The position numbers were made by a program, and so were the translations under genes. A stretch of 64,000 nucleotides of DNA. Source: Elusimicrobiota bacterium. Lineage in GTDB: Bacteria; Elusimicrobiota; Elusimicrobia; Elusimicrobiales; UBA9959. Every line of letters begins with the position of its first letter. Within the stretch, counting starts at the first letter, position 1. This document shows, piece after piece, positions 1 through 64,000 of this stretch. The notes beneath the pieces were generated by a model. The model ran no database searches. It was not told where the DNA came from and saw only the letters and a list, made by a program, of their open reading frames with translations. Where the stretch lies: the NCBI GenBank assembly GCA_016234365.1, contig JACRER010000032.1, positions 1-64,000 of the forward strand, given 5' to 3'.

Positions 1-348
1 AGCCACAACGGTAGCGCCCAGCGTACCGGCCCCTATGTTGGTGGCGGTGATGGCGCCGGCGGCTATAGCGCCGGAATACACGCTGTTAACGGCCAGGGAG
101 GAGGCTACAACCTGCGAGCCCAGAAAGCCCACGCCCACGTTTGCGGCGGGCACGGAAGAAGCCACAACGGTAGCGCCCAGCGTACCGGCACCTATGCTGG
201 TGGCGGTGATGGCGCCGGCGGCTATAGCACCGGAATACACGCTGTTAACGGCCAGGGAGGAGGCCACTACCTGCGTGCCCAGTTTGCCCACGCCTATATT
301 TGCGGCGGGCACGGAGGAGGCCACTACAGAGGCGCCCAGCGTACCGGC
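1..348 (-). repeat. 159-bp tandem coding repeat (53 residues)
   Basis: Copies begin at 1, 160 and 319, giving an exact period of 159 bp; the third copy decays after about 30 bp. Each copy encodes units such as GAGTLGATVVASS and SVYSGAIAAGAIT, with an inner half-repeat of VVASS segments. The two full copies differ mainly at synonymous or conservative positions. The array continues off the left edge, so copy number is unknown. Confidence 0.85.
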
Positions 349-1581
349 GGAGATATTGGCCGCGGTCAGGCTAGTCAGGCTGGCGCCGCTCAGGGTGGCG
401 ATGTAAGTGGCGCTCAGGGCGGGAATCTTGCCAGTGGTGTCCACTATGTCCACGTTACCGGAGCCGGCCGTGATGCCGCCCGATACTTTGAGCGCGTCGG
501 CGGCGGTGCTGGTCATCGAGACCTTGTCGGTGGGCGCCACCAGGGAAACGGTGCCGGTGCCGCCGCCGGTCCAGGGGCTGGCGCCGCCGGAGGCCAGGGG
601 GTTCCAGGCGGCTCCGTTGGAGACGTAGAGCGTGGAGTTGCCGGTATTGAAGTAAATGGAACCGGCGCCGGGAGAAGCAAAACTGGGGGCGGACGCGTAG
701 CCGCCTACCCTGACCATGCCGCCGGCCGCGAGGTCGGTGGAGATGGTGATGGGGCCGCCGGCGGCAGAGCCGAAGGTCAGCGCCCCCGAATAGGTCCCGG
801 AGAGGCGCCCGTCGGCCAGCGTGCCTGAAGCCAGGTTGGAGGCGTTAAGAGCGGTAAGCGCGGAGCCGTCGAGGGCGGGCAGCTTGCCGGCGGGGTCCAG
901 CAGTAGCAGCTGGCTGTTGCCGTTGAAGGCGTTGCCTTGCAGCGTAACTGAGGAGGGGGCAAGCATTACGGAAGCGGTAGCCGCCGCTCCCGAGATATTG
1001 AACTGGGGCCCGTTGAAGTCCACCGTGGTGGCGGGGGTAAGCGCCAGAGCCCCGCCTTCGTTTACGGTCAGCGCACCGCCGGCCGCCAGTACGGAGCCGG
1101 GGACGTTCTTGAGCTGACTCCAGTCAACGGGGTTGGTGGCGGTATTCACGGTGGAAAGCGCGGAGGGGTCCTTCTCCAGGGCCGACAGGTAGACCGTGGC
1201 CCCGGGGGCCAGCGACTGCGCCACAAGCGCGTAGGGGGCGCTCACCACCGTCTCGCGGGGGGAAAGCAGCGTGCCGTCCACGGAGATCTCCACGAACCGC
1301 GCCCCGGAGAACGTGCCGGTGGAAAGGTTGGCGGGGGCGCCGGTCTCCAGCACTACGCTGAAGACGCCGTTGGTAACCGCCACCGATTCTGTCTGGCTGG
1401 TCCAGAGCAGTGTGCCGCCGGTCAGGGCGTCGTAGATCTTGAAGACGAAGGCCCTGGTGCCAGTTGCGGGCGAGCCGCCGTCGTCCAGCCTTCCCTGGAA
1501 ACTTACCCGGTAGGGTACGGCGGCCTGCGCGGCGGCCAGGCCGGCCGCGAAAAGGGCTGAAAATATAAGTATACGTTTCAT
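1..1581 (-). CDS. Repeat-rich secreted surface protein, C-terminus beyond left edge
   Basis: Reading the minus strand from ATG at 1581 gives an open frame that runs off the window, so only the first 527 residues are seen. A signal peptide (MKRILIFSALFAAGLAAAQA) is followed by a roughly 90-residue beta-rich domain beginning PYRVSFQGRL and containing FKIYDALTGGTLLW, a type common at the N-terminus of large tail-fibre-like surface proteins of uncultured bacteria. After that the protein is low-complexity (Ala, Gly, Ser, Thr, Val) and ends in 53-residue tandem repeats. A good AGGAG ribosome site lies just upstream. The next genes upstream encode FlgD-Ig-like and PorV-like proteins, which suggests export to the cell surface. 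Precise function is unknown. Confidence 0.75.
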   Translation of the reverse strand, partial: MKRILIFSALFAAGLAAAQAAVPYRVSFQGRLDDGGSPATGTRAFVFKIYDALTGGTLLWTSQTESVAVTNGVFSVVLETGAPANLSTGTFSGARFVEISVDGTLLSPRETVVSAPYALVAQSLAPGATVYLSALEKDPSALSTVNTATNPVDWSQLKNVPGSVLAAGGALTVNEGGALALTPATTVDFNGPQFNISGAAATASVMLAPSSVTLQGNAFNGNSQLLLLDPAGKLPALDGSALTALNASNLASGTLADGRLSGTYSGALTFGSAAGGPITISTDLAAGGMVRVGGYASAPSFASPGAGSIYFNTGNSTLYVSNGAAWNPLASGGASPWTGGGTGTVSLVAPTDKVSMTSTAADALKVSGGITAGSGNVDIVDTTGKIPALSATYIATLSGASLTSLTAANISAGTLGASVVASSVPAANIGVGKLGTQVVASSLAVNSVYSGAIAAGAITATSIGAGTLGATVVASSVPAANVGVGFLGSQVVASSLAVNSVYSGAIAAGAITATNIGAGTLGATVVA

Positions 1582-1607
1582 CTTGCTGTCTCCTTGAAAT
1601 CTATCCA

Positions 1608-2141
1608 CTACCGTATGACCATCAACTTGCCCTTCTTGGAACTATGGCCGGCCTTGATGACGTAAATGAAGACGCCGCTGGCCAGCTGTTCGCCGCGGGA
1701 GTTCCTGACGTCCCAGTCTATGTAGTCGTTGGCGTCGGACTTGCTGATGGCTTTCACCAGTTCGCCCGCTATCGTGTAGATCTTTATTTCCGCTTTCTGC
1801 GTCAGGTCCTGGAAGCGGATGGTAGTATGCCCGGCGGAAGGTTTGAACGGCACGGGGTAGCAGTGGGCCAGGGAAAGATCGGGGGCGGACGCGCTTATGA
1901 CCACGATCGCGGGGACTATGCCGCCGGACAGGGAAAGCGTGCCGCCGCTCATGGCCGTGCCGGAAGTGTTCTGGCCTATGGCCGAAGCCTGCAGGGAAAG
2001 GGTGCCGCCAGAAGATACCGTGCCGGCCCCTGAAGTGGTAGTAACGGCGGAGACCGTCAGCGAACCGCCGCTGAGCACGCTGGCCCGCGCCGGGGCGGCC
2101 AGGGCCAGGGAGGCGAGCAGGAACGTCGCGCAGCGGGTCAT
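1608..2141 (-). CDS. Secreted protein with FlgD-Ig-like C-terminal domain
   Basis: The 177-residue product has a signal peptide (MTRCATFLLASLALAAPARA), a short Gly/Ser/Thr repeat region (GGTLSL and GGSLTV units) and a C-terminal domain from about residue 85. That domain carries the pattern of FlgD-Ig-like domains and of type IX secretion sorting domains: YPVPFKPSAGHTTIRF, then IKIYTIAGELV, WDVRNSRGEQLASGVFIY and a final GKLMVIR. It overlaps the preceding PorV-like gene by four bases (ATGA), so the two are translationally coupled. The likely role is a surface-anchored or sorted protein. A type IX route is inference only, because no core secretion gene is in the window. Confidence 0.7.
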   Translation of the reverse strand: MTRCATFLLASLALAAPARASVLSGGSLTVSAVTTTSGAGTVSSGGTLSLQASAIGQNTSGTAMSGGTLSLSGGIVPAIVVISASAPDLSLAHCYPVPFKPSAGHTTIRFQDLTQKAEIKIYTIAGELVKAISKSDANDYIDWDVRNSRGEQLASGVFIYVIKAGHSSKKGKLMVIR

Positions 2142-3394
2142 TCTTTTTCCTCCGTCGCGCGCAGCGCGGCTTTCATTTCGGCGCTCGCGGCCGGGTCGGT
2201 TTCACGGCGCAGCGCGGCCTTTATGGCGGCGGCCGCAGCTGAGCGCAGGTCTTCGCGCCCGGACTCCAGCAGCGGCAGCAGCAGTTCTTTGGATTTTTTC
2301 CAGTTGGCTGTGCCGAGTTCGTGTATCACGGCCAGGCGCTCCTGCGTTTTTCCCGAATTCAAAATATCCTTGTAGGCCGCCGCCGGGATCTCCTGCGGGT
2401 CCTTAAGTTCCTGCGCTTCTATGGCGGGGCGCTTGCCTGGGCGGCGGGTTGCCTCCGGGCCAAAGCGGTAAAGGAGGCCTATCTTGTGTATGGCGCCAAG
2501 GTCGTAAGTGCTGCTGAAGGAATAGTCCACCTCCTTGGCGTTGCCGGAGTAGGCCGGTACCTTAAGGCCGAAGCCGAGGCTGAAGCCCTGCGCCACCTCG
2601 CCGAAAGAATTGAAGCCGCCGCGTAGCGTGAACAGCCTGGCGACGGACTTTTCCACGCCGGCGGCCATGTAACCCGGGCCGTCGTCGGGGAAACCCCAGG
2701 CGGCCGAAACCGTAACGGCACCGCTCTCGGCGGGCAGCCGGTAAGCGCCGCCGGCTTTCACCGTGCGCGCCTGCCGGAAACCCTGGTCGATGAACTTGAG
2801 TTTGGTGGAGTAAACATTGTCGGCGGCCACCGCCAGGCTCAGGCCGTCGCCGTAAGGTTTAAGGAGCAGGCCCGCGTCTATGCCGTAGCCGTTGGCGGAT
2901 TCGGAATCGAGTTTCTGCGTTACGCTGCGGGCAGTGACGCCGTAGAGCAGCGCGTCGAAGGAATCGTTGCCGACCGGTAGGGAGTTGGCGTAAGAGAGGC
3001 TGGCGGCCAGGTCGTAGGCGGAGACTGACCCTGTGCGCGCGTCCGCGGCGCTGTAGGATGGGAAAGGGGGGATGGAAAGATAGTTGACCGCCGCGCCGAC
3101 CGCGCCGCTGCCCACGGGCGAGGCCGCGGCGAACCACTGCTGCGTGATATCCTCGAAGTATTTGTTATGCGAGAGGACCAACTGCGGGGAACCGAGCTGG
3201 GCCAGCCCGGCCGGGTTGTAGTAGGCCGCCGAGGGATCGTCGGCCACGGCCATGAAAGAAGCGCCCGAGGCCGTCTGGCGGGCCCCTACGGGGATCTTTA
3301 AAAAGTTGGCTGAAGTGGCGCCGGGACCGGCGGCCGAGGCCGCGGAACAAAGACTGGATAGCAGTACAAGGACCTTAAAGCCGCCTGTACTCAT
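2138..3394 (-). CDS. PorV/PorQ-like outer-membrane beta-barrel protein (UPF0164 type)
   Basis: The 418-residue protein has a signal peptide and the family-typical start of the barrel: FLKIPVGARQTASG, then MAVADDPSAAYYNPAGLAQL. Alternating hydrophobic strands continue to about residue 310 (YRFGPE). A helical, Lys/Ala/Glu-rich tail of about 100 residues, HEAT-like in character, follows (AVIHELGTANWKKSKELLLP). PorV in Bacteroidota escorts type IX substrates, and many uncultured phyla carry homologues without a proven role. It is first in a unit with the FlgD-Ig-like gene. The ATG at 3394 has only a weak ribosome site (GGCGG). Confidence 0.75.
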   Translation of the reverse strand: MSTGGFKVLVLLSSLCSAASAAGPGATSANFLKIPVGARQTASGASFMAVADDPSAAYYNPAGLAQLGSPQLVLSHNKYFEDITQQWFAAASPVGSGAVGAAVNYLSIPPFPSYSAADARTGSVSAYDLAASLSYANSLPVGNDSFDALLYGVTARSVTQKLDSESANGYGIDAGLLLKPYGDGLSLAVAADNVYSTKLKFIDQGFRQARTVKAGGAYRLPAESGAVTVSAAWGFPDDGPGYMAAGVEKSVARLFTLRGGFNSFGEVAQGFSLGFGLKVPAYSGNAKEVDYSFSSTYDLGAIHKIGLLYRFGPEATRRPGKRPAIEAQELKDPQEIPAAAYKDILNSGKTQERLAVIHELGTANWKKSKELLLPLLESGREDLRSAAAAAIKAALRRETDPAASAEMKAALRATEEKE

Positions 3395-3439
3395 TTCCGC
3401 CGTTTACCCACCCAAAAAGTTTCACCGTTATATTTTAAC

Positions 3440-3459
3440 AAATAATTTATAAATTATTT
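3440..3459. promoter_or_regulatory. 20-bp perfect palindrome between divergent genes
   Basis: The AT-rich sequence AAATAATTTATAAATTATTT reads identically on both strands and sits in the 118-bp gap between the PorV-like gene and the PAP2 phosphatase gene, which diverge from it. A dimeric regulator could bind here to control one or both genes. No regulator gene is adjacent, so the ligand is unknown. Confidence 0.45.
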
Positions 3460-3512
3460 CGGACTTTTGGGGCGTCGGGCCGAGCGCCAAAGCCGCTAGT
3501 TTTTGTAGAATC

Positions 3513-4223
3513 ATGGATATGAAGAAGTTCCTCTTTCCGCTCCTGGTTTCACTCGTACTGCTGCCGGCGCGCGCTCCTGCCGCCGAGTGGGTTATCCGCC
3601 AGAGCACGTATTACGTCACGGCGGCGCAGCAGGCTTTTCCCGATTTCCCCGCGCCTCCGGCCGCCGGCTCTAAAGCCGACCGTGCGGACCTGGCACTCCT
3701 GAAGGAGTGGCAGCTTAAGCGGACCCCTGAAGATTGCGCGCGCGCCAATGCCGGCGCCCACGCCGAGTTCAAGGAGTTCTTCGGCGACATCAGCCCTTTC
3801 ACGGACCCGCTGCCCCCCGTCGCGGCGGAAATACTGGGGCGAGTGAAAGCCGATACGGATTGGGCGGTGTCGGGGGTGAAGGAGCGGTTCAAGCGGCCGC
3901 GGCCTTTCCTGCGCGACCCGTCGCTGGAACCCTGCCTGGGCCGCGTTCCCGGGCTGGCCTATCCCAGCGGCCATGCCACCATCTCGCGCGTCTTCGCGCT
4001 GCTGTTGTCCGACCTGGTTCCTGCGCGGCGCAAAGACTTTCTGGCCCGCTCCAACGAGGCCGCTCTGGACCGGGTCATCGGGGGCGTGCACCACCCGTCC
4101 GATATCGAGGCCGGCAAACGCCTGGCCGACCGGCTTTATGCCGCCTACAAGAAGAGCGCCCCGTTCGTGGCCGATATGAAGGTCCTCAAGTCGCTGCTGG
4201 CCAAGAGCGGCGCCGCGCGATGA
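3513..4223 (+). CDS. PAP2-family secreted acid phosphatase
   Basis: The 236-residue product has a signal peptide (MKKFLFPLLVSLVLLPARAPA) and the complete three-part phosphatase signature of the PAP2/class A acid phosphatase family. These parts are KERFKRPRP (K-x6-RP), then YPSGHATISR (PSGH), then DRVIGGVHHPSD (R-x5-H-x3-D). It should act in the periplasm on phosphomonoesters, or on lipid phosphates like related membrane enzymes; it lacks the usual six membrane helices, which favours a soluble class A-like enzyme. Two in-frame ATGs exist (3513 and 3519). A TAGAAT box at 3506-3511 makes the second a candidate leaderless start. It overlaps the MATE gene by four bases. Confidence 0.85.
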   Translation: MDMKKFLFPLLVSLVLLPARAPAAEWVIRQSTYYVTAAQQAFPDFPAPPAAGSKADRADLALLKEWQLKRTPEDCARANAGAHAEFKEFFGDISPFTDPLPPVAAEILGRVKADTDWAVSGVKERFKRPRPFLRDPSLEPCLGRVPGLAYPSGHATISRVFALLLSDLVPARRKDFLARSNEAALDRVIGGVHHPSDIEAGKRLADRLYAAYKKSAPFVADMKVLKSLLAKSGAAR

Positions 4224-5614
4224 AGGACCTTACCGAGGGCCACGAGGGACGCCTGATCTGGGATTTTACCCTGCCGATGCTGGCGGGCAACGTGCTGCAG
4301 CAGTCCTATAACGTAGTGGACAGCATCATAGTCGGCCGCGCCATCGGCAAGAGCGCGCTGGCCGCCGTCGGGGCCAGCTTCCCTATACTCTTCTTGCTGA
4401 TCTCGCTCATCATCGGCGCTACGATGGGTTTCTCCATTCTCATCTCGCAGTTCTTCGGGGCGAAGGACATGGCCCGCGTTCGCAGGACGATAGACACCTC
4501 GTACATCTTCCTGTTCGCGGCTTCGCTGCTGATGACGGCCGCCGGGCTGCTTTTTTCCGAGAGCATCCTGCGGCTGCTGAATACCCCGGCGGAGATCCTG
4601 CCGCAGGCCCTGACCTTCCTGCATATCACCTTCGGCGGGCTTGTCTTCCTGTTCGGCTACGGCTCCGTCAGCGCTATCCTGCGCGGCCTCGGTGATTCCA
4701 AAACGCCGCTCTATATCCTGGTCTGTTCCACTTTGCTGAACGCAGGTCTGGCCGCGTTCTTCGTGATCGGCCTGGGCTGGGGCATAGCCGGCTCGGCGTG
4801 GGCAACGCTGCTGGCGCAGGGGCTTTCGTTCGTGGGAGCCGCCTTCTACCTGAACCGGACGCACCCTGTGCTGAAGTTCCGGCTGCGCGGGCTGGAGTTC
4901 GATCGCGCCATATTCAGAAAGGCGCTCGCCATCGGCCTGCCGTCCGGAGTGCAGCAGATGCTGGCGGCCGGCGGTATGATGGTGCTGACCCGGCTGGTAA
5001 ACGGCTTCGGCACCGACGCGATGGCCGGTTACACGGCCGCCGGGCGCGTGGACACCTTCGCCGTGATGCCGGCGATGAGCCTGTCGGCGGCCATCTCCAC
5101 TTTCGTCGGGCAGAACATCGGCGCCGGGCATATGGAACGGGTCCGCAACGGCCTGAAGGCGGCGCTGCTGATCTCGGCCGCCACCTCGCTGCTGACCACG
5201 CTGGCAGTGATTGTGTTCGGCTGGCACCTGATAGCCATGTTCAATCCCGACCCCGCGGTGGTCGCGGTGGGCGCGCGCTACCTGCTGATCGCCGGCGGCT
5301 TCTATATCGTCTTCTCCAGCATGTTCGTGGTGAACGGCGCGCTGCGCGGCGCCGGAGACACCTTCGTGCCGATGCTGGTAACGGTGCTGGCGCTCTGGGT
5401 CATCCGGGTGCCGGTCTCGACGGTGCTCGCCGGCCGCATAGGCCTGGACGGCATCTGGTGGGGGGCGCCCGTGGCCTGGTGCGCAGGCCTGGCTTTCTCT
5501 GCGGGCTATTTCGCAACCGGGCGCTGGGAGCGCCTGGCCGCGGCCCGGCCGGCTCCCGCGCCGGAACCGCCTCCGGAGGAAGAAGAAGCGGAGTGGAACG
5601 TCTCTAAATTCTAG
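4220..5614 (+). CDS. MATE-family multidrug/sodium antiporter
   Basis: The 464-residue protein has about twelve hydrophobic segments and the MATE N-terminal signature region (LPMLAGNVLQQSYNVVDSI, then GRAIGKSALAAVG). The paired-half motifs ILRGLGDSKTPL and ALRGAGDTFVPM mark the internal duplication. It probably exports cationic compounds using a Na+ or H+ gradient. The ATG at 4220 overlaps the stop of the phosphatase gene; the frame is open further upstream, but only as an antisense-like reading of that gene. The C-terminus is Pro/Glu-rich and cytoplasmic. Confidence 0.88.
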   Translation: MKDLTEGHEGRLIWDFTLPMLAGNVLQQSYNVVDSIIVGRAIGKSALAAVGASFPILFLLISLIIGATMGFSILISQFFGAKDMARVRRTIDTSYIFLFAASLLMTAAGLLFSESILRLLNTPAEILPQALTFLHITFGGLVFLFGYGSVSAILRGLGDSKTPLYILVCSTLLNAGLAAFFVIGLGWGIAGSAWATLLAQGLSFVGAAFYLNRTHPVLKFRLRGLEFDRAIFRKALAIGLPSGVQQMLAAGGMMVLTRLVNGFGTDAMAGYTAAGRVDTFAVMPAMSLSAAISTFVGQNIGAGHMERVRNGLKAALLISAATSLLTTLAVIVFGWHLIAMFNPDPAVVAVGARYLLIAGGFYIVFSSMFVVNGALRGAGDTFVPMLVTVLALWVIRVPVSTVLAGRIGLDGIWWGAPVAWCAGLAFSAGYFATGRWERLAAARPAPAPEPPPEEEEAEWNVSKF

Positions 5615-5622
5615 GAGTCCTA

Positions 5623-5982
5623 ATGGGCGACAACGACAGACTGGTCTATTCTACCGGGCCCGACGGGACCGTGAAGTGTCCCAGTTGCGGACGTACGCCT
5701 TGCGAATGCTCCGAAGGTCTGGCCGGGGAACTCCGCAAGCGGACCCAGACCGAGCCGGTGCGCGTGCAGTTCCGCCGGACCGGCAAGGGCAGCGGACTTA
5801 CGCTCATAGAGAAACTGCCCATGCACCCCGCCGGCAAGGAAGAGCTGCTGAGTAAGTTCAAGAAGAGGCTCGGTGTGGGCGGCACGCTGAAAGACGGCAT
5901 CCTGGAACTGCAGGGCGACCGCAGGGCTTTTGTGAAAACAGAGCTGGAAGCCGCCGGCTACAAGGTCCGGCTTATCGGCTGA
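5623..5982 (+). CDS. yciH: SUI1/eIF1-like translation factor (YciH family)
   Basis: The 119-residue protein has a short Cys-containing N-terminus (CPSCGRTPCEC, a possible small zinc knuckle at residues 20-30) followed by the SUI1 fold: TLIEKLPMHPAGKEELLSKF, LGVGGTLKDG, ILELQGDRR. Bacterial YciH is related to eIF1 and affects initiation-codon discrimination in vitro. An AGGAG site precedes the ATG by a normal distance. It lies nine bases after the MATE gene and converges with the Hint/Tim44 gene, whose last codon is only three bases away. Confidence 0.88.
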   Translation: MGDNDRLVYSTGPDGTVKCPSCGRTPCECSEGLAGELRKRTQTEPVRVQFRRTGKGSGLTLIEKLPMHPAGKEELLSKFKKRLGVGGTLKDGILELQGDRRAFVKTELEAAGYKVRLIG

Positions 5983-5985
5983 AGT

Positions 5986-6288
5986 TCAGCCTTTCCAATA
6001 CCATTCTATCTGCACCGGGGTCGGCGCGGCGTCGGCCTGGCAGGCGTCGCCGCCCTCCTGGTTAATCCTTGGCAGGATATCCTTTAACAGCCAGTGAGCG
6101 TTAGTTCCGCGGCCAAAAACCCAATACTCCGTGAACGGTTCGGGGCCGGCGTCCTTGTGGAGCTGTTTGCCCTCGTGCGTCAGCGAGCGCCTTGCGCTGG
6201 CGTTGATGCGGGCGGTGAATTCGTCGGGGCCGGACTTGGAGGTGAGCACTATGTCGGCCTTCATTGTGTAAAGGTCCCCGAAGTCGAA
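5986..6288 (-). pseudogene. In-frame continuation of the Tim44-like domain after a TAG codon
   Basis: Immediately after the TAG (6289-6291) that ends the Hint/Tim44 frame, the same frame stays open for 100 codons to a TGA at 5986. The encoded sequence continues the second Tim44-like domain: the strand VLTSKS, then FTEYWVFGRGTNAHWLLKDI, which matches the first copy's FQEFWTFRLFNGRWVPARI. An ATG at 6264 is present but has no good ribosome site and would start in mid-domain. The simplest reading is a nonsense mutation or sequencing error; stop-codon readthrough is the alternative. Confidence 0.6.
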
Positions 6289-7701
6289 CTAGTAGCATTT
6301 CGCCGTCCTCTCCGAGATGAGCGACTTGAGTTTGTGAAGCGTTTCAGGGAAGAGCGCGTCGGCCTGCAGCAGGCCGGCGTCGCCTTTTTCCCAGGCGGCG
6401 TAGACGTTGAGGAAAGCCAGCGTGGCGGCTATTTCCATGCGCTGCCGGTCCCAGGGATCGCCGGAGGAATCGTACGAGGCGGGCTGTTCAGGCCGTGCGG
6501 CGGCCGCCGCGGCGGCGACCCCGGCGGCAATGCCGACGGCGGCGATGACCGGGGAGGGGGCGCCCGGCTTTTCCGGGAGGTTCGGCGCGGTAAGGATATA
6601 ATCCTCGCTGGTCTGGTCTATGCGCGCAGGCACCCAGCGCCCGTTGAAGAGCCGGAAGGTCCAGAACTCCTGGAAGGTGTGCGGGAAGCGGCTGCCGCTT
6701 ACCAGCGTGCCCGAGCCCTCGTTAACGGTGTAGTCGCAGGCCGAGGCGGTGATAAGCACCGTGAAGGAGCGGTCCGCCTCTCCGGGTGTGTACCTGACAT
6801 GTACGAAATCCATGCCGCGTACGGATACGTTCTCCATACGGTTGATCACGCCTTTGGCCAGCATGGCGTCGGTCTTGTTGGTGTGGCTGGCGTAGAGTCC
6901 CGGGTCGATGCGGGACTGCAGCGGGCCGTAGTCGCGCGCTTCCCAGGCCGCCTGCATGTCCAGGAAAATGCCCTGCACCAGTTGGCGCAGCGTTTCCGGT
7001 TCTACCGCCGGATCCGAAGCGGCCAGCGCGGAGAGTATCTCTTTTGTCTGCTGCGCCCTGCCCGCGGTCTGCGTCCCGGAAATGATCTTTTCCGGAGGCG
7101 GGCTGGAGATCATCATATCCTTAAGCTTGGAGATCAGCACGAACGGGAGCATCAGCAGGATAAAGATCAGGTCGAACTTGCTGCGGCCGCGGCTATGGTA
7201 GCCGCCGCCGTAGCCGCCCATGTTGTGCACCACGAACCCGTTGGCGATGAAGGTGTGCGGGGGGGCGACCTCGAGATTGTAGACGTCGGTTTCGCGGCCG
7301 GGCTTCAGTTTTTTTATTTTCGTCCAGGCCAGTTTGCCGTCGCGCAGCATGCCCACTTCGTCGCCGGGTTCAAGGTTCGCGGCTTCGGTAAAGCCGTCCC
7401 TGGTAAGGAAAGGGTGTTCGGGCGTGGTCACCACGCGCCCCAGCGGCGTGATAACGGTAAGCAGCCGGGCCTTTTTTTTGAAGAACTCTTTTACCGCCAC
7501 TTCCATTACGCGCCCGTCAGCATAGGCCAGCACCAGGTCGCCGGGGCGTACCGCCTCTATGATCACGCCCCCCGCGGTGGTGGATACCAGCGTGCCGGCC
7601 GCGAAACAGCCTCCTCCTCCGCCTCCACCGCCGCCTCCGGCGCGCGGCCAGGCCGGCGCGCAGGGCGCGCAGAGGAGCAGGGCGGCCAGCAGGTACTTCA
7701 T
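6289..7701 (-). CDS. Hint (intein-like) domain fused to Tim44-like membrane protein, stopped by TAG
   Basis: The 470-residue frame has a signal peptide (1-20), ten consecutive Gly codons (22-31) and a Hint autoprocessing domain from Cys32 to His159-Asn160. The Hint domain shows CFAAGTLV, the TTPEHPF block with its Thr and His, and FVVHN at its end. Residue +1 is Met, not Cys, Ser or Thr, so ordinary splicing is not expected; cleavage like bacterial intein-like domains fits better. A membrane segment (about 176-194) and a Tim44-like domain (about 225-370) follow. A second Tim44-like domain begins near 418 and is cut by TAG at 6289. It lies five bases after the small membrane-protein gene. Confidence 0.75.
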   Translation of the reverse strand: MKYLLAALLLCAPCAPAWPRAGGGGGGGGGGCFAAGTLVSTTAGGVIIEAVRPGDLVLAYADGRVMEVAVKEFFKKKARLLTVITPLGRVVTTPEHPFLTRDGFTEAANLEPGDEVGMLRDGKLAWTKIKKLKPGRETDVYNLEVAPPHTFIANGFVVHNMGGYGGGYHSRGRSKFDLIFILLMLPFVLISKLKDMMISSPPPEKIISGTQTAGRAQQTKEILSALAASDPAVEPETLRQLVQGIFLDMQAAWEARDYGPLQSRIDPGLYASHTNKTDAMLAKGVINRMENVSVRGMDFVHVRYTPGEADRSFTVLITASACDYTVNEGSGTLVSGSRFPHTFQEFWTFRLFNGRWVPARIDQTSEDYILTAPNLPEKPGAPSPVIAAVGIAAGVAAAAAAARPEQPASYDSSGDPWDRQRMEIAATLAFLNVYAAWEKGDAGLLQADALFPETLHKLKSLISERTAKCY

Positions 7702-7706
7702 GGGAT

Positions 7707-7976
7707 TTACCGCAGGGCGGCCAGCATGGCGCCCAGCACGGCCGCCGCAATTATCAGGCTGACGCCCAGGATGGCGGCTGAAACTATGCGGCCGAAGTAG
7801 TCGGCCACCGCGCGGTTGCCGCGGACTATTTCCTTCCCCTCGTCTATGTTAGGGGTGATCTTGTCGAAGACGGCCGGGATGCGGGCGGAAATGCGGATGA
7901 GCAGTATGGCCCCTATGGCCGCTCCGGCCATGGCGAAGACCAGTGCCCAGCCGATATCTATCAAAGTTCCTATCAT
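7707..7976 (-). CDS. Small two-TM membrane protein, DUF350-like
   Basis: The 89-residue product starts at the ATG at 7976, which has a GGAGG site five bases upstream; an open frame reaching 8036 lacks such a site. It has hydrophobic segments at about 8-28 and 64-87, separated by a charged loop (DEGKEIVRGNRAVADYFGR). That loop and the GVSLIIAAAVLGAML helix resemble half of a DUF350 protein. It is transcribed just ahead of the Hint/Tim44 gene and is probably part of the same membrane system. Function is unknown. Confidence 0.7.
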   Translation of the reverse strand: MIGTLIDIGWALVFAMAGAAIGAILLIRISARIPAVFDKITPNIDEGKEIVRGNRAVADYFGRIVSAAILGVSLIIAAAVLGAMLAALR

Positions 7977-8086
7977 AAAAGCCTCCAGCGCAGCGTTGCC
8001 GTTAAGTGTATATTTTTTGCGCTGGGCTGTCACCACGTTAAAATGATAAAATATAACCCGTAGGCAGTCCCGGCATCCTGATCCAG

Positions 8087-8275
8087 TCGGTTAGCACGAA
8101 TCCAGCAGGATTCCCGCGAGAGCGGGCGAGGGCCAAGCGCTATGCGCGACCGGCCCGAGAGTGCGTATGCCGCGCCAAAGGCGCACCCGCTATGCGGGGG
8201 GGGGGAGTTTCAGTTGAAACTTCCCGGCCCGTCAGTCCCCGGCAAATTTTACTGCTAATTCCCCGCGCAGCGGGC
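8087..8275 (+). other. Hairpin-rich leader or small RNA region before the ABC-F gene
   Basis: Five short perfect or near-perfect hairpins occur in 180 bases: 8099-8112 (loop AGCA), 8113-8126 (CCCGC-GAGA-GCGGG, a GNRA-type loop), 8172-8184 (GCGCC-AAA-GGCGC), 8203-8225 (GTTTC-AGTT-GAAAC core) and 8262-8274 (CCCGC-GCA-GCGGG). No coding frame is convincing here. It could be the untranslated leader of the ABC-F gene, a small RNA, or REP-like repeat debris. Confidence 0.35.
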
Positions 8276-8284
8276 CGTACATCT

Positions 8285-10096
<1,812 letters not shown>

Positions 10097-10140
10097 ACGG
10101 GACCGCGGACCTTACGATTTTTTAAGGAGCACCAGAATAC

Positions 10141-11994
10141 ATGCAACAAGATAACGCCAAGCGCCGGCCCGACCTGCGCAACATCGCAATAATCGCCCAC
10201 GTCGACCACGGCAAAACCACGCTCGTGGACGCCATGCTCAAACAGACCGGCGCCTTCCACGACAAGACCGGGGAAGAGGCCATCTGCATCATGGACTCCA
10301 ACGACCTGGAGAAAGAGCGCGGCATCACCATTCTTTCCAAGAACACCTCCGTCCGCTACAAGAACAGCACCATCCACATCGTGGACACCCCCGGCCACGC
10401 CGACTTCGGCAGCGAAGTGGAGCGCGTGCTGCGCATGGTGGACGGCGTGCTGCTGCTCGTGGACGCCCTGGACGGCCCCATGCCGCAGACCCGCTTTGTG
10501 CTCAAGAAATCCCTGGCGCTCGGCCTGCGCCCCATCGTGGTCATCAACAAGGTTGACCGCTTGAACTGCGACCCGCACGCCTCGCTGGACAAGGTTTTCG
10601 CCCTGTTCATGGAACTGGGCGCCAGCGACGCGCAGTTGGACTTCCCCGTGGTTTATGCCGTGGGCCGCGACGGCTGGGCTTCCGCCGACTACAATCACCC
10701 GGCCAAGGACCTGAGCTATCTTTTCGAGACCATCCTTAAGACCGTCCCCGGCCCGCTGGACCTCGACGACCAGCCCCTGCGCCTGCTCGTGACCATGCTG
10801 GATTACAGCTCCTATACCGGCCGTATAGGCGTGGGCCGCATAGTGCAGGGGAAGATAACCGCCGGCCAGCAGGTCTCCATGGGCCAGCCCGGTACCGAAC
10901 CCAAGACCCGCAAGGTCATGCAGCTCATGGGCTATAAAGGCCTCGAGCGCTGCGTCATAAAGGAAGCCCGCTCCGGAGACATCGTGGCCGTGGCCGGCCT
11001 GGAAGGCATAGAAGTGGGCGACACGGTCTCGGACCCGGAGAACCCGGGCGTGCTGCCCGGCCTGGAGATAGAGCAGCCCACGCTGTCCATGGAATTTTAC
11101 GCAAACGACAGTCCGTTCTCCGGTCGTGAGGGCAAGTTCGTGACGGCCACCCAGCTGCGCGACCGGCTCTACAAGGAACAGGAGATCAACGTCGGCCTTA
11201 AGGTGGAGGAGATCCCCGGCCAGGGCGGCTTCAAGGTCTCCGGCCGCGGCGAACTGCACCTCTCCATCCTGATAGAGACCATGCGCCGCGAAGGTTTCGA
11301 GCTCAGCGTTTCCAAGATGGTGGTCATCACGCACGTCGAGAACGGCGTTACCGTGGAGCCCGTGGAAATGCTGCTGCTGGATTCCCCGGCGGAGTTCCAG
11401 GGTGCCGTTATGAACGGCCTCGGCTCGCGCGGCGCCCAGCTTAAGAACATGTCGGTAGGCGAGGACGGCCGCGTGCGCTTCGAGTACGTTATCTCCTCGC
11501 GCGCGCTCATCGGCTTCAAATCCGAGTTTTTGACCTTCACCAAGGGTTCCGGCCTGATGCACCACAGCTTTCACGGCTTCCTGCCGGAAGGCAACTTCAA
11601 CCGGCCCCAGCGCAACGGGGTGTTCATCGCCAAAGAGTCCGGCACTTCCACCGCCTACGCCCTTAACAGCCTGCAGGACCACGGCATCATGTGCGTGGGC
11701 CCCGGGGAACCGGTGTACTCCGGGCAGATAGTGGGCGAGCATTGCCGCGCCAACGACCTGGTAACCAACCCCTGCAAGGAAAAGCAGCAGTCCAATATGC
11801 GCTCTTCCACCGCCGACGTGTCCATCTGCCTTACGCCGCACCGCAGGATGACCCTGGAACAGGCCATAGAATACGTCGAGGACGACGAGTTCGTGGAGGT
11901 TACCCCGAAGAACCTGCGGCTGCGCAAGAAGGTGCTGGACCATAGCCAGCGCAAGCGCAGCGAGCGCGACGGGGAAGAGCGGGACGACGACTAG
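10141..11994 (+). CDS. typA: Ribosome-associated translational GTPase TypA/BipA
   Basis: The 617-residue protein is full length for TypA. G1 is AHVDHGKTT (near residue 20), G2 lies in the KERGITI region, G3 is DTPGHADFG and G4 is NKVDR. Elongation-factor-like domains and the TypA-specific C-terminus follow ([15 protein letters not shown], then [16 protein letters not shown]). It assists 50S assembly and translation under stress and cold. An AAGGAG site precedes the ATG. It follows the ABC-F gene by 44 bases, so two ribosome-acting NTPases are neighbours. Confidence 0.96.
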
Positions 11995-12000
11995 GCCCGC

Positions 12001-12501
12001 ATGGCGGTGAATATCGAGATAAAGGCCCGCGCCGCGGACTGGCCGGGCCAATTACGCAAGGGACTGGCCCTCGCCGACAGCAGCGAGCGGCTGCTGCAGT
12101 CCGATACCTTCTTCAACTGCTCTAACGGGCGCCTGAAGCTGCGCGAACAGCGCGGCGCCGGAGATTATCTGGTCTTCTACCGCCGGGCCGGGGTAAAAGG
12201 CCCCAAAGCTTCCGAATATACGCTGGTACCTGTGAAGCGCGCGGCGGATACGAAGCGCTCGCTGACCCGCCTGCTGGGCGTTACCAAGAAAGTGATAAAG
12301 AAGCGCCTGGTCTGCCACGCCGGCCGCACCCGCATCCATTTCGACGAAGTGAAGGGCCTTGGCCGTTTCATAGAGCTCGAGGTGGTAATGAAGCCCGGAG
12401 AAGCGGCCGCCGCCGGCCGCCGGGAAGCGGCCCGGCTGATGCTGGCGCTGGGGATCAAAAAGGCCGACCTCCTGGCCGGCACTTACGCGGACATGTTATG
12501 A
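12001..12501 (+). CDS. CYTH-domain protein (class IV adenylate cyclase-like)
   Basis: The 166-residue product begins with the CYTH signature IEIKARA and keeps the alternating charged strands of the tunnel fold (GRLKLREQRG, YLVFYRRAG, RIHFDEVKGLGRFIELEVV). Members include CyaB cyclases and inorganic or thiamine triphosphatases; sequence alone does not choose between these. It starts six bases after typA and overlaps the following MATE gene by four bases, so it sits inside a longer transcription unit. Confidence 0.82.
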   Translation: MAVNIEIKARAADWPGQLRKGLALADSSERLLQSDTFFNCSNGRLKLREQRGAGDYLVFYRRAGVKGPKASEYTLVPVKRAADTKRSLTRLLGVTKKVIKKRLVCHAGRTRIHFDEVKGLGRFIELEVVMKPGEAAAAGRREAARLMLALGIKKADLLAGTYADML

Positions 12502-13865
12502 AATTTCTCACCAGGGGAGAGGGCGGTGCGGGCGAACTGCTGAAGGTCGCCTACCCCATGATCCTGTCCACCGCGTCCAGCACGGTGATGCAGTTCATCA
12601 ACCGCCTGTTCCTGGCCCGTTACAGCCCGGACGCGCTGGACGCCTGCGTGCCGGCCGGCCTGCTCTCCTTCGTTTTCCTCTGTTTCTTCTTCGGGGTGGC
12701 TTCCTATACCAACGCTTTCGTTTCCCAGTACCACGGCAGGGGGAAAACGGCCAGCGTCTCGGTGGCCGTATGGCAGGGGGTCTGGCTTTCGCTCTTCTCC
12801 GGTCTGCTGCTGCTGGCGCTGACGCCGCTGGGCTACTGGATCATAGAGCATTCGGGCCATGCCGCCTCCGTGGTGGTACTGGAAAAACAGTATTTCCTGA
12901 TCCTAAACTCCGGCGGGCTCATTTACCTCACCAGCGCCGCCCTCTCTTCTTTCTTCACCGGGCGGGGCAAGACCAAGGTGCCCATGGCGGTGAACATGGC
13001 GGGCAACCTGGTGTGCATCCTGCTTTCCTGGTTGCTTATCTTCGGTGCCGGCCCGGTGCCCGCCCTGGGCATGAAAGGCGCGGCCTACGCCATGGTGGCG
13101 GGTCAGACCGTGATGCTCGGGCTCTACCTGGCGCTGATCTTCTCGCCGTATAACCGCCGGCGCTACCGCACCGCCCGCCTGGTGGGAGTTCACAAGGGCC
13201 TATTCCTCCGGCTGATAAAGTACGGGGCGCCCAACGGCGTGGGGTTCTTCCTCGACATAGCTTCTTTCGGCGCGTTCATCTTCATAATAGGCGCCATGGA
13301 CAAGGTGTCCCTGGCCGCGAGCAATATCGTAGCCTCCATAAACATGCTGGCCTTCATGCCGGTCATAGGAATGGGCATAGCCACGCTCACGCTGGTGGGG
13401 AAATACATAGGCATGCGCAAGCCCGACGTGGCGGTGCGGGTCGCCGGCAACGCGGTCAAGATCGCCGCCCTGTACGCGCTGGGGCTGGGCATCCTTTTCG
13501 CGGCCTTGCCGGGGCTGTTCGTGAATATCTTCGGTTCCGGCCATTCGGCGGAGTACGCGGACATCCTGGCCCTGAGCCGCCCGGTGATGAAAGTGCTGGC
13601 CGTGTTCGTTTTCTTCGACGCCATAGGCATGATCTTCGCCGACGCGCTGCGCGGCGCCGGGGACACGCGTTTTCAGATGCTGGGCGGCAGCGCGGCCGCC
13701 TGGATCCTGTTCGTGCCGGGTATCTGGTACATCACCCACCGCGCCGGCGGGGAACTTATCCACGCCTGGGCGTGGGCCGCTTTCTACATGGTGCTGCTGG
13801 CCGTTTTCTTCGGCCTGCGGTTCCGCTCCGGCCTCTGGCGGAGGATAGACATTCTCAAAGGCTGA
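12498..13865 (+). CDS. MATE-family efflux transporter (second copy)
   Basis: The 455-residue membrane protein has about twelve hydrophobic segments and the MATE hallmarks VAYPMILSTASSTVMQF at its start and ALRGAGDTRFQM in the second half. It resembles NorM/DinF-type transporters and is clearly diverged from the MATE encoded at 4220. It starts inside the stop of the CYTH gene (ATGA) and ends 16 bases before the RlmI-like gene. Confidence 0.87.
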   Translation: MKFLTRGEGGAGELLKVAYPMILSTASSTVMQFINRLFLARYSPDALDACVPAGLLSFVFLCFFFGVASYTNAFVSQYHGRGKTASVSVAVWQGVWLSLFSGLLLLALTPLGYWIIEHSGHAASVVVLEKQYFLILNSGGLIYLTSAALSSFFTGRGKTKVPMAVNMAGNLVCILLSWLLIFGAGPVPALGMKGAAYAMVAGQTVMLGLYLALIFSPYNRRRYRTARLVGVHKGLFLRLIKYGAPNGVGFFLDIASFGAFIFIIGAMDKVSLAASNIVASINMLAFMPVIGMGIATLTLVGKYIGMRKPDVAVRVAGNAVKIAALYALGLGILFAALPGLFVNIFGSGHSAEYADILALSRPVMKVLAVFVFFDAIGMIFADALRGAGDTRFQMLGGSAAAWILFVPGIWYITHRAGGELIHAWAWAAFYMVLLAVFFGLRFRSGLWRRIDILKG

Positions 13866-13869
13866 CAGG

Positions 13870-13875
13870 TATAAT
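13870..13875 (+). promoter_or_regulatory. Candidate -10 box six bases before an ATG
   Basis: A perfect TATAAT ends six bases before the ATG of the RlmI-like methyltransferase. No Shine-Dalgarno is visible and no good -35 is seen. If used, transcription would begin at or very near the start codon. Confidence 0.4.
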
Positions 13876-13881
13876 CTAACT

Positions 13882-15066
13882 ATGGCTGAAAAGATCTTCT
13901 CCAGAGCCGGCGGGCTGCCCAGGGTAAAGCTTTCTCACGCGCCGGCCGGGCCCAACGCCTTCAAGCGCATGGTGGACATAGCCGACCGGGCCGAAGCCGG
14001 CCAGCTGGTGGCCGTCTACGACAAGAACAACAATCCCTACGGCGTGGCCATCTACAACCCGCGCAGCCAGATCATGCTGCGCATCATCAGCCGCGAGAAT
14101 CCCGACGAATTCCTGGTGGAAAAATTCCTGGACGACCGGGTGACCCGCGCCGTGGCCTTCCGCCGGGACGTGCTGAAGATACCGCAGACCAGCGACGCCT
14201 ACCGCCTGGTGCACGACTACGCCGACGGCCTGCCCGGCATCACGGTGGACATCTACAAGGACCAGATAGCCCTGGAGTTCTATTCGCTCGGCATGTACCG
14301 CCTGTGGCCCTACGTGGAGGCGGCCTTCAAAAAACATTTTCCTAACGCTTCCTTCCACCACCGCGCCAGCTCCTACACGCAGGAGATGGAGGGTTTTAAT
14401 ATAAAGCCAGAAGCCGCGCCCGCACATAAAACGCGCGTCACCGAGAACGGCGTGCAGTTCGAAGTGGACCTGAAGGCCGGCTATAAGACCGGCTTCTTCT
14501 GCGACCAGCGCGAGAACCGCCAGTACGCCGCCACTTTCGCCCAGGGCCGCAAGATGATAGATATCTGCTCCTACACCGGAGGCTTCGGCATCTACGGCGC
14601 CAAGGCCGGCGCCGAGTCAGTGACCTGCGTGGAGCTGGACCCGGAAGCCTGCGAGATGTCGAAGCGCAACGCCAATATCAACAAGGTCAAGATAGACGTG
14701 GCCTGCGCCGACGCGTTCACTTACATGCGCCAGATGCTGGAGCTCAAGCGCCGCTACGGCCTGGTGGTGCTGGACCCGTACAAGCTGGTGGCCAACCGCG
14801 AAGAGCGGGAGAAGGGCATCTTTAAATACCGGGATTTTAACCGCCTCGCGCTGTCGCTGGTGGAGGAAGGCGGCATTTTCGTAACCTGCTCGTGCAGCGG
14901 CATGGTGTCCATGGACGAATTCTCTTTCATCGTGCGCGGCGCCGCGTCCAACTCGGGCCGCAAGGTGCAGATCTTCAAGAAGTCGGGCGCGGGGCCGGAC
15001 CACCCGGTAGCCGCAGATTATCCGGAGGGGGAATACCTGAAGGCCATCTGGGCCAGGGTATATTGA
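13882..15066 (+). CDS. RlmI-like SAM-dependent 23S rRNA cytosine methyltransferase
   Basis: The 394-residue protein has an N-terminal PUA-like domain, a central EEHEE-like domain and a C-terminal Rossmann methyltransferase. The SAM loop is DICSYTGGFGIYGAKAGA, followed by the acidic ELDPEA. The catalytic motif CSCSG and the ending DHPVAADYPEGEYLKAIWARVY-type block match E. coli RlmI. Motif IV reads LDPYKL where RlmI has DPPK, a notable substitution next to the active site. The expected reaction is m5C formation in 23S rRNA. It lies 16 bases after a MATE gene and one base before a small secreted-protein gene. Confidence 0.85.
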   Translation: MAEKIFSRAGGLPRVKLSHAPAGPNAFKRMVDIADRAEAGQLVAVYDKNNNPYGVAIYNPRSQIMLRIISRENPDEFLVEKFLDDRVTRAVAFRRDVLKIPQTSDAYRLVHDYADGLPGITVDIYKDQIALEFYSLGMYRLWPYVEAAFKKHFPNASFHHRASSYTQEMEGFNIKPEAAPAHKTRVTENGVQFEVDLKAGYKTGFFCDQRENRQYAATFAQGRKMIDICSYTGGFGIYGAKAGAESVTCVELDPEACEMSKRNANINKVKIDVACADAFTYMRQMLELKRRYGLVVLDPYKLVANREEREKGIFKYRDFNRLALSLVEEGGIFVTCSCSGMVSMDEFSFIVRGAASNSGRKVQIFKKSGAGPDHPVAADYPEGEYLKAIWARVY

Positions 15067-15067
15067 T

Positions 15068-15538
15068 ATGCTCAAAATCATCGCGTTGGCGCTGGCGCTG
15101 CTGCCGCTTTCCGCCCAGAACGAACTTGCCCAGAAATACCTGGGTAAATGGGCCGGTACCGCCCGCACCAGCAAAGGCAACTTCAAGGTCACGGCCGTAA
15201 TAAAGAAAGCGGGGGAGAACCTGAAGATCTCCTACGTCTCCAAGAACGCCTCCGGCGGTTCCTCCGCCGGCAACCTGCTGGCCACGCCCAAGGGCGACGG
15301 GGCCTGTTATACTTCCAACCTGGCGGCCGGTTCCGCGTCCCCGATGCCCATGATGGCGGATATCTGCCTGGACGAGAACGGCAACGCCACGGTCACCTCC
15401 ATGATGGCTAACGGCGGCACTATCATGTCCGAGACCGGCAAGAGCTGCTCTTTCGATCTCAAATCTCCGCTCGGCAGCGCCAGCGGCACCTTCAGGAAAG
15501 TCCTGCCCAAGAAAAAGAAGCGCCGGAGCGCGGAATGA
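15068..15538 (+). CDS. Small secreted protein of unknown function
   Basis: The 156-residue product has a signal peptide (MLKIIALALALLPLSAQ) followed by a beta-rich region: KYLGKWAGTARTSKGNFKVT looks like the first strands of a small barrel. It contains three cysteines (GACYTS, DICLDE, KSCSFD) and a basic tail (PKKKKRRS). No family is recognised with confidence. The gene begins one base after the methyltransferase stop and shares an ATGA overlap with the deaminase gene. Confidence 0.6.
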   Translation: MLKIIALALALLPLSAQNELAQKYLGKWAGTARTSKGNFKVTAVIKKAGENLKISYVSKNASGGSSAGNLLATPKGDGACYTSNLAAGSASPMPMMADICLDENGNATVTSMMANGGTIMSETGKSCSFDLKSPLGSASGTFRKVLPKKKKRRSAE

Positions 15539-15987
15539 CCGCCAGGTCCTCCCATCTGAAGTTCATGTGGGCCGCCATAGCCGAGGCCCGCAAAGGCCTG
15601 CGCGAGGGCGGCATCCCCATAGGGGCGGTGCTGGTGAAGGGGGGGCGCATAATAGGCCGCGGCCATAACCGCCGCGTCCAGAAAAAGTCGGCCATTCTGC
15701 ACGCGGAAATGGACTGCCTGGAGAACGCCGGCCGGCTGAAGGCCGCGGATTACCAGGAATGCGTCATTTACTCCACCCTGTCGCCCTGTCCCATGTGCAC
15801 CGGGGCTATCCTGCTCTACAAGATCCCCACGCTAGTCATAGGGGAGAACAAAACCTTTAAAGGTCCCGAAAGCTACTCCAAAAAGTTCGTTAAACTTGTG
15901 AATCTGGACCTGCCGGAGTGTAAAAAGCTCATGGCGGACTTCATAAAAGCCCGTCCCGAGCTCTGGAACGAGGATATTGGGGTGTAA
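15535..15987 (+). CDS. Cytosine deaminase, yeast FCY1-type zinc deaminase
   Basis: The 150-residue protein has both halves of the zinc site, LHAEMD and SPCPMCTGAI. Along its full length it resembles yeast cytosine deaminase more than bacterial CodA or TadA: GGIPIGAVLV, GRGHNRRVQKKSAILHAE, VIGENKTFKG, and a C-terminus RPELWNEDIG that mirrors the yeast enzyme's RPQDWFEDIG. The expected reaction is cytosine to uracil plus ammonia in pyrimidine salvage. Bacterial CodA is an unrelated amidohydrolase, so this is a convergent or transferred solution. It overlaps the preceding gene by four bases. Confidence 0.85.
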   Translation: MTARSSHLKFMWAAIAEARKGLREGGIPIGAVLVKGGRIIGRGHNRRVQKKSAILHAEMDCLENAGRLKAADYQECVIYSTLSPCPMCTGAILLYKIPTLVIGENKTFKGPESYSKKFVKLVNLDLPECKKLMADFIKARPELWNEDIGV

Positions 15988-15988
15988 C

Positions 15989-16018
15989 TTGCCTTTTTAC
16001 CCCTGAATTTGGGATAAT
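15989..16018 (+). promoter_or_regulatory. Candidate promoter with long leader for the RRM gene
   Basis: TTGCCT (15989-15994) and GATAAT (16013-16018) are separated by 18 bases. Transcription from here would give an untranslated leader of about 110 bases before the RRM gene, which has a strong AGGAGGA site. Long leaders are typical of cold-induced RNA-chaperone genes; that link is inference. Confidence 0.5.
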
Positions 16019-16134
16019 ATGGGGGTAGTTGAAACCGAGAACTCAAGTTTTTGAAGCCTATCCTGCTAGCAGTAGAGTTAGGAAAGCGCAGAAAGAGTTG
16101 AGATCAGGTATAAGATAGCTAGGAGGATAGTACA

Positions 16135-16473
16135 ATGAGCAAAAGAATATACGTGGGCGGTCTGCCCTTTAAAACCACCGAAGAGGAAATGAACGGCCTT
16201 TTCGGCGCGTACGGTCAGGTTACCAGCGCCAAGCTGATCACCGACAAGTACTCCGGCCAGTCCCGCGGCTTCGGCTTCGTTGAGATGCCGAACGACGAGG
16301 AAGCCAATGCCGCCATGGAAAAGCTGAACGGCTCCGATTTCGGCGGCCGCAAGCTGACCGTGAACGAGGCTCGCCCGATGGAAGCCCGCCCCCGCACCGG
16401 CGGCGGCTTCGGCGGCGGCCGCGATCGCGGCGGTGACCGCGGTGGCCGCGGCGGCTACGGCGACAAGTGGTAA
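16135..16473 (+). CDS. RRM RNA-binding protein with Gly/Arg-rich tail
   Basis: The 112-residue protein is one RRM domain (residues 3-80) with RNP2 IYVGGL and RNP1 RGFGFVEM, followed by a tail of RGG-like repeats (GGFGGGRDRGGDRGGRGG). It is of the type found in cyanobacteria and other bacteria as cold-regulated RNA chaperones. The gene is monocistronic: its own promoter and long leader precede it and a strong terminator follows. Confidence 0.92.
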   Translation: MSKRIYVGGLPFKTTEEEMNGLFGAYGQVTSAKLITDKYSGQSRGFGFVEMPNDEEANAAMEKLNGSDFGGRKLTVNEARPMEARPRTGGGFGGGRDRGGDRGGRGGYGDKW

Positions 16474-16499
16474 TCTAAGATCCTTTAACGGTCTTAACG

Positions 16500-16528
16500 A
16501 ACGCCCCGGGAAACCGGGGCGTTTTTTA
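16500..16528 (+). terminator. Rho-independent terminator after the RRM gene
   Basis: A ten-base-pair GC-rich stem (AACGCCCCGG paired with CCGGGGCGTT) closes a GAAA tetraloop and is followed by a T-rich run. Confidence 0.9.
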
Positions 16529-16530
16529 TT

Positions 16531-16600
16531 AGGGACAGCACCCTATTTTATGGGGCCGTGTAGAGAGCGCAATCAAGGGCGAAATAGGGCGCTGTCCCTA
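16531..16600. repeat. 70-bp inverted repeat, MITE/REP-like
   Basis: Arms 16531-16548 (AGGGACAGCACCCTATTT) and 16582-16599 are complementary with one mismatch around a 33-base centre. The centre has no gene. Similar AGGGACAG...CCCTATTT ends are recalled from elements moved by Y1 (IS200/RAYT-like) transposases in environmental genomes, so this may be a non-autonomous element. No such transposase is in this window. Confidence 0.55.
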
Positions 16601-16611
16601 TTTATTTGTGC

Positions 16612-16656
16612 TTGACTGTGTTGTTATGTGGATGTATAATTATACAATCGTATAAT
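16612..16656 (+). promoter_or_regulatory. Strong promoter with palindromic TetR operator
   Basis: TTGACT (16612-16617) and TATAAT (16635-16640) are 17 bases apart, a near-perfect housekeeping promoter. Overlapping the end of the -10 box is a perfect 7-bp inverted repeat, ATTATAC-AATC-GTATAAT (16639-16656), placed to block polymerase. The first gene downstream encodes a TetR regulator, so autoregulation of the exporter operon is very likely. Confidence 0.85.
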
Positions 16657-16671
16657 AAACATGGAGGCGGT

Positions 16672-17301
16672 ATGGCGAGACCAGCTTCAGGGACAGACCT
16701 TAAACTTAAGGCGGCCGGCAGGAAACTCCTTCAAGAGAAGGGGATAACCGGGCTGGGCGTCAGGGAGGTCTGCCGTCAGGCCGGGGTGAACACCGGCATG
16801 TTCCACTACTATTTCGGCTCGAAGGAGGAGTTCCTCCGCGAGGTCCTGAAGGAAATGTATTCCGATTTTATGGTACATTTCAAGGCGGGGGTTTCCGCGG
16901 CCGGTACGCCGCGGGCTAGGCTCAAGAACGCGCTGATAGAGATCGGCCGTTTCGCGCTGGGCATGCGCCACGCCGCGCCCATGCTTTTCGCCGACATGCT
17001 GCACGGCAAAAAGGAGGCGTTCGCTTTTTTCAGCGGGAATTTCACTGAGCACGTCCGCCACGTGGCCGCGCTGGCTGAGGAGTGCCGCCCGGCTTCCGCG
17101 GTAAAAAACCATTCCACGCCGTTCACCATGGCCGCGCTGGTCCCGGTAATGATCTTCCCGATGCTGGTGGGCGGGCTGCTGGAGCGCAACGGCGTGAAGA
17201 GCCTGGCCGGGACGGGGCTGGATGAACTGCGGGAGGAAATGTTCTCCGAGTCCGGGATAGCCGAACGGGCGGAGATAGCCCTTAGGGGGATAGGGTTATG
17301 A
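16672..17301 (+). CDS. TetR-family repressor of the exporter operon
   Basis: The 209-residue protein has the TetR helix-turn-helix at about residues 24-50: GLGVREVCRQAGVNTGMFHY, then YFGSKEEFLREV. A divergent ligand-binding region follows. The ATG at 16672 follows a GGAGGCGG site; an in-frame upstream start would read through the promoter and is rejected. It overlaps the TolC-like gene by four bases. Gene order (TetR, adaptor, ATPases, permeases) matches the E. coli ybiH(cecR)-ybhGFSR cluster. Confidence 0.9.
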   Translation: MARPASGTDLKLKAAGRKLLQEKGITGLGVREVCRQAGVNTGMFHYYFGSKEEFLREVLKEMYSDFMVHFKAGVSAAGTPRARLKNALIEIGRFALGMRHAAPMLFADMLHGKKEAFAFFSGNFTEHVRHVAALAEECRPASAVKNHSTPFTMAALVPVMIFPMLVGGLLERNGVKSLAGTGLDELREEMFSESGIAERAEIALRGIGL

Positions 17302-18629
17302 AATTATTAATTATAGTCCTTATGCTGGCGGGCAGCGCCGGCGCTGAGGAACTGCACCTTACGCTTAAGTCGGCCGAAGAGTCCGCGCTCGCGTCCGACG
17401 GCCAGTACCAGGCGGCCAGGTTCACCGCCCAGGCCGCCCAGGCCGCGGCTTCGGCGTCGGAGTCGCTGCTTTATCCCCGGCTCAGCCTGGAAGGCAGCCT
17501 GCGTTACTCCGAGGTGGTGCCGCAGATCTCGCTGCCCGCGGCCATGGGCGGGGCAAAGCCCATGGGGGACAACTGGAATTACTCCATAGGCCCGTCCGCC
17601 TACTGGACGCTGGACGGCGGCTCGCTGCGCTACGGCCGCGACGCCGCGCGGCGGCTGGCCGGGGCCCGCTCGGCCGAGGCCGAAGCCTCCCGCCGGCAGG
17701 CGCTGCTTAAGGCCCGCGCCGCCTATTTCCGGCTGCAGCTGGCGCTGGAGCGGACCTACCTTATAGGCCAGGACCTGCAGCTTGCCCGCTCTCAACTGGC
17801 CGACGTGGAACGCGGGGTCAGGGCGGGGTCTCGCAGCCGCCTGGACGGCCTCCGGGCCAGGCAGGAAGAAACGGCGCGCCGCCGGGACCTGCTGCGCGCC
17901 CGCACCGACCTGGCCGGGGCGCTGCGCGACTACGCTTTTGCCACAGGCACAGAACTGCCGCCGCAGACCGCCCTGCCGCTGGACGCCCGCATGACCGCTT
18001 CCGAATACGGCGTCTCCTCCGGCACCCCGGTAAGCGCCGAATCTTACGACGCGCTCGCCGCAGCCCTGCTGCCTGCTGCCGGCCGCGGCTTGGACAAGGC
18101 CCTGCCGTCCGTAACGGCCTACTCCGAATATTCCGCTTCGTACGGTGCCGCCGCCTCCGCGCAGAAGGGGGAACGTATGCCGCGCCTGACGCTGGGCGCG
18201 CGCAGTTCCATAGACTACCCCAACGGGCCTAACTTTTATTCCTTCCTGCAGAATTCCGCCTCGCTGGCGCTCAGCCTGCCGCTCTTCGAAAGCGGCCGGC
18301 TGGCGGACCGCGAACGCGAAAGCCGCATGAACGCCGCAGCGGCCGCCGCCCGCAGGGACGAGGCAGCCCGCGCCGCCGCCCGCGATTACGCCGGCGCGCT
18401 GCAGGACTATAACGCGCTCGCAGAGGAGCAGGGTATGGACGTGGACGCGGTTGACGACGCGGCCGAGGCCGCGCGTCTTACCTACGACGCCTATAAAGCC
18501 GGCGCCGGCACCTGGCTGGAGGTGGAGAGTTCCAACCTTAAGGCGCTGCAGGCTAAAACCACGCTGGCCTCCGCCAACGCGGAACTGCTTTTAAAGCTGG
18601 CTGTCCTGGACAGCCTGGCGGGGAGATAA
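17298..18629 (+). CDS. TolC-family outer-membrane efflux protein
   Basis: The 443-residue product has a signal peptide (ending GSAGAEE) and two halves of long amphipathic helices rich in Ala, Arg and Glu, as in TolC. Short strand regions give the barrel (LEGSLRYSEVVPQISLP; LGARSSIDYPNG with LALSLPLFESGR). It should form the outer-membrane channel for the ABC exporter encoded downstream. In E. coli the YbhGFSR system borrows TolC; here a dedicated channel is in the operon. Confidence 0.87.
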   Translation: MKLLIIVLMLAGSAGAEELHLTLKSAEESALASDGQYQAARFTAQAAQAAASASESLLYPRLSLEGSLRYSEVVPQISLPAAMGGAKPMGDNWNYSIGPSAYWTLDGGSLRYGRDAARRLAGARSAEAEASRRQALLKARAAYFRLQLALERTYLIGQDLQLARSQLADVERGVRAGSRSRLDGLRARQEETARRRDLLRARTDLAGALRDYAFATGTELPPQTALPLDARMTASEYGVSSGTPVSAESYDALAAALLPAAGRGLDKALPSVTAYSEYSASYGAAASAQKGERMPRLTLGARSSIDYPNGPNFYSFLQNSASLALSLPLFESGRLADRERESRMNAAAAAARRDEAARAAARDYAGALQDYNALAEEQGMDVDAVDDAAEAARLTYDAYKAGAGTWLEVESSNLKALQAKTTLASANAELLLKLAVLDSLAGR

Positions 18630-18630
18630 T

Positions 18631-19356
18631 ATGAAAAAGAAAATAATACCGCTGCTCATCATCGCCGTCGTCGGTTCCGTGATCTTCATAAAGGTAAGGA
18701 ACGGGCAGGATTTCCGTTACGCCGGCACCATAGAGGCCACCGAGACGGACCTTTCGGCGCGCATCTCGGGCGTAATAGAAAGTTACGGCGCGCGCGAGGG
18801 TGAAACGGTCAAAAAAGGCCAGCCCGTGGCCTTGCTGGACTGCGCCGATCTGCGCCTGGCCGCCGGCATTGCCGCCGAGGATTTTAAGCGCGGCGAAGAG
18901 CTTTACAAGGGAGGCTCGGTATCCAGGGAGAATTTTGACCGCTTGAAATACAAGCGCGACGACTCCGCCCTTAAGGTGGACTGGTGTTCCATAAAGTCCC
19001 CGGTGGACGGGCGGCTGCTCTATTCCTACCATGAGAAGGGGGAACTGGTGGCGCCCGGCACGAAGCTCGCCACGGTGGCGGACCTTTCCGAAGTGTGGGC
19101 CTACGTTTACGTGCCGCATGACCTGCTGGCCAGACTTTCCACGGGCATGGAAGTTAAGGGTTATCTGCCCGAGGCCGGGGATAAGGCTTTCCCAGGACGC
19201 GTTTCCGTAATTTATTCCGAGGCTGAATTCACGCCTAAGAACGTGCAGACCCGCAAGGAGCGTACGCGGCTGGTGTTCGCGGTGAAGGTGTCCTTCCCCA
19301 ACCCGGACGAAACCCTGAAACCGGGCATGACCATAGAGGTGAAACTGCCGGACTGA
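18631..19356 (+). CDS. HlyD/YbhG-type periplasmic adaptor protein
   Basis: The 241-residue protein has one N-terminal membrane anchor (IIPLLIIAVVGSVIFI), a lipoyl/barrel-sandwich half (GTIEATETDLSARISGVI), a shortened helical hairpin, the second sandwich half (WCSIKSPVDGRLLYSYHEKG) and a C-terminal beta-barrel. It should link the inner-membrane ABC-2 exporter to the TolC-like channel. It lies one base after the TolC-like gene and one base before the first ATPase gene. Confidence 0.88.
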   Translation: MKKKIIPLLIIAVVGSVIFIKVRNGQDFRYAGTIEATETDLSARISGVIESYGAREGETVKKGQPVALLDCADLRLAAGIAAEDFKRGEELYKGGSVSRENFDRLKYKRDDSALKVDWCSIKSPVDGRLLYSYHEKGELVAPGTKLATVADLSEVWAYVYVPHDLLARLSTGMEVKGYLPEAGDKAFPGRVSVIYSEAEFTPKNVQTRKERTRLVFAVKVSFPNPDETLKPGMTIEVKLPD

Positions 19357-19357
19357 T

Positions 19358-20077
19358 ATGTTCTCCATAAGCACCGAGGGCCTTAAGAAACATTTCGGCG
19401 CCGTGAAGGCGCTGGAGGGCGCTTCTTTGGACTTCTCGGCGGGGCTCCTGCACGGGCTTATAGGTTCCGACGGGGCCGGTAAGACCACCACCCTGCGCCT
19501 GCTGTCCGGGCTGCTGCGGCCGACGGCGGGAGCGATAAGCTACCGCAAGGAAGGCCGCGCCGTCCCGTTCGCGGAGCTGCGGGCCAGCCTAGCCTACATG
19601 CCGCAGCAGGCCAGCCTCTACCCCGACCTTTCCGTGGCCGAACATATGGAGTTCTTCCGAGAGCTCTATCGCCTGGACGCCGCCACCTTTAAGAAGCGCT
19701 CGGAAGAGTTGCTGGAGATAACCCGCCTCGGCAAGTTTCGCGAGCGCCGGGCCGGGCAGCTGTCCGGCGGCATGTACAAGAAGCTGGGCCTAATGTGCGC
19801 GCTGCTGCAGAGCCCCTCCGTGCTGCTGCTCGACGAACCCACCAACGGCGTGGACCCTATCAGCCGGCGGGAGTTCTGGGAATTGCTTTACGCCCTGGCC
19901 GAACAGAAGATCCTGATAATAGTTTCGACGGCCTACATGGACGAGGCTGAGCGCTGCTCCCGGGTGCATTTGCTGGACGCCGGGCGGCTGCTGGCCTCCG
20001 GAGAGCCGCGCGCAGTGCTCAAGGAGCGCGGGGCGGCCAGTTTCGAGGAGATCTTCATAAGGGGGGCCGGCGGATGA
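19358..20077 (+). CDS. ABC-2 exporter ATP-binding protein (YbhF N-half-like)
   Basis: The 239-residue ATPase has a Walker A variant GSDGAGKTTT, signature LSGGM, Walker B VLLLDEPTNGVDP and a switch region reading STAYMDEAE, where most members have a His (TH). It corresponds to the first half of E. coli YbhF, in which two ATPases are fused. The missing switch His would lower or alter catalysis at this site, making a specialised, asymmetric pair with the next gene plausible. Confidence 0.88.
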   Translation: MFSISTEGLKKHFGAVKALEGASLDFSAGLLHGLIGSDGAGKTTTLRLLSGLLRPTAGAISYRKEGRAVPFAELRASLAYMPQQASLYPDLSVAEHMEFFRELYRLDAATFKKRSEELLEITRLGKFRERRAGQLSGGMYKKLGLMCALLQSPSVLLLDEPTNGVDPISRREFWELLYALAEQKILIIVSTAYMDEAERCSRVHLLDAGRLLASGEPRAVLKERGAASFEEIFIRGAGG

Positions 20078-20997
20078 AAGCCTGCGCCCTCGAAGTCAAA
20101 GGCCTCTCTATAAAGTTCGGCGACTTTACCGCCGTGGACGATGTCTCGTTCTGCGTGAACAAGGGAGAGATCTTTGGCTTCCTCGGAGCCAATGGCGCCG
20201 GCAAGACCACCACTATCAGGATGCTATGCGGCCTGCTCACGCCCACTTCTGGTTCCGCAACGGTGGGCGGGCTGGGGTTCTCCGACGGCGGAAAGGGGAT
20301 CAAACACATAGTCGGCTACATGTCGCAGAAGTTCACCCTCTACAATGACCTCACCGTGGGGGAGAACCTGGACTTCGCGGCCGGCCTGCGCAAGCTCGCG
20401 CCTGCCTACGCTAAAAAACGCCGCGCAGAACTTTTCGAACTTACCGGCTTCGACAGGCCCCTCTCCACCATGGTGGCCTCCCTGCCAGGCGGTATAAAGC
20501 AGGAGCTCGCCCTCTGCGCGGCCATGCTTCACGACCCGGAGATAATCTTTCTCGACGAGCCAACTTCAGGCGTGTCGCCGGCTTCGCGGGCCCGCTTCTG
20601 GGCGCTGATACGCAAGGTGACGGCGCTGGGAAAGACCGTGATAGTCACCACCCATTACATGGACGAGGCCGAGCAGTGCGGCCGCATAGCCCTGATGCGC
20701 ACCGGCCGGCTCATAGCGCTGGGTTCCCCGGACGAACTTAAAGCCTCTGCATTTCCGGGCCCGATGGCGGAGTTGGATTTTAAAGGTCCGGCTCCGGCTG
20801 AATTCCTTGAAGGATTGGAGAAGGCGCCGGGGCTGTTGGAACTTTCGCCGCATGGTATGCGCTGGCACGCGGCCTTCGCCGATAAAGCCGCCCTGGCCGC
20901 CGCCCTGGCGGGCCTGCCTGCCGCCGCTTCGCACAACCTCATTAAACCTTCGCTTGAGGACGTCTTCATCCGCCTGGTAGAGGGGGCCGAAAGATGA
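20074..20997 (+). CDS. ABC-2 exporter ATP-binding protein (YbhF C-half-like)
   Basis: The 307-residue ATPase has Walker A GANGAGKTTT, a weak signature LPGGIKQ, Walker B IIFLDEPTSG and an intact switch THYMDEAE. The D-loop reads GVSP rather than the usual GVDP. A C-terminal extension of about 75 residues follows the ATPase core. It overlaps both neighbours by four bases. With the previous gene it probably forms a heterodimer in which each half carries different imperfect motifs. Confidence 0.88.
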   Translation: MKACALEVKGLSIKFGDFTAVDDVSFCVNKGEIFGFLGANGAGKTTTIRMLCGLLTPTSGSATVGGLGFSDGGKGIKHIVGYMSQKFTLYNDLTVGENLDFAAGLRKLAPAYAKKRRAELFELTGFDRPLSTMVASLPGGIKQELALCAAMLHDPEIIFLDEPTSGVSPASRARFWALIRKVTALGKTVIVTTHYMDEAEQCGRIALMRTGRLIALGSPDELKASAFPGPMAELDFKGPAPAEFLEGLEKAPGLLELSPHGMRWHAAFADKAALAAALAGLPAAASHNLIKPSLEDVFIRLVEGAER

Positions 20998-22109
20998 ACT
21001 CTTTCAACCCGCACCGGGCCTGGGCTATCGCCCGTAAGGAAGTGATGCACGTGCTGCGCGACCCGTTCACGCTGGCGCTGGCGCTCGGCCTGCCGGTGAT
21101 GCTGGTCACCTTCTTCGGTTACGCCATAGATTTTGAGGTGCGCGATATCAAGGTGGCCGTGGCCGACAGGGACAACGGGCCCGCCGCCAGGCGGCTTAAG
21201 GAGATCTTCTCCGCCTCCGGCTACTTCCGGATGCTGGAGACCGCCGGCAATCCTGTGGACTTGCTGGACTCCCGCCAGGCGGACGCAGCCCTTTTCCTGG
21301 AGCCCGGCTTCTCGCGCGACGCGCTGGGCGGCCGGCCGGCCAGGGCCCAGTTCGTGCTGGACGGCAGCGACAATTCCAAAGGTGCGGTGATGATGGCCTA
21401 CCTGCCCGGCATACAGCGGGCGGCCTCGGCCCGGCTTTATGACCTGAAGTCCGCCCCCGCGCCGCTCTCGGTGGAGACGCGTTTCCTGTTCAACCCGGAG
21501 CTCAGCAGCCGCTGGTTCATGGTGCCAGGCCTTGCGGTCATAATCATAGGCCTGCTGGCCATCCTGCTTACGGCCATGACGGTGGCGCGGGAATGGGAGA
21601 ACGGCTCCATGGAACTGTTGCTCTCCACGCCGGTGCGGCCGCTGGAGATCATTACCGGCAAATTGGCCCCGTACGGCCTGCTGGTGCTGACCGGCGTTTT
21701 CTTCGTCTATCTGGCGGCGCGGCTGGTGTTCGGCGTGCCTTTCGAGGGCTCTCACCTGCTGTTCCTGCTGGCCTGCCTGCTGTTCGTCACGGCGGCGCTG
21801 TCTCAGGGGCTGTTCATCTCGGTGGTAGCTCGCCAGCAGCAGGTGGCCATGCAGGTGGCCATCATCTCCGGCCTGCTGCCCAGCATGCTGCTTTCCGGCT
21901 TCATCTTCCCGGTGGAGAGCATGCCGAAGTTCTTCCAGTATTTCACCATGATCCTGCCGCCGAGGTGGTTCATGGTGGCCGCCCGCGGCATCTTCCTTAA
22001 AGGCTCCGGGCTGACGGAGCTCGCCGTGCCGCTGGCAGCGCTGGCGGGATTAAGCCTGCTGCTGCTGACGCTGGCGCTCAAGAAATTTAAAACGGATCTG
22101 GAACCATGA
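20994..22109 (+). CDS. ABC-2 type permease (YbhS-like)
   Basis: The 371-residue membrane protein starts with the coupling region ARKEVMHVLRDPFTLALALG and an N-terminal helix. A large periplasmic domain of about 140 residues (VRDIKVAVADRDNG) and five more helices follow; the motif EWENGSMELLLSTPVRP is typical of the family. It pairs with the next gene's product to form the export channel. Confidence 0.9.
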   Translation: MNSFNPHRAWAIARKEVMHVLRDPFTLALALGLPVMLVTFFGYAIDFEVRDIKVAVADRDNGPAARRLKEIFSASGYFRMLETAGNPVDLLDSRQADAALFLEPGFSRDALGGRPARAQFVLDGSDNSKGAVMMAYLPGIQRAASARLYDLKSAPAPLSVETRFLFNPELSSRWFMVPGLAVIIIGLLAILLTAMTVAREWENGSMELLLSTPVRPLEIITGKLAPYGLLVLTGVFFVYLAARLVFGVPFEGSHLLFLLACLLFVTAALSQGLFISVVARQQQVAMQVAIISGLLPSMLLSGFIFPVESMPKFFQYFTMILPPRWFMVAARGIFLKGSGLTELAVPLAALAGLSLLLLTLALKKFKTDLEP

Positions 22110-23203
22110 ACCCTACGCTCAAGGCCTTTATAAGGAAAGAACTGGTGCAGACGCTGCGCGACGTGCGCATGCGGGTGCTGCTGTTCGGCGCGCCCATCCT
22201 GCAGCTCACCATCTTCGGCCTCGCGCTCTCCACCGAGATCAAGAACATCAAGCTCGCGGTGTTCATGCGGCCGGCCGATACTGCCGCGGTGCGGCTGGCT
22301 GACGACTTCTACTCCTCCGGCTGGTTCAAGCCCGCGGCTTTCGCTCCCGGAGAGGACCCCTTCGAGCTGATCGGTTCCGGCCGGGCCGACGCCGTGCTGA
22401 TAATGCCGCCGGACGGGCTGGGCCGCGCGGCCGGGCGCGGCGAAGGCAGGATGCAGCTGCTCGTGGACGCCTCCAACGCAACCAAGGCTCGCGTGGTGGA
22501 GGCCTACGCCAAGACCATAACGGCCAGGGCCGCCGCGGCTTATGGCGCCACGCCGGCGCCGGCGCTCTCGTTCGATGTGCGCGTGCTCTACAACCCGGCC
22601 ATGGAATCCTCGCTGTTCCTGGTGCCGGGCGTGATGGGCATGCTGATCTGCCTGGTCACTATCATCCTCACCGCCATGTCGCTGACGCGCGAGCGGGAGC
22701 TCGGGACCTTCGAGACCATAGTATCGGCCCCGCTTTCCAATACGGAGATCCTGCTGGGCAAGACGCTGCCTTTTGTACTGCTGGGGATGGTCGTCTTCGC
22801 GCTGGTGCTGACGGCGGCGCACCTGGTCTTCGGCGTGCCGGTGCGCGGTCCGGTGTGGCAGCTCTTCGTGGCGGCTTTCGTCTTCATCGTCACTACGGTT
22901 AGCGTGGGAACGTCCATCTCCACGCTCGCCAGGAACCAGCAGCAGGCCATGCTGGGCGGCTTCATGTTCCTTTTCCCTGCCATCCTGATGAGCGGCATCA
23001 TGTACCCGGTGGAGAACATGCCGCGCGCTATAATAGCGGCCGCCTACCTGGACCCTTTGATGTATTTCATGCGGCTGCTCAGGAGCATTATGCTGAAGGG
23101 CGGCGACCTGCAAGTTTTCTGGACCAATGTGGGGGCTTTGGGGCTGATGGCCGCCTTCGCAGCCGGGCTCGCGCGCAACCGCTTTAAGCAGACGCTGAAT
23201 TAA
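22106..23203 (+). CDS. ABC-2 type permease (YbhR-like)
   Basis: The 365-residue protein has the same design as the preceding permease: FIRKELVQTLRDVRMR, periplasmic domain, then helices with the motif TRERELGTFETIVSAPLS. It is the last gene of the exporter operon; the cupin gene follows after nine bases with a separate GGAG site. Likely substrates of this class include hydrophobic drugs and cations, but none can be assigned here. Confidence 0.9.
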   Translation: MNPTLKAFIRKELVQTLRDVRMRVLLFGAPILQLTIFGLALSTEIKNIKLAVFMRPADTAAVRLADDFYSSGWFKPAAFAPGEDPFELIGSGRADAVLIMPPDGLGRAAGRGEGRMQLLVDASNATKARVVEAYAKTITARAAAAYGATPAPALSFDVRVLYNPAMESSLFLVPGVMGMLICLVTIILTAMSLTRERELGTFETIVSAPLSNTEILLGKTLPFVLLGMVVFALVLTAAHLVFGVPVRGPVWQLFVAAFVFIVTTVSVGTSISTLARNQQQAMLGGFMFLFPAILMSGIMYPVENMPRAIIAAAYLDPLMYFMRLLRSIMLKGGDLQVFWTNVGALGLMAAFAAGLARNRFKQTLN

Positions 23204-23212
23204 GGAGAACTT

Positions 23213-23551
23213 ATGGCTAAAATTGAAAAGCAGGAAGACCTTCGCGGGAAAGCATTAAAGGCAAAAGACCTGGTGGGCTACGACAAGGGAGCGGTGGTGA
23301 GCCGCACCATCATCCAGAAGCCCGTGGGCACCGTCACCATCTTCTCGTTCGACAAGGGGCAGGGACTCTCCGAGCACACCGCGCCCTTCGACGCGATGGT
23401 GGAGATCCTGGACGGCGAGGCGGAAATCCTCATAGACCGCAAGCCGGTGAAGGTGAAGGCGGGACAATTCATCATAATGCCCGCCAACCGCCCGCACGCG
23501 TTGAAGGCCGTAAAGAAGTTCAAGATGGCGCTGATCATGATAAAAGCCTGA
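23213..23551 (+). CDS. Small cupin-domain protein
   Basis: The 112-residue protein is a single cupin: VTIFSFDKGQGLSEHTAPFDAMVEILDG (motif 1 with one His) and GQFIIMPANRPHALKA (motif 2). Fewer metal ligands are present than in classical cupins, so metal binding is uncertain. Such stand-alone cupins often accompany redox or stress genes. Position (nine bases after the exporter operon, before the nitrite reductase group) does not settle which unit it belongs to. Confidence 0.8.
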   Translation: MAKIEKQEDLRGKALKAKDLVGYDKGAVVSRTIIQKPVGTVTIFSFDKGQGLSEHTAPFDAMVEILDGEAEILIDRKPVKVKAGQFIIMPANRPHALKAVKKFKMALIMIKA

Positions 23552-23563
23552 AGCGCCCGCCGG

Positions 23564-23592
23564 TTGTGCCGCTGACGGGGCTATGGTAAAAT
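23564..23592 (+). promoter_or_regulatory. Candidate promoter for resB, leaderless geometry
   Basis: TTGTGC (23564-23569) and TAAAAT (23587-23592) are 17 bases apart; the ATG of resB follows after seven bases and no Shine-Dalgarno is present. It overlaps no coding sequence. Confidence 0.5.
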
Positions 23593-23599
23593 TCAACTG

Positions 23600-24514
23600 A
23601 TGCTCAAAGTCTTTTCCTCGCTCAGGCTGTTCTTCGCCCTGGCGGCGCTGCTAGCCGGCGCTTTTGTTTACCAGACGCTGTTCAACCGCGGCGTCCCGGT
23701 TTACGGCGCGCCGTGGTTCGCCGCGCTGGGGCTGGCGCTGGCGGCCAACATAGGGGCCTGCGCTTTCAGCAGAAGCGGGGCCAGGCTGCACTACCTGCTG
23801 CTGCACGCGGGGTTGGTCGTGGTCATCGCGGGCGCGTTCGTGTCGCGCGCGCGCCGCTTTGAGGCCCAACTGCCGCTGCACAAGGGCGAGGCCGCGGAGC
23901 TGGCTAATACGGAGGAGTCCTCTTATAAATTGCCGTTCTCCGTTAAACTGGAAGACTTCCGCATAGATTATTACTCCGAGCCTCTGGGCCGGCTGGTGCT
24001 CGAGGAAGACGGCGCGCGCAAGATCTTCGACGCCAAAGAGGGGGCGGTGGTGCGCGCCTCCGGAGTTACGGTAAAGGTGCTGCGGCTGGTGCGGGATTTT
24101 GGCGTGACCTCCAAAAAAGAGGTGGTGGAGAAGTCCCCGTACTGGTTTAACCCGGCCGCGCAGGTGGAACTGGCGTCCGGCGGCAGGAAAAAGAAACTCT
24201 GGCTCTTCGCTAATTTCCCCGGCATGCACCGGGAGGCCCTGCCCTTCGGGCTTTACTACGCCGTGGAGCAGGCCGAGATAAAGAATTTCCACAGTTCGGT
24301 GCAGCTGACCCCTGCGGAGGGCTCCCCGGTGCGCGGCGAGATAGCGGTGAACAGGCCGTTGCGTTTTGGCGGGTATACGCTGTACCAGACCAGCTACGAT
24401 CCCGCCGACGCCGGGTACAGCCTGGTGACGGTGACCATGGACCGAGGGGTCTGGATAGTGTATTTCGGGTTCGCCCTGGTGCTTGCCGGAGTGCTTTTAT
24501 GGCTGCGCAAATAA
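23600..24514 (+). CDS. resB: Cytochrome c biogenesis protein ResB/Ccs1 (system II)
   Basis: The 304-residue protein has three N-terminal helices (LRLFFALAALLAGAFVYQTL and two more), a large periplasmic domain with ResB features (LPFSVKLEDFRIDYYSEP, then VNRPLRFGGYTLYQTSYDP) and a final helix (VYFGFALVLAGVLLWL). With CcsA it handles heme delivery and ligation to apocytochromes. It is shorter than classic ResB and overlaps ccsA by 16 bases, consistent with a dedicated pair serving the NrfHA cytochromes encoded next. Confidence 0.88.
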   Translation: MLKVFSSLRLFFALAALLAGAFVYQTLFNRGVPVYGAPWFAALGLALAANIGACAFSRSGARLHYLLLHAGLVVVIAGAFVSRARRFEAQLPLHKGEAAELANTEESSYKLPFSVKLEDFRIDYYSEPLGRLVLEEDGARKIFDAKEGAVVRASGVTVKVLRLVRDFGVTSKKEVVEKSPYWFNPAAQVELASGGRKKKLWLFANFPGMHREALPFGLYYAVEQAEIKNFHSSVQLTPAEGSPVRGEIAVNRPLRFGGYTLYQTSYDPADAGYSLVTVTMDRGVWIVYFGFALVLAGVLLWLRK

Positions 24515-25269
24515 GTTTCATCAACGCTTCTTTCGCTTTCTCGCTGGCGGCGCTGGCCGTTTTCGCGGCCGGCTACGTTTTTAACCGGCCGCGCCTGGCC
24601 GCCGCCGCGCCCTGGACGCTGGGCCTGGCCTGGGCCGCGCTCACCGGCGGCCTCGCCGCGCTGTGGGCCGCCCTGGGCAGGCCGCCGCTTTCCAACCAGT
24701 ACGAATCGCTGCTGACGCTGCTGTGGTTCGTGTTCCCGCTCGCTTTTTATTTCCGCCGGCGCACGGAACGGGCCGAAATAGTCCCCGCCGCGGCGCTGGC
24801 CGCCTGCCTGCTGTTCGGCGCGGCCGCCCTGCTGGACCGTACGCCCCGCCCGCTGATGCCGGCGCTGCGCTCCAACTGGCTCATCATCCACGTGCTTTCC
24901 TCCATGGCCGCCTACGCGGCCTTTGCGCTGGCCGCCGCCGCGGCGGCCTGGTCGCTCTTCAAGGCGCAGGCGGAGAGCGAGGACTTCCTGGTGCGCCTGG
25001 CTAAAACAGGTTTCGCTTTCCTGACGCTGGGGATAATAACCGGCTCGGTCTGGGCCGAGACCGCGTGGGGTTCCTGGTGGAGCTGGGACCCCAAGGAAAC
25101 CTGGTCGCTTCTGACCTGGCTGGCCTACGCTGCGGCGCTGCACCTGCGGCTCAAAGGCCTGCGCGGCAAGAATTTCTCCATAGCGCTGGTCGCCTGCTTC
25201 GGGCTGGTGCTGTTCACCTACTTCGGCGTGAATTTCCTCCTGAGCGGTATGCACAGCTACGCTAAATGA
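24499..25269 (+). CDS. ccsA: Cytochrome c assembly protein CcsA (heme handling)
   Basis: The 256-residue membrane protein has about eight helices and the WWD heme-handling signature WGSWWSWDPKETWSLLTW. Conserved His residues flank it (IIHVLSSMAAY before, LSGMHSYAK at the end). It transports or presents heme in the periplasm for covalent attachment. Partnership with ResB and proximity to a pentaheme reductase containing a CxxCK site suggests a specialised ligase, as known for NrfA maturation. Confidence 0.93.
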   Translation: MAAQISFINASFAFSLAALAVFAAGYVFNRPRLAAAAPWTLGLAWAALTGGLAALWAALGRPPLSNQYESLLTLLWFVFPLAFYFRRRTERAEIVPAAALAACLLFGAAALLDRTPRPLMPALRSNWLIIHVLSSMAAYAAFALAAAAAAWSLFKAQAESEDFLVRLAKTGFAFLTLGIITGSVWAETAWGSWWSWDPKETWSLLTWLAYAAALHLRLKGLRGKNFSIALVACFGLVLFTYFGVNFLLSGMHSYAK

Positions 25270-25775
25270 CGGACCTAAAGGAACTTCGCGCTAAGGCGCG
25301 AAACTTCGCGGTAGAACACCGGACCCTGCTGTTAAAGGCGGGGGCGGCCTGCGCCGTCTGCGCGCTGGGCGGCGCCTTCCTGCTGTTCGGCCCGCCCAGG
25401 ATGATAGAACTTACCGAAAGCCCGCAGTTCTGTGCGTTATGCCACTCCAACCAGAACGGGGACTGGCTGCATTCCGCCCACCGCCGGGAAAAATGCATAG
25501 ACTGCCACCTGCCCAACGATAATTTCGCCGACCATTATATGTGGAAGTCCATAGACGGCGGCAAGGACGTCTTTTTCCACTTTTCGGGTCTCGGAGACGG
25601 CAACGACACGCAGTTGACCCCGCACGGCAAAAAAGTGCTGCAGGCCAACTGCATCCGCTGCCACGTGGACCTGGTCTCCCATATCAACAACAAGCGCTCC
25701 TGCATAGACTGCCACCGCACGCTGAGCCACCGTCGCACCGCCCTTACGCTGACAAAAGAGGAAATGAAAAAATGA
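25266..25775 (+). CDS. nrfH: NrfH-type tetraheme membrane cytochrome c
   Basis: The 169-residue protein has one N-terminal anchor (AGAACAVCALGGAFLLFG) and four CxxCH heme sites: CALCH, CIDCH, CIRCH and CIDCH. That matches NrfH/NapC-family quinol dehydrogenases, which take electrons from menaquinol and pass them to NrfA. It overlaps ccsA and nrfA by four bases on each side, a tightly coupled unit. Confidence 0.94.
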   Translation: MTDLKELRAKARNFAVEHRTLLLKAGAACAVCALGGAFLLFGPPRMIELTESPQFCALCHSNQNGDWLHSAHRREKCIDCHLPNDNFADHYMWKSIDGGKDVFFHFSGLGDGNDTQLTPHGKKVLQANCIRCHVDLVSHINNKRSCIDCHRTLSHRRTALTLTKEEMKK

Positions 25776-27211
25776 AAAAACTCCTGATCCTGACGCTCGC
25801 TGCCGCCGCCCTTGCGGCTTGTTCCGGGCAGCCCGAGCCCATAAAAGTCTCCGAGATAAAGCCCGGGGAGTACGAACCCAAAGAATGGGGGAAGAACTAC
25901 CCGCGCGAATACGAAGGCTGGGAGGCCACGGCCAACCCCACCCCCGCCGGCAAGAGCAAGTACAAGAAAGGCTGGGACACCGACGGCAAGATCTACGATA
26001 AACTTTCCGAGTATCCTTACATGGCCCTGCTGTTCAAGGGTTGGGGCTTTGGCATAGAATACAACGAGCCGCGCGGCCATATGCACATGCTCGAGGACGT
26101 CCTTAACGTGGATCCCTCCCGCCGCAAGGCCGGCGGCGTCTGCCTTACCTGCAAAACGCCCTACGCCCAGGAACTGCAGGAAAAATACGGCAAGGATTAT
26201 TTCTCCAAACCTTTCGCCGAGGTCCATGCGCTGATCCCCAAGAACCACCAGAAGCTGGGCGCCGCCTGCATCCATTGCCACGACCCCAAGGACATGTCGC
26301 TGGTCATTCACAACAAGTTCACGCTGGTAAAGGCGCTGGAGTCCATGGGTGTGGATACTTCCAAACTTTCCACGCAGGACCTGCGCACGCTGACCTGCGC
26401 CCAGTGCCACGTCACGTACGTGGTGCAGAAAGACAAGGACATGCATTCCACCGACGTGTTCTTCCCGTGGAAGAACTCCAGACAGGGAAGCATTTCCATA
26501 GAGGACATAATAAAGACCATAAAGAGCGACCCGTCGCACCTGGAGTGGACGCAGGCCGTGACCGGCTTCAAGCTGGGTTTCCTGCGCCACCCCGAGTACG
26601 AGCTGTTCTCCAACAACAGCACCCACTGGCAGGCGGGCCTGGCCTGCGCGGATTGCCACATGCCTTACGTGCGCTCCGGCGCCTACAAGATCTCCGATCA
26701 CCGGGTAATGAGCCCGCTCAAGAAAGACCTGAAGGCCTGCATTCAGTGCCACACGGAAGGCGCGCAGTGGCTTAAAGACCGCGTGCTGGCCACGCAGGAC
26801 CGCACCGCCTCCATGCTGCTGCGCGCCGGCTACGCCACGGCCACGGCGGCCAAGCTGTTCGAAAAAGCCAACGCCGCGCAGAAGGAGGGGAAGAAAGTGG
26901 ACCAGGCCCTCTACTCCAGGGCAAAAGATTACTACGAGGAGGCCTTTTACCGCACCACGTTCATAGGGGCGGAGAATTCCACCGGCTTCCATAACCCCAC
27001 CGAGACCATGCGCGTGCTGGGCGACGCGGTTTCCTTCGCCGGAAAATCGGAGGCGCTGCTGAGGCAGGCGCTGGCGCAGGCGGGCGTGAGCGTGCCGGCC
27101 AGGATAGACCTGGAACTGCCCAAGTACCTCAAGGACCGCGGCGAAAAAAAACTCAACTTCGACAAGACCGTCGAGGTCAAAGACCCGTTCGGCAACCAGG
27201 AAAAGTTCTAA
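25772..27211 (+). CDS. nrfA: Ammonia-forming pentaheme nitrite reductase NrfA
   Basis: The 479-residue protein carries a lipobox-like signal (LAACSG), so it may be a lipoprotein. The catalytic heme site is CLTCK at 124-128, where Lys replaces His as axial ligand, diagnostic for NrfA. Four CxxCH sites follow at about 166, 209, 292 and 323, with conserved catalytic-region residues in THWQAGLACADCHMPY. It reduces nitrite to ammonium with six electrons. The start at 25772 is inside the nrfH stop; the frame is open upstream only as an alternative reading of nrfH. Confidence 0.97.
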   Translation: MKKLLILTLAAAALAACSGQPEPIKVSEIKPGEYEPKEWGKNYPREYEGWEATANPTPAGKSKYKKGWDTDGKIYDKLSEYPYMALLFKGWGFGIEYNEPRGHMHMLEDVLNVDPSRRKAGGVCLTCKTPYAQELQEKYGKDYFSKPFAEVHALIPKNHQKLGAACIHCHDPKDMSLVIHNKFTLVKALESMGVDTSKLSTQDLRTLTCAQCHVTYVVQKDKDMHSTDVFFPWKNSRQGSISIEDIIKTIKSDPSHLEWTQAVTGFKLGFLRHPEYELFSNNSTHWQAGLACADCHMPYVRSGAYKISDHRVMSPLKKDLKACIQCHTEGAQWLKDRVLATQDRTASMLLRAGYATATAAKLFEKANAAQKEGKKVDQALYSRAKDYYEEAFYRTTFIGAENSTGFHNPTETMRVLGDAVSFAGKSEALLRQALAQAGVSVPARIDLELPKYLKDRGEKKLNFDKTVEVKDPFGNQEKF

Positions 27212-27220
27212 GGGGGGAGC

Positions 27221-28375
27221 ATGGGCGCGGCACCGGACAGAAAGCGGATATTAAAAGAGATACTGGCGCAACTCCACAAGGGCCTGCCCCTGGAGGAAGC
27301 GAAAGCGCGTTTCGAGCGGGAAGTGGGCAAGGTGACCTCCCACGAGATCTTCGAGCTGGAGCAGTCGTTGCTCGAGGACGGCGTGCCGGCCGAGGAAATA
27401 AAGAAGTTCTGCAACGTACACGCGCTGCTTTTCCAGAAGGACCTGGAGAAGAGCATGGCCGACCCGGACTCCCCATCCCACCCGGTGGCGCTGTTCAAGG
27501 CCGAGAACGCCGAGATAAAACGCCGGGTGGACTCCGCCATGGGGCTGCTGCCGGCACTGAAAGAGGGGGAAGGCGGCGACTGGGTACGCAATATCATAGA
27601 AGAGTTGCGCGCGGTGCTGAAGCATTACGAGCGCAAGGAACAACTTCTTTTTCCTTACCTCGAGAAGGCTGGTTTCTACGGTCCGTCCAAGGTGATGTGG
27701 GGCAAGCACGACGAGGTGCGGGGGCTGTTTAAAACCGCGCTGGCCGCCGGCCCCGCGGAATTCCCCGCTGCGGCCGCCGCCCTGCTGGAAGAACTGGCCG
27801 GCATGATCTTCAAGGAAGAGAGCATCCTCTTCCCCACTTCCCTGGAAAAACTCAAGCCGGCCGATTGGGCCGAGATCTTCCGGGAGAGCGCCCAGGCCGG
27901 ATATGTTTTCATAGAACCTCCGGAGGCCGTGGCCGAGGCGCTGGATGTCGCGCGGAATACGGCTTCTCTGTCGGGCGCCGTGGTGAACCTGCCTAGCGGC
28001 AACCTGTCGCTAGGGGACCTGACGGCCCTGCTCAACGCGCTGCCGGTGGACCTCACCTTCGTGGACGCGGACGATACCGTGCGCTATTTCTCCGAAGGCC
28101 GGGACCGGGTCTTCCTGCGCGCGCGCTCCATAATCGGGCGCAAGGTGCAGAACTGCCACCCGCCGCAGAGCCTGGGGGCCGTGGAAAAGATACTCAACGG
28201 CTTTAGGGACGGCTCCAAGAACTCCGAGGAGTTCTGGATAAACATGAAAGGCCGCGTTATCCACATCCGCTATTTCGCCCTGCGCTCCCCGGAGGGGAAA
28301 TACCTGGGGTCGCTAGAGGTCACCCAGGACATAACGGCCATACAGAAGATAAAAGGCGAAAAAAGGCTGGCGTGA
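27221..28375 (+). CDS. DUF438-hemerythrin-PAS protein, probable NO/redox sensor
   Basis: The 384-residue soluble protein has an N-terminal DUF438 region (about 5-75: ILAQLHKGLPLEEAKARFE), a hemerythrin-like HHE domain (about 85-215, with HPVALFKAENAEI, LKHYERKEQLLFPYL and KHDEVRG) and a C-terminal PAS domain (about 265-378, with DDTVRYFSEG). A di-iron site with PAS suggests sensing of oxygen or nitric oxide. Its place nine bases after nrfA favours a link to nitrite reduction, where NO is a by-product. Function of the family is not firmly established. Confidence 0.87.
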   Translation: MGAAPDRKRILKEILAQLHKGLPLEEAKARFEREVGKVTSHEIFELEQSLLEDGVPAEEIKKFCNVHALLFQKDLEKSMADPDSPSHPVALFKAENAEIKRRVDSAMGLLPALKEGEGGDWVRNIIEELRAVLKHYERKEQLLFPYLEKAGFYGPSKVMWGKHDEVRGLFKTALAAGPAEFPAAAAALLEELAGMIFKEESILFPTSLEKLKPADWAEIFRESAQAGYVFIEPPEAVAEALDVARNTASLSGAVVNLPSGNLSLGDLTALLNALPVDLTFVDADDTVRYFSEGRDRVFLRARSIIGRKVQNCHPPQSLGAVEKILNGFRDGSKNSEEFWINMKGRVIHIRYFALRSPEGKYLGSLEVTQDITAIQKIKGEKRLA

Positions 28376-28376
28376 T

Positions 28377-28607
28377 ATGGCTGAAAAAATAATAGACCTG
28401 GATAAGACGCTGTTCGACGTGACCGCCCAGTACCCGGAGACCATAGACATTCTCTTCGGGCTGGGCTTTATGGGTGTGAAGAATCCGGGAATGCGCGAAA
28501 GCCACGGCCGGCAGATGACCCTGCGTACCGGCTGCGGGCACCTGGGCCTGGACCTGGCGGCGGTAAAGGCCGCCCTCGAGGCCAAGGGCTTCACCGTAAA
28601 GTCCTGA
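28377..28607 (+). CDS. DUF1858-domain small protein
   Basis: The 76-residue protein matches the DUF1858 pattern (IIDLDKTLFDVTAQYPETID, then LGFMGVKNPGMRES). Such domains occur alone or joined to DUF438 proteins and are often next to redox enzymes. It begins one base after the DUF438 gene stop and is the last gene of the nitrite group. Confidence 0.85.
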   Translation: MAEKIIDLDKTLFDVTAQYPETIDILFGLGFMGVKNPGMRESHGRQMTLRTGCGHLGLDLAAVKAALEAKGFTVKS

Positions 28608-28658
28608 GGCCGGCGCGGGAAGAGCGAGGCGCCGGCGAAGCTGCCCGCGCCTTTTCTC

Positions 28659-28692
28659 TTGACAGGTATTTGGCTATTTGGCAAAATAGCCA
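28659..28692 (+). promoter_or_regulatory. arsR promoter and operator
   Basis: A perfect TTGACA (28659-28664) lies 17 bases from CAAAAT (28682-28687). A perfect 9-bp inverted repeat, TGGCTATTT-GGCA-AAATAGCCA (28671-28692), covers the spacer and -10 box, the expected place for an ArsR repressor. The ATG of arsR begins eight bases after the -10 box with no Shine-Dalgarno, so the transcript is probably leaderless. Confidence 0.85.
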
Positions 28693-28695
28693 TAT

Positions 28696-28992
28696 ATGAA
28701 ACCGGACCTTAAGAAAAATTACAGCAGGGAAGCCGCCGTGCTCAAAGCCATGGCGCACCCCACCCGCCTGCTTATCCTCAATTCCCTGAGGAAGAAGGAG
28801 ACCTGCGTCTGCGAGCTGCGCGACCTGGTGGGCGACGATCTCTCCACCGTCTCCAAGCATCTGCTGGTCCTGAAGAACGCCGGCCTGGTGGCCGCCCGCC
28901 GGGAGGGGAACTGGCTTTACTACCGCCTAACCTGCCCCTGCGTGCTGGATTTTACCCGCTGTATAGCGGCCCTGGAGAAAGCCAATGTTTAA
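28696..28992 (+). CDS. arsR: ArsR-family arsenite-responsive repressor
   Basis: The 98-residue winged-helix protein has the metal-binding CVCEL motif at the start of a DNA-binding helix, then DLSTVSKHLLVLKNAGLV as recognition helix and wing. A second cysteine cluster lies near the end (CPCVLDFTRC). Cysteine thiolates of this sort bind As(III) or Sb(III) and release the operator. Its own palindromic operator lies immediately upstream. It overlaps the permease gene by eight bases. Confidence 0.92.
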   Translation: MKPDLKKNYSREAAVLKAMAHPTRLLILNSLRKKETCVCELRDLVGDDLSTVSKHLLVLKNAGLVAARREGNWLYYRLTCPCVLDFTRCIAALEKANV

Positions 28993-29947
28993 ACCCGTGC
29001 AGCTGTTCGCGGACTGGCTGACTTACGGCGTCTTCGGCCTCGGGAGGGAGACGCTGGCCGGCGGCGCGGTGAACTTCTTCGTGTTCGACACGATAAAGAT
29101 CCTCGCCATGCTGGCGGCCATCATCTATGCCGTAGCTGTGATGCGCACTTTCCTGCCGGCGTCCAAAGTGCGGGATATCATCCTTAAAAAGAGCCGCTTC
29201 GCCGGCCACCTGTGGGCCGCGGCGCTGGGCATAGCCACCCCGTTCTGCACCTGCAGCGCCATTCCGCTGTTCCTCGGCTTCGTGCAGACCGGCATCCCGC
29301 TGGGCATCACCTTCACCTTCCTGGTGGCGTCGCCCATGATCAACGAGATCGCGCTCGTAATGTTGTTCGGTCTGTTCGGGTTCAAGATAGCGGCGCTCTA
29401 CGCGGCCAGCGGTTTTACCATAGCCGTGGCCGCGGGCCTTATAATCGGGCGGCTCAATTTGGAACACCTGCTGGAAGGGTTCGACCCGTCCAAGAGGGTG
29501 CAGAACCACTTGCTGGGGGAGAATATGCCGTGGACCGAACGTTTCTCCTACGCGCGGGACTACATGCTGGACATCCTTAAAAAGGTGTGGCCTTTCGTCC
29601 TTATAGGCGTAGGGGTGGGCGCCTGGATACACGGCTACGTGCCGCAGGACCTGCTGGCCCGCTATACCGGCGAGGGGAAATGGTACGCCGTGCCGCTGGC
29701 CACCCTTATAGGCATACCTGTCTACGCCGGTTGCAGCAGCGTAGTGCCGCTGATAGGCGCGCTGTCCGGCAAAGGTGTGGCCCTGGGCACCATGCTGGCG
29801 TTCATGATGGCCGTCACGGGCCTTTCGCTGCCGGAGTTCATGATCCTCCGGCGCGTGATGAAACTGAAACTGCTCTTTATTTTCTTCGGCATAGTAGGCG
29901 CCGGTATAATGTTCACCGGCTTTTTATTCAACTTCGTGATGCGGTAG
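28985..29947 (+). CDS. arsP: ArsP/DUF318-type permease
   Basis: The 320-residue protein has about eight membrane helices and two matching repeats with the family hallmarks TPFCTCSAIPLFLGF and YAGCSSVVPLIGAL, plus a conserved SPMINEIAL. PF03773 members include ArsP, which exports trivalent methylated arsenicals. The paired cysteines agree with arsenical binding. The nearby arsM would create its substrate. A general permease of another oxyanion or metal remains possible. Confidence 0.82.
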   Translation: MFKPVQLFADWLTYGVFGLGRETLAGGAVNFFVFDTIKILAMLAAIIYAVAVMRTFLPASKVRDIILKKSRFAGHLWAAALGIATPFCTCSAIPLFLGFVQTGIPLGITFTFLVASPMINEIALVMLFGLFGFKIAALYAASGFTIAVAAGLIIGRLNLEHLLEGFDPSKRVQNHLLGENMPWTERFSYARDYMLDILKKVWPFVLIGVGVGAWIHGYVPQDLLARYTGEGKWYAVPLATLIGIPVYAGCSSVVPLIGALSGKGVALGTMLAFMMAVTGLSLPEFMILRRVMKLKLLFIFFGIVGAGIMFTGFLFNFVMR

Positions 29948-29955
29948 GAGGAAAA

Positions 29956-30189
29956 ATGAAAAAGATACAGATCTTCGGCGGCGGCTGCGCCAAATGCGGG
30001 GTACTTTACCAGCACGCCGAGGCCGCGGCCAAGGCGCTGGGCCTGGAATACGAACTGGAGAAGGTCAGCGACTATGAAAAAATAGCCGAGGCCGGGATAA
30101 TGGCCACCCCGGCGCTGGCCGTGGACGGCAAGGTTAAGTTCGAGGGCCGCGTGCCGACCGTAGAAGCCCTAAAGGGGATACTTAAATGA
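29956..30189 (+). CDS. Small thioredoxin-fold redox protein (thioredoxin_3 type)
   Basis: The 77-residue protein starts at an ATG preceded by AGGAGG. It has the active-site motif GGGCAKCG and the cis-Pro region MATPALAVDGKV, typical of minimal thioredoxins that accompany DUF318 permeases. It may reduce arsenicals or the cysteines of the permease or ArsC. It overlaps arsM by four bases. Confidence 0.85.
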   Translation: MKKIQIFGGGCAKCGVLYQHAEAAAKALGLEYELEKVSDYEKIAEAGIMATPALAVDGKVKFEGRVPTVEALKGILK

Positions 30190-30941
30190 AAGGCTCGCAC
30201 GCTGCCGTTCGCTCCATGGTGAAGTCCGCCTACGGCAAGGTGGCCAGGGCCTCGTCCTCGTGTTGCTCCGGCTCTTCCTGTTGCGGGCCCGCCCCCGCGG
30301 CTTCCGAGGGGGAACTGGGGCTGTCCTGCGGCAACCCGGTGGGGTTCTCGAAGATAAAGAAGGGCATGACCGTGCTGGACCTGGGCAGCGGGGCCGGCAA
30401 GGACGTCTTTATTGCGGCGCCGCTGGCCGGGCCGAAGGGCCGGGTGATAGGCGTGGACATGACTCCGGAGATGCTGAAACTCGCCAAGAAGAACCTGTCC
30501 AAGTTCACCGCCCGCACCGGGCTCAGGAACGTGGAGTTCCGCAAAGGGCTCATAGAGGAATTGCCGGTGAAGGATGGCGAGGCGGACCTGATCATCTCCA
30601 ATTGCGTGGTCAATCTTTCCCCGGACAAGCCCGCCGTCTTCCGCGAGGCCTTCCGCGCCCTTAAGCCGGGAGGCCGCATGGTGGTGAGCGACATAGTGCT
30701 CAACCGCGAGTTGCCGCCGGCGCTTAAAAAACACGCCGGGCTTTACGCCGCCTGCGTGGCCGGCGCCTTGCAGCGCCGGGATTACCTCGGCGCCATCAAG
30801 GCCGCCGGGTTCAAAGGCATAAAACTGCTGTCTGACAAGGTCTACCGGGCCGGCGGCACCTGCTCCGACCCCATCACCGACAAGGCCGGCAAAGCCCTGG
30901 ACGGCGCGGCTTCGAGCATAACCGTGTGCGCGAGGAAATAA
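30186..30941 (+). CDS. arsM: Arsenite S-adenosylmethionine methyltransferase ArsM
   Basis: The 251-residue protein has an N-terminal cysteine-rich stretch (SSCCSGSSCCGP), the ArsM block GLSCGNPVGF, SAM motif VLDLGSGAGKDVF and the conserved cysteines SNCVVNLS and AACVAGAL that bind As(III). It should convert arsenite to methylated arsenicals. The GC-rich N-terminal Cys run is longer than needed for catalysis and may bind extra metalloid. Confidence 0.93.
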   Translation: MKGSHAAVRSMVKSAYGKVARASSSCCSGSSCCGPAPAASEGELGLSCGNPVGFSKIKKGMTVLDLGSGAGKDVFIAAPLAGPKGRVIGVDMTPEMLKLAKKNLSKFTARTGLRNVEFRKGLIEELPVKDGEADLIISNCVVNLSPDKPAVFREAFRALKPGGRMVVSDIVLNRELPPALKKHAGLYAACVAGALQRRDYLGAIKAAGFKGIKLLSDKVYRAGGTCSDPITDKAGKALDGAASSITVCARK

Positions 30942-30942
30942 A

Positions 30943-31353
30943 GTGAAGAAAATACTTTTTCTCTGCACGGGCAATTCCTGCCGCAGTCAGATGGCCGAAG
31001 GCTGGGGCAAAAAACTTCTGGCCGGCAAGGCGGAAGTGTTTTCCGCCGGCACCAACCCCGGCTTGGTGGACCCGAGGGCCATAAAGGTGATGGCCGAGGC
31101 CGGGGTGGATATTTCCGGCCACCGGTCCAAGAGCGCCGCCGAGTTCAAGGACGCCGCGTTCGACCTGGTGGTGACGGTGTGCGACAAGGCCAGGGAAAGC
31201 TGCCCGGTATGGTTCGGCAAGGCGGAAAAACTCCATAAGAGCTTCGAGGACCCGCCTTTCCTCGCCAAGGACGCAAAGACGGAAGAAGAGGCACTGGCGC
31301 ATTACCGCCGGGTGCGCGACGAAATAAAGACATTCGTGGGAGGACTGCTCTGA
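30943..31353 (+). CDS. arsC: Arsenate reductase ArsC, thioredoxin-coupled type
   Basis: The 136-residue protein has the low-molecular-weight phosphatase-like loop CTGNSCRS and the two relay cysteines in [14 protein letters not shown], characteristic of the thioredoxin-linked S. aureus/B. subtilis-type arsenate reductase. It reduces arsenate to arsenite for Acr3. The start codon is GTG at 30943, one base after the arsM stop; no ATG fits the conserved N-terminus [10 protein letters not shown]. Confidence 0.95.
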
Positions 31354-32423
31354 TGGAAGGCATAATAAAGAAACTTTCGTTTTTGGACCGCTACCTGACG
31401 CTCTGGATCTTCCTGGCCATGGCGGCCGGCGTGGCCGCCGGCTGGGTGTGGCCGCAGACCGTGGCGGAGTTCAACGCCGCTTCCAGCGTGGGCACCACTT
31501 CCATCCCCATAGCCATAGGCCTCATCCTCATGATGTACCCGCCGCTGGCCAAGGTGAAATACGAGGAGATGCACCGCGTCTTCGAGAATAAGAAGGTCCT
31601 GCTGCTGTCCCTCGCCCAGAACTGGCTGGTAGGCCCGGTGCTTATGACCGCGCTGGCCATAATTTTCCTGCGCGACAAGCCGGAGTACATGGTGGGCCTT
31701 ATCATGATAGGTTTGGCCCGCTGCATTGCCATGGTGATAGTCTGGAACGACCTCGCCCGCGGCGACAGGGAATACTGCGCCGGCCTGGTGGCCTTCAACT
31801 CCGTTTTTCAGGTGCTGTTCTTCCCGGTTTACGCCTGGTTCTTCATAACGCTGGTGCCGCGCTGGCTGGGGTTGGAGGGGGCGGTGGTGAATATCACGAT
31901 GGGCGAGATAGCCAAAAGCGTTTTAATTTATCTGGGCATCCCCTTCATAGCCGGCATAGCTACCAGGTTCGCCATGCTTAAAACGAAGGGCGCCGAGTGG
32001 TATGCCTCTAAATTCATCCCTGTTATCAGTCCCCTGACGCTGATAGCTTTGCTTTTCACCATAATCGTGATGTTCTCCATAAAAGGCGAGAACATAGTGC
32101 AGGTGCCCATGGACGTGCTGCGCATCGCCGTGCCGCTGCTGGTCTATTTTGTCCTGATGTTCTTCGCCTCCTTCTACATGGGCAGGAAGGCCGGGGCTAA
32201 TTACGAGCAGTCCGCTACGCTCTCCTTTACTGCGGCTTCCAACAACTTCGAACTGGCCATCGCGGTGGCCATAGCCACTTTCGGCATAAAGCACGGGGCG
32301 GCTTTCGCGGCCGTCATAGGCCCGTTGGTGGAGGTACCGGCCCTAATAGCCCTGGTTAACGTTTCCCTGTGGATAGGCCGCCGCTGGTATGGGGTGCCCG
32401 CGCTCCGGCCTGAAAATGTATAA
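31353..32423 (+). CDS. acr3: Arsenite efflux permease Acr3
   Basis: The 356-residue protein has ten predicted helices and the Acr3 family residues, including [20 protein letters not shown] with its critical Cys, and [15 protein letters not shown]. It exports As(III) using the proton gradient. ATG at 31353 overlaps the arsC stop (TGATG). It is the last structural gene of the arsenic operon; the receiver gene begins 12 bases later. Confidence 0.96.
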
Positions 32424-32424
32424 T
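32419..32424 (+). promoter_or_regulatory. Candidate -10 box overlapping the acr3 stop
   Basis: TATAAT contains the TAA stop codon of acr3 and ends 11 bases before the ATG of the receiver gene, which has no Shine-Dalgarno. No -35 is evident. It could give the receiver its own near-leaderless transcript. Confidence 0.35.
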
Positions 32425-32435
32425 AGTTCTCAGTT

Positions 32436-32825
32436 ATGAAGCCCAAGATCCTGCTGGTTGACGATCTGGAAGACATCCTGGCCGTGGTGCGCAAACTGCT
32501 GCCCGGCTGCGACGTGTCCGAGGCCCACAACGGCGCCGAAGCGCTGAGACTGGCCGCTGAGCAAAAGCCCGACCTCGTAGTGCTTGACGTCCACCTGCCC
32601 GACATGAGCGGCGTGGATATGATGGAGCGCTTTGCGGCCATGGACCCTAAGCCGGTGGTGATAATGCTTACCGGCGACGCCACGGTGGAAACCGCCGGGC
32701 GCGGGCTGGCCGCCGGGGCTTTCGCCTACATCACGAAGCCTTTCGAGGCCAAGGACCTGCTGGAACTGGTAGTGAAGGGGCTTGATTTTGCGGAAAAAGA
32801 GAAGGCCCGCCGCAACAATCCCTAG
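32436..32825 (+). CDS. Single-domain response regulator (receiver only)
   Basis: The 129-residue protein is a CheY-like receiver: acidic pair LLVDDLED, phospho-acceptor Asp in LVVLDVHLPDMSG, Thr in MLTGDA and Lys in YITKPFEAKD. There is no output domain and no histidine kinase in the window. It lies 12 bases after acr3 and before a strong terminator. A role in arsenic signalling is possible only by position. Confidence 0.92.
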   Translation: MKPKILLVDDLEDILAVVRKLLPGCDVSEAHNGAEALRLAAEQKPDLVVLDVHLPDMSGVDMMERFAAMDPKPVVIMLTGDATVETAGRGLAAGAFAYITKPFEAKDLLELVVKGLDFAEKEKARRNNP

Positions 32826-32842
32826 CCGTTGCCCTATAAATC

Positions 32843-32877
32843 AAAACCCCGCGCCCTTACGGACGCGGGGTTTTTTA
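32843..32877. terminator. Bidirectional terminator between receiver and FadL genes
   Basis: The stem AACCCCGCG(CCC) pairs with (GGA)CGCGGGGTT and is flanked by A- and T-runs on both sides, so it can end the plus-strand arsenic unit and the minus-strand FadL gene. Confidence 0.88.
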
Positions 32878-32898
32878 ATCCCCTGAATAACCTTCGGT

Positions 32899-34149
32899 TT
32901 AGAACTTGTAACCGACGGTGATGCCCGGCAGGTGGGCGGTGGAAGTGTACTTGCCCTTGAGCGTGGCGCCGCCGTTAGGAGAGGCGTCGATCTTGCGCTC
33001 CAGGAACATCAGGTACATGTAGGCCACGTCCACGGTGATGTTGTTCTTGTTCCAGCCGGCGCCAAGGGAGAGGGCCACGCGGTTGGAATCCGGCACGCGG
33101 GTCTCGAAGTATTTGTTCGGGACCGGGGTTATGTCGTAGAAGGCGCCGGCGCGGAACTTCCACGCGTCGGAGTACTTGTATTCGGAACCAACGCGAACGG
33201 CCCAGGCAGGCTGCCAGTTCTTGACGTCCTTGCTGATGGCGCCGACGCCGCTGTCCTTGGTGTAGCCGATGATGATATTGCGGTAGGTGGACCAGTCGGT
33301 GTAGTCGAGGTCGGCCGAGAAGAGCAGTTTGTCGCTGTACTTATAGGCCGCGCCGAGCTGAAACATATCCGGCAGGGTCAGCTTGGTGTGAGCGTCCCGG
33401 TCGGTGGCCCTTGCGGCGGATACTACGCCGCTGGTCGGGAGGAGGTTTATCTTGCCTTCGATGAGCACCTTCACAGGGCTGTGGTAGTTGGCGCCGAAGC
33501 TCAGTTTGTCGTTATGCTTATACATAACGGCGGCGTTGTAGCCCCAGCCGTTGCCGTCACCCTCGAGGGTCTGTTCCTCGTTCAGGACCGGCGAGCCGGC
33601 GTAGAGGGCGTTGGCGGGAGCCACGATCATCTTGTCGAGGGTAGCATCCAGCTGGACGTAGTCGAAGCCGGCGGCAAAGGAGAACTTGTCGTTCAACTTG
33701 TATGCGCCGTTAAGGTTATAGTTGACGGCTTTGACTTCGGACTTGGTGGCAACGGTGCGGGTTTCCGCGGTATTCTTGTTCCACTCGGTGGAAAGTCCGA
33801 AAGGGGCGTTCGCGCCGAAACCCAGCGACCACTGGTCGTTTAATTTATGGGTGGCGTAGAAATGAGGGGGGATGTGGGTCTTGTTCGCTATCTTGTCTTT
33901 GGTGCCGTCGAGGTTCTTGTGCTCCATGGTCGGGATGACCATGACGGTGCCGAGGGAGAGGTTGGTGCCTTCCTGGCCCGTTATGGCGGCGGGGTTGTAC
34001 CACACTGCTGACGCGTTATCGGCCACGGCGGTGTAGGCGTTGGCCATACCGGTAGCTTTAGCGTCCTGGTCTGCGAGGCGGAAACCCGCGGCGTTGACGC
34101 TGCTCGCCAACCCCATGAGGCCCACCAGTATGAGGACTATTATGTTCAT
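32899..34149 (-). CDS. OmpP1/FadL-family outer-membrane transport protein
   Basis: The 416-residue product has a signal peptide, the FadL hatch-like start (AGFRLADQDAKATGMANAYTA, then DNASAVWYNPAAI) and a C-terminal barrel ending in the aromatic GVTVGYKF-type strand (ITVGYKF). The family carries long-chain fatty acids or other hydrophobic compounds across the outer membrane. The ATG at 34149 follows a strong AGGAGG site and TATAAT lies about 40 bases upstream. The gene stands alone. Confidence 0.9.
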   Translation of the reverse strand: MNIIVLILVGLMGLASSVNAAGFRLADQDAKATGMANAYTAVADNASAVWYNPAAITGQEGTNLSLGTVMVIPTMEHKNLDGTKDKIANKTHIPPHFYATHKLNDQWSLGFGANAPFGLSTEWNKNTAETRTVATKSEVKAVNYNLNGAYKLNDKFSFAAGFDYVQLDATLDKMIVAPANALYAGSPVLNEEQTLEGDGNGWGYNAAVMYKHNDKLSFGANYHSPVKVLIEGKINLLPTSGVVSAARATDRDAHTKLTLPDMFQLGAAYKYSDKLLFSADLDYTDWSTYRNIIIGYTKDSGVGAISKDVKNWQPAWAVRVGSEYKYSDAWKFRAGAFYDITPVPNKYFETRVPDSNRVALSLGAGWNKNNITVDVAYMYLMFLERKIDASPNGGATLKGKYTSTAHLPGITVGYKF

Positions 34150-34243
34150 TACTACCTCCTGACTGATTTATACGACCTGTCAATTATACAAAATGCCCTC
34201 CGGGACCGTCTTAACAACGGTCAACCCCCAAAACCAGGCGCTT

Positions 34244-35116
34244 TTAAAGGGGCCAGAGTTTTATGGTTTTGTCGTTTGAGGCGGAGGCCAGGTACTTGCC
34301 GTCCGGAGAGATGTCCACAGAATAGATCTCGTCCGTATGGCCCTCGAAGGTCTTAAGGCAGGCGCCAGAGACCGGGTCCCAGAGCTTTACGGCCGAGCCG
34401 CCGCCGGTGGCTACCTGCTTGCCGTCCGGGGAGAAGGTGACGCAGTTTATCCAGTCGCTGTCTTTTACGGAACCGGCTTCCACCAGCTTTTCCGCGTCCC
34501 AGATCTCCAGGCGTTTCTCCATACCGGTGCCGGCGGCCAGCAGGCGGCCGTCGGGCGAGAAAGCCAGCGAGCGGATGCCGTAGGCGTAAGAGTCGTTATC
34601 CTTAAGGAGTTTCCCGTCGGCGTCCAGGAACTGCAGTTCCACGCCGCCGGCCGCGATAAGCCCTTTGGGGGAGACGGCCAGCGCTTTGATGTCGCCTATG
34701 CCGGGTTCCAGGGTCTTTTCCAACCAGCCTTTGGGGGAGGAGAAGACCTTTATGGTGCCGTCGTCCGAGCCGGAGTAGAGCAGTTTGCCGTCAGGGGAGA
34801 AGGCGAGGCAGTTGACCGGCCCCGAGTGTTTGGAGGCGGCGGCCAGGGTGGAGCAGTCCGCGGTGCGCCAGATCTTTATCCCCTTGTCCCAGGACGCGGA
34901 GGCGAATACGTCGCCGTCGGGATCGAAGGCTACCGCGCGCACAGCCCCTTCGTGGGCCGGTCTGGTTTGTATCTCTATGCCGTCCGGGATGGACCAGAGC
35001 CGGATGGTTTTGTCCTCGCCGGCCGTGGCCAGGAACTTGCCGCATGGCGAAAAAGCCAGCGCCAGCACGCCGTCGGCGTGGCCCGCGAGAGTCTTGATAG
35101 CTGAATTTTCGCCCAT
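34244..35116 (-). CDS. Seven-bladed WD40 beta-propeller protein
   Basis: The 290-residue protein is almost entirely WD40 repeats; seven blades are visible, each with an AFSPDGK-like turn and most ending KLW/RLW/KIW. There is no signal peptide, so it is probably cytoplasmic and serves as a binding scaffold. The ATG at 35116 follows an AGGGGG site. The frame stays open for another 450 codons, but that stretch is antisense to the MFS gene and is not credible. Blade 4 is degenerate (LAVSPKGLIAAGG). No partner is evident. Confidence 0.9.
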   Translation of the reverse strand: MGENSAIKTLAGHADGVLALAFSPCGKFLATAGEDKTIRLWSIPDGIEIQTRPAHEGAVRAVAFDPDGDVFASASWDKGIKIWRTADCSTLAAASKHSGPVNCLAFSPDGKLLYSGSDDGTIKVFSSPKGWLEKTLEPGIGDIKALAVSPKGLIAAGGVELQFLDADGKLLKDNDSYAYGIRSLAFSPDGRLLAAGTGMEKRLEIWDAEKLVEAGSVKDSDWINCVTFSPDGKQVATGGGSAVKLWDPVSGACLKTFEGHTDEIYSVDISPDGKYLASASNDKTIKLWPL

Positions 35117-35150
35117 TTTGCCCCCTGAAATACCCAACGGACATAATTTA

Positions 35151-35156
35151 TATAAT
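35151..35156 (+). promoter_or_regulatory. Candidate -10 box for the MFS gene
   Basis: TATAAT ends 11 bases before the ATG at 35168, which lacks a Shine-Dalgarno. No convincing -35 is seen. Confidence 0.35.
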
Positions 35157-35167
35157 TTTACGTCAAC

Positions 35168-36460
35168 ATGCAAAAGCACCGCGTAAAGAACAGTATTTCC
35201 GCTTCCATGAAGGACGGCGCGGCCTGGGCCATGATGAGCGGCTTCGCCGATCCCTATTCCGTGCCGTTCGCGCTGGCCATGGGGGCCGGCACCATGGGCG
35301 TGGGCGTGCTGCGCTCCTTCCCGGCGCTGGCGTCGGCCATCTTCCAGATCTTCACGGAAAAACTGGTGCTCAGGCTGGGCAGTTGTCGCCGGGCCCTGTT
35401 GCTGACGGTAATGATCCAGGCGCTGAGCCTCTTTGTCTCGGCTTGCGCCGGTTTCCTGCCGCCCGCGGCGGGCCTGCCCCTTTTTGTCGCAATGGCCGTG
35501 GCCTACATGGTGGCGGGCAATATGTCCGGCCCGCCCTGGGCGGTGCTGATGGGGGAATATATCCCGGCGTCTAAGCGCGGGAATTTCTTCGGTTTCCGTT
35601 CGCAGCTGGTCGGATTGGTTTTCTTCGCCGGCAGTTTCATCGCCTCTCAACTGCTGGGAGTCTGGCAAGGGCGCGGCCTCTGGGGATTCTTCCTCATTTT
35701 TACGGGTGCCGGGGTGTTCCGGCTCATTTCCTTTTATTACCTGACGCTGATGTACGAGCCGCGCACCTGCTTCCACCTGCCCCGCGGCGGCGCCGGAGTG
35801 GATTTTCTCGGTTCGCTTGATTTTCGGCGCGGGCGCGTGCCGGCCCTGTTCTTCTCCGTGCTGGTGCTGCTCTTCTCCACTTATCTTTCGGCGCCTTATT
35901 TCAGCGTCTACACGCTTAAGGAACTGGGCTGCGGGTACACGCGCTACATGGTGCTGATGACCATAGGCCCGCTGATGACCTACCTGTTCATGCGGCGGTG
36001 GGGGCAGGCCGCGGACGGTTACGGCAGCGTGAAGATACTCAAAGCGGCCTTCCTCCTGGTCCCCGTAGTGCCGCTGCTGTGGACGCTCAGCCGCAATTTC
36101 TACTACCTGGCCGCGGTGGAGACTTTTTCCGGCATTATCTGGGGCGCCTACCTCATAGGCATGAACAATTTCCTCTACGAAAGCGTCCCGGTCCATTCCC
36201 GCGCCGGGTACAACGCCTTCCTCAGCTTTACCACCGGGCTGGCGCAGTTCGGTGGCGCGCTGCTGGGCGGTTGGCTCTACCAGAGCCTGCCCCCGCTGGC
36301 CGGCAGCGCCTTCGTGTCGCTGCTGCTGGTTTCGGCCGCGCTGCGGGTCCTGTCCGTGGCTCCCATGTTCCTGCTGGTGCGCGAAACGCGCGACGTCCGC
36401 GCGGCCGGCCCGGTGGAACTCCTGCTCTTCATGTCCGGCTTCAAACCGCTGGTGCGGTGA
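35168..36460 (+). CDS. Major facilitator superfamily transporter
   Basis: The 430-residue protein has about twelve helices and an MFS-like loop (GEYIPASKRGNFFGFR, equivalent to the A motif). It resembles uncharacterised MFS carriers of environmental bacteria that lack a defined substrate. The N-terminus (KDGAAWAMMSGFADPYSVPF) is typical of this group. The IS4 element is inserted ten bases after its stop codon and leaves the gene intact, though it may cut off any 3' partner. Confidence 0.85.
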   Translation: MQKHRVKNSISASMKDGAAWAMMSGFADPYSVPFALAMGAGTMGVGVLRSFPALASAIFQIFTEKLVLRLGSCRRALLLTVMIQALSLFVSACAGFLPPAAGLPLFVAMAVAYMVAGNMSGPPWAVLMGEYIPASKRGNFFGFRSQLVGLVFFAGSFIASQLLGVWQGRGLWGFFLIFTGAGVFRLISFYYLTLMYEPRTCFHLPRGGAGVDFLGSLDFRRGRVPALFFSVLVLLFSTYLSAPYFSVYTLKELGCGYTRYMVLMTIGPLMTYLFMRRWGQAADGYGSVKILKAAFLLVPVVPLLWTLSRNFYYLAAVETFSGIIWGAYLIGMNNFLYESVPVHSRAGYNAFLSFTTGLAQFGGALLGGWLYQSLPPLAGSAFVSLLLVSAALRVLSVAPMFLLVRETRDVRAAGPVELLLFMSGFKPLVR

Positions 36461-36506
36461 CATCCCCAAAGGCAGGGCTGTCCCAAGAAAATCCGTTAAA
36501 AAAAGA

Positions 36507-36569
36507 GAATCCTCCGTTAATGGTAAGATGTTTTTGCTTAAGAAAACAGTCTTTCCCGACGGAGGATTC
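36507..36569 (+). promoter_or_regulatory. IS-internal hairpin sequestering the transposase ribosome site
   Basis: GAATCCTCCGT (36507-36517) is perfectly complementary to ACGGAGGATTC (36559-36569). The right arm contains the GGAGGA ribosome site of the transposase. RNA that enters from outside the IS would include both arms and hide the site; RNA started inside the loop would not. This is the known protection scheme of IS10 and IS50. Confidence 0.75.
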
Positions 36570-36572
36570 CTT

Positions 36573-37745
36573 ATGTCCCATTATAGCACATTGTTTTCGC
36601 ACGTTCTTGGGCAGATACCCAGACATGATTTTGAAAACCTCGTAAAACGGCACGGCGCCGACCGCTACACCAAGAATCTAAGCACTTGGAACCAGTTCAC
36701 GGCCCTGCTATACGCGCAGATAAGCGGCCTGGAAAGCCTGCGCGAGATCGAAAGCGCTTTTGCCGTGCAGGCCATGCGCACCTACCACCTGGGCCTGCCG
36801 GCCAAGATCTGCCGCAATACCCTATCCCACGCCAACGCCAACCGTGACAGCCGCATCTACGAAGGAATGTTCTATAAACTGCTGGCCCGCTGCCGGGACC
36901 TGACGCCCAAACACAAGTTCAAGTTCCCTAACCCGCTGTACAGCATAGACGCCACCACCATCAGCCTTTGCCTGTCGGTCTTCCCCTGGTCCGAGATCAA
37001 GCACAAGAAAGGGGCCATAAAGATGCACTTCCAGTACGACCACAGCGGGGATATCCCGTGTTTCATGGTGATGACCGGCGGCGAAGAGAACGATGTAAAG
37101 GCTGCCAAGGCGCATATCAAACTTTCGCGGGACAGCATCTACTGCTTTGACCGGGGCTATACCGATTCCAAGTGGTTGCGGCGTATCAGCGACGCCGGGG
37201 CGTACTTCGTAACCCGGCTGCGGGAACGGGTGGCATACCGTGTAGTGGGACAGCATGTAAGCTGGAAAGGGCGATCGCAGGGTGTGGTAAGCGACGATGT
37301 GATAGAACTGGCCGGCAAGGGGAAGGGAAACTATCCGCGGTTCATGCGGCTTATAAGATACTACGACAAAGAACATGACAAGACCTTCGAGTTTATAACG
37401 AACCAGCTGAAGCTGCCTGCGCGGACCATAGCGGACATATACAAGTCGCGCTGGCAGATAGAGGCGTTCTTCCGGTGGGTGAAACAGAACCTGAAGATCA
37501 AGACGTTCCTGGGGACGAGCAGGAACGCGGTGCTGACGCAGATCTGGACGGCGATGTGCTATTACCTGCTGCTGGCCTACATCAAGTACCAGAGCCGGTA
37601 CGCGCATTCGCTGTACTACCTGCATAACGTGATAAAGGCGGGTTTGATGGAGCGGTTATCGCTTTTGGACACGCTGAATTTGAGTGAAAATCGCTTAAAA
37701 AGGATACGTGACGGGGACTTGCAGCCGCTGCTGCCCTTCGGCTGA
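36573..37745 (+). CDS. IS4-family DDE transposase (DUF4372-containing)
   Basis: The 390-residue protein has an N-terminal DUF4372-like region (MSHYSTLFSHVLGQIPRHDF) and a DDE domain: first Asp in LYSIDATTISL, second in YCFDRGYTD, and Glu in YKSRWQIEAFFRWVK. The last fits the IS4 Y-x2-R-x3-E-x6-K signature exactly. The ATG at 36573 has GGAGGA at the right distance. The frame is intact, so it is probably functional. Confidence 0.95.
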   Translation: MSHYSTLFSHVLGQIPRHDFENLVKRHGADRYTKNLSTWNQFTALLYAQISGLESLREIESAFAVQAMRTYHLGLPAKICRNTLSHANANRDSRIYEGMFYKLLARCRDLTPKHKFKFPNPLYSIDATTISLCLSVFPWSEIKHKKGAIKMHFQYDHSGDIPCFMVMTGGEENDVKAAKAHIKLSRDSIYCFDRGYTDSKWLRRISDAGAYFVTRLRERVAYRVVGQHVSWKGRSQGVVSDDVIELAGKGKGNYPRFMRLIRYYDKEHDKTFEFITNQLKLPARTIADIYKSRWQIEAFFRWVKQNLKIKTFLGTSRNAVLTQIWTAMCYYLLLAYIKYQSRYAHSLYYLHNVIKAGLMERLSLLDTLNLSENRLKRIRDGDLQPLLPFG

Positions 37746-37805
37746 AGAACTTTCTTGGGACAGCCCTGCCCCAAAGGGCCCATGCTCCAAGGGGGCCGTG
37801 GGGCC

Positions 37806-37856
37806 TTGCGCGGGGGCGTTTCCTCTGGTATACATATAGTGACGGCCGCTCCGTCA
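37806..37856 (+). promoter_or_regulatory. Promoter and hairpin before a secreted-protein gene
   Basis: TTGCGC (37806-37811) and TATACA (37829-37834) are 17 bases apart. Just after the expected start of transcription lies a perfect inverted repeat, TGACGG-CCGCT-CCGTCA (37840-37856), a possible operator or leader hairpin. The IS4 element ends 35 bases upstream of the -35 box. Confidence 0.55.
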
Positions 37857-37868
37857 TGGAGAAATACA

Positions 37869-38771
37869 ATGAAGAACCTTTTTAAATTCGCTTCAGCCGG
37901 TTTTGTGGTCCTGGGTTTCGCCTCACTGGCTTGCGCCGGGGCGATGGACGACCTTGGCGCCCCGCAGCCCGCGGCGGCCCAGGCGGCCCCGGTACAGGCC
38001 GTGCCGGCCGAACCTGCCCAGAAGATGCCCGACATAGACCTCTTCGGCTATTTCGGCTACGGTAAAAATGTGAAGGGCGTGGAGCTCTTCGAGGCGGAAG
38101 GGTCCAAGTCCGCCAAGGGCGTGGCCGACGTAGTGGCCTCCGTGGACCTGCCCCCGTTGAAGAACGCCTATCTTAAGCCCGCCGTCTCCTTCACCACCGG
38201 CGCCGGCACTAAGGTATTCGTGAGCGGCACCAAGGCAGCCAACTGCCCCGATGGCGGCAATTCCTGCGCCGACAAGGAAAAATTCTTCCTGGTGCTGACC
38301 ACGGCCAAGGACCAGAGTTTTTTTGTGCGGGCAATGGACATTATCAACTGGGGCATTTTCATGAGCGGCTCCAAAACTATCACCATAGACGGCGAGAAGT
38401 ATGTGGTGAAGGTCTACGCCAACGCTTCCACGCCTGAGAACAGCAAACTGGAGGTCAAAGGGCCGCGCGGCGTGGCGCTTAACTCGGACCTTAAGAGCAT
38501 CGGCGACGCGGTGGCCGCCAAGGGCGTGGACGTGAAGCTGGGCCAGTCCTATAAACTGGCTTACGGCAACGAGATAGTGCAGGGCCCCCAGGGTGCGCGC
38601 TTTACCGACAAGATGCTGGTGCTCATGATCCCGTTCCCGGTGGTGAACGCGTCCACCTATTACATCTTCAACGCCAGCGAGATAACGCCCTCCGGCATGC
38701 AGTTCCCCGCGTTCGAGCGGGCCTACGGCTTCAAACTGCAGGGCGGCAAGCTGGACATTTACCGCATCTGA
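37869..38771 (+). CDS. Secreted protein of unknown function
   Basis: The 300-residue product has a signal peptide (MKNLFKFASAGFVVLGFASLACAG), an Ala/Pro/Gln-rich linker (about 25-55) and a globular remainder of about 240 residues with two nearby cysteines (NCPDGGNSCAD). I recognise no family. The ATG at 37869 follows GGAG; the frame extends upstream into the promoter region. It is monocistronic, with its own promoter and terminator. Confidence 0.75.
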   Translation: MKNLFKFASAGFVVLGFASLACAGAMDDLGAPQPAAAQAAPVQAVPAEPAQKMPDIDLFGYFGYGKNVKGVELFEAEGSKSAKGVADVVASVDLPPLKNAYLKPAVSFTTGAGTKVFVSGTKAANCPDGGNSCADKEKFFLVLTTAKDQSFFVRAMDIINWGIFMSGSKTITIDGEKYVVKVYANASTPENSKLEVKGPRGVALNSDLKSIGDAVAAKGVDVKLGQSYKLAYGNEIVQGPQGARFTDKMLVLMIPFPVVNASTYYIFNASEITPSGMQFPAFERAYGFKLQGGKLDIYRI

Positions 38772-38786
38772 GCAAAGCCCGCGGTA

Positions 38787-38818
38787 AAGGCCGGGGAAGG
38801 TTCCCCGGCCTTTTCTTT
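38787..38818 (+). terminator. Rho-independent terminator
   Basis: AAGGCCGGGGAA pairs with TTCCCCGGCCTT around a short loop and is followed by a T-rich run. Confidence 0.9.
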
Positions 38819-38876
38819 TGTCCCGGCAGTCCGTCGGTCAAAGTTATATAATAGTAGGAACGGTAAAGAGGGGAAA

Positions 38877-39494
38877 ATGAATTTTTCCGAAGATATAAAT
38901 ACGGTTTTTGAGAAGGACCCCGCCGCGCGCGGCTTTTGGGAAGTCCTTCTCTGCTATCCCGGCCTGCACGCGGTGTGGCTGTACAGGGCGGCCCACTGGC
39001 TCTGGGAGCGGGGGTTCCTGCTGGCCGCCCGGCTCGTCTCTCACCTGGCGCGATTTTTCACCGGCGTGGAAATACACCCCGGCGCCAGGATAGGCCGCCG
39101 CTTCTTTATTGACCACGGCATGGGCGTGGTGATAGGCGAAACCACCGAGATCGGCGACGACGTGCTGCTCTACCAGGGCGTGGTGCTGGGCGGCACCTCG
39201 CTGGAGCACGTAAAACGCCATCCCACGCTGGGCAACGGCGTGGTGGTGGGCTCCGGCGCCACCATACTGGGCGCCATCAAAATAGGGGACCGCTCCCGCA
39301 TAGGGGCCGGTTCCGTGGTGCTGCACGAGGTCCCGCCGGACACCACGGTGTTCGGCGTGCCGGCGCACAGCGCCCTGGGCGGCGCGGGCAGGGAACAGCT
39401 GGCCCACGACAAACTGCCGGACTTCTGCGGCGAGCAGATGCGCCGCGTCCAGCGGGAACTGGACGAACTTAAAAAGGAACTTTTAAAGAAATGA
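38877..39494 (+). CDS. cysE: Serine O-acetyltransferase
   Basis: The 205-residue protein has a helical N-terminus and the left-handed beta-helix hexapeptide region: [24 protein letters not shown]-type repeats with the catalytic His, [15 protein letters not shown], and [21 protein letters not shown]. It is the short CysE/EpsC form. It makes O-acetylserine for CysK, whose gene overlaps by four bases. TATAAT lies at 38847-38852 and an AGGGG site precedes the ATG. Confidence 0.95.
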
Positions 39495-40441
39495 AATACG
39501 CCGAGGATATGGCCGGCCTGATAGGCCGCACGCCGCTGGTGCGGATAAACCGCCTGGCCGCCGGTTCCGGCGCGCTGCTGCTGGCCAAACTGGAATTCTT
39601 CAACCCGTCGTCCAGCGTTAAGGACCGGGCCGCCTGGGGGATGCTTGCCGACGCCGAGGCAAAGGGGCTGCTCAAGCCCGGTTCGCTGGTGGTTGAACCT
39701 ACCAGCGGCAATACCGGTATAGGCCTGGCCTGGCTCTGCGCCATAAAAGGCTACAAGCTGGTGCTCACCATGCCCGACACTATGAGCGAGGAGCGCCGCC
39801 GCATCCTGCACGGCTTCGGCGCCCAGATGGTGCTCACGCCCGGCGCCGCAGGCATGGCCGGCGCCGTGGCCAAGGCGGAGGAACTGTTGGCCGCCAACCA
39901 CGGGGCTTTTATGCCGCGCCAGTTCGCCAACCCCGCCAACCCCGCCATCCATGAAAAAACCACAGGCGAGGAGATCTGGGCCGACACCGACGGACAGATA
40001 GATCTCCTGATCGCCGGCGTAGGCACCGGCGGCACCATAACCGGGGTGGCGCGGGCGCTTAAGCGCCACAAGCCCTCGGTCCGGATAGTCGCGGTGGAGC
40101 CGGCCGCCTCACCCTTGCTCTCAGGCGGCAAACCCGGCCCGCACCGGATACAGGGCATCGGCGCTAATTTTATCCCCGAGGTCATGGACCGCGCCGTGGT
40201 AGATACTGTGGTCCCCGTTACCGACGAGGCCGCCGGGGTAATGACCCGCCGCCTGATGAAGGAAGAAGGGATCTTCTCGGGTATTTCTTCCGGGGCGGCC
40301 ATGCAGGCAGCCGTGGAACTGGCCAAGCGCCCGGAGAACTCGGGCAAAACCATAGTCGCCATCCTGCCGGACACCGCCGAGCGCTACCTGAGCACCTGGC
40401 TGTTCGGGGATATGCCGCCTATAGGGGCCTCCGATACATGA
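39491..40441 (+). CDS. cysK: Cysteine synthase A (O-acetylserine sulfhydrylase)
   Basis: The 316-residue PLP enzyme has the lysine motif [10 protein letters not shown], the substrate loop [12 protein letters not shown], the phosphate-binding [10 protein letters not shown] and the late SSGAAMQAA block. It condenses O-acetylserine with sulfide to give cysteine. The gene overlaps cysE and the Nudix gene by four bases on each side, forming a cysteine-synthesis unit. Confidence 0.95.
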
Positions 40442-40896
40442 AACTCGCCACGCTCTGCTACGTACGCAGGAACGGCCGCACGCTCATGCTGCACCGCGTT
40501 AAAAAAGCCGACGACGTGCACGAGGGCAAATGGAACGGCCTGGGCGGGAAATTCGAGCCGGGGGAATCTCCCGAGGATTGCGTGATCCGGGAGATACGTG
40601 AGGAATCCGGCCTGAAGATAAAGTCCCCGGTCCTCAAAGGCGTGCTCACCTTCCCGGATTTCGCCAAGGGCGACGACTGGTACGTGTTCGTTTTCACGGC
40701 GTCGGAATTTACCGGCCGCCTGATAGATTCCGACGAGGGGAACCTGGAATGGATCCACGACCGGGACCTGCTGAAGTTGAATCTCTGGGGTGGGGACAGG
40801 GTTTTCCTCCCGCTTTTGAAACGCCGCGGGCACTTCTCCGGGAAATTCCATTACAGGAACGGCCGCCTGACCGGGTACAAAGTGGATAAATACTAG
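40438..40896 (+). CDS. Nudix hydrolase (MutT/8-oxo-dGTPase-like)
   Basis: The 152-residue protein has a perfect Nudix box (G-x5-E-x7-REIREESGL) near residues 39-61 and the N-terminal [19 protein letters not shown] typical of 8-oxo-dGTP diphosphatases of the NUDT1 type. It probably sanitises oxidised nucleotides. It overlaps the cysK stop by four bases and is followed by anmK after one base. Confidence 0.92.
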
Positions 40897-40897
40897 T

Positions 40898-42010
40898 ATG
40901 AAAAAAAACCTGATCCTCGGCTTGATGAGCGGTACCTCCGCCGACGGGCTCTCCATAGCGCTGTGCTCGGTATCCGGCAAAGACCTGCGGGTGCACAAAT
41001 TCGCAAATTATCCCTATCCCGCGGCGCTGCAGGCCCGCATCATAAGCGCCCGTAGCCTGTGCGCTCCGGAACTTTCGGCGCTTAATTTCGAGCTGGGCCG
41101 CCTTTGGACGGGCAGGGTGAAGGAATTCTGCCGCAAGAACCGAGTTCCCTATAAGAGCCTGGCCGTCATAGGCTCGCATGGCCAGACCGTCTGGCACGCG
41201 TCGGGGAAAAAAGGGCATACCCTGCAGATCGGCGAAGCCTCTTTTATAGCGGAGGAGACCGGGCGCCCCGTGTTCTGCGATTTCCGCCCGGCGGACATGG
41301 CCGCCGGCGGCGAGGGCGCGCCCCTTATCCCGTTCCTGGACGAGTTCCTCTTTGGCGGGAAGGAGCCGGTGGCCTTGCAGAACATCGGCGGCGTGGGGAA
41401 CATAGCTTTCGTCGGGCGCGGCGTTAAAACCTCCGGCTTCGACACCGGCCCGGGCAATTCGCTCATGGATACCGCCATTACCGAACTTTCCGGCCACAAA
41501 CTCTCCTACGACCGGGACGGCCGCTGGGCCGCGGCTGGAACTCCGGACCTGGCGCTGGTTTACCGGCTGCTGGCGGCGCCTTTCTTCCTCCGGCGGCCGC
41601 CCAAGTCCCTGGACCGGACCGAGTATTCACTGGCGTTCCTTAACAAGCATTGCGGGCCGCTCTTTAAAAGGCACTCTGCGAACGACCTCCTGGCCACGCT
41701 TAACTTCTTCACCGCGGCCTCCATAACCCTTGCCTTCAAACGCTTCGCGCCGCGCGGCACGAAGGAACTTATAGTCAGCGGCGGCGGCGCCCTGAACCCG
41801 GTGCTGATGGACAACCTTGCCGCGCTGCTGCTGCCGGCCGGCGTGCGTGTGCGCTCCATCGGGGAGCTGGGCATACACCCGCTGGCTAAAGAGCCGGCCT
41901 GCTTTGCCCTGCTGGCCTGGCTGGCCCTTAACGGCGAGAGCAACCACTGCCCCGGCGCCACCGGGGCGCGTGGCCCGCGCGTGCTGGGGAAATTGATCCG
42001 CTCGAAATGA
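40898..42010 (+). CDS. anmK: Anhydro-N-acetylmuramic acid kinase
   Basis: The 370-residue protein has the AnmK ATP motif LGLMSGTSADGLSIAL, GSHGQTVWH, the catalytic-region FDTGPGNSLMD and SGGGALNPVLM near the end. It phosphorylates and opens anhydroMurNAc recovered from the cell wall to give MurNAc-6-phosphate. No murQ is seen nearby. It overlaps the MFS gene by four bases. Confidence 0.95.
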   Translation: MKKNLILGLMSGTSADGLSIALCSVSGKDLRVHKFANYPYPAALQARIISARSLCAPELSALNFELGRLWTGRVKEFCRKNRVPYKSLAVIGSHGQTVWHASGKKGHTLQIGEASFIAEETGRPVFCDFRPADMAAGGEGAPLIPFLDEFLFGGKEPVALQNIGGVGNIAFVGRGVKTSGFDTGPGNSLMDTAITELSGHKLSYDRDGRWAAAGTPDLALVYRLLAAPFFLRRPPKSLDRTEYSLAFLNKHCGPLFKRHSANDLLATLNFFTAASITLAFKRFAPRGTKELIVSGGGALNPVLMDNLAALLLPAGVRVRSIGELGIHPLAKEPACFALLAWLALNGESNHCPGATGARGPRVLGKLIRSK

Positions 42011-43326
42011 ACGACGTGAGGCCCGATTCCAGGCTCGCCCTCATGATGCGGGCCTTTAAATACCGCAACTACCGGCTTTTTTTCGGCGGGCAGTTGATCT
42101 CCCTGGTTGGTACCTGGATGCAGAGCGTGGCCATGAGCTGGCTGGTCTACCGCATGACCGGCTCGGCGCTGCTCTTGGGCGTCACCGGCTTTGCCGCGCA
42201 GGTGCCCGCCCTGTTCCTCGCCCCGTTCACCGGCACCGCCGCTGACCGTTACGACCGCCGCCGGATAATGCTTATTACCCAGACGCTGGCCATGCTGCAG
42301 GCCGCGGCGCTGGCGCTGCTGGTGCTGTTCGGCCACCCCCAGGTCTGGCAGATAGTGGCGCTGGCCGCCTTCAACGGCATGGTCAACGCTTTCGACATGC
42401 CAGCCCGGCAGTCCTTCGTTATCCAGCTGGTGGAAAAGCGAGAGGACCTGGCCAACGCCATAGCGCTCAACTCGTCCATGTTCAATTCCGCCCGCCTGCT
42501 GGGCCCCGCCATAGCCGGCGTGTTCATAGCCGCTTTCGGGGAGGGGATATGTTTTTCTCTCAACGCGGTTTCCTACCTGGCGGTAATAGCCGCGCTGCTC
42601 GCCATGCGGCTGCCTCCGGCCCGGGCGGCCGCGCCCGGCGCGGCCAAGCGCCGAGGCTTCATCGCCGGGCTTAAGTACGCCTACGGGTTTGCGCCCATCC
42701 GCTACATCCTCATGATGATGGCCATCGGCAGCCTGCTCGGCATGCCTTACGCCGTGCTCATGCCGGCCTACGTAAAGGAGATCCTGCACGGCGGGCCAAA
42801 GACGCTGGGCTTCATAATGACCTCCTCCGGCACCGGCGCCCTTATAGGCGCGCTGCGCCTGGCCGGCCGCCGCCACCCGGCGGGGCTGGAACGCAGCCTG
42901 CCTTTCTTCACCGCCCTGTTCGGCCTCGGGCTTATAGCCTTCTCTTTCTCCACGTCCTTCCCGGTTTCGGCCATCTGCATAGCCTGCGCCAGTTTCGGCA
43001 TGATCAGTTTCATGGCTTCCGGCAATACCGTCATCCAGACGCTGGTTGACGAGGATAAGCGCGGCCGCGTGATGGCGCTGCACTCCCTTGCCTTCATGGG
43101 CATGGCCCCGTTCGGCAGCCTGCTCGCCGGCTGGGCCGCTTCCTACATAGGAGTGGCCCGCACCATCTCGCTGAGCGGCGTTTTCGTGATAGCCGGCACG
43201 GCGTTCTTCGCCACGCGGCTGGGGGAAATAACCCGGCACGCCGCCCCGGTGTACAGCCGCCTGGGCATGGCGGACGAAGCCGCCGGAGAACTGGAAGAAG
43301 CCGAGCACGCCGAGCGCCCGGTCTGA
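42007..43326 (+). CDS. MFS exporter of the EntS/DHA3 type
   Basis: The 439-residue protein has about twelve helices and the family start FKYRNYRLFFGGQLISLVGTW, then DRYDRRRIM (MFS A motif). This group includes the enterobactin exporter EntS and macrolide exporters. The C-terminal 30 residues are charged and cytoplasmic. It overlaps anmK by four bases; a link to cell-wall recycling is only positional. Confidence 0.88.
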   Translation: MNDVRPDSRLALMMRAFKYRNYRLFFGGQLISLVGTWMQSVAMSWLVYRMTGSALLLGVTGFAAQVPALFLAPFTGTAADRYDRRRIMLITQTLAMLQAAALALLVLFGHPQVWQIVALAAFNGMVNAFDMPARQSFVIQLVEKREDLANAIALNSSMFNSARLLGPAIAGVFIAAFGEGICFSLNAVSYLAVIAALLAMRLPPARAAAPGAAKRRGFIAGLKYAYGFAPIRYILMMMAIGSLLGMPYAVLMPAYVKEILHGGPKTLGFIMTSSGTGALIGALRLAGRRHPAGLERSLPFFTALFGLGLIAFSFSTSFPVSAICIACASFGMISFMASGNTVIQTLVDEDKRGRVMALHSLAFMGMAPFGSLLAGWAASYIGVARTISLSGVFVIAGTAFFATRLGEITRHAAPVYSRLGMADEAAGELEEAEHAERPV

Positions 43327-43342
43327 CCCGGCTCAAAAATTG

Positions 43343-43348
43343 TAGAAT
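43343..43348 (+). promoter_or_regulatory. Candidate -10 box for the squalene-synthase-like gene
   Basis: TAGAAT (preceded by TTG) ends seven bases before the ATG at 43356. AGGGG directly abuts the ATG, too close for a normal ribosome site. No clear -35 is visible. Confidence 0.35.
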
Positions 43349-43355
43349 TTAGGGG

Positions 43356-44411
43356 ATGGAAAAGCGCGAAAGGGCCATCCTCTCCGGCGAGATCAAGACG
43401 ATCCTCAAACATGTTTCCCGCACGCTCTACCTGAGCGTGAAGATCCTTCCCGAGCCCGTAAAAAGTTCCATGGGCATGGGTTACCTGCTTTGCCGCGTGA
43501 TGGACACCGTCACGGATTCACCGGCGATAAGCGCGCAGGAGAAACTGCGCCTGCTCGCGCTGATGCGCGGCCTGCATAAGCCCGGCAACGCGCAAGCCGC
43601 CGCGGCCAGCGCGGAGCGCCTGGTGGCCGGCGCGCAAACGCAGGGGGAAAAAGACCTGCTGCAGAAGTTCGGCAAGATACTGGACGTCTACGCCAAATTC
43701 CCCGAGGGCGAGATAAAGATCTTCTCGGAACTCCTGGACGCCGTGGCCGCCGGCATGGAGATGGACGTTAACGCTTTCCCCGGCGGCGCGCCCGCGGCGC
43801 TCAAAACGCCCCAGGACCTGGAGCGCTACTGCGCGCTGATAGGCGGCGCCCCGGGCGTTTTCTGGGCCAGGCTTTACCGCGAGGCTATCCGCAGGTCCAC
43901 CCGCGCCACTTCCAATTTCCCTTCCGAACGCGACGCCGAGATGATAGGCTCGGCGCTGCAGATGACCAATATCCTCAAGGACCTGGCGGCGGACCTGCGC
44001 ATCGGGCGCTGCTATATCCCGCAGTCGGACCTGGACCTGAGCAACCTCAAACCCGCGGACCTGCTGGACCCGGCCAATATGCCCCGCCTGTGGGAGACCA
44101 GCACCCGCTGGATCAACTGGGCCGTGGACCGGCTGGACCAGAGCGAGGCCTTCCTGGCCCTGATCCCCAAAACGGAGCTCGCGCTGCGTGCAGCGGTCAT
44201 CTGGCCGGTTTACTGGGCCATGGACACCCTGGAAGAAGTCGCCCATTCCAACCTGCTGGACCCGGCCGACCGCCCCCGGATACACCGCAACCGGATCTAC
44301 TCCACCATCGCTTCCACCCCGCCGCTGCTGCTGAGCAATACGGCCTTTGCCCGCGGCTACCGTTTCCGCCGAGAGACGCTTATAGTTTCCATCAACCGGT
44401 TGAAGTTCTAG
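43356..44411 (+). CDS. Squalene/phytoene synthase family protein, squalene-synthase-like
   Basis: The 351-residue protein has both Mg-binding motifs: DTVTD (in LLCRVMDTVTDSPA) and DLAAD (in NILKDLAADLRIGRCYIP). SRTLYLSVKILP at the start and length resemble farnesyl-diphosphate farnesyltransferases. It should condense two prenyl diphosphates head to head. A second, shorter family member (HpnD-like) is encoded at 60907, and no downstream hopanoid or carotenoid gene is in the window, so the product is open. Confidence 0.88.
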   Translation: MEKRERAILSGEIKTILKHVSRTLYLSVKILPEPVKSSMGMGYLLCRVMDTVTDSPAISAQEKLRLLALMRGLHKPGNAQAAAASAERLVAGAQTQGEKDLLQKFGKILDVYAKFPEGEIKIFSELLDAVAAGMEMDVNAFPGGAPAALKTPQDLERYCALIGGAPGVFWARLYREAIRRSTRATSNFPSERDAEMIGSALQMTNILKDLAADLRIGRCYIPQSDLDLSNLKPADLLDPANMPRLWETSTRWINWAVDRLDQSEAFLALIPKTELALRAAVIWPVYWAMDTLEEVAHSNLLDPADRPRIHRNRIYSTIASTPPLLLSNTAFARGYRFRRETLIVSINRLKF

Positions 44412-44418
44412 GGGGAAT

Positions 44419-44904
44419 ATGAAAAGACTTGTCCTTTTATGCGCCGCTCTGGCGTTCTGCTCCTGCTCGCGCCGGCTGCAGCCGGAGGAGCGCGAAGACG
44501 CGCGCCGCGCGGAACTCGAGCTCCAGTCCGTAATGGATATGGCCTCATCCAAGCAGATCCCGCCCATAGAGTTCGAGCTCGGCTCGGCCAGGCTCCTGCC
44601 TTCCTCGTTCTCCCTGCTGGACAAGGTCGCCTCGGTGCTGATGGCACACAGCCGGCTCAAGCTCCTGGTCTTCGGGCATACCGACGATTCCGGTTCGGCC
44701 GCTTTCAACGAGCGCATCTCGCTGGAGCGCGCCAGCGCGGTAAAGCTGTACCTGGCAAAAAAAGGGGTGGCGCCGGATTCCGTGCGCGTGTTCGGTTATG
44801 GCGAGACCAAACCGCTGTTCACCGAGAGGACGGAGAAGGCCCGCGCCCTGAACCGGCGCGTGGAATTCCGCATCACTACCCGCGACTGGGGCACCGTCTA
44901 TTGA
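44419..44904 (+). CDS. OmpA/Pal-type lipoprotein
   Basis: The 161-residue protein has a lipoprotein signal (LAFCSCS) and an OmpA-like peptidoglycan-binding domain: FELGSARLLPSSF, VFGHTDDSG, then NERISLERASAVKLYL and GYGETKPL with ALNRRVEFRI. It should anchor the outer membrane to the cell wall. It lies seven bases after the synthase gene and is followed by two hairpins. Confidence 0.93.
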   Translation: MKRLVLLCAALAFCSCSRRLQPEEREDARRAELELQSVMDMASSKQIPPIEFELGSARLLPSSFSLLDKVASVLMAHSRLKLLVFGHTDDSGSAAFNERISLERASAVKLYLAKKGVAPDSVRVFGYGETKPLFTERTEKARALNRRVEFRITTRDWGTVY

Positions 44905-44978
44905 GGCCCGGCCTCACTAGGAGGCCGGGCCTCGATAAAAGAAGAGCCCCGGGTGGTCCCGGGGCTCTTTCTTTTTCG
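44903..44978. terminator. Double hairpin terminator between convergent genes
   Basis: The first stem (44903-44934) pairs GAGGCCCGGCCTC with its complement around CACTA-type loop. The second (44943-44968) pairs AGAGCCCCGGG with CCCGGGGCTCT and has T-rich runs on both strands. Together they can end the OmpA-type gene and the opposing obgE unit. Confidence 0.88.
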
Positions 44979-44982
44979 CGGC

Positions 44983-46347
44983 TCAGGCTATGCCTGAGTC
45001 CGGGTCGAACTTGCGGTATTTGTAGGCGAACTTGCTGGGCCTGCCCGTGGGGGCGGGGGTGTCGCTCCACTGGAATTCGCGGTCGGCTATGCGTACCAGG
45101 TCGCCTTCCAGCGTGCCGGCCTTCTTCAGCGCCTTGTCCAGGCCTATCGTGCGGAAGATGCGGCGCAGGCGGTCCCAGGAATCCGGCTGGTTGAAGTTGG
45201 TCATGGCGATGAGCTTCTCCACGCGCGGGCCGGTTACCACGTAGGTGCCGTACTTGTCGGGCTTTATAAGGAAGCCTCCGGTTTTTCCGACTATCATCTT
45301 TACGGGCGCGGATTCGGGCTTGTAGAGGTCCGCCACTTTTATTTCCGGCAGCAGCTTTATTACGCGGTCCAGCAGTTTGGACACGCCTTTGCCGGTGGCG
45401 GCCGAGATAAGGAAGATCTCGCGCTTCTTGAACTTCTTCTGCAGCAGCGCGTGCACCGCTTCCGCCTCCGGGAGGTCGGCTTTGTTGACGGCCAGGATGG
45501 CGGTTTTTTTTGCGAGCAGCGGGTGGTACTGTTTCAGTTCTTTCTCTATCACGCGCACGGCCTTCTCCGGTTTAAGGGCGCCGAAGCCGGCCGGGTCCAC
45601 CAGGTGCACCAGCAGCTTGGTGCGCAGTACGTGCTTGAGGAAGAGGTCGCCCAGGCCCTTGCCGGCGTGCGCGCCTTCTATCAGGCCGGGAATGTCCGCG
45701 GCCGCGAAGCCTTTGCCTTTGTGCGTGACCATGCCGATATTGGGGTTGAGGGTGGTGAACGGATAGCCGGCTATCTTGGGGCGCGCGGCGGAGATAGCCG
45801 CCAGCAGCGTGGATTTGCCCGCGTTGGGAAATCCCACCAGCCCTACGTCGGCCAGCACGCTGAGTTCCAGCCAGGCCTCGAACTCCTCACCGGGCTCGCC
45901 GTTCTCCGAGATCTTGGGCGCGGTATTGAAGCGGGTCTTGAAGGCGGTATTGCCGCGGCCTCCGCGGCCGCCTTTGGCTACCCTGAAGCGCTGGCCGTCC
46001 TCTTTGAGGTCCGCCAGGATCACCCCGTCGCGCTTTATCACCGTGCCTAAGGGCACGTAAAGGGTCTTGTCCTCGCCGTTGGCTCCGTCGCGCTTGTTGC
46101 CGCCGCCCGGGGCCGCGTCCTCCGCGGTGATGTGCGGATGGAAAGCTATTTCCCGCAGCGTAGTGATGTTGGGGGAGGCCACGAACCAGATGCTGCCGCC
46201 TACGCCCCCGTGGCCGCCGTCCGGCCCGCCGTAAGGGATATACTTTTCCCGGCGGAAGGAGGAGGCGCCGTTGCCGCCCTTGCCCGCTTTAAGGTAAACG
46301 TGGGCGGTGTCTATGAAAGTGGCGCGCTGATCTCTGCTTGGTGACAT
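44983..46347 (-). CDS. obgE: Ribosome-assembly GTPase Obg/CgtA
   Basis: The 454-residue protein has the glycine-rich Obg fold (residues 12-168, with GGPDGGHGGVGG), the G domain (GFPNAGKST, ADIPGLIEGAH, NKADLPEA) and a C-terminal OCT domain (VTGPRVEKLIAMTNF) of about 90 residues. It acts in 50S maturation and stress control. It is the last gene of the conserved rplU-rpmA-obgE operon. A GGGAGG site is 11 bases upstream, a rather long spacing, and is part of an intergenic hairpin. Confidence 0.96.
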   Translation of the reverse strand: MSPSRDQRATFIDTAHVYLKAGKGGNGASSFRREKYIPYGGPDGGHGGVGGSIWFVASPNITTLREIAFHPHITAEDAAPGGGNKRDGANGEDKTLYVPLGTVIKRDGVILADLKEDGQRFRVAKGGRGGRGNTAFKTRFNTAPKISENGEPGEEFEAWLELSVLADVGLVGFPNAGKSTLLAAISAARPKIAGYPFTTLNPNIGMVTHKGKGFAAADIPGLIEGAHAGKGLGDLFLKHVLRTKLLVHLVDPAGFGALKPEKAVRVIEKELKQYHPLLAKKTAILAVNKADLPEAEAVHALLQKKFKKREIFLISAATGKGVSKLLDRVIKLLPEIKVADLYKPESAPVKMIVGKTGGFLIKPDKYGTYVVTGPRVEKLIAMTNFNQPDSWDRLRRIFRTIGLDKALKKAGTLEGDLVRIADREFQWSDTPAPTGRPSKFAYKYRKFDPDSGIA

Positions 46348-46352
46348 ATAAT

Positions 46353-46391
46353 AAAAAACCTCCCGAACGCGGTAAGCACCCAGGAGGTTTT
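46353..46391 (-). terminator. Hairpin with T-run between rpmA and obgE
   Basis: AAACCTCC and GGAGGTTT pair across a 19-base loop on the minus transcript and are followed by six Ts. It can reduce transcription into obgE. The second arm includes the obgE ribosome site, so pairing would also lower obgE translation. Confidence 0.65.
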
Positions 46392-46405
46392 GTCCTTTTG
46401 GAAGG

Positions 46406-46666
46406 TTATTTCGCGGCGGGGTAAACGCTGATCTGCTTCTTGCCGCGTTTGGCCCACTCGAACTTGACGACGCCGGTGACTATGGAGAACAGGGTGTCGT
46501 CGGAAGCGCGGCGCACGTTGGCTCCCGGCAGGAACTTGGTGCCGCGCTGGCGGACCAGGATCTCCCCGGCGTTGACCTTCTGCATGCCGTAGCGCTTCAC
46601 GCCAAGGCGCTGGCCGTGGCTGTCGCGTCCGTTAGTGCTTGAACCTTGTGATTTTGTTCCTGCCAT
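46406..46666 (-). CDS. rpmA: 50S ribosomal protein L27
   Basis: The 86-residue protein is standard L27: [20 protein letters not shown], then [25 protein letters not shown]. The N-terminus reaches the peptidyl transferase centre. There is no cleavable N-terminal extension of the Firmicutes type. AGAGG lies upstream of the ATG. Confidence 0.97.
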
Positions 46667-46729
46667 GTGATTGACCTCTGTTGTAAAGCGCCGGGCCGGC
46701 TCGAGGCCGTATCCTGCGCCGCCTGGAAA

Positions 46730-47041
46730 TTAGGACAGCTGTATGTCCTTAACTTCTATCTCGGTGAGTTCCTGGCGATGGCCCGAGGCTTTTTCGTAAG
46801 CTTTCTTGACCTTCTTGCGGAAAACGATGATCTTGGGGCCACGGAGATGACGGACTATCTTTGCGGTGACTTTGGCGGTGGGCGCCTTGGCAGCCGCGGC
46901 GTCTTTTGCGTCCTGCGTAGCGGACCAGAGGGCTTTGAAGGTCACTTCCGTGCCTTCTTTAGCCGTCAGTTTTTCCACCTGCAGGATCTCGCCGGGAACT
47001 ACCCAGTACTGCTTGCCGCCTGTTTCGATTATTGCGTACAT
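46730..47041 (-). CDS. rplU: 50S ribosomal protein L21
   Basis: The product is 103 residues from ATG at 47041 (MYAIIETGGKQYWVVPGE), the standard L21 length and N-terminus. A longer in-frame start upstream would add 33 residues not found in the family. The central loop holds an Ala/Lys-rich insertion (DAKDAAAAKAPTA). The ATG has no Shine-Dalgarno and lies nine bases from a -10 box. Confidence 0.97.
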   Translation of the reverse strand: MYAIIETGGKQYWVVPGEILQVEKLTAKEGTEVTFKALWSATQDAKDAAAAKAPTAKVTAKIVRHLRGPKIIVFRKKVKKAYEKASGHRQELTEIEVKDIQLS

Positions 47042-47050
47042 AGTATGTAT

Positions 47051-47079
47051 ATGATACCAAAAAATTCCGGAACAGGCAA
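47051..47079 (-). promoter_or_regulatory. rplU operon promoter, leaderless geometry
   Basis: On the minus strand TTGCCT (47074-47079) and TATCAT (47051-47056) are 17 bases apart. Only nine bases separate the -10 box from the rplU ATG, so the expected leader is about two to four bases. The same layout precedes rplM. Confidence 0.7.
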
Positions 47080-47204
47080 TAAATAATGGTCCCTTTGCGG
47101 CTGGGACCTCTGTCCCATGCCCGGGTGGGCCATAGGTCACTTACGCTCCGGCCGTTTTTATTCCATAATATGGTATGCGCTGTTACCACAACACGGAGGC
47201 TGTA

Positions 47205-47651
47205 ATGAAAAAGTCAGGCATATTCCTCGCGGCGGCTTCGGCCATCATTATTTTTTGCGCGGCGGCCCGCGCCGGTGAGAACCAGGTGCTGGCGCTCAAT
47301 ACCGCGGGCAAACCCGCGGCGGAAGTGATAAAGACCGAACTCCAGGCCCAGGCCACGGTCCAGGCCGCGGTGCCCTGTCCCGACTCCTGCGATTACGACG
47401 CCCTCAGCGCCGTGAACGACCCGCTCTACCGCGAGAGCTCCAAAGAATTCCTGCAGCAGGTGGCCAAGGAAGATCCCGCCGTTAAAAAAGAGGCCGCCGC
47501 GCCCGCCGTAAAGCCGGCCCTGCGGGACGCTCCCAATTCCGGCGTCAAGCCCGCCGCCGTACAGGCGCAGCCGGCCGCTCACCCGGCCATAAAGCGGCCC
47601 GTTAAAAAGACGGGGCCCGCCGACCCCGTGAAGGTGAAGAATACCCTCTGA
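47205..47651 (+). CDS. Small secreted Ala/Pro/Lys-rich protein
   Basis: The 148-residue product has a signal peptide (KKSGIFLAAASAIIIFCAAARA), one paired-cysteine segment (VPCPDSCDYDAL) and a low-complexity C-terminal half of Ala, Pro and Lys. It is probably periplasmic; no family is recognised. The ATG at 47205 follows GGAGGC and the frame extends upstream without reason. A strong terminator follows. Confidence 0.65.
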   Translation: MKKSGIFLAAASAIIIFCAAARAGENQVLALNTAGKPAAEVIKTELQAQATVQAAVPCPDSCDYDALSAVNDPLYRESSKEFLQQVAKEDPAVKKEAAAPAVKPALRDAPNSGVKPAAVQAQPAAHPAIKRPVKKTGPADPVKVKNTL

Positions 47652-47672
47652 CGCCGGGCAGCCGCCCGCAGG

Positions 47673-47699
47673 ACGCCGCGCCGTACGCGCGGCGTTTTT
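47673..47699 (+). terminator. Rho-independent terminator
   Basis: ACGCCGCG(C) pairs with (G)CGCGGCGT around a five-base loop, followed by TTTTTG. Confidence 0.85.
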
Positions 47700-47751
47700 G
47701 CTTTGCCCGCGCCATAAATATTAGAATAAGTCCGTTGACACCGGAGGATAC

Positions 47752-48438
47752 ATGATAAAAGATTTCGCGGAACTCTTCATCCAGCCCGTAATGAATATCT
47801 GGGATAAATTCTCCGCCTACGCCCCGGGCCTGGTGGCTGCGTTCATCTTTGTGCTGTTCGGGCTGTTCATAGCCCGCGTGGTCAGCTCGGTGCTGGAACA
47901 GTTCCTGCGCAAGATCAAACTGGACAATTACACCAGCAGCGTGGGCATAAACGAACTGCTCATCCGGCTGGGCTTCGGCAAGTCCTTCTCCCACATGGTG
48001 GCTTTCATCGTCTACTGGGCGCTGCTGCTGGTCTTCTTCGTTACCGCCGCCGACATCCTCAACCTCCACGCCATCTCCGCCATCCTGAGCCGGTTCGTGC
48101 TCACGTTCCTGCCCAAGCTGGCCGCGGCCATCTTCATCGGCTTCGGCGGCCTGCTGTTCGCGCGGTTCATGGCGGACGTAGTGCAGAGTTCCGCCACGGC
48201 CAATAACCTCAAGGGCGGGCGCTCCCTGTCCAAGATAGTCAACTTCATCATCATCGTCTTCACCCTGATAGCGGCCATAGAGCAGCTGGGCATCGAGATG
48301 AAGATGATCCGCAACGGCGTGAATATCCTGTTCGCCGCGCTCGGCCTGGCTTTCGCCATAGCGGTGGGCCTGGGCGCCAAGGACATCGCCCACGACATCA
48401 TAAAGGGCATGCTCACCGATAATAAGGAAGAGAAGTAA
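47752..48438 (+). CDS. Mechanosensitive-channel-like membrane protein (TM-helix repeat type)
   Basis: The 228-residue protein has about five membrane helices. The repeated pattern FVLFGLFIARVVSSVLEQF and GFGGLLFARFMADVVQSS matches the conserved TM-helix repeat (PF05552, CmpX-like), and ALGLAFAIAVGLGAKDIAHDI resembles the pore helix of MscS. The large cytoplasmic MscS domain is absent. A role in osmotic or membrane stress is likely. A GGAGGA site precedes the ATG. Confidence 0.85.
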   Translation: MIKDFAELFIQPVMNIWDKFSAYAPGLVAAFIFVLFGLFIARVVSSVLEQFLRKIKLDNYTSSVGINELLIRLGFGKSFSHMVAFIVYWALLLVFFVTAADILNLHAISAILSRFVLTFLPKLAAAIFIGFGGLLFARFMADVVQSSATANNLKGGRSLSKIVNFIIIVFTLIAAIEQLGIEMKMIRNGVNILFAALGLAFAIAVGLGAKDIAHDIIKGMLTDNKEEK

Positions 48439-48457
48439 GTTTTCCGCGGGGAAAAAG

Positions 48458-48494
48458 AGAAGGCCCGGTCTGCACCGGGCCTTCTTCTTTTTTA
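48458..48494. terminator. Bidirectional terminator between convergent genes
   Basis: AGAAGGCCCGGT pairs with ACCGGGCCTTCT around CTGC, with T-rich tracts on both strands; it serves the MscS-like gene and rpoD. Confidence 0.9.
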
Positions 48495-48506
48495 TCCGGA
48501 CCGGGC

Positions 48507-50216
<1,710 letters not shown>

Positions 50217-50239
50217 AGTAGTCTCTCCTGTCTCTTCGT

Positions 50240-51982
50240 TTAAAGGTCTTTCGCCGAGGACTTCAGCTCGGTCATCAATTTGCTGTATTCCTGCAGCTGC
50301 TGCGGGGTCATGGAGGGCAGCGCCTTAAGCTCCTTGAGGCGCCGTTCCTTCGAAAAACGTTTTAGCATGCGCGAAGCGCCCGCGGCGTCGCGGCCGGCTG
50401 ACATGTCCGGGCCCAGGTCCGAGACCGCAAGTTCCAATACCAGCGCCGCGTGCTCGGGGAGCCGCGCGGCTATGGCGTTGGCCGCCTTGGCACGGTCGGC
50501 CGGGGGCAGCGCCACCGCCGCCTCGAACAGCCGGCGGGCCAGCGGGTCGGAGAAATCTTCGGGTGAGAGGTCCGCGGCCTGGGCTATGAGGGCCGGGTCG
50601 CGCAGCAGCAGCTGCAGGAAGCCGCGCTCCAGCGACGGCATGGCCGAGGCCTCCGGGGCCGCGCGCCTGGACTGGGCCTGCGGCGCCTTCAGCGAGACTT
50701 TACGCAGCTGCTTCAGGACCGAGGTCTCTTCCACCGAGAAGCGGGTGGCCAGGGACTTCACCCATTCGCTCTTGAGGATCTCGTCGGGCTGCCGTGCCAC
50801 GGTCTCCAGCAGTACGGAGATGGCCTGGGCCTTTTCCTGCGAGGTGGGGGGCGTCTTGCGGTTCTTGAAGAAAAGGTTCATGCGGAATTCCAGCGTGTCG
50901 GACGCTTCCGCCAGCTTCTTCTCGAATTCCTCGCGGCCGTGGTCGTTGAGGAATTCGTCCGGGTCCTGGCCGGTGCCCAGGTTGGCCAGGCGCACGTAAA
51001 GCCCGGCATCCATGAAGACCTCGGCGGCGCGCACGGAGGCCTGGATGCCGGCGCGGTCGTCGTCGAACATCACCACGGTGTCCTTGGCGTAACGGCCTAT
51101 GAGGCCGGCGTGCTCGGCGGTCAGCGCGGTGCCCAGCGGCGCCACGGCCCAGGTGACGCCGTGCTGGTGGGCGCCTATCACGTCCATGTAGCCTTCCAGC
51201 AGCAGCAGGCGGCCGCTCTTGCGGATCTCGGGCAGGGCCTCGTGCAGGCCGTAGAGGGTCTTGCGCTTGGAGAACAGCACCGTCTCCGGGGAATTGAGGT
51301 ATTTGGGCTGGCCTTCGGGGTCCAGCACGCGGCCGCCGAAAGCGGTGGTGTCGCCGGCCTGGCTCTTTATGGGGAACATGATGCGGCCGCGGAAAGTGTC
51401 GCCGGTGCGGCCGCCTTCGCGCTCGGTAACCAGGCCGGCCTTGAGGGCGAGGTCCTTGCTCCAGCCTTTGGCCTTGAGCTCCGCCATCAGCGCGTTGCCG
51501 TTGAGCGGGGCCCAGCCCAGGCCGACGCGCTCCACGGTGGCCTTGCTCAGGCGGCGCTCGCCCAGGTAAAGTTTAGCCTTCTCGCCTTCGGGGGAGAACA
51601 GCGCCTTCTGGTAGAAGGCCGCCGCGTGGGCGAGCATCTTCTTGAGTTCCAGGCGCTCCTTGTCGGCTTCCGTCATCTCGTGCGAGCGCTCGTCGCCGTA
51701 TTCCACGCCTGCTTTCAAGGCCAGCTTGCGGGCGGCTTCGGGGAAGGTCATGCCCTCTATCTTCATCACAAAAGTGAACATGTCGCCGCCCTCGGCGCAG
51801 CCGAAGCAGTGGTATATCTGCTTGTCGGGGCTGACGTTGAAAGAGGGGGTCTTCTCGTTGTGGAACGGGCAGCAGGCCTTGTAATTGCGGCCGGCCTTCT
51901 TCAGGGCAGGGACGTACTCGCTGATGACATCCACGATGTCCAGTTTTTCTTTTATCTTGTCTATGACCGGTGAAGAACTCAT
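50240..51982 (-). CDS. dnaG: DNA primase
   Basis: The 580-residue protein has the CHC2 zinc finger ([12 protein letters not shown], then YHCFGC), the TOPRIM catalytic core ([21 protein letters not shown]) and a C-terminal helicase-binding region. It makes RNA primers for replication. The start at 51982 ([20 protein letters not shown]) agrees with the family; an open upstream extension crosses a terminator hairpin and is rejected. Twenty-three bases separate it from rpoD. Confidence 0.96.
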
Positions 51983-52008
51983 TAATGCGCCGTTCTGGGA
52001 AAACAGGC

Positions 52009-52039
52009 AAAAAGCCGCGCGGACCGGGGTCCGCGCGGC
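52009..52039 (-). terminator. Terminator between rpsU and dnaG
   Basis: GCCGCGCGGA and TCCGCGCGGC form a ten-base-pair stem around CCGGGG, followed on the minus transcript by TTTTTG. In E. coli a terminator at the same point sets the ratio of S21 to primase and sigma; the position is conserved here. Confidence 0.88.
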
Positions 52040-52056
52040 CGTTGTCGAAGGCGCCC

Positions 52057-52248
52057 TTAGTAGGACCTTCTGCCTTTGCGGACCTTGCGCCGGGCTTCCT
52101 GCGACTTTATCTTGCGCTTCATGGCCGGCGTCACGTAACACTCACGGCGTTTAATTTCCTTGAGTATCCCGTTGCGCTCGCAGTCGTGTTTAAAACGCCT
52201 GAGAGCCTCTTCGATAGATTCTTCGTCCCTTACTTTGACAAATACCAC
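52057..52248 (-). CDS. rpsU: 30S ribosomal protein S21
   Basis: The 63-residue protein (VFVKVRDEESIEEALRRFKH, then CERNGILKEIKRRECYVTP) is standard S21 with a basic tail. The proposed start is GTG at 52248, with AAGGTGGT seven bases upstream; GTG codons at 52257 and 52260 are alternatives that would add three or four residues. It is the first gene of the macromolecular synthesis operon. Confidence 0.93.
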   Translation of the reverse strand: MVFVKVRDEESIEEALRRFKHDCERNGILKEIKRRECYVTPAMKRKIKSQEARRKVRKGRRSY

Positions 52249-52284
52249 GCGAATCACCACCTTCTGGTATGCTAGTTTTAAATT

Positions 52285-52626
52285 TTAACCCGGGGGCCAC
52301 AGCAGCTTCCTGCCGGCGAGCAGGTGGTAGTGCAGGTGGTCCACCGACTGCCCCGCGCCTTTGCCGTTATTGGTAACGAGCCTGAAGGCGTTCTCCACTT
52401 TTAAAACTTTGGCCACCTTGGCCGCGGCCAGCTGCAGTTTGCCCAGCAGTTCCGTGTCGGCTTCCGTGGCCCCGGTCAGTTTGTCCACGTGGCGCCTGGG
52501 CACTATCAGGGCGTGGGTGGGGGCCTGCGGGTTGAGGTCCAGGAAAGCCACCACGTCCTGGTCGTCGTAGACCACCTTGGCGTTTATTTCGCCTGCCGCT
52601 ATTTTGCAAAAGATGCAATCCGCCAT
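52285..52626 (-). CDS. HIT-family nucleotide-binding protein (HinT-like)
   Basis: The 113-residue protein has CIFCKIAAGEI at the start (zinc-type variant), NPQAPTHALIVPRRH and the histidine triad VDHLHYHLLAG. Such proteins hydrolyse AMP-linked substrates such as aminoacyl-adenylates. It lies 51 bases after the phosphatase-like gene and may be the last gene of that unit, or independent. Confidence 0.95.
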   Translation of the reverse strand: MADCIFCKIAAGEINAKVVYDDQDVVAFLDLNPQAPTHALIVPRRHVDKLTGATEADTELLGKLQLAAAKVAKVLKVENAFRLVTNNGKGAGQSVDHLHYHLLAGRKLLWPPG

Positions 52627-52677
52627 TAGCCTTATATTATATTTTTTATATAGTTCGGGGGCAATGGGCAGGGGGAG

Positions 52678-53289
52678 TCAGAAACTGGAGAGGGGGAGGT
52701 AGCGTTCTCCGAATTTGCCGAGGTTGTAGTCGGATTTTACTATGGATGTGGGGCTTTTCATGATGCGCAGCGGGTGGACGCCCGCCTTGCGCGCCTGGAT
52801 AATGCCGGAGTCGGAGGCGCCGGCGTATAGTATGAAGCGCCGCCGCTCCAGTACCCGGTATTTCTCGTCCTCGGTGCGCGGGAACAGGAAGTAGTCCGCA
52901 AGTTTGCGCCAGGAGGCCTCGAGGCTGTCGGAGCCCTCCGGGCCGCGGTCGCAGAATACCGCGATCTTGACCCCAAGGGCTTTCAGCGTCCAGGCCGCCA
53001 GCCACGGCACGGGCTTAAGGCGTTCGTAGGCGTAGGAGCGGTTCACGCAATTCCAGTAATCGGGGGTGCCAGGGGTGGCCTTGTCCTTCTCCGCGGCCTG
53101 GAAAGCCGGCGTGGAATAGGAGAGGCCATCGTCGTATTCGAAGCCGGCCTGGAAGCCGATGAGCGAGTTTACGCTGAAGATAAAGCCCCACGCGCCAGCC
53201 AGCATGGAGAACGCCTTAAGCCGCGCGAACCAGCGCTTAAAAAAGCCCGGCGGGGGCGGCGGCGCGGGGGGGTGCTGTTGGTCGGCCAT
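52678..53289 (-). CDS. Class B acid phosphatase-like HAD protein lacking catalytic residues
   Basis: The 203-residue protein has a Pro-rich N-terminus, a hydrophobic segment (about 27-45) and a domain that follows E. coli AphA in order: GFEYDDGLSYSTPAF against AphA GFDIDDTVLFSSPGF, then YWNCVNRS, GASDSGIIQARKAGV against GDSDNDITAARDVGA, and a similar FGERYLP end. The nucleophile Asp is Glu51, the Thr of motif I is Gly55, and two acidic residues of motif IV are Ala158 and Gly162. Hydrolysis by the normal HAD route is therefore unlikely. ATG at 53289 overlaps the preceding stop. The AphA relationship is from motif comparison by eye. Confidence 0.65.
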   Translation of the reverse strand: MADQQHPPAPPPPPGFFKRWFARLKAFSMLAGAWGFIFSVNSLIGFQAGFEYDDGLSYSTPAFQAAEKDKATPGTPDYWNCVNRSYAYERLKPVPWLAAWTLKALGVKIAVFCDRGPEGSDSLEASWRKLADYFLFPRTEDEKYRVLERRRFILYAGASDSGIIQARKAGVHPLRIMKSPTSIVKSDYNLGKFGERYLPLSSF

Positions 53290-54752
53290 CAGTTCCTCGT
53301 GATCCTGCCGCCTTCCGGCCGGCCGTAGGAGCGCTCCCGGGAGAAACACCACCCCATTATTTCCCTGAGGTAGCGGCGCGAGTTGGCGAACTCCATGGCG
53401 CTGGAAAGAATAGGGTTGTCGCGCCCCCCGACGAAAGAGTCTGGCACGGCCAGGTGATAGACGTGGCCGGGGACCAGCGGGCCGCGGGTGGTCTCCACCT
53501 TCTCGAAGGCCCCGTCCTTGAAGTTCAGTTTCAGCCCGGCCACGCTTATCTCCCCGAAGGGGATGGCGCCCAGGGCCCTTTCCAGGTCCTCGCCGCGGAT
53601 CTTTACAAAAACGACGTTGGAGTCGAGAGGGAAAACTGAGTAGAGGTTGCCTACGGTCACGGTGCCGCTGGAAAAGCCAGCGGCCGTTTCCCGGCGGCCG
53701 ATGACGGCGGCGTTGGTACGGGCCCAGCGCTGCATGCAGTCGGCCGCGAAATCCGCCACGGGAGATTCGTCCTTGTCCGCCAGCGGCAGCGGGGCGGCCA
53801 GTGAGCCTATGCGGCGCGCGAAATGGGAGGAGGAGAGTTTTCGGTACCCGGCTATCACCTTTAGCACGGCTTGGTCCTGCCCGTACTTTTCCTGCAGAAG
53901 CGGCAGGCGCTCCCAGTCCAGGTCTTTCACCTTGCCGGTAGCCGGTTCCAGTTCCAGCTCGAAGCGCCCGGCGTAGAGCATTTCCAGCCCCGCAGGCGCT
54001 ATCCAGGTGCGGCCTATCTTTGCGGGCTTCTTCATCGTCGGCTCGTCGGTGATGATCAGGTCTATGCGAGGCGCCTTGGCGAGGAAATCGCGGTAGAATT
54101 CCGGTCCGGCCTTCTCTTTCGGGTTTATGCCCAGCAGCATCACTATAACGTCGGCGCCCGCGTCTTTCAGCGCTTTTACGGCCTTCTCGGTTTCGTAACT
54201 TTCCTTTTCAAGCTTGTAATTCTGCAGGTGCTTGGCCTTGTTGGGCCGGGCCGGGGCGGCTATTATCGCCGAGAAGACTCCCACTTTGCGGCGGCCCGCC
54301 TGCAGCAGCGCCGTGCTGCGCATGAAGGCCGGTTTCTTGTTGTTCTTAAGGTAGAGGTTGGAGGCCAGCAGCGGCACTTTTGACGCGTCCGCCAGCTTCT
54401 GCAGTTCCTGCGGCGTCAGCGCCAAGTCTTCCATGCCGGCGGCCGCCGCGCCGTACGGCACGGCGCCCAGGCAGTCCAGCGTGGAGCGGCCCCGCGTCAG
54501 CCAGCCTTCCGGGGTGGCCGAGAACCAGTTGCCGGTATCGAGGGCGAGTTTGGGGGCCCTTTCCGCGTCGTAGAGCTTCTTGAAAACGGCGTAGCCGCCG
54601 GCCCTGGCTCCTTTAAGCGTGGAGTCTTCGCGGGCCCACAACCGGCCCTGGCCGCGCCCTGTAGCGTAGATAACCAACTGCTCTTTTTTTGAGCAGGCGG
54701 TTGCCAGCAGCAGCAGCGCCGGGAGGGCGTGGAGGGCGCGTGGGATTTTCAT
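53289..54752 (-). CDS. Degenerate UshA paralogue, predicted catalytically inactive lipoprotein
   Basis: The 487-residue protein has a lipobox (LLATACS) and the two-domain plan of 5'-nucleotidases, ending RPEGGRITRN like its neighbour's LPEGGRITRLE. The metal-site motifs of the neighbour are lost: HTSDVHG aligns with ATGRGQG, DSGDTFQGTPEG with DTGNWFSATPEG, GNHDYD with GMEDLA, and GGHNHTG with TDEPTMK. The C-terminal substrate domain is better kept (VGNLYSVFPLDSNVVFVKI). It abuts the ushA stop with no gap. It probably binds a ligand or partner rather than hydrolysing nucleotides. Confidence 0.8.
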   Translation of the reverse strand: MKIPRALHALPALLLLATACSKKEQLVIYATGRGQGRLWAREDSTLKGARAGGYAVFKKLYDAERAPKLALDTGNWFSATPEGWLTRGRSTLDCLGAVPYGAAAAGMEDLALTPQELQKLADASKVPLLASNLYLKNNKKPAFMRSTALLQAGRRKVGVFSAIIAAPARPNKAKHLQNYKLEKESYETEKAVKALKDAGADVIVMLLGINPKEKAGPEFYRDFLAKAPRIDLIITDEPTMKKPAKIGRTWIAPAGLEMLYAGRFELELEPATGKVKDLDWERLPLLQEKYGQDQAVLKVIAGYRKLSSSHFARRIGSLAAPLPLADKDESPVADFAADCMQRWARTNAAVIGRRETAAGFSSGTVTVGNLYSVFPLDSNVVFVKIRGEDLERALGAIPFGEISVAGLKLNFKDGAFEKVETTRGPLVPGHVYHLAVPDSFVGGRDNPILSSAMEFANSRRYLREIMGWCFSRERSYGRPEGGRITRN

Positions 54753-56300
54753 CTATTCGAGCCGGGTTATCCTTCCGCCTTCGGGCAGGGTCTTCACGGG
54801 ATTCTTCTCTATGTCTTTGAGCAGCAGGTCGCGGATAGGCTGCATGGTATCTTCCGACTTCTCGGCCTCTCCGAAAACTTTGCCGCCGGTACCGCCGGTG
54901 GTGAGGTAATTGTTGGTGGCCACGGTCAATTTATCGCCGGGCTTCACTTCCGCGCCGTTGCGCTCTATCTTTATGTCCTTAGGCCCTTCCGGGGTCTGGC
55001 GGAACGTTACCTTTATGCCGGATATTTGCAGTTTTGAGAAGCCCCCGCGCAGGTTGTCGGCCATAAGCCGCGCCAACTGGTCGCCGGTCATGGTCAGTTT
55101 CACCAAGGTGTTCTCGAAAGGCATCACCTGGAAGACGTCGCGGATACGGACTTCGCCTTTGGAAAGGGACGCCCGGATGCCGGCCGTGTTCTGGAAGGCC
55201 GCGTCGGTGCCGGCCTGGCGGCGCATGGCGTCGGCGAACCAGTTGCCTATGGGTGAGTCCAGCCCGACGGTGGAAACGCCCAGGTCGAAGTCGCTGGAGC
55301 CTATTACCTTGCCCATCTCCTTGTCCACGGTGGCGCTGTAGCCCTTAAGTATCTCCAGCACGGCCGCGTCCTCGCCGGTGGTATCGGTCCAGAGCGGCAC
55401 GAGCTCGTCGGAGACGCGCGTGAGCTTGCCGGTAGTGTCGTCGAACTCCAGGGAGATCTTGGAAACATCCGTGAGGCCGTAGAAACTTTCGGCTATAAGG
55501 ACGCCGCTTTGCGGGTCGGTCCAGCCCTTGAGCAGGCCGGTGTGGTTATGCCCGCCTATCACCACGTCGGCCTTGGCGGCCCTGGCTATGGGCAGGGTGC
55601 CCCAGGCGGTCTGGGCATCGGTGAAAGTGAACGTGGAGATGTCTGATTTCCCGTAGACGTCCCCTCCAAAACCCACGTGCGCAAGGATTATGACCGCATC
55701 GGGCTTCTCCTTGGCGCGGACTTCCTGGGTCCACTTGGCCGCCTCTTCCGATTCGGAGCGGAAGTCCAGGTGTTTGACGTAGGCCGGGAAAGTGGAGGTG
55801 GCCGTGTGGCGGCCGGCTATGCCGATGACCGCTATCTTTTTACCTGCGACGTTAAGGACCGTGTAGGGAGTCAGGTAATCGGCGTGGGCGCCGGTTTCTT
55901 TTATGTATACGTTGGCGCCGAGCCAGGGGAAGGACGATTCCTTTACCATGGCCCTGAGGTTGGCCTCGGTGTAGTCGTAGTCGTGGTTGCCCACTTCGGC
56001 GGCCGAGTACTTGAGCTGGTTCATCAGCCTGACGGTGGCCATGCCCTTGGTGATGTTGCCCTCGGGCGTGCCCTGGAAGGTGTCGCCGGAGTCCAGCAGG
56101 ATGTGCGGGTTCTTGTCCGCGTTGACCAGGCTGGAGAGCGCCGCGAAGCCGCCTATGGTACGGGTGGAGTTCTGCTTGTCCCATTTGGCGGGGCGGGAGG
56201 AATACCAGCCGTGCACGTCGCTGGTGTGGTAGACGTCTATGGTCAGGGACCAGGCCGAGGCGGGCAGGGTTAAGAGTACGGCTATGATCAGCTTTTTCAT
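54753..56300 (-). CDS. ushA: UshA-type 5'-nucleotidase/UDP-sugar hydrolase
   Basis: The 515-residue protein has a signal peptide (KKLIIAVLLTLPASAWS) and all dinuclear-metal motifs: HTSDVHG (D28, H30), DSGDTFQG (D70, D73), GNHDYD (N105, H106), ILAHVG and GGHNHTG. The C-terminal nucleotide-binding domain has IGNWFADAMRRQAGTD and FPFENTL-like MPFENTLVKL. It works in the periplasm on nucleotides, UDP-sugars or related phosphoesters. It lies seven bases after the 177-residue gene and directly before its degenerate copy. Confidence 0.93.
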   Translation of the reverse strand: MKKLIIAVLLTLPASAWSLTIDVYHTSDVHGWYSSRPAKWDKQNSTRTIGGFAALSSLVNADKNPHILLDSGDTFQGTPEGNITKGMATVRLMNQLKYSAAEVGNHDYDYTEANLRAMVKESSFPWLGANVYIKETGAHADYLTPYTVLNVAGKKIAVIGIAGRHTATSTFPAYVKHLDFRSESEEAAKWTQEVRAKEKPDAVIILAHVGFGGDVYGKSDISTFTFTDAQTAWGTLPIARAAKADVVIGGHNHTGLLKGWTDPQSGVLIAESFYGLTDVSKISLEFDDTTGKLTRVSDELVPLWTDTTGEDAAVLEILKGYSATVDKEMGKVIGSSDFDLGVSTVGLDSPIGNWFADAMRRQAGTDAAFQNTAGIRASLSKGEVRIRDVFQVMPFENTLVKLTMTGDQLARLMADNLRGGFSKLQISGIKVTFRQTPEGPKDIKIERNGAEVKPGDKLTVATNNYLTTGGTGGKVFGEAEKSEDTMQPIRDLLLKDIEKNPVKTLPEGGRITRLE

Positions 56301-56307
56301 GGGGCTC

Positions 56308-56841
56308 CTATACGCGGGAAAGGGCTTCGGCGCAGCGTTCGAACGAGTCGAAAACGGCGTCGAGACCGGAGTATATACTACTAAATTTGAGATTTTGCGT
56401 GAATTCGCCGGAGTCCCGGTCCGCGGCCGCTTTGGCCTGGGCCAGGACCTTGCGGCCGGAGGCGCACAGGGCCAGTTCCTCGCGCAGGGCTTCTTTGCCG
56501 GCGTCGTCCGCCAGCAGGCGCGGGGCTATGGCGCAGGCCCGCTGCAGGAAGGCGAGCGCCTGCGCCATAGCGTCCGGGCGCACCCCGTGCAGTTCCATGT
56601 CCGTGAAGACCTTCTCTAGCCTCGCCGTAAAATCCTCCGCGGCGTACAGGGCCGCGCCGGCGCCAGGGCGTTTGCCCCGGGAGGCGCGGGCCTTGGCCAG
56701 CGCCTTGCGCAGCGGGGTAAAGAACTCCCCGGCCATTTCCGGGTGCGCGGTCAGGTCGCCCAGGGCGGGGCCCGAGCGGTCCAGCGCCGCCAGCGCGGCG
56801 CGGATCCTGGTGTCGGTAAGGGCCAGCCAGAGTCTTCGCAT
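56308..56841 (-). CDS. Helical cytoplasmic protein of unknown function
   Basis: The 177-residue protein is almost wholly alpha-helical and rich in Ala, Arg, Leu and Glu, without signal peptide or membrane segment. Four cysteines are scattered (RACAIAP, ALCASG, ERCAEAL). I recognise no domain. It is the first gene of the ushA unit and has its own promoter 7 bases before the ATG, without a Shine-Dalgarno. Confidence 0.65.
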   Translation of the reverse strand: MRRLWLALTDTRIRAALAALDRSGPALGDLTAHPEMAGEFFTPLRKALAKARASRGKRPGAGAALYAAEDFTARLEKVFTDMELHGVRPDAMAQALAFLQRACAIAPRLLADDAGKEALREELALCASGRKVLAQAKAAADRDSGEFTQNLKFSSIYSGLDAVFDSFERCAEALSRV

Positions 56842-56848
56842 TAAGGTA

Positions 56849-56877
56849 ATGATAAATAATTAAGCGGCGTCCGGCAA
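56849..56877 (-). promoter_or_regulatory. Promoter of the ushA unit, leaderless geometry
   Basis: On the minus strand TTGCCG (56872-56877) and TATCAT (56849-56854) are 17 bases apart. Seven bases separate the -10 box from the ATG at 56841 and no ribosome site is present. Confidence 0.65.
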
Positions 56878-56887
56878 ACCGCCGGAA

Positions 56888-56923
56888 TAAAAAAACCGGG
56901 GGAGGCTTTTGGGCCTCCCCCGG
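56888..56923 (-). terminator. Terminator after rpsI
   Basis: CCGGGGGAGG pairs with CCTCCCCCGG around a short loop and is followed on the minus transcript by a run of seven Ts. Confidence 0.92.
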
Positions 56924-56945
56924 CTGGCAGTAAACCAAGGCGCTT

Positions 56946-57344
56946 TTAGCGCTTGGAGAACTGGAAGCGTTTGCGGGCTTTGGGCATACCGGGCTTCTTG
57001 CGCTCGACCATGCGGGAGTCGCGGGTAAGGAACCCGGGCTTCTTCATGGAGGCGCGGAAGCTGTCGCCGAGGCTGGCGATCGCGCGGGCGATGCCGTGGC
57101 GGATGGCGCCGGCCTGGCTGGAGACGCCGCCGCCGGTGACCTTGATCACGCAGTCGAACTTCTGGTCCTTCGTAAGGTCGAAAGGCCTGACTATTTCGTG
57201 GCGGAGCCTGGGGTTATTGCCGAAGTAGTCCTCGGGGGTCTTGCCGTTGATGGTAAGCTTGCCTTCCCCGCCCTGGGACATGCGGACCTGGGCGATGGAG
57301 GTCTTGCGGCGGCCGGTGGCCAGTATGAGATTCTTGTTTTCCAT
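56946..57344 (-). CDS. rpsI: 30S ribosomal protein S9
   Basis: The 132-residue protein is standard S9: TGRRKTSIAQVRM, VTGGGVSSQAGAIRHGIARA, LTRDSRMVERKKPG and the C-terminal RFQFSKR that contacts P-site tRNA. It follows rplM by 22 bases with a GGAAGAG site. Confidence 0.97.
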   Translation of the reverse strand: MENKNLILATGRRKTSIAQVRMSQGGEGKLTINGKTPEDYFGNNPRLRHEIVRPFDLTKDQKFDCVIKVTGGGVSSQAGAIRHGIARAIASLGDSFRASMKKPGFLTRDSRMVERKKPGMPKARKRFQFSKR

Positions 57345-57366
57345 TGTTGTTTCTCTTCCTTGATTT

Positions 57367-57798
57367 TTACTTCGCGGCCTTGACGGCCTTGAACTGCGTC
57401 TGGGCGCCGGAGAAGATGCGCAGGCGCTTCATGCGCTTGTCGCGCAGTTTGTTGTCGTCGAGCATGCGGCGGACCGACAGCTCGAGCACCTTCGTGGAAT
57501 CGTTCTCCATCTGGCGCTTGTACGGGATGGTTTTCGCGCCGTTGGCGTAGCCGGAATGGCGGAAGTAGAATTTATCTTCCATCTTGTTGCCGGTGATGCG
57601 CACCTTGTCGGTGTTGGTCACCACGACGAAGTCGCCGCAGTCCGTCTGCGGGGCGAAGTCGCGTTTATGCTTGCCCATCAGGAGGACGGCGATCTTGGTG
57701 GAGAGCCTGCCCAGGACCTGGTCGGAAGCGTCGAGGAAATGCCATTTCCTGGTTTTTTCGGCCGTGTCGGCTTTGGGCAAAGTGGTTTTCTGTGTCAT
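57367..57798 (-). CDS. rplM: 50S ribosomal protein L13
   Basis: The 143-residue protein has the L13 features WHFLDASDQVLGRLSTKIA, LMGKHKRDFAP and FYFRHSGYANG. The start is ATG at 57798; an in-frame TTG at 57816 would lie within the promoter. The ATG has no Shine-Dalgarno nearby. It begins the conserved rplM-rpsI operon. Confidence 0.97.
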   Translation of the reverse strand: MTQKTTLPKADTAEKTRKWHFLDASDQVLGRLSTKIAVLLMGKHKRDFAPQTDCGDFVVVTNTDKVRITGNKMEDKFYFRHSGYANGAKTIPYKRQMENDSTKVLELSVRRMLDDNKLRDKRMKRLRIFSGAQTQFKAVKAAK

Positions 57799-57807
57799 AG
57801 TAGTATT

Positions 57808-57836
57808 ATGATACAAAATTTTCCTCCCTTATGCAA
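57808..57836 (-). promoter_or_regulatory. rplM operon promoter, leaderless geometry
   Basis: On the minus strand TTGCAT (57831-57836) and TATCAT (57808-57813) are 17 bases apart, and nine bases separate the -10 box from the ATG. A GGGAGG lies within the spacer, upstream of the predicted transcript start, so it cannot serve as ribosome site. Confidence 0.7.
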
Positions 57837-57844
57837 AAAAGAGG

Positions 57845-58300
57845 TCAGGGATAGGCGATAAAGCGGGCTTCTACGCGGAGTTTGGCGGGGCCGCCAAAAG
57901 AGTAAACCGTGAAAGTGGAGAGTTCTATCAGCGCGTCCTGGCAGTCCTGGTGGCTGGAGCCCGAGGTCGGGTCCATCCGCTCGGGGTTGGTGATGTAAAC
58001 GGGCCTGGTGTCGTCCCCTTTGTAAAAGGAACGGCCCGTGCCGGATTTGCGCAGGCACCAGAGGGCCGGCTTGCCCAGCGCCGCCGCAGGGGACGCCAGG
58101 GCGGACTCGTAGGTGAGTCCCAGCTCTTTGGCCTGTTTAAGGCTGGCCGCGTAGGCGGCCTTCTGCCCCATGCGGGTCCTCAGGCCGGAGGCCGCGCCCT
58201 GCATATGCGCGGAAAGCATAATGAGCAGCGGGGTGATGACCACGCAGGCCAGCAGCAGCGCCAGTATGTTTTTTAAATGTCCGGACATAGGAACGTTCAT
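57845..58300 (-). CDS. One-TM secreted or anchored protein of unknown function
   Basis: The 151-residue product begins at ATG 58300, overlapping the stop of the TPR gene; an open upstream extension is antisense-like and rejected. A hydrophobic segment (about 11-30, ILALLLACVVITPLLIMLSA) near the N-terminus is followed by a soluble domain with two cysteines (LWCLRK, HQDCQD). The N-terminal layout is pilin-like, but no prepilin cleavage motif is clear. Function is unknown. Confidence 0.65.
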   Translation of the reverse strand: MNVPMSGHLKNILALLLACVVITPLLIMLSAHMQGAASGLRTRMGQKAAYAASLKQAKELGLTYESALASPAAALGKPALWCLRKSGTGRSFYKGDDTRPVYITNPERMDPTSGSSHQDCQDALIELSTFTVYSFGGPAKLRVEARFIAYP

Positions 58301-60360
58301 GGGCGGCCTGCCGCGCGAACGGGGTCGTAGGTGCTCTTCAGCGGAGTCGGGTTCGAACTGTCGCAGGGATTGTCCTCCGTGCCTACGTTGCCGATCCAGA
58401 CTTCCCCGTTCTCGCAGAAATGCCGGCCCTTGGCTCCGCTGCCAAAAAAAGAAGAATGGGTCTCGTTCGCAAGGAATTGCTCCGCGTTGTTGCTGCGGTA
58501 CGCCGCGATATATAACGGGAGCTTCCCTATACATTCGTTCATGCATAACCCCGTATCTCTCGAGCAGAGCAGGTAGCGCTGCCTGACCCCGTCGTTGAGT
58601 TCCTTTACGGCATGGATGCGCTCGCTTTTCAGCGTGGTCTGGGGGCAGCGCGTCGCTTTCAGGAGCCAGAGGTATTCCGGTTCGGAGATCTCCTCGTAGC
58701 CCTGTTTGACGAACGTGTCGATCTGTGCTTGCGCTTCTTTCGAGGCCTGCGCCAGCGCGCTGTCGGGAACCGGCTCATAAGGCAGGAGCCAGGACTTCGT
58801 CCCTTTCTGCGAACCGCGCCAGAGCTCTTCGCCTTCCCGGGTAAGTTTCCCTGACTTGTCAAAAACCTGCGCTCCAGATCCCGTGCGGAGCTGGAATATC
58901 TCGCGCAGGCCCACGCCTTCGCCTTCGAAGAATTTTACCGCGTCCTTAGTGGCGTAGAAAACGTAGGCTTTATAGCCGGCCGCGGTCAGGGCCAACTTCG
59001 CCGCTCCGCCTTCGCTGCGTTGTACGATAAGGCCTTTAGCCGCGCGGTCCTTGCCCCGGACATAGTCCACGCCGCCGGCGGTTTCCGCCGCGCGGATGGC
59101 CTTGAAAAGAGCCAGGTCTTCCGGCAGGGCCTCGGTGCGGGTTTCCGGCACGGCCTGCCTCAGGCGCAGTTCTTCCAATACCTGCGGGCCGGTAAGCGAA
59201 CCTGTGCGCAGTTCCTCGCGGCGTTTTTTCGAGTTCGCGTCGGCCGGGTCCAGGCCGAGGATCAGTTCGTAGGTGGCCTCGGCGCCTTTCAGGTCGGCGC
59301 GGGCCTCCTGGGCGGCGGCCAGGCCCTTCAGGGCGTTCAGGTCGCGCGGGCTGGCCTCGATGGCTTTGCGGTAGCGGGCTTCCGCCTTTGCCGGGTCACC
59401 CAGTTTAAGCCAGGTTTCGGCGGCCTTTCCAAGGCAGAAGGCGGCCATGGGGCCGTTATCCTTATAGAGAGCCGCGGCCCTCTCATATTCTTTCACCCCG
59501 TCCTCGTAGCGGCCCAGCCGCACCAGCAGCGGCCCGCGTCCCGCCGCAAGCCCGGCGTCGGCCGGGGATAATTTCAGGCAGGCGTCGCTTTGCGCCAGGG
59601 CGGCTGCGGGGGTGTCCGCCGCGGAGGCGGCTTTGAATTTTTCCAGGCAGGCGGCCGCGGCCACCGGGGCCGCTGCGGGCGCGGCTGGCGCCGGGGTTAC
59701 CTTTTTCTTCGCCTGGGTCTTCCGTTTGTCGGCGGCGGCCCGGCCGGAGCGTCTAAGCCCGCCGTTAGCCAGGGCGCGGTAGTACTGCGCGTCGGGCCCG
59801 GTTGCCCGGCCGGCCAGTTCCGACGCCCGGCGGTAATGAGCGGCGGCGCGCCCGGCGTCGCCGTGCGCCTCCAGCAGGCGGGCCAGGTCGTAGCGGGCCC
59901 GGTAACTGGAAGAGGCCAGTTCCACGCCCTGCTCCAGGGTTTCCTCGGCTTTTCGCGGATCGCCGGAGGCGGCGTAGGAGAGGCCAAGTTCCCGGTAGGC
60001 CGGGTAGGCGGTAGGGTCCAGTTCCATCGCCCTGCGGCAGTTGGAAACGGCTTCCTGCGCCCGGGCGGAACAGCGCAGCGCTTTGCACAGGGCGAGGTAG
60101 GCGGCGTAATCGGACTTGTCGTTAGCCAGGCGCGCGCGGGCGGCGGCTTCGAGTTCTTCTGAGTAGGGGGAGCGGCCTTCCGGCGTCAGTTCCACGGCCC
60201 GCAGCAGCAGCGCGGCGTCGGTGGGGGATCTCTTCAGCTGCGCGAAAGCGGCCCCGACAGAGAGTTCCGCCCCGGCGGTCGGCGCCTTTTCGGCGGCAGA
60301 GAGCGGGGCCAGCGCGGCTGCCAGCAGGGCGGCGCCCCGCAGCAACTGGGAGGTCTTCAC
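58297..60360 (-). CDS. Secreted TPR protein with unrecognised Cys-rich C-terminal domain
   Basis: The 687-residue protein has a signal peptide ([19 protein letters not shown]) and TPR repeats at about 60-200 ([20 protein letters not shown]) and 260-385 ([20 protein letters not shown]), separated by a Lys/Pro/Ala linker. The last 270 residues form a domain I cannot assign, with several cysteines ([24 protein letters not shown]). It overlaps dcd and the one-TM gene by four bases each, so the two unknown proteins are probably made together and act in the periplasm. Confidence 0.78.
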
Positions 60361-60920
60361 CTGGGTTTTAGGATGCGCGGCAGCGTGACGCCGCGCTGGG
60401 CCTGGTACTTGCCCTTCCTGTCCTTATAAGAGGTCTCGCAGACCGAATCGGATTCCAGGAAGACCAACTGGGCGATGCCCTCGTTGGAGTAGATCTTGGC
60501 GGGCAGCGGCGTGGTGTTGGAGATCTCCAGCGTCAGGTGGCCCTCCCACTCCGGTTCCAGCGGCGTGATGTTCACCACTATGCCGCAGCGGGCGTAGGTG
60601 CTTTTGCCTATGCACAGGCCGATGACGCTGCGCGGTATGCGGAAGTATTCCACGGAGCGCGCCAGCGCGAAGGAATGCGCCGGAACTATGCAGTACGGGG
60701 CCTTAATGTCCACGAAAGACTTGTCGTCGAAGTTCTTGGGGTCCACCACGCAGTTGTGCACGTCGGTGAATACCTTGTATTCGTCGGAGACGCGTATGTC
60801 GTAGCCGTACGAGGAGAGGCCGTAGGAGACCTTGCCTTTGGCCACCAGACCCTCCACGAAGGGGGCGATCATCTTCTGTTTGCGGCACTTCTCGCGTATC
60901 CAGGCGTCAGATTTGAGCAT
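60357..60920 (-). CDS. dcd: dCTP deaminase
   Basis: The 187-residue protein has the dUTPase-like fold with [25 protein letters not shown] and [16 protein letters not shown]. The conserved Arg/Ser and catalytic Glu are in the STYAR and LEPEWEG regions. It forms dUTP (or dUMP if bifunctional) from dCTP. Its start overlaps the end of the HpnD-like gene by 14 bases. Confidence 0.95.
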
Positions 60921-61734
60921 AGTCTCTCCAGGTTTTTAAAAGCGCTATTGCCTTCTCGGCTGCGCTGAGCCGGACCCGGCTTTCCTTTATATGGAAGCCG
61001 ACCCGTTCCAGTTTTTCCAGCAGGCCGCGGTAGAGGCCGCCCATTACCAGGGCGCTGGCCAGCCGCCGCTTGGCGCCAGGCTCCGCCAGCTCCAGCGCTT
61101 CTTCGTAAAGCGCCCGGGCGCGCGCGGCCTCGAACTTCATCAATTCTATAAAATCGGGAGAGTAGTGTGAACCGCCAAGGTCTTGGGGCCGGCAGCCGAA
61201 CCGGGCCAGGTCTTGCGCGGGGATATAAACGCGGCCCTCGGCGTAGTCCTGGGCGGCGTCGCGGATGATATTTGTGAGCTGTACGGCGTACCCCAGTTTC
61301 CTTGCCAGCTCCGGCGCCGTTGCCGCGTCGTAGCCGGAAATGGCCAGGCAGGCCAGCCCTACGGCGGAGGCCACCCGGTACATATAGGCCTCCAGCTCGG
61401 CGTAAGTGGCGTAGGACTTCTTGTCCAGGTCCATCGTTACGCCTTCTATCACCAGCGTGAAATGTTCCGGCCTGAGGGGGAATTCTTTTACGGCGCGGGC
61501 CAGTTCCCGCTCCAGCCGGTCGTCCGCGGGCGCCGCGGAGAAGATCCTCTTTACCGCGCCGCCCCAGGCGGCCAGGCCCGCGCGGCGTTCGTCCGCGGGC
61601 AGGCCCGGTTCGTCGGCGATGTTGTCCACGGCCCGCGCGAAGCCGTAATAGGCCGAGAGCGCGCGCCGGCGCTCTTCGTCGAGGAAGAAAAAAGCGGGCC
61701 GGAAACTCGAGCCCGCTTCGTGGGGTTTTGGCAT
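60907..61734 (-). CDS. Squalene/phytoene synthase family protein, HpnD-like
   Basis: The 275-residue protein has first acidic motif DNIAD (in [16 protein letters not shown]) and second [14 protein letters not shown], as in HpnD presqualene diphosphate synthases and Crt[11 protein letters not shown] at the start is typical. It probably condenses two farnesyl diphosphates. It starts one base after the clostripain-like gene's stop. HpnC and HpnE partners are not in the window. Confidence 0.87.
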
Positions 61735-61735
61735 T

Positions 61736-63121
61736 CTAGCGGTTGTCTATCCCGTCCAGGTATTTCATGAAGGTTTCCCAGCCGCTGTCCTGCGCGAAGA
61801 AGAGCTTCGAGTAGGTGGGGTAATACTCTATCAGCGTACCGGGCTTGCCGGGGATGTTTATGGCCAGGCCTTTCACGGCGGAGAAGTCTTTGCCGGTGCG
61901 GTCGCGTCCCAGCGCGGCGTTCTTTATGACCAGCTCGGAGGTGATGAAATCATTGAGTTTTTCTCCGGCGGCCAGCGCCTGCGCGTTGCCGGGGAGGGAT
62001 TTGTCCGCGTTCGCCGCGAACAGCTCCACGAAGTGGTGCAGGTCGCCGTAGAAAGCTATGCGCTTGTCCGGGTCGGTGGAGGCGTCGCCTATTTCGAAGC
62101 GCACTACCCCTGCCTTGGCGCGGGCGAGCGCGGCCTTGTCGCCGGCCGCCATGACGGGCGTGTACCAATCTTTAAGCTTCTTTGCCAGCTCGCGCAGTTT
62201 GCCGCCGCGGATGGCGGAGAGTTGCGTGCCGTAGCCGCCCTGTTGCAGCAGGTCCTGCATTTCGGGGCGGGAATACATCTCTTTGAAAGTGTCCACCAGG
62301 AAGCCGCCGGCTTTTTCGGGAGAGGCGCCGGGGGCGGCCGCGAGGGCGGCCAGGAAGCCTTCCCAGTTGAGGCTGGGCAGCTGTATCACTTCTTCCGCGC
62401 CCACTATCACGTCGGCGCCGTCCTTTATTTCGTAGGCCACCTCGGCCATCTGCATGAAGCAGGCCATGGAGACGTACAGGTCCACCTTGCCGCCTTCGCG
62501 GAAGATCCTGCCCATCTGGCGCGTGCCGATGTAGTTGCCCGTTACGAAATCGTGCGAAATGGATTTGGCCTCGTCGTCCACGTGGTTCTGGCCCGGCTTC
62601 ACCGGGTCCAGCCAGCCCCAGCCGTGGTCCCAGATAATAAAGGCGTATTTCTTGGCGGGATAGGCGGCCCGGGCCCACTTCAGGAAGGCGGCGGCCTCTT
62701 TCCAGTCTCCCATGTCGGGGTTGCCGAGGTCCGAGATCAGGGGGGAGGCGATGTGTTCGGGGTCCGCGTCCCTGGTGACGTAGTAACGGCGCACGCCGGC
62801 CCAGTCGCCGTCCGCGGTGGTGTCGTTATCCAGGCCTTTGGAGCGGCCTATCTCGGCTACGATGTTGACCTTGTCGTTCGAACCCGCGGTCTCGAAGCGG
62901 TTCAGGTCGGCAAGGGCGAAAGGTTCTATGTTGCTTTTGCCGTTCATGTAGACCATGACGGTCCACTCTTTAAGTTCAGGCTTCTGCGGGGCGGGCGCGG
63001 CCGGCGCTTCGGCGGTCAGGCCGGCCAGCGAGTCCAGCGCTTTGCCCGCGGCGGCGGGAGAGGCCAGCAGGAGTGATAGTAACGCGGTGTTGAGACAGGT
63101 CATCGTTGAGTTCCGTTGCAT
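61736..63121 (-). CDS. Clostripain-family (C11) cysteine peptidase, secreted
   Basis: The 461-residue protein has a signal peptide and the C11 core: EWTVMVYMNGKSN, the catalytic His in FIIWDHGWGW and the catalytic Cys in VSMACFMQMAEVAYE. It would cleave after basic residues and is probably secreted or periplasmic. The start at 63121 is preferred because it gives an Arg in the signal-peptide n-region and lies ten bases after a good promoter. ATG at 63103, with a weak GGAA site, is the alternative. Confidence 0.88.
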   Translation of the reverse strand: MQRNSTMTCLNTALLSLLLASPAAAGKALDSLAGLTAEAPAAPAPQKPELKEWTVMVYMNGKSNIEPFALADLNRFETAGSNDKVNIVAEIGRSKGLDNDTTADGDWAGVRRYYVTRDADPEHIASPLISDLGNPDMGDWKEAAAFLKWARAAYPAKKYAFIIWDHGWGWLDPVKPGQNHVDDEAKSISHDFVTGNYIGTRQMGRIFREGGKVDLYVSMACFMQMAEVAYEIKDGADVIVGAEEVIQLPSLNWEGFLAALAAAPGASPEKAGGFLVDTFKEMYSRPEMQDLLQQGGYGTQLSAIRGGKLRELAKKLKDWYTPVMAAGDKAALARAKAGVVRFEIGDASTDPDKRIAFYGDLHHFVELFAANADKSLPGNAQALAAGEKLNDFITSELVIKNAALGRDRTGKDFSAVKGLAINIPGKPGTLIEYYPTYSKLFFAQDSGWETFMKYLDGIDNR

Positions 63122-63131
63122 CGTTAATAAT

Positions 63132-63160
63132 ATTATCGCGCAAAAAGAGAAGCCAATCAA
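63132..63160 (-). promoter_or_regulatory. Promoter of the clostripain-hpnD-dcd unit
   Basis: On the minus strand TTGATT (63155-63160) and GATAAT (63132-63137) are 17 bases apart; the ATG at 63121 follows ten bases after the -10 box and lacks a Shine-Dalgarno. Confidence 0.65.
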
Positions 63161-63175
63161 GGGCGAAAGTCCTAC

Positions 63176-64000
63176 TCAGCCCGTAGGCCCGCCCTGTGTC
63201 CGCATCCTTTCGGCCAGGAGCCGGTCGTAATATTCCACCAGGCTGGAGCGGTCGGTGGCGCAACGGTAAACTTTCCCCAGCGGGAAAACGATGGTTTTCC
63301 AGGGGAACACCATCGCCCAGGTCCCATCCTCGCCGTCGGTGTTGTACCAGAGGCCTTTCATATCCTTGGCCAGCGTTTCCGCCAGGATGTGGCCGTAGCA
63401 GCGCAACAGTTTCCAGCCATCCGCGGTGGGCGGGATGTCCGGCTTGAAATTATCCTGGATCGCCTTTTCCAGTTTTAACAACCCGGAGCGTCCCAGCTCG
63501 ATGCCCGAAGTTTCCGGCAGCGAAGAGGCCAGTACCATCATGCGGCGGTGCTCAGTGGCGGTGTCGGTAAGGCGCTCGGAGTGGCTCATGATGCGTTTTT
63601 TTGCGGCTTCCAGCCCGGAGGGCGGCGGGGTGCGGACTTTCATGCGCTCGGAAAGCCAGAGCACGTACTTGCCCAGCCAGCCCGGTTCGGGTATCTCTTC
63701 GTTCCAGAGTACGCGCCAGACGCGCTGCACCGGGTACGTCGTGACCTTGAGGTCGGGCTGTTCAAAGATCATCGGCCAGCCCCAGGGGTCGAAATCGGGG
63801 AATTTTATCAGGCGGCCCTTCTGCCGCTCCTGAAGGAAATAGCAAAGGAAGGCGGCGCAGTCGCGCACCATGTCTATCTTGGCCTGCTGGTTCGCCTTGG
63901 CCTTTATGAGGGTGAGGCGCAGCCTTTTTTCCGCCTCGTCGAGGCCGTCGGAGTTGAAATAGATCTTCCTTCCCAGCTCGTCTTCCAGGTCCGAGGCCAG
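63176..64000 (-). CDS. Protein of unknown function, N-terminus beyond right edge
   Basis: The frame is open from the right edge to a TGA at 63176, giving 274 visible residues. No signal or membrane segment is visible. The end (LLRCYGHILAETLAKDMKGL, then TWAMVFPWKTIVFPLGKVYR) looks like a small alpha/beta domain of the SMI1/DUF3806 kind, but this is not secure. An internal helical stretch (AAKKRIMSHSERLTDTATEH) is strongly charged. It is upstream of the clostripain-like gene, 15 bases from that gene's promoter. Confidence 0.6.
   Translation of the reverse strand: MASDLEDELGRKIYFNSDGLDEAEKRLRLTLIKAKANQQAKIDMVRDCAAFLCYFLQERQKGRLIKFPDFDPWGWPMIFEQPDLKVTTYPVQRVWRVLWNEEIPEPGWLGKYVLWLSERMKVRTPPPSGLEAAKKRIMSHSERLTDTATEHRRMMVLASSLPETSGIELGRSGLLKLEKAIQDNFKPDIPPTADGWKLLRCYGHILAETLAKDMKGLWYNTDGEDGTWAMVFPWKTIVFPLGKVYRCATDRSSLVEYYDRLLAERMRTQGGPTG

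Follow-up and report, generated by a model that had tools for sequence, protein, structure and literature searches.

A bacterial intein-like Hint domain in the Gly-rich linker of a membrane Tim44 protein family of Elusimicrobia

A Tim44 gene and its partner between SUI1 and ABC-F genes

The window analyzed here is a stretch of 64,000 nucleotides from contig JACRER010000032.1 of an Elusimicrobiota bacterium (GCA_016234365.1). On its reverse strand, the open reading frame at 6289-7701 encodes 470 amino acids, in the order signal peptide, Gly run, Hint domain, Met161, membrane helix, and Tim44. A small partner gene lies directly upstream, and the locus has the following features.

7639..7701 (-): signal peptide, residues 1-21 (MKYLLAALLLCAPCAPAWPRA); read from the sequence, with a similar N-terminus in nearly all relatives
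7609..7638 (-): ten-Gly run, residues 22-31; read from the sequence
7222..7608 (-): Hint domain of the A-type bacterial intein-like (BIL) kind, spanning Cys32-Asn160, in which block B reads TPEH and the end VVHN; profiles, structure, and fold match
7219..7221 (-): +1 residue Met161 (ATG); codon comparison with relatives
7171..7221 (-): Gly/Ser/Arg-rich linker, residues 161-177; low confidence for most of the stretch in the model
7108..7170 (-): membrane helix, residues 178-198; AlphaFold model and hydropathy
6652..7041 (-): first Tim44 domain, residues 221-350; PF04280, E 3.9e-16
6292..6447 (-): N-terminal piece of a second Tim44 domain, residues 419-470; alignment with relatives and model
6289..6291 (-): TAG stop, in frame; all full-length relatives have an open frame at this site
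5986..6288 (-): remainder of the second Tim44 domain, in frame past the TAG and ending ...EWYWKG before a stop; dN/dS 0.18-0.34
7707..7976 (-): gene for the 89-aa partner, which has two membrane helices; lies 5 bases upstream of Tim44
5623..5982 (+): gene of the SUI1 family, bordering the cassette site on the left
8192..10096 (+): gene for an ABC-F-like ATPase, bordering the cassette site on the right

The signal peptide, the exactly ten Gly residues, Cys32, His159-Asn160, and Met161, all described in the initial annotation, can be read directly from the sequence. The membrane helix that it placed after the Hint is present in the AlphaFold model, and its Tim44 domain scored 59.9 bits against PF04280 (gathering score 29.6). 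Against the Tim44/TimA adaptor model NF033779, the score was 20.6, below the curated cut-off of 80. The protein shares a Tim44 domain with bacterial Tim44-domain proteins and this adaptor but differs in score, and full-length members of the family have two Tim44 domains.

The end of the gene at 6289 is not a natural one; the annotation had overlooked that this TAG lies in frame. Beyond it, the frame runs for about 100 codons to 5986 and completes the second Tim44 domain. Full-length relatives have both Tim44 stretches in one open frame with a sense codon at this site, and the window copy alone among them carries the TAG. The tail behind the stop showed no clear relaxation when its dN/dS was compared with close relatives, suggesting that the TAG is recent or an assembly error; judged from these comparisons, the window copy would be one or the other, truncated or misassembled. 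Amber read-through was rejected, as TAG normally terminates another gene of the window (the one ending at 5614) and relatives have a sense codon. With Met instead of the family Lys at +1 and a truncated second Tim44 domain, this is a derived or damaged allele, an odd and probably damaged family member and a poor example of the family.

Matches were found in 24 of the 61 genomes searched, and the named relatives are Elusimicrobia metagenome-assembled genomes. The genus-level layout is a Tim44 gene plus the 89-aa partner gene between the SUI1 and ABC-F genes, and an empty site, with SUI1 directly beside the ABC-F gene, occurs in four genomes (G004, G007, G010, and G016). Judged by gene order, the family forms a cassette between these two genes that Elusimicrobia can do without. 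The annotated small membrane partner proved to be real, conserved, and two-helical, but its DUF350-like label had no Pfam match (six orthologues, E up to 10). It was retained beside Tim44 copies for which flanking sequence was available and tracked Tim44, not the Hint, being present beside Hint-less Tim44 copies and missing beside stand-alone Hints. A DUF350 partnership was rejected on both grounds.

A Hint domain of the bacterial intein-like type

The Hint identity of residues 32-160 is far above chance. The profile search matched PF14890 (E 1.8e-9) and PF07591 PT-HINT (E 1.4e-8), both above the cut-off, and an AlphaFold model built with 20 sequences had pLDDT >90 across most of residues 32-160, with intein-like strands. 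When the modeled domain was searched with Foldseek, the top matches were inteins and BIL domains (NpuDnaB intein, E 1.9e-12; BIL domain 2lwy, E 3.4e-10). The initial annotation had recognized a Hint domain with Cys1 and a terminal His-Asn, and the comparison with known structures that it proposed came out Hint-like.

The likeness to BIL domains that it had also pointed out held up. By sequence, the closest solved chain was the C. thermocellum BIL domain 2lwy (E 1.3e-14, spanning 32-160), which has the same Cys1, TxxH, and HN end, no Cys/Ser/Thr at +1, no endonuclease, and a length of about 130 residues. Traits of A-type BILs are present: a Hint fold that has Cys1, TxxH in block B, and a His-Asn end; a +1 residue other than Cys/Ser/Thr (Met in the window, Lys in relatives); and a variable host insertion region, here a Gly-rich linker of differing length with high dN/dS around it. 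Unlike the C. thermocellum domain, the Elusimicrobia Hint occupies the linker of a Tim44 membrane protein, a host common to several genera, and its family has a near-invariant +1 Lys, direct tandems of up to three, and inactive stand-alone derivatives. Class 1 inteins share the Hint fold, Cys1, and HN, but the family Hint has no endonuclease, carries no Cys/Ser/Thr at +1 in the window copy or its Cys1-type relatives, and sits in a Gly-rich linker, not in a conserved functional motif. The domain is a real, well-conserved BIL-type Hint in an unusual architecture.

By Pfam, it belongs to the same sequence family as the pretoxin HINT (PF07591) of polymorphic toxins, from which it differs in sitting near the N-terminus, ahead of a membrane Tim44 part. 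A toxin-delivery HINT was rejected, as neither a toxin domain nor an immunity gene was found and PADLOC returned only a weak intein-like match; the neighbors are the partner, SUI1, and ABC-F genes, and a membrane helix and Tim44 follow downstream.

Other Hint proteins were seen during the searches. True inteins occur in related genomes in ribonucleotide reductase (L082, G012:C105) and the GTP cyclohydrolase I FolE (L024, G033:C63). Type IV pilin-like proteins with a GFTLVE N-terminus, from other Elusimicrobia families, carry a C-terminal Hint followed by 7-9 residues after HN, a Hedgehog-like layout (L068 93-1448(+), L076 1479-2690(+), and L077 1295-2539(+)). A 2049-aa adhesin-like repeat protein of the same genus has a Hint with HN-Lys in its C-terminal part (L081, G022:C100, ~4300-4750 of the locus), and three secreted proteins (L073, L075, and L078) have a complete Hint and, past HN, a partial Hint-like start (FVAGTKV...).

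Versions of the family

The commonest version has a single Cys1-Hint with Lys at +1, and the Gly run comprises 7-15 Gly in single-Hint relatives. Hint-less versions were found in G017 and, with a remodelled N-terminus, in G030. In the Tim44 tree, in which several forks are weakly supported, both nest among Hint-bearing copies, which suggests that the Hint-less state arose by loss. The Hint-less orthologue in G017 has an unbroken Gly-rich linker, and a paralogue (L030, SP-ARAG(11)-TM-Tim44) has the Gly run without a Hint; the Hint is therefore an insertion into the linker. By this comparison of sequences, the poly-Gly is part of the host protein and by itself no part of a cleavage device.

Three genomes (G140, G141, and G155) encode a direct triple tandem, RGGGG-[C..HN]-KG-[C..HN]-KGGG-[C..HN]-KG-TM-Tim44, and the G032 tandem comprises two complete Hints plus the end of another at the contig edge. 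In the Hint tree, clades spanning the genera have support for tandem domains one and two. Support for the grouping of the third is weaker, and this is the domain to which the single Hint from the window's genus comes closest. The AlphaFold model of the triple Hint was poor (pLDDT 59.8, four sequences) and was taken only as a hint of Hint-like strands. No comparable tandem Hint array was found in a plasmid search. Across single and tandem copies, Cys1 (wherever the contig extends to it), TxxH, and HN are retained together at dS 0.2-1.0, with Hint dN/dS of 0.08-0.47.

Two kinds of derived copies have lost Cys1. G005 and G015 have lost Lys+1, the block-B Thr, and the Gly run along with Cys1 but have kept HN. 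In G002, G011, and G031, the Hint is a free secreted protein with Gly in place of Cys1, ending precisely at HN-stop, and two of these three also lack the block-B His. Neither Tim44 nor the partner is present at these stand-alone sites. In G002, a 241-aa secreted protein (L022 789-1514(-)) replaces them beside the Hint, and G011 and G031 have frames resembling it. HN is the sole catalytic element kept in every family copy.

Proposed fate of the Hint domain after export

The reading we favor, with moderate confidence, is that an A-type BIL Hint in a native Gly-rich linker detaches itself, once exported, from the Tim44 part in the membrane. Reviews (PMC7765530, PMC5874633, PMC7664689), which cite Dassa 2004 and Aranko 2013, describe A-type BILs with an HN end and no +1 nucleophile as chiefly cleaving and sometimes splicing. 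From the residues and the model, we infer cleavage, topology, and product roles as follows. A single-helix Tim44-family membrane protein would be exported by Sec with the Hint in its Gly-rich linker; the signal peptide and one helix would put the Hint on the outer side of the membrane and the Tim44 domains on the inner side. Asn160, with His159, would then sever the Hint from the membrane part via Asn cyclization, and the Cys32 thioester would release a Gly stub, perhaps accompanied by some ligation. This would yield a free Hint plus a Tim44 protein whose outer N-terminus is short, as in the Hint-less homologue. The annotation had expected cleavage to release the exported N-terminal part or to free the membrane Tim44 part. 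Only the Gly stub would remain of the former after signal-peptide removal, whereas a free Hint and a membrane Tim44 protein would be the useful outcome.

The derived copies bear on this proposal in two ways. With Cys1 and the Gly run lost in G005 and G015, signal peptidase would set the N-terminus of the Hint while HN stays, and in the stand-alone form HN-stop gives the C-terminus that self-cleavage would yield. Both states give an end of the free Hint expected from self-cleavage, and this favors its release from Tim44. However, purifying selection acts on the Cys1-less and stand-alone Hints (dN/dS 0.04-0.26), and the fold may therefore serve a purpose that needs no cleavage; HN may persist for structure, as in the stand-alone form, where there is nothing to cut. 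The main rival, which we consider unlikely, is a domain outside the membrane that does not cleave and whose fold is kept for a structural or binding role. The purifying selection on the stand-alone secreted Hints without Cys1, two of three also without the block-B His, speaks for it, but the remaining copies, three deeply diverged tandem Hints among them, retain the full catalytic set.

Met at +1 is present as the annotation stated but is peculiar to the window copy, and a meaning for it was rejected on that ground; no Ser/Thr/Cys, which it had named, together with splicing in relatives, as contrary evidence, occurs at +1 in Cys1-type members. Lys occupies the site in 27 of 28 Cys1-type family Hints, a count in which the G020 Hint and the first Hint of G032 end at a contig edge before Cys1, leaving that residue unseen. 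Both AAG and AAA are in use, and close relatives have one or the other where the window has ATG. Among other Hints (17 of the phylum and 8 plasmid controls), Lys is found in 8 of 25 (Fisher 7e-7, computed ignoring relatedness). None of the five Cys1-less copies, which belong to two lineages of Cys1 loss, has it; from sequence comparison, this coupling suggests that the +1 residue matters while the thioester works. What is new here is the triple array and the loss of Lys+1 together with Cys1.

By analogy, the Cys1 thioester might transfer the stub, through its Gly end, to the amine on the side chain of Lys+1 (or of another Lys) and so form an isopeptide. The Lys pattern just described would fit, as would the residue preceding Cys1, always Gly in family copies, and there is a precedent in the Tetrahymena BIL2 domain, which forms isopeptide bonds with Lys, acting with a ubiquitin-like protein (PMC8616854). 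That BIL2 domain of BUBL (6y75, 6tmm) is likewise intein-like, with a documented Lys acceptor of the kind possible in Elusimicrobia, but it belongs to a eukaryotic polyubiquitin-like precursor whose BIL is flanked by ubiquitin-like domains (PMC8616854), whereas the Elusimicrobia tandem BILs stand back to back with 2-8 residues between them. With Met in the window copy, Lys+1 in some unrelated Hints, and a mere Gly stub of doubtful benefit as the transferred group, we regard such ligation as improbable. A broader version, to which we give little credence, is that one to three back-to-back BILs pass a poly-Gly end to the conserved adjacent Lys, in Lys-dependent ligation or multi-step self-excision in the envelope, the released or stand-alone Hint being a product in its own right.

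Least probable is genuine, traceless splicing by alpha-amine attack without a +1 side chain, which would restore the Gly linker. The statement that normal splicing is not possible was too strong, since BILs without a +1 nucleophile can splice, and the product of splicing would look like the Hint-less homologue; BILs yield mainly cleaved products, however (PMC7765530, PMC5874633, PMC7664689), and with only 2-8 residues separating tandem Hints, splicing would conserve very little.

In the open-licence literature, to which the search was confined, we found no paper on Tim44 joined to a Hint domain or on inteins in Elusimicrobia. With active-looking single, triple tandem, Cys1-less, stand-alone inactive, and Hint-less copies as well as empty sites, this family offers a natural comparison set in which a role for self-cleavage is directly testable.

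Follow-up and report, generated by a model that had tools for sequence, protein, structure and literature searches.

Results

The window, the whole 64,000-nucleotide stretch of an Elusimicrobiota genome that was analysed, contains the following features:

ushA, 54753..56300, minus strand: intact periplasmic UshA-type 5'-nucleotidase of 515 aa with a signal peptide
ushB, 53289..54752, minus strand: pseudo-UshA lipoprotein (UshB) of 487 aa
aphA', 52678..53289, minus strand: membrane-anchored pseudo class-B acid phosphatase (AphA-like HAD protein) of 203 aa
aphA' segment, residues 26-50 (hydrophobic helix and first strand), 53140..53214, minus strand: best-conserved part of the cassette
177-aa open reading frame directly upstream of ushA, 56308..56841, minus strand: probable diverged PhoU_div/DUF47 (PhoU-like) protein

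The three phosphatase-like genes are adjacent and gap-free, as the initial annotation had described: the stop codon of ushA (54753-54755) abuts the ATG of ushB at 54752, and the stop codon of ushB and the ATG of aphA' share one base (TGATG at 53289). The order rplM-rpsI-PhoU_div-like-ushA-ushB-aphA'-HIT-dnaG-rpoD is kept throughout the genus and in most other genera of the window's family (f1; its sister family is f2). All 27 genomes of the genus in which the locus occurs contain the cassette, and it is found in other genera of the family as well; from the five same-genus genomes that do not have it the neighbouring rpsI is missing too. The genome survey found the two degenerate genes neither absent nor frameshifted in close relatives having the locus.

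An intact ushA and the replacement of all metal motifs in ushB, both claimed previously, are borne out by the minus-strand reading frames, a motif table and the translations. The ushA product matches 5_nucleotid_C (2.9e-32) and Metallophos (3.2e-12) in Pfam, and has the two domains and the dimetal motifs (DxH, GDxxxG, GNH[DE], H and GHxH) of a UshA-type 5'-nucleotidase, here HTSDVHG, DSGD, GNHD, HVG and GGHNHTG. The substrate motifs GIR, PFEN and NNYLTTGG are all there too, so that ushA carries every motif of the UshA/5'-nucleotidase family (PF00149 and PF02872; E. coli UshA, Haemophilus NadN, human CD73). The metal motifs of UshA are likewise intact in four further families of the class.

In ushB, HTSDVHG is replaced by ATGRGQG, DSGD by DTGN, GNHD by GMED and HVG (the H217 equivalent) by GIN, according to the motif table, and GGHNHTG by TDEPTMK, according to the translations. 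The dimetal motifs are degenerate in all orthologues, and no conserved cluster that could substitute for the lost ligands was seen in the motif table of the orthologues. In the window's genus the GIR arginine and the nucleotide-stacking aromatics have gone as well (GIR to ETA-like, PFENT to PLDSS, NNYLTTGG to PDSFVG-G), whereas UshB of the sister family retains part of these nucleotide-binding motifs. UshB nevertheless has the two-domain fold of the family and shares its descent, as judged from profile matches, the tree and the AF2 model (pLDDT 89.7), for which the best Foldseek matches are 5'-nucleotidases (E to 3e-35). In the window the protein matches 5_nucleotid_C (3.1e-12) with no Pfam match to Metallophos; across the 27 UshB rows the C-terminal domain is recognised in all and Metallophos in none. 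Unlike other members of the family it is a probable lipoprotein, and the lipobox Cys20 is invariant in the 27 rows. Loss of the metal ligands is common to f1 and f2, and UshB is older than the window's family.

The AphA' protein matches AphA in the PDB (4e-5) and TIGR01672 (4e-9, far under the family cut-off). Its AF2 model (pLDDT 93) has AphA as each of its top 13 Foldseek matches (E to 3e-10), and a continuous series of sequences joins it to intact members. Profile searches and structure predictions, the checks proposed at the outset, thus found AphA-like and UshA-like proteins and folds, and no other enzyme. Motif I of AphA, FDxDDT, reads FEYDDG in AphA', with Glu (E51) in place of the nucleophile Asp of DxDxT, and this Glu is present in 43 of 43 rows of the window's family. 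Motif IV, GDSDSD, reads GASDSG. The initial annotation was therefore right about the nucleophile and went too far in stating that motif IV (GDSDxD) has lost all its acids: of the three, only the middle Asp (D160) remains, and it does not vary. The Thr of motif II is also lost in f1. On the other hand, AphA' shares with the E. coli and Salmonella enzymes the second Asp of motif I (D53), the Lys of motif III, the Arg of motif II and the equivalents of F56 and W77. Active-site misalignment was considered and rejected: motifs I and IV of intact relatives line up with no gaps. Nor is the pattern of motif loss due to chance, because every orthologue in the window's family shows equivalent losses.

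AphA' further differs from the E. coli and Salmonella enzymes in its N-terminus, where one predicted transmembrane helix (residues 16-44) runs straight into the HAD core at beta-1 (47-51), the strand that carries E51. Mean pairwise identity is 0.93 over residues 26-50 versus 0.73 over the whole protein. W34 is kept also in most active relatives. Active AphA of relatives carries the same anchor, which therefore did not originate with the pseudoenzyme.

Loss of catalytic residues, together with intermediate forms of the AphA motifs among relatives, could be taken as simple gene decay once the need for the enzymes had been lost. The reading frames, however, are open and the cassette is fully conserved across the genus, dN/dS is well below 1 in every lineage tested (0.11-0.34 for ushB, 0.03-0.25 for aphA'), and aphA' lies at or below the neighbouring intact ushA in most pairs. 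The present data already refute decay, which has virtually no chance of being correct. AphA' has an intact ancestry; it and UshB have lost catalytic residues while retaining the fold, and are under purifying selection in a tight operon. The earlier proposal of two pseudoenzymes derived from unrelated phosphatase folds in one operon, with folds and gene order maintained, holds.

The conserved gene upstream of ushA was absent from the initial annotation. Its 177-aa product in the window has no Pfam match, being too diverged to reach the PF01865 cut-off, whereas its positional homologues upstream of ushA in families f5 and f8 are clear members of PhoU_div/DUF47 (PF01865, 4e-16 to 6e-21). With hhalign, the family f7 profile aligns with canonical PhoU_div at 1.4e-19 and the f1 profile with f7 at 3e-8; the direct comparison of f1, the window's own group, with canonical PhoU_div is weak (6e-5, probability 66%). 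Shared position, iterative search and these profile comparisons indicate that the reading frame probably encodes a diverged PhoU_div/DUF47 protein.

The FDxDDT/GDSDSD site of AphA is intact in deeper Elusimicrobiota families, and within the same class intact AphA is mostly encoded directly after ushA; PhoU_div-UshA-AphA is probably an old operon of the phylum. The AphA nucleophile has been lost independently at least four times. In the inactive lineages it is replaced by E, G, A, C or T, while D53, D160, R115 and W79 are kept, and F63 mostly so; the inactive copies are about as constrained as the active ones. The tree and bootstraps require three origins of the Glu-type protein, which we regard as likely, and not as proven, because an AU test leaves a single origin unrejected (p 0.099). 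A joint origin of the two pseudoenzymes is rejected, since UshB is present in f2, where AphA is absent, and inactive AphA occurs in operons that have no UshB.

The invariable Glu of f1, with its probable three origins, and the near invariance of K143 there might suggest that the sites have been re-purposed, with E51, D53, D160 and K143 of AphA', or a site newly formed in UshB, carrying out some other reaction. Because the nucleophile position holds G, A, C or T in other lineages, under similar constraint, its side chain is not a conserved catalyst. Given also that the Thr of motif II and two of the three acids of motif IV are missing from f1, and that UshB has lost every metal ligand with no visible replacement, we consider a new catalytic function very unlikely.

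The initial annotation had proposed that the degenerate proteins are binding or regulatory partners of UshA. As stated, this is unsupported for AphA'. Four assemblies of the related f7 genera g28 and g42 (86-95% complete) keep pseudo-AphA, and no UshA-family (PF02872) protein was detected in them; AphA' is therefore not simply a partner of UshA, and an obligatory UshA partnership is rejected at least for these lineages. Pseudo-AphA of g42, the only UshA-less genus of the two for which it was computed, has a dN/dS of 0.075. No PhoU_div-like gene was detected adjoining pseudo-AphA in g28, so neither protein is an obligatory partner of AphA'. In g22 and g42 the PhoU_div-like gene stands beside aphA' though ushA has gone from the locus. 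In a mirror-tree test of rate co-variation, ushA distances departed from the genome background, probably because ushA had been wrongly assigned in one genome or more.

Discussion

The two pseudoenzymes almost certainly have another job at the cell envelope, because their sequences are kept intact by selection though the cutting machinery is gone. Most likely UshB and AphA' are non-catalytic envelope parts of a nucleotide- and phosphate-scavenging module; how they would act we can only infer. Put more specifically, and with roughly an even chance of being right, the locus would be the Elusimicrobiales form of an old PhoU_div-like-UshA-AphA envelope operon. The ancestral operon would have released nucleosides and phosphate by breaking down nucleotides beyond the inner membrane. 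Within the window's family, UshA would be the sole enzyme left in the module, with UshB maintained as a lipid-anchored pseudo-UshA and AphA' as a pseudo class B acid phosphatase on a single inner-membrane helix. UshB may serve UshA as a subunit for docking or allosteric control, with its C-terminal domain probably the part involved. AphA' may have a ligand-binding or docking role in which the near-invariant helix matters and UshA is not needed.

A soluble UshA encoded next to two membrane-attached proteins, by abutting and overlapping genes that suggest translational coupling, could also mean that both serve as scaffolds to keep UshA on the membrane(s), with UshB as a lipoprotein hetero-dimer partner, consistent with the consistently recognised 5_nucleotid_C domain, and AphA' as an anchor in the inner membrane close to a transporter of nucleosides or phosphate. 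Such an arrangement is distinctly unlikely, given the persistence of AphA' in the UshA-less g28 and g42, the same anchor on active AphA and the f5, f7 and f8 loci, which have no UshB.

Alternatively, AphA' might be an envelope sensor, with a dead HAD pocket that binds phosphate or a nucleotide or nucleoside and a rigidly attached transmembrane helix that signals inward, possibly to the PhoU_div-like protein of the operon, with UshA and UshB providing or adjusting the available ligand. The best-conserved helix joined to the E51-bearing strand, the pocket (D53, W79, N83, R115 and D160 kept in inactive f7 lineages apart from a single change at D160) and the PhoU_div-like neighbour in g22 and g42 are all consistent with sensing. 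However, AphA' has only about 15-25 cytoplasmic residues and no output domain besides, f1 has lost, as judged from sequence, the equivalent of Tyr193 of the AphA nucleoside pocket, and g28 has no adjacent PhoU_div-like gene. We regard sensing in this form as unlikely.

For the membrane-anchored class B acid phosphatase of the PhoU-like/UshA operon as a whole, the repeated nucleophile losses within one phylum, with pocket and helix kept, tentatively suggest recurrent conversion of an enzyme into a receptor, here a periplasmic phosphate/nucleotide sensor or assembly subunit, which in Elusimicrobiales would act with an independently derived lipoprotein pseudo-UshA; we consider this broader reading possible, if doubtful.

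In Haemophilus, NadN, AphA and Hel (eP4) together convert nucleotides to nucleosides in the periplasm (PMC10694654). The likeness lies in the combination of a UshA-family enzyme with AphA/HAD phosphatases; there, however, all three are active, whereas here only UshA appears to be. By analogy, Haemophilus periplasmic salvage is likely to be a guide to what ushA-aphA originally did in the phylum. The pseudophosphatases STYX, MK-STYX, PTPRU and PHLPP2 are of the eukaryotic protein-phosphatase kind (PMC7320164, PMC12002173) and resemble UshB and AphA' in that the fold is conserved, catalytic residues are lost and selection maintains the protein; none, however, shares its fold with UshA or with class B HAD proteins, and none lies in a bacterial operon beside its active relative. 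A limited full-text literature search found no pseudoenzymes of either fold and, in line with what had been claimed, no described system like this one.

Homology could lead to ushB and aphA' being labelled 5'-nucleotidase and acid phosphatase, inflating the organophosphate use predicted for Elusimicrobiota. The repeated loss of the AphA nucleophile, with apparently active sister lineages extant, makes this family a natural experiment on why dead enzymes persist.

Gene layout and predicted folds

The initial annotation had described an intact 5'-nucleotidase and two phosphatase-like pseudoenzymes in one operon, and three abutting minus-strand ORFs indeed lie exactly where it placed them, with a further ORF upstream:

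52678-53289, minus strand: aphA', AphA-like HAD gene with the nucleophile Asp replaced by Glu (E51); sub-threshold AphA match in NCBIfam
53289-54752, minus strand: ushB, gene for a pseudo-UshA, a probable lipoprotein; C-terminal UshA domain only by Pfam
54753-56300, minus strand: ushA, UshA-type 5'-nucleotidase gene; both UshA domains by Pfam
56308-56841, minus strand: probable diverged PhoU_div/DUF47 ORF, between rpsI and ushA, upstream of ushA

The ushB start directly adjoins the ushA stop, and the ushB stop and aphA' start have one base in common (TGATG). Profile searches recovered Metallophos (3e-12) and 5_nucleotid_C (3e-32) in UshA, and the C-terminal domain alone (5_nucleotid_C, 3e-12) in UshB. 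The Pfam search of the window's AphA' returned zero matches; the protein matched the NCBIfam AphA model at 4e-9, below threshold, and AphA sequences in PDB at 4e-5. AlphaFold2 models built from the window and locus alignments uphold the claim that both folds are retained: the thirteen best Foldseek matches of the AphA' model (pLDDT 93.1) are AphA crystal structures (E down to 3e-10), the UshB model (pLDDT 89.7) matches UshA/CD73/NadN-type structures (E down to 3e-35), and no other enzyme fold was suggested for either by models or Foldseek.

Conservation of the locus

All named related records are Elusimicrobiota MAGs, or MAGs called only 'bacterium'. A survey of related genomes found ushB and aphA' together in 27 of 32 same-genus genomes. 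The other five (G010, G012, G020, G021 and G027, two of them 94-95% complete) lack the entire locus together with its conserved neighbour rpsI; an assembly or binning gap around this region is the probable reason. The order rplM-rpsI-ORF-ushA-ushB-aphA'-HIT-dnaG-rpoD, and with it that of the three genes, is retained in other genera of the window's family (f1), interrupted at a few places by insertions or contig breaks. Upstream of rplM, a TPR-repeat ORF (58297-60360, minus strand) keeps the same position in most f1 genomes. At three loci of relatives (L068, L069, L076) an additional gene of 570-690 aa directly follows aphA', before or replacing HIT. The window's genome encodes a second full-length UshA paralogue, ~50% identical to ushA, outside the window (G000:C34, L085:5804-7393).

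In the sister family, f2, aphA is absent and pseudo-ushB is present, in the order iscU-iscS-ushA-ushA-ushB-dus or a shorter version. Loci L082, L083 and L084 carry one or two ushA and pseudo-ushB, then a probable dus (tRNA-dihydrouridine synthase); iscU-iscS-like genes lie upstream of the ushA copies in L083 and L084, and rplM-rpsI ~1.5 kb beyond ushB in L083.

Both degenerate genes are under constraint. By pairwise dN/dS (Nei-Gojobori) within the window's genus, aphA' gave 0.03-0.25 and ushB 0.11-0.34, alongside 0.12-0.31 for ushA and 0.06-0.14 for the HIT control. In families f7 and f8, inactive AphA pairs gave 0.04-0.34, active pairs 0.11-0.29 and the adjoining ushA 0.17-0.48; constraint on dead AphA copies is thus about equal to that on live ones. 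The most conserved stretch of the cassette is aphA' residues 26-50, the hydrophobic helix and first strand (mean pairwise identity 0.93, versus 0.73 for the whole protein).

Probably one loss in UshB, repeated losses in AphA

The metal ligands of UshB are degenerate in all orthologues, including those of f2, and its lipobox cysteine is invariant. The f1 and f2 UshB sequences form one group, separated from every intact UshA with support 99. This fits a single origin in or before the common ancestor of the two families, at a depth left uncertain by the long branches. UshB of the window's genus has also lost the substrate arginine and the nucleotide-stacking aromatics, so nucleotide binding of the known kind by the canonical pocket is unlikely.

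AphA has a different history. The nucleophile is Glu in 43 of 43 f1 rows (the Asp entries at position 51 in the 'f1' column of our pocket-residue tally come from five f16/f18 rows included there). The same gene has complete class B motifs I and IV in families f5, f8, f16, f18, f22 and much of f7, and the tested f16/f18 proteins score 121-131 bits against TIGR01672 and exceed the Pfam Acid_phosphat_B cut-off, which fixes the ancestry of aphA'. At two f16/f18 loci (L172, L174) AphA, a probable lipoprotein whose active site is intact, is encoded on its own, without ushA beside it. On a tree computed without the motif columns, active and inactive AphA require at least four changes.

Inactive AphA lineages and the residue at the nucleophile position
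Lineage 1: f1 (Glu)
Lineage 2: genus g23 of f7 (Glu)
Lineage 3: genera g22, g28 and g42 of f7 (Gly, Gly and Glu, respectively)
Lineage 4: part of genus g25 of f7 (Gly, Ala, Cys, Thr)

Nearly all inactive copies retain W79, N83 and R115, together with the second Asp of motif I and the middle Asp of motif IV.

The upstream gene and the question of a UshA partner

Counterparts of the 56308-56841 ORF occupy the same position across much of the class. Those of f5 and f8 are clear PhoU_div/DUF47 proteins (PF01865, 4e-16 to 6e-21); profile comparison joins the diverged f7 counterparts to these (1.4e-19) and the f1 counterparts to those of f7 (3e-8). Since recognisable PhoU_div copies also occur elsewhere in the window's genome, the operon copy would be an additional, specialised one. 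In g22 and g42 the PhoU_div-like gene immediately precedes aphA', with no ushA between; in g28 it was not found adjoining aphA'.

The initial annotation had proposed that both pseudoenzymes may be kept as binding or regulatory partners of UshA, a proposal that is only partly supported. The g22 ushA is located away from aphA', at another place in the genome, and no UshA-family protein was found in four g28 and g42 genomes by a search that was positive in other genomes and controls. AphA' is kept regardless of the absence of ushA from the locus (dN/dS 0.075 in g42, 0.036-0.046 in g22), so in these lineages, and perhaps everywhere, it has a role that does not depend on UshA. For UshB, an action on UshA is still favoured.

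Proposed history and function

The observation itself proved right and unusual, with stronger support than a reading of sequence alone could give; no pseudoenzyme of the UshA or AphA kind was found in our search, which covered the open-access literature. When active, UshA-family and AphA-type proteins cooperate in nucleotide salvage in the Haemophilus NadN-AphA-Hel trio (PMC10694654). In the most parsimonious history, the class ancestor would have had a PhoU_div-UshA-AphA operon for the use of external nucleotides or phosphate; ushA would have been duplicated into ushB, with catalysis lost by the time of the f1/f2 ancestor at the latest, and AphA would have become non-catalytic repeatedly with the protein retained. 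That fold, pocket residues and transmembrane helix are all retained suggests for AphA' a role in binding, docking or sensing at the inner membrane; UshB would more probably act on UshA.
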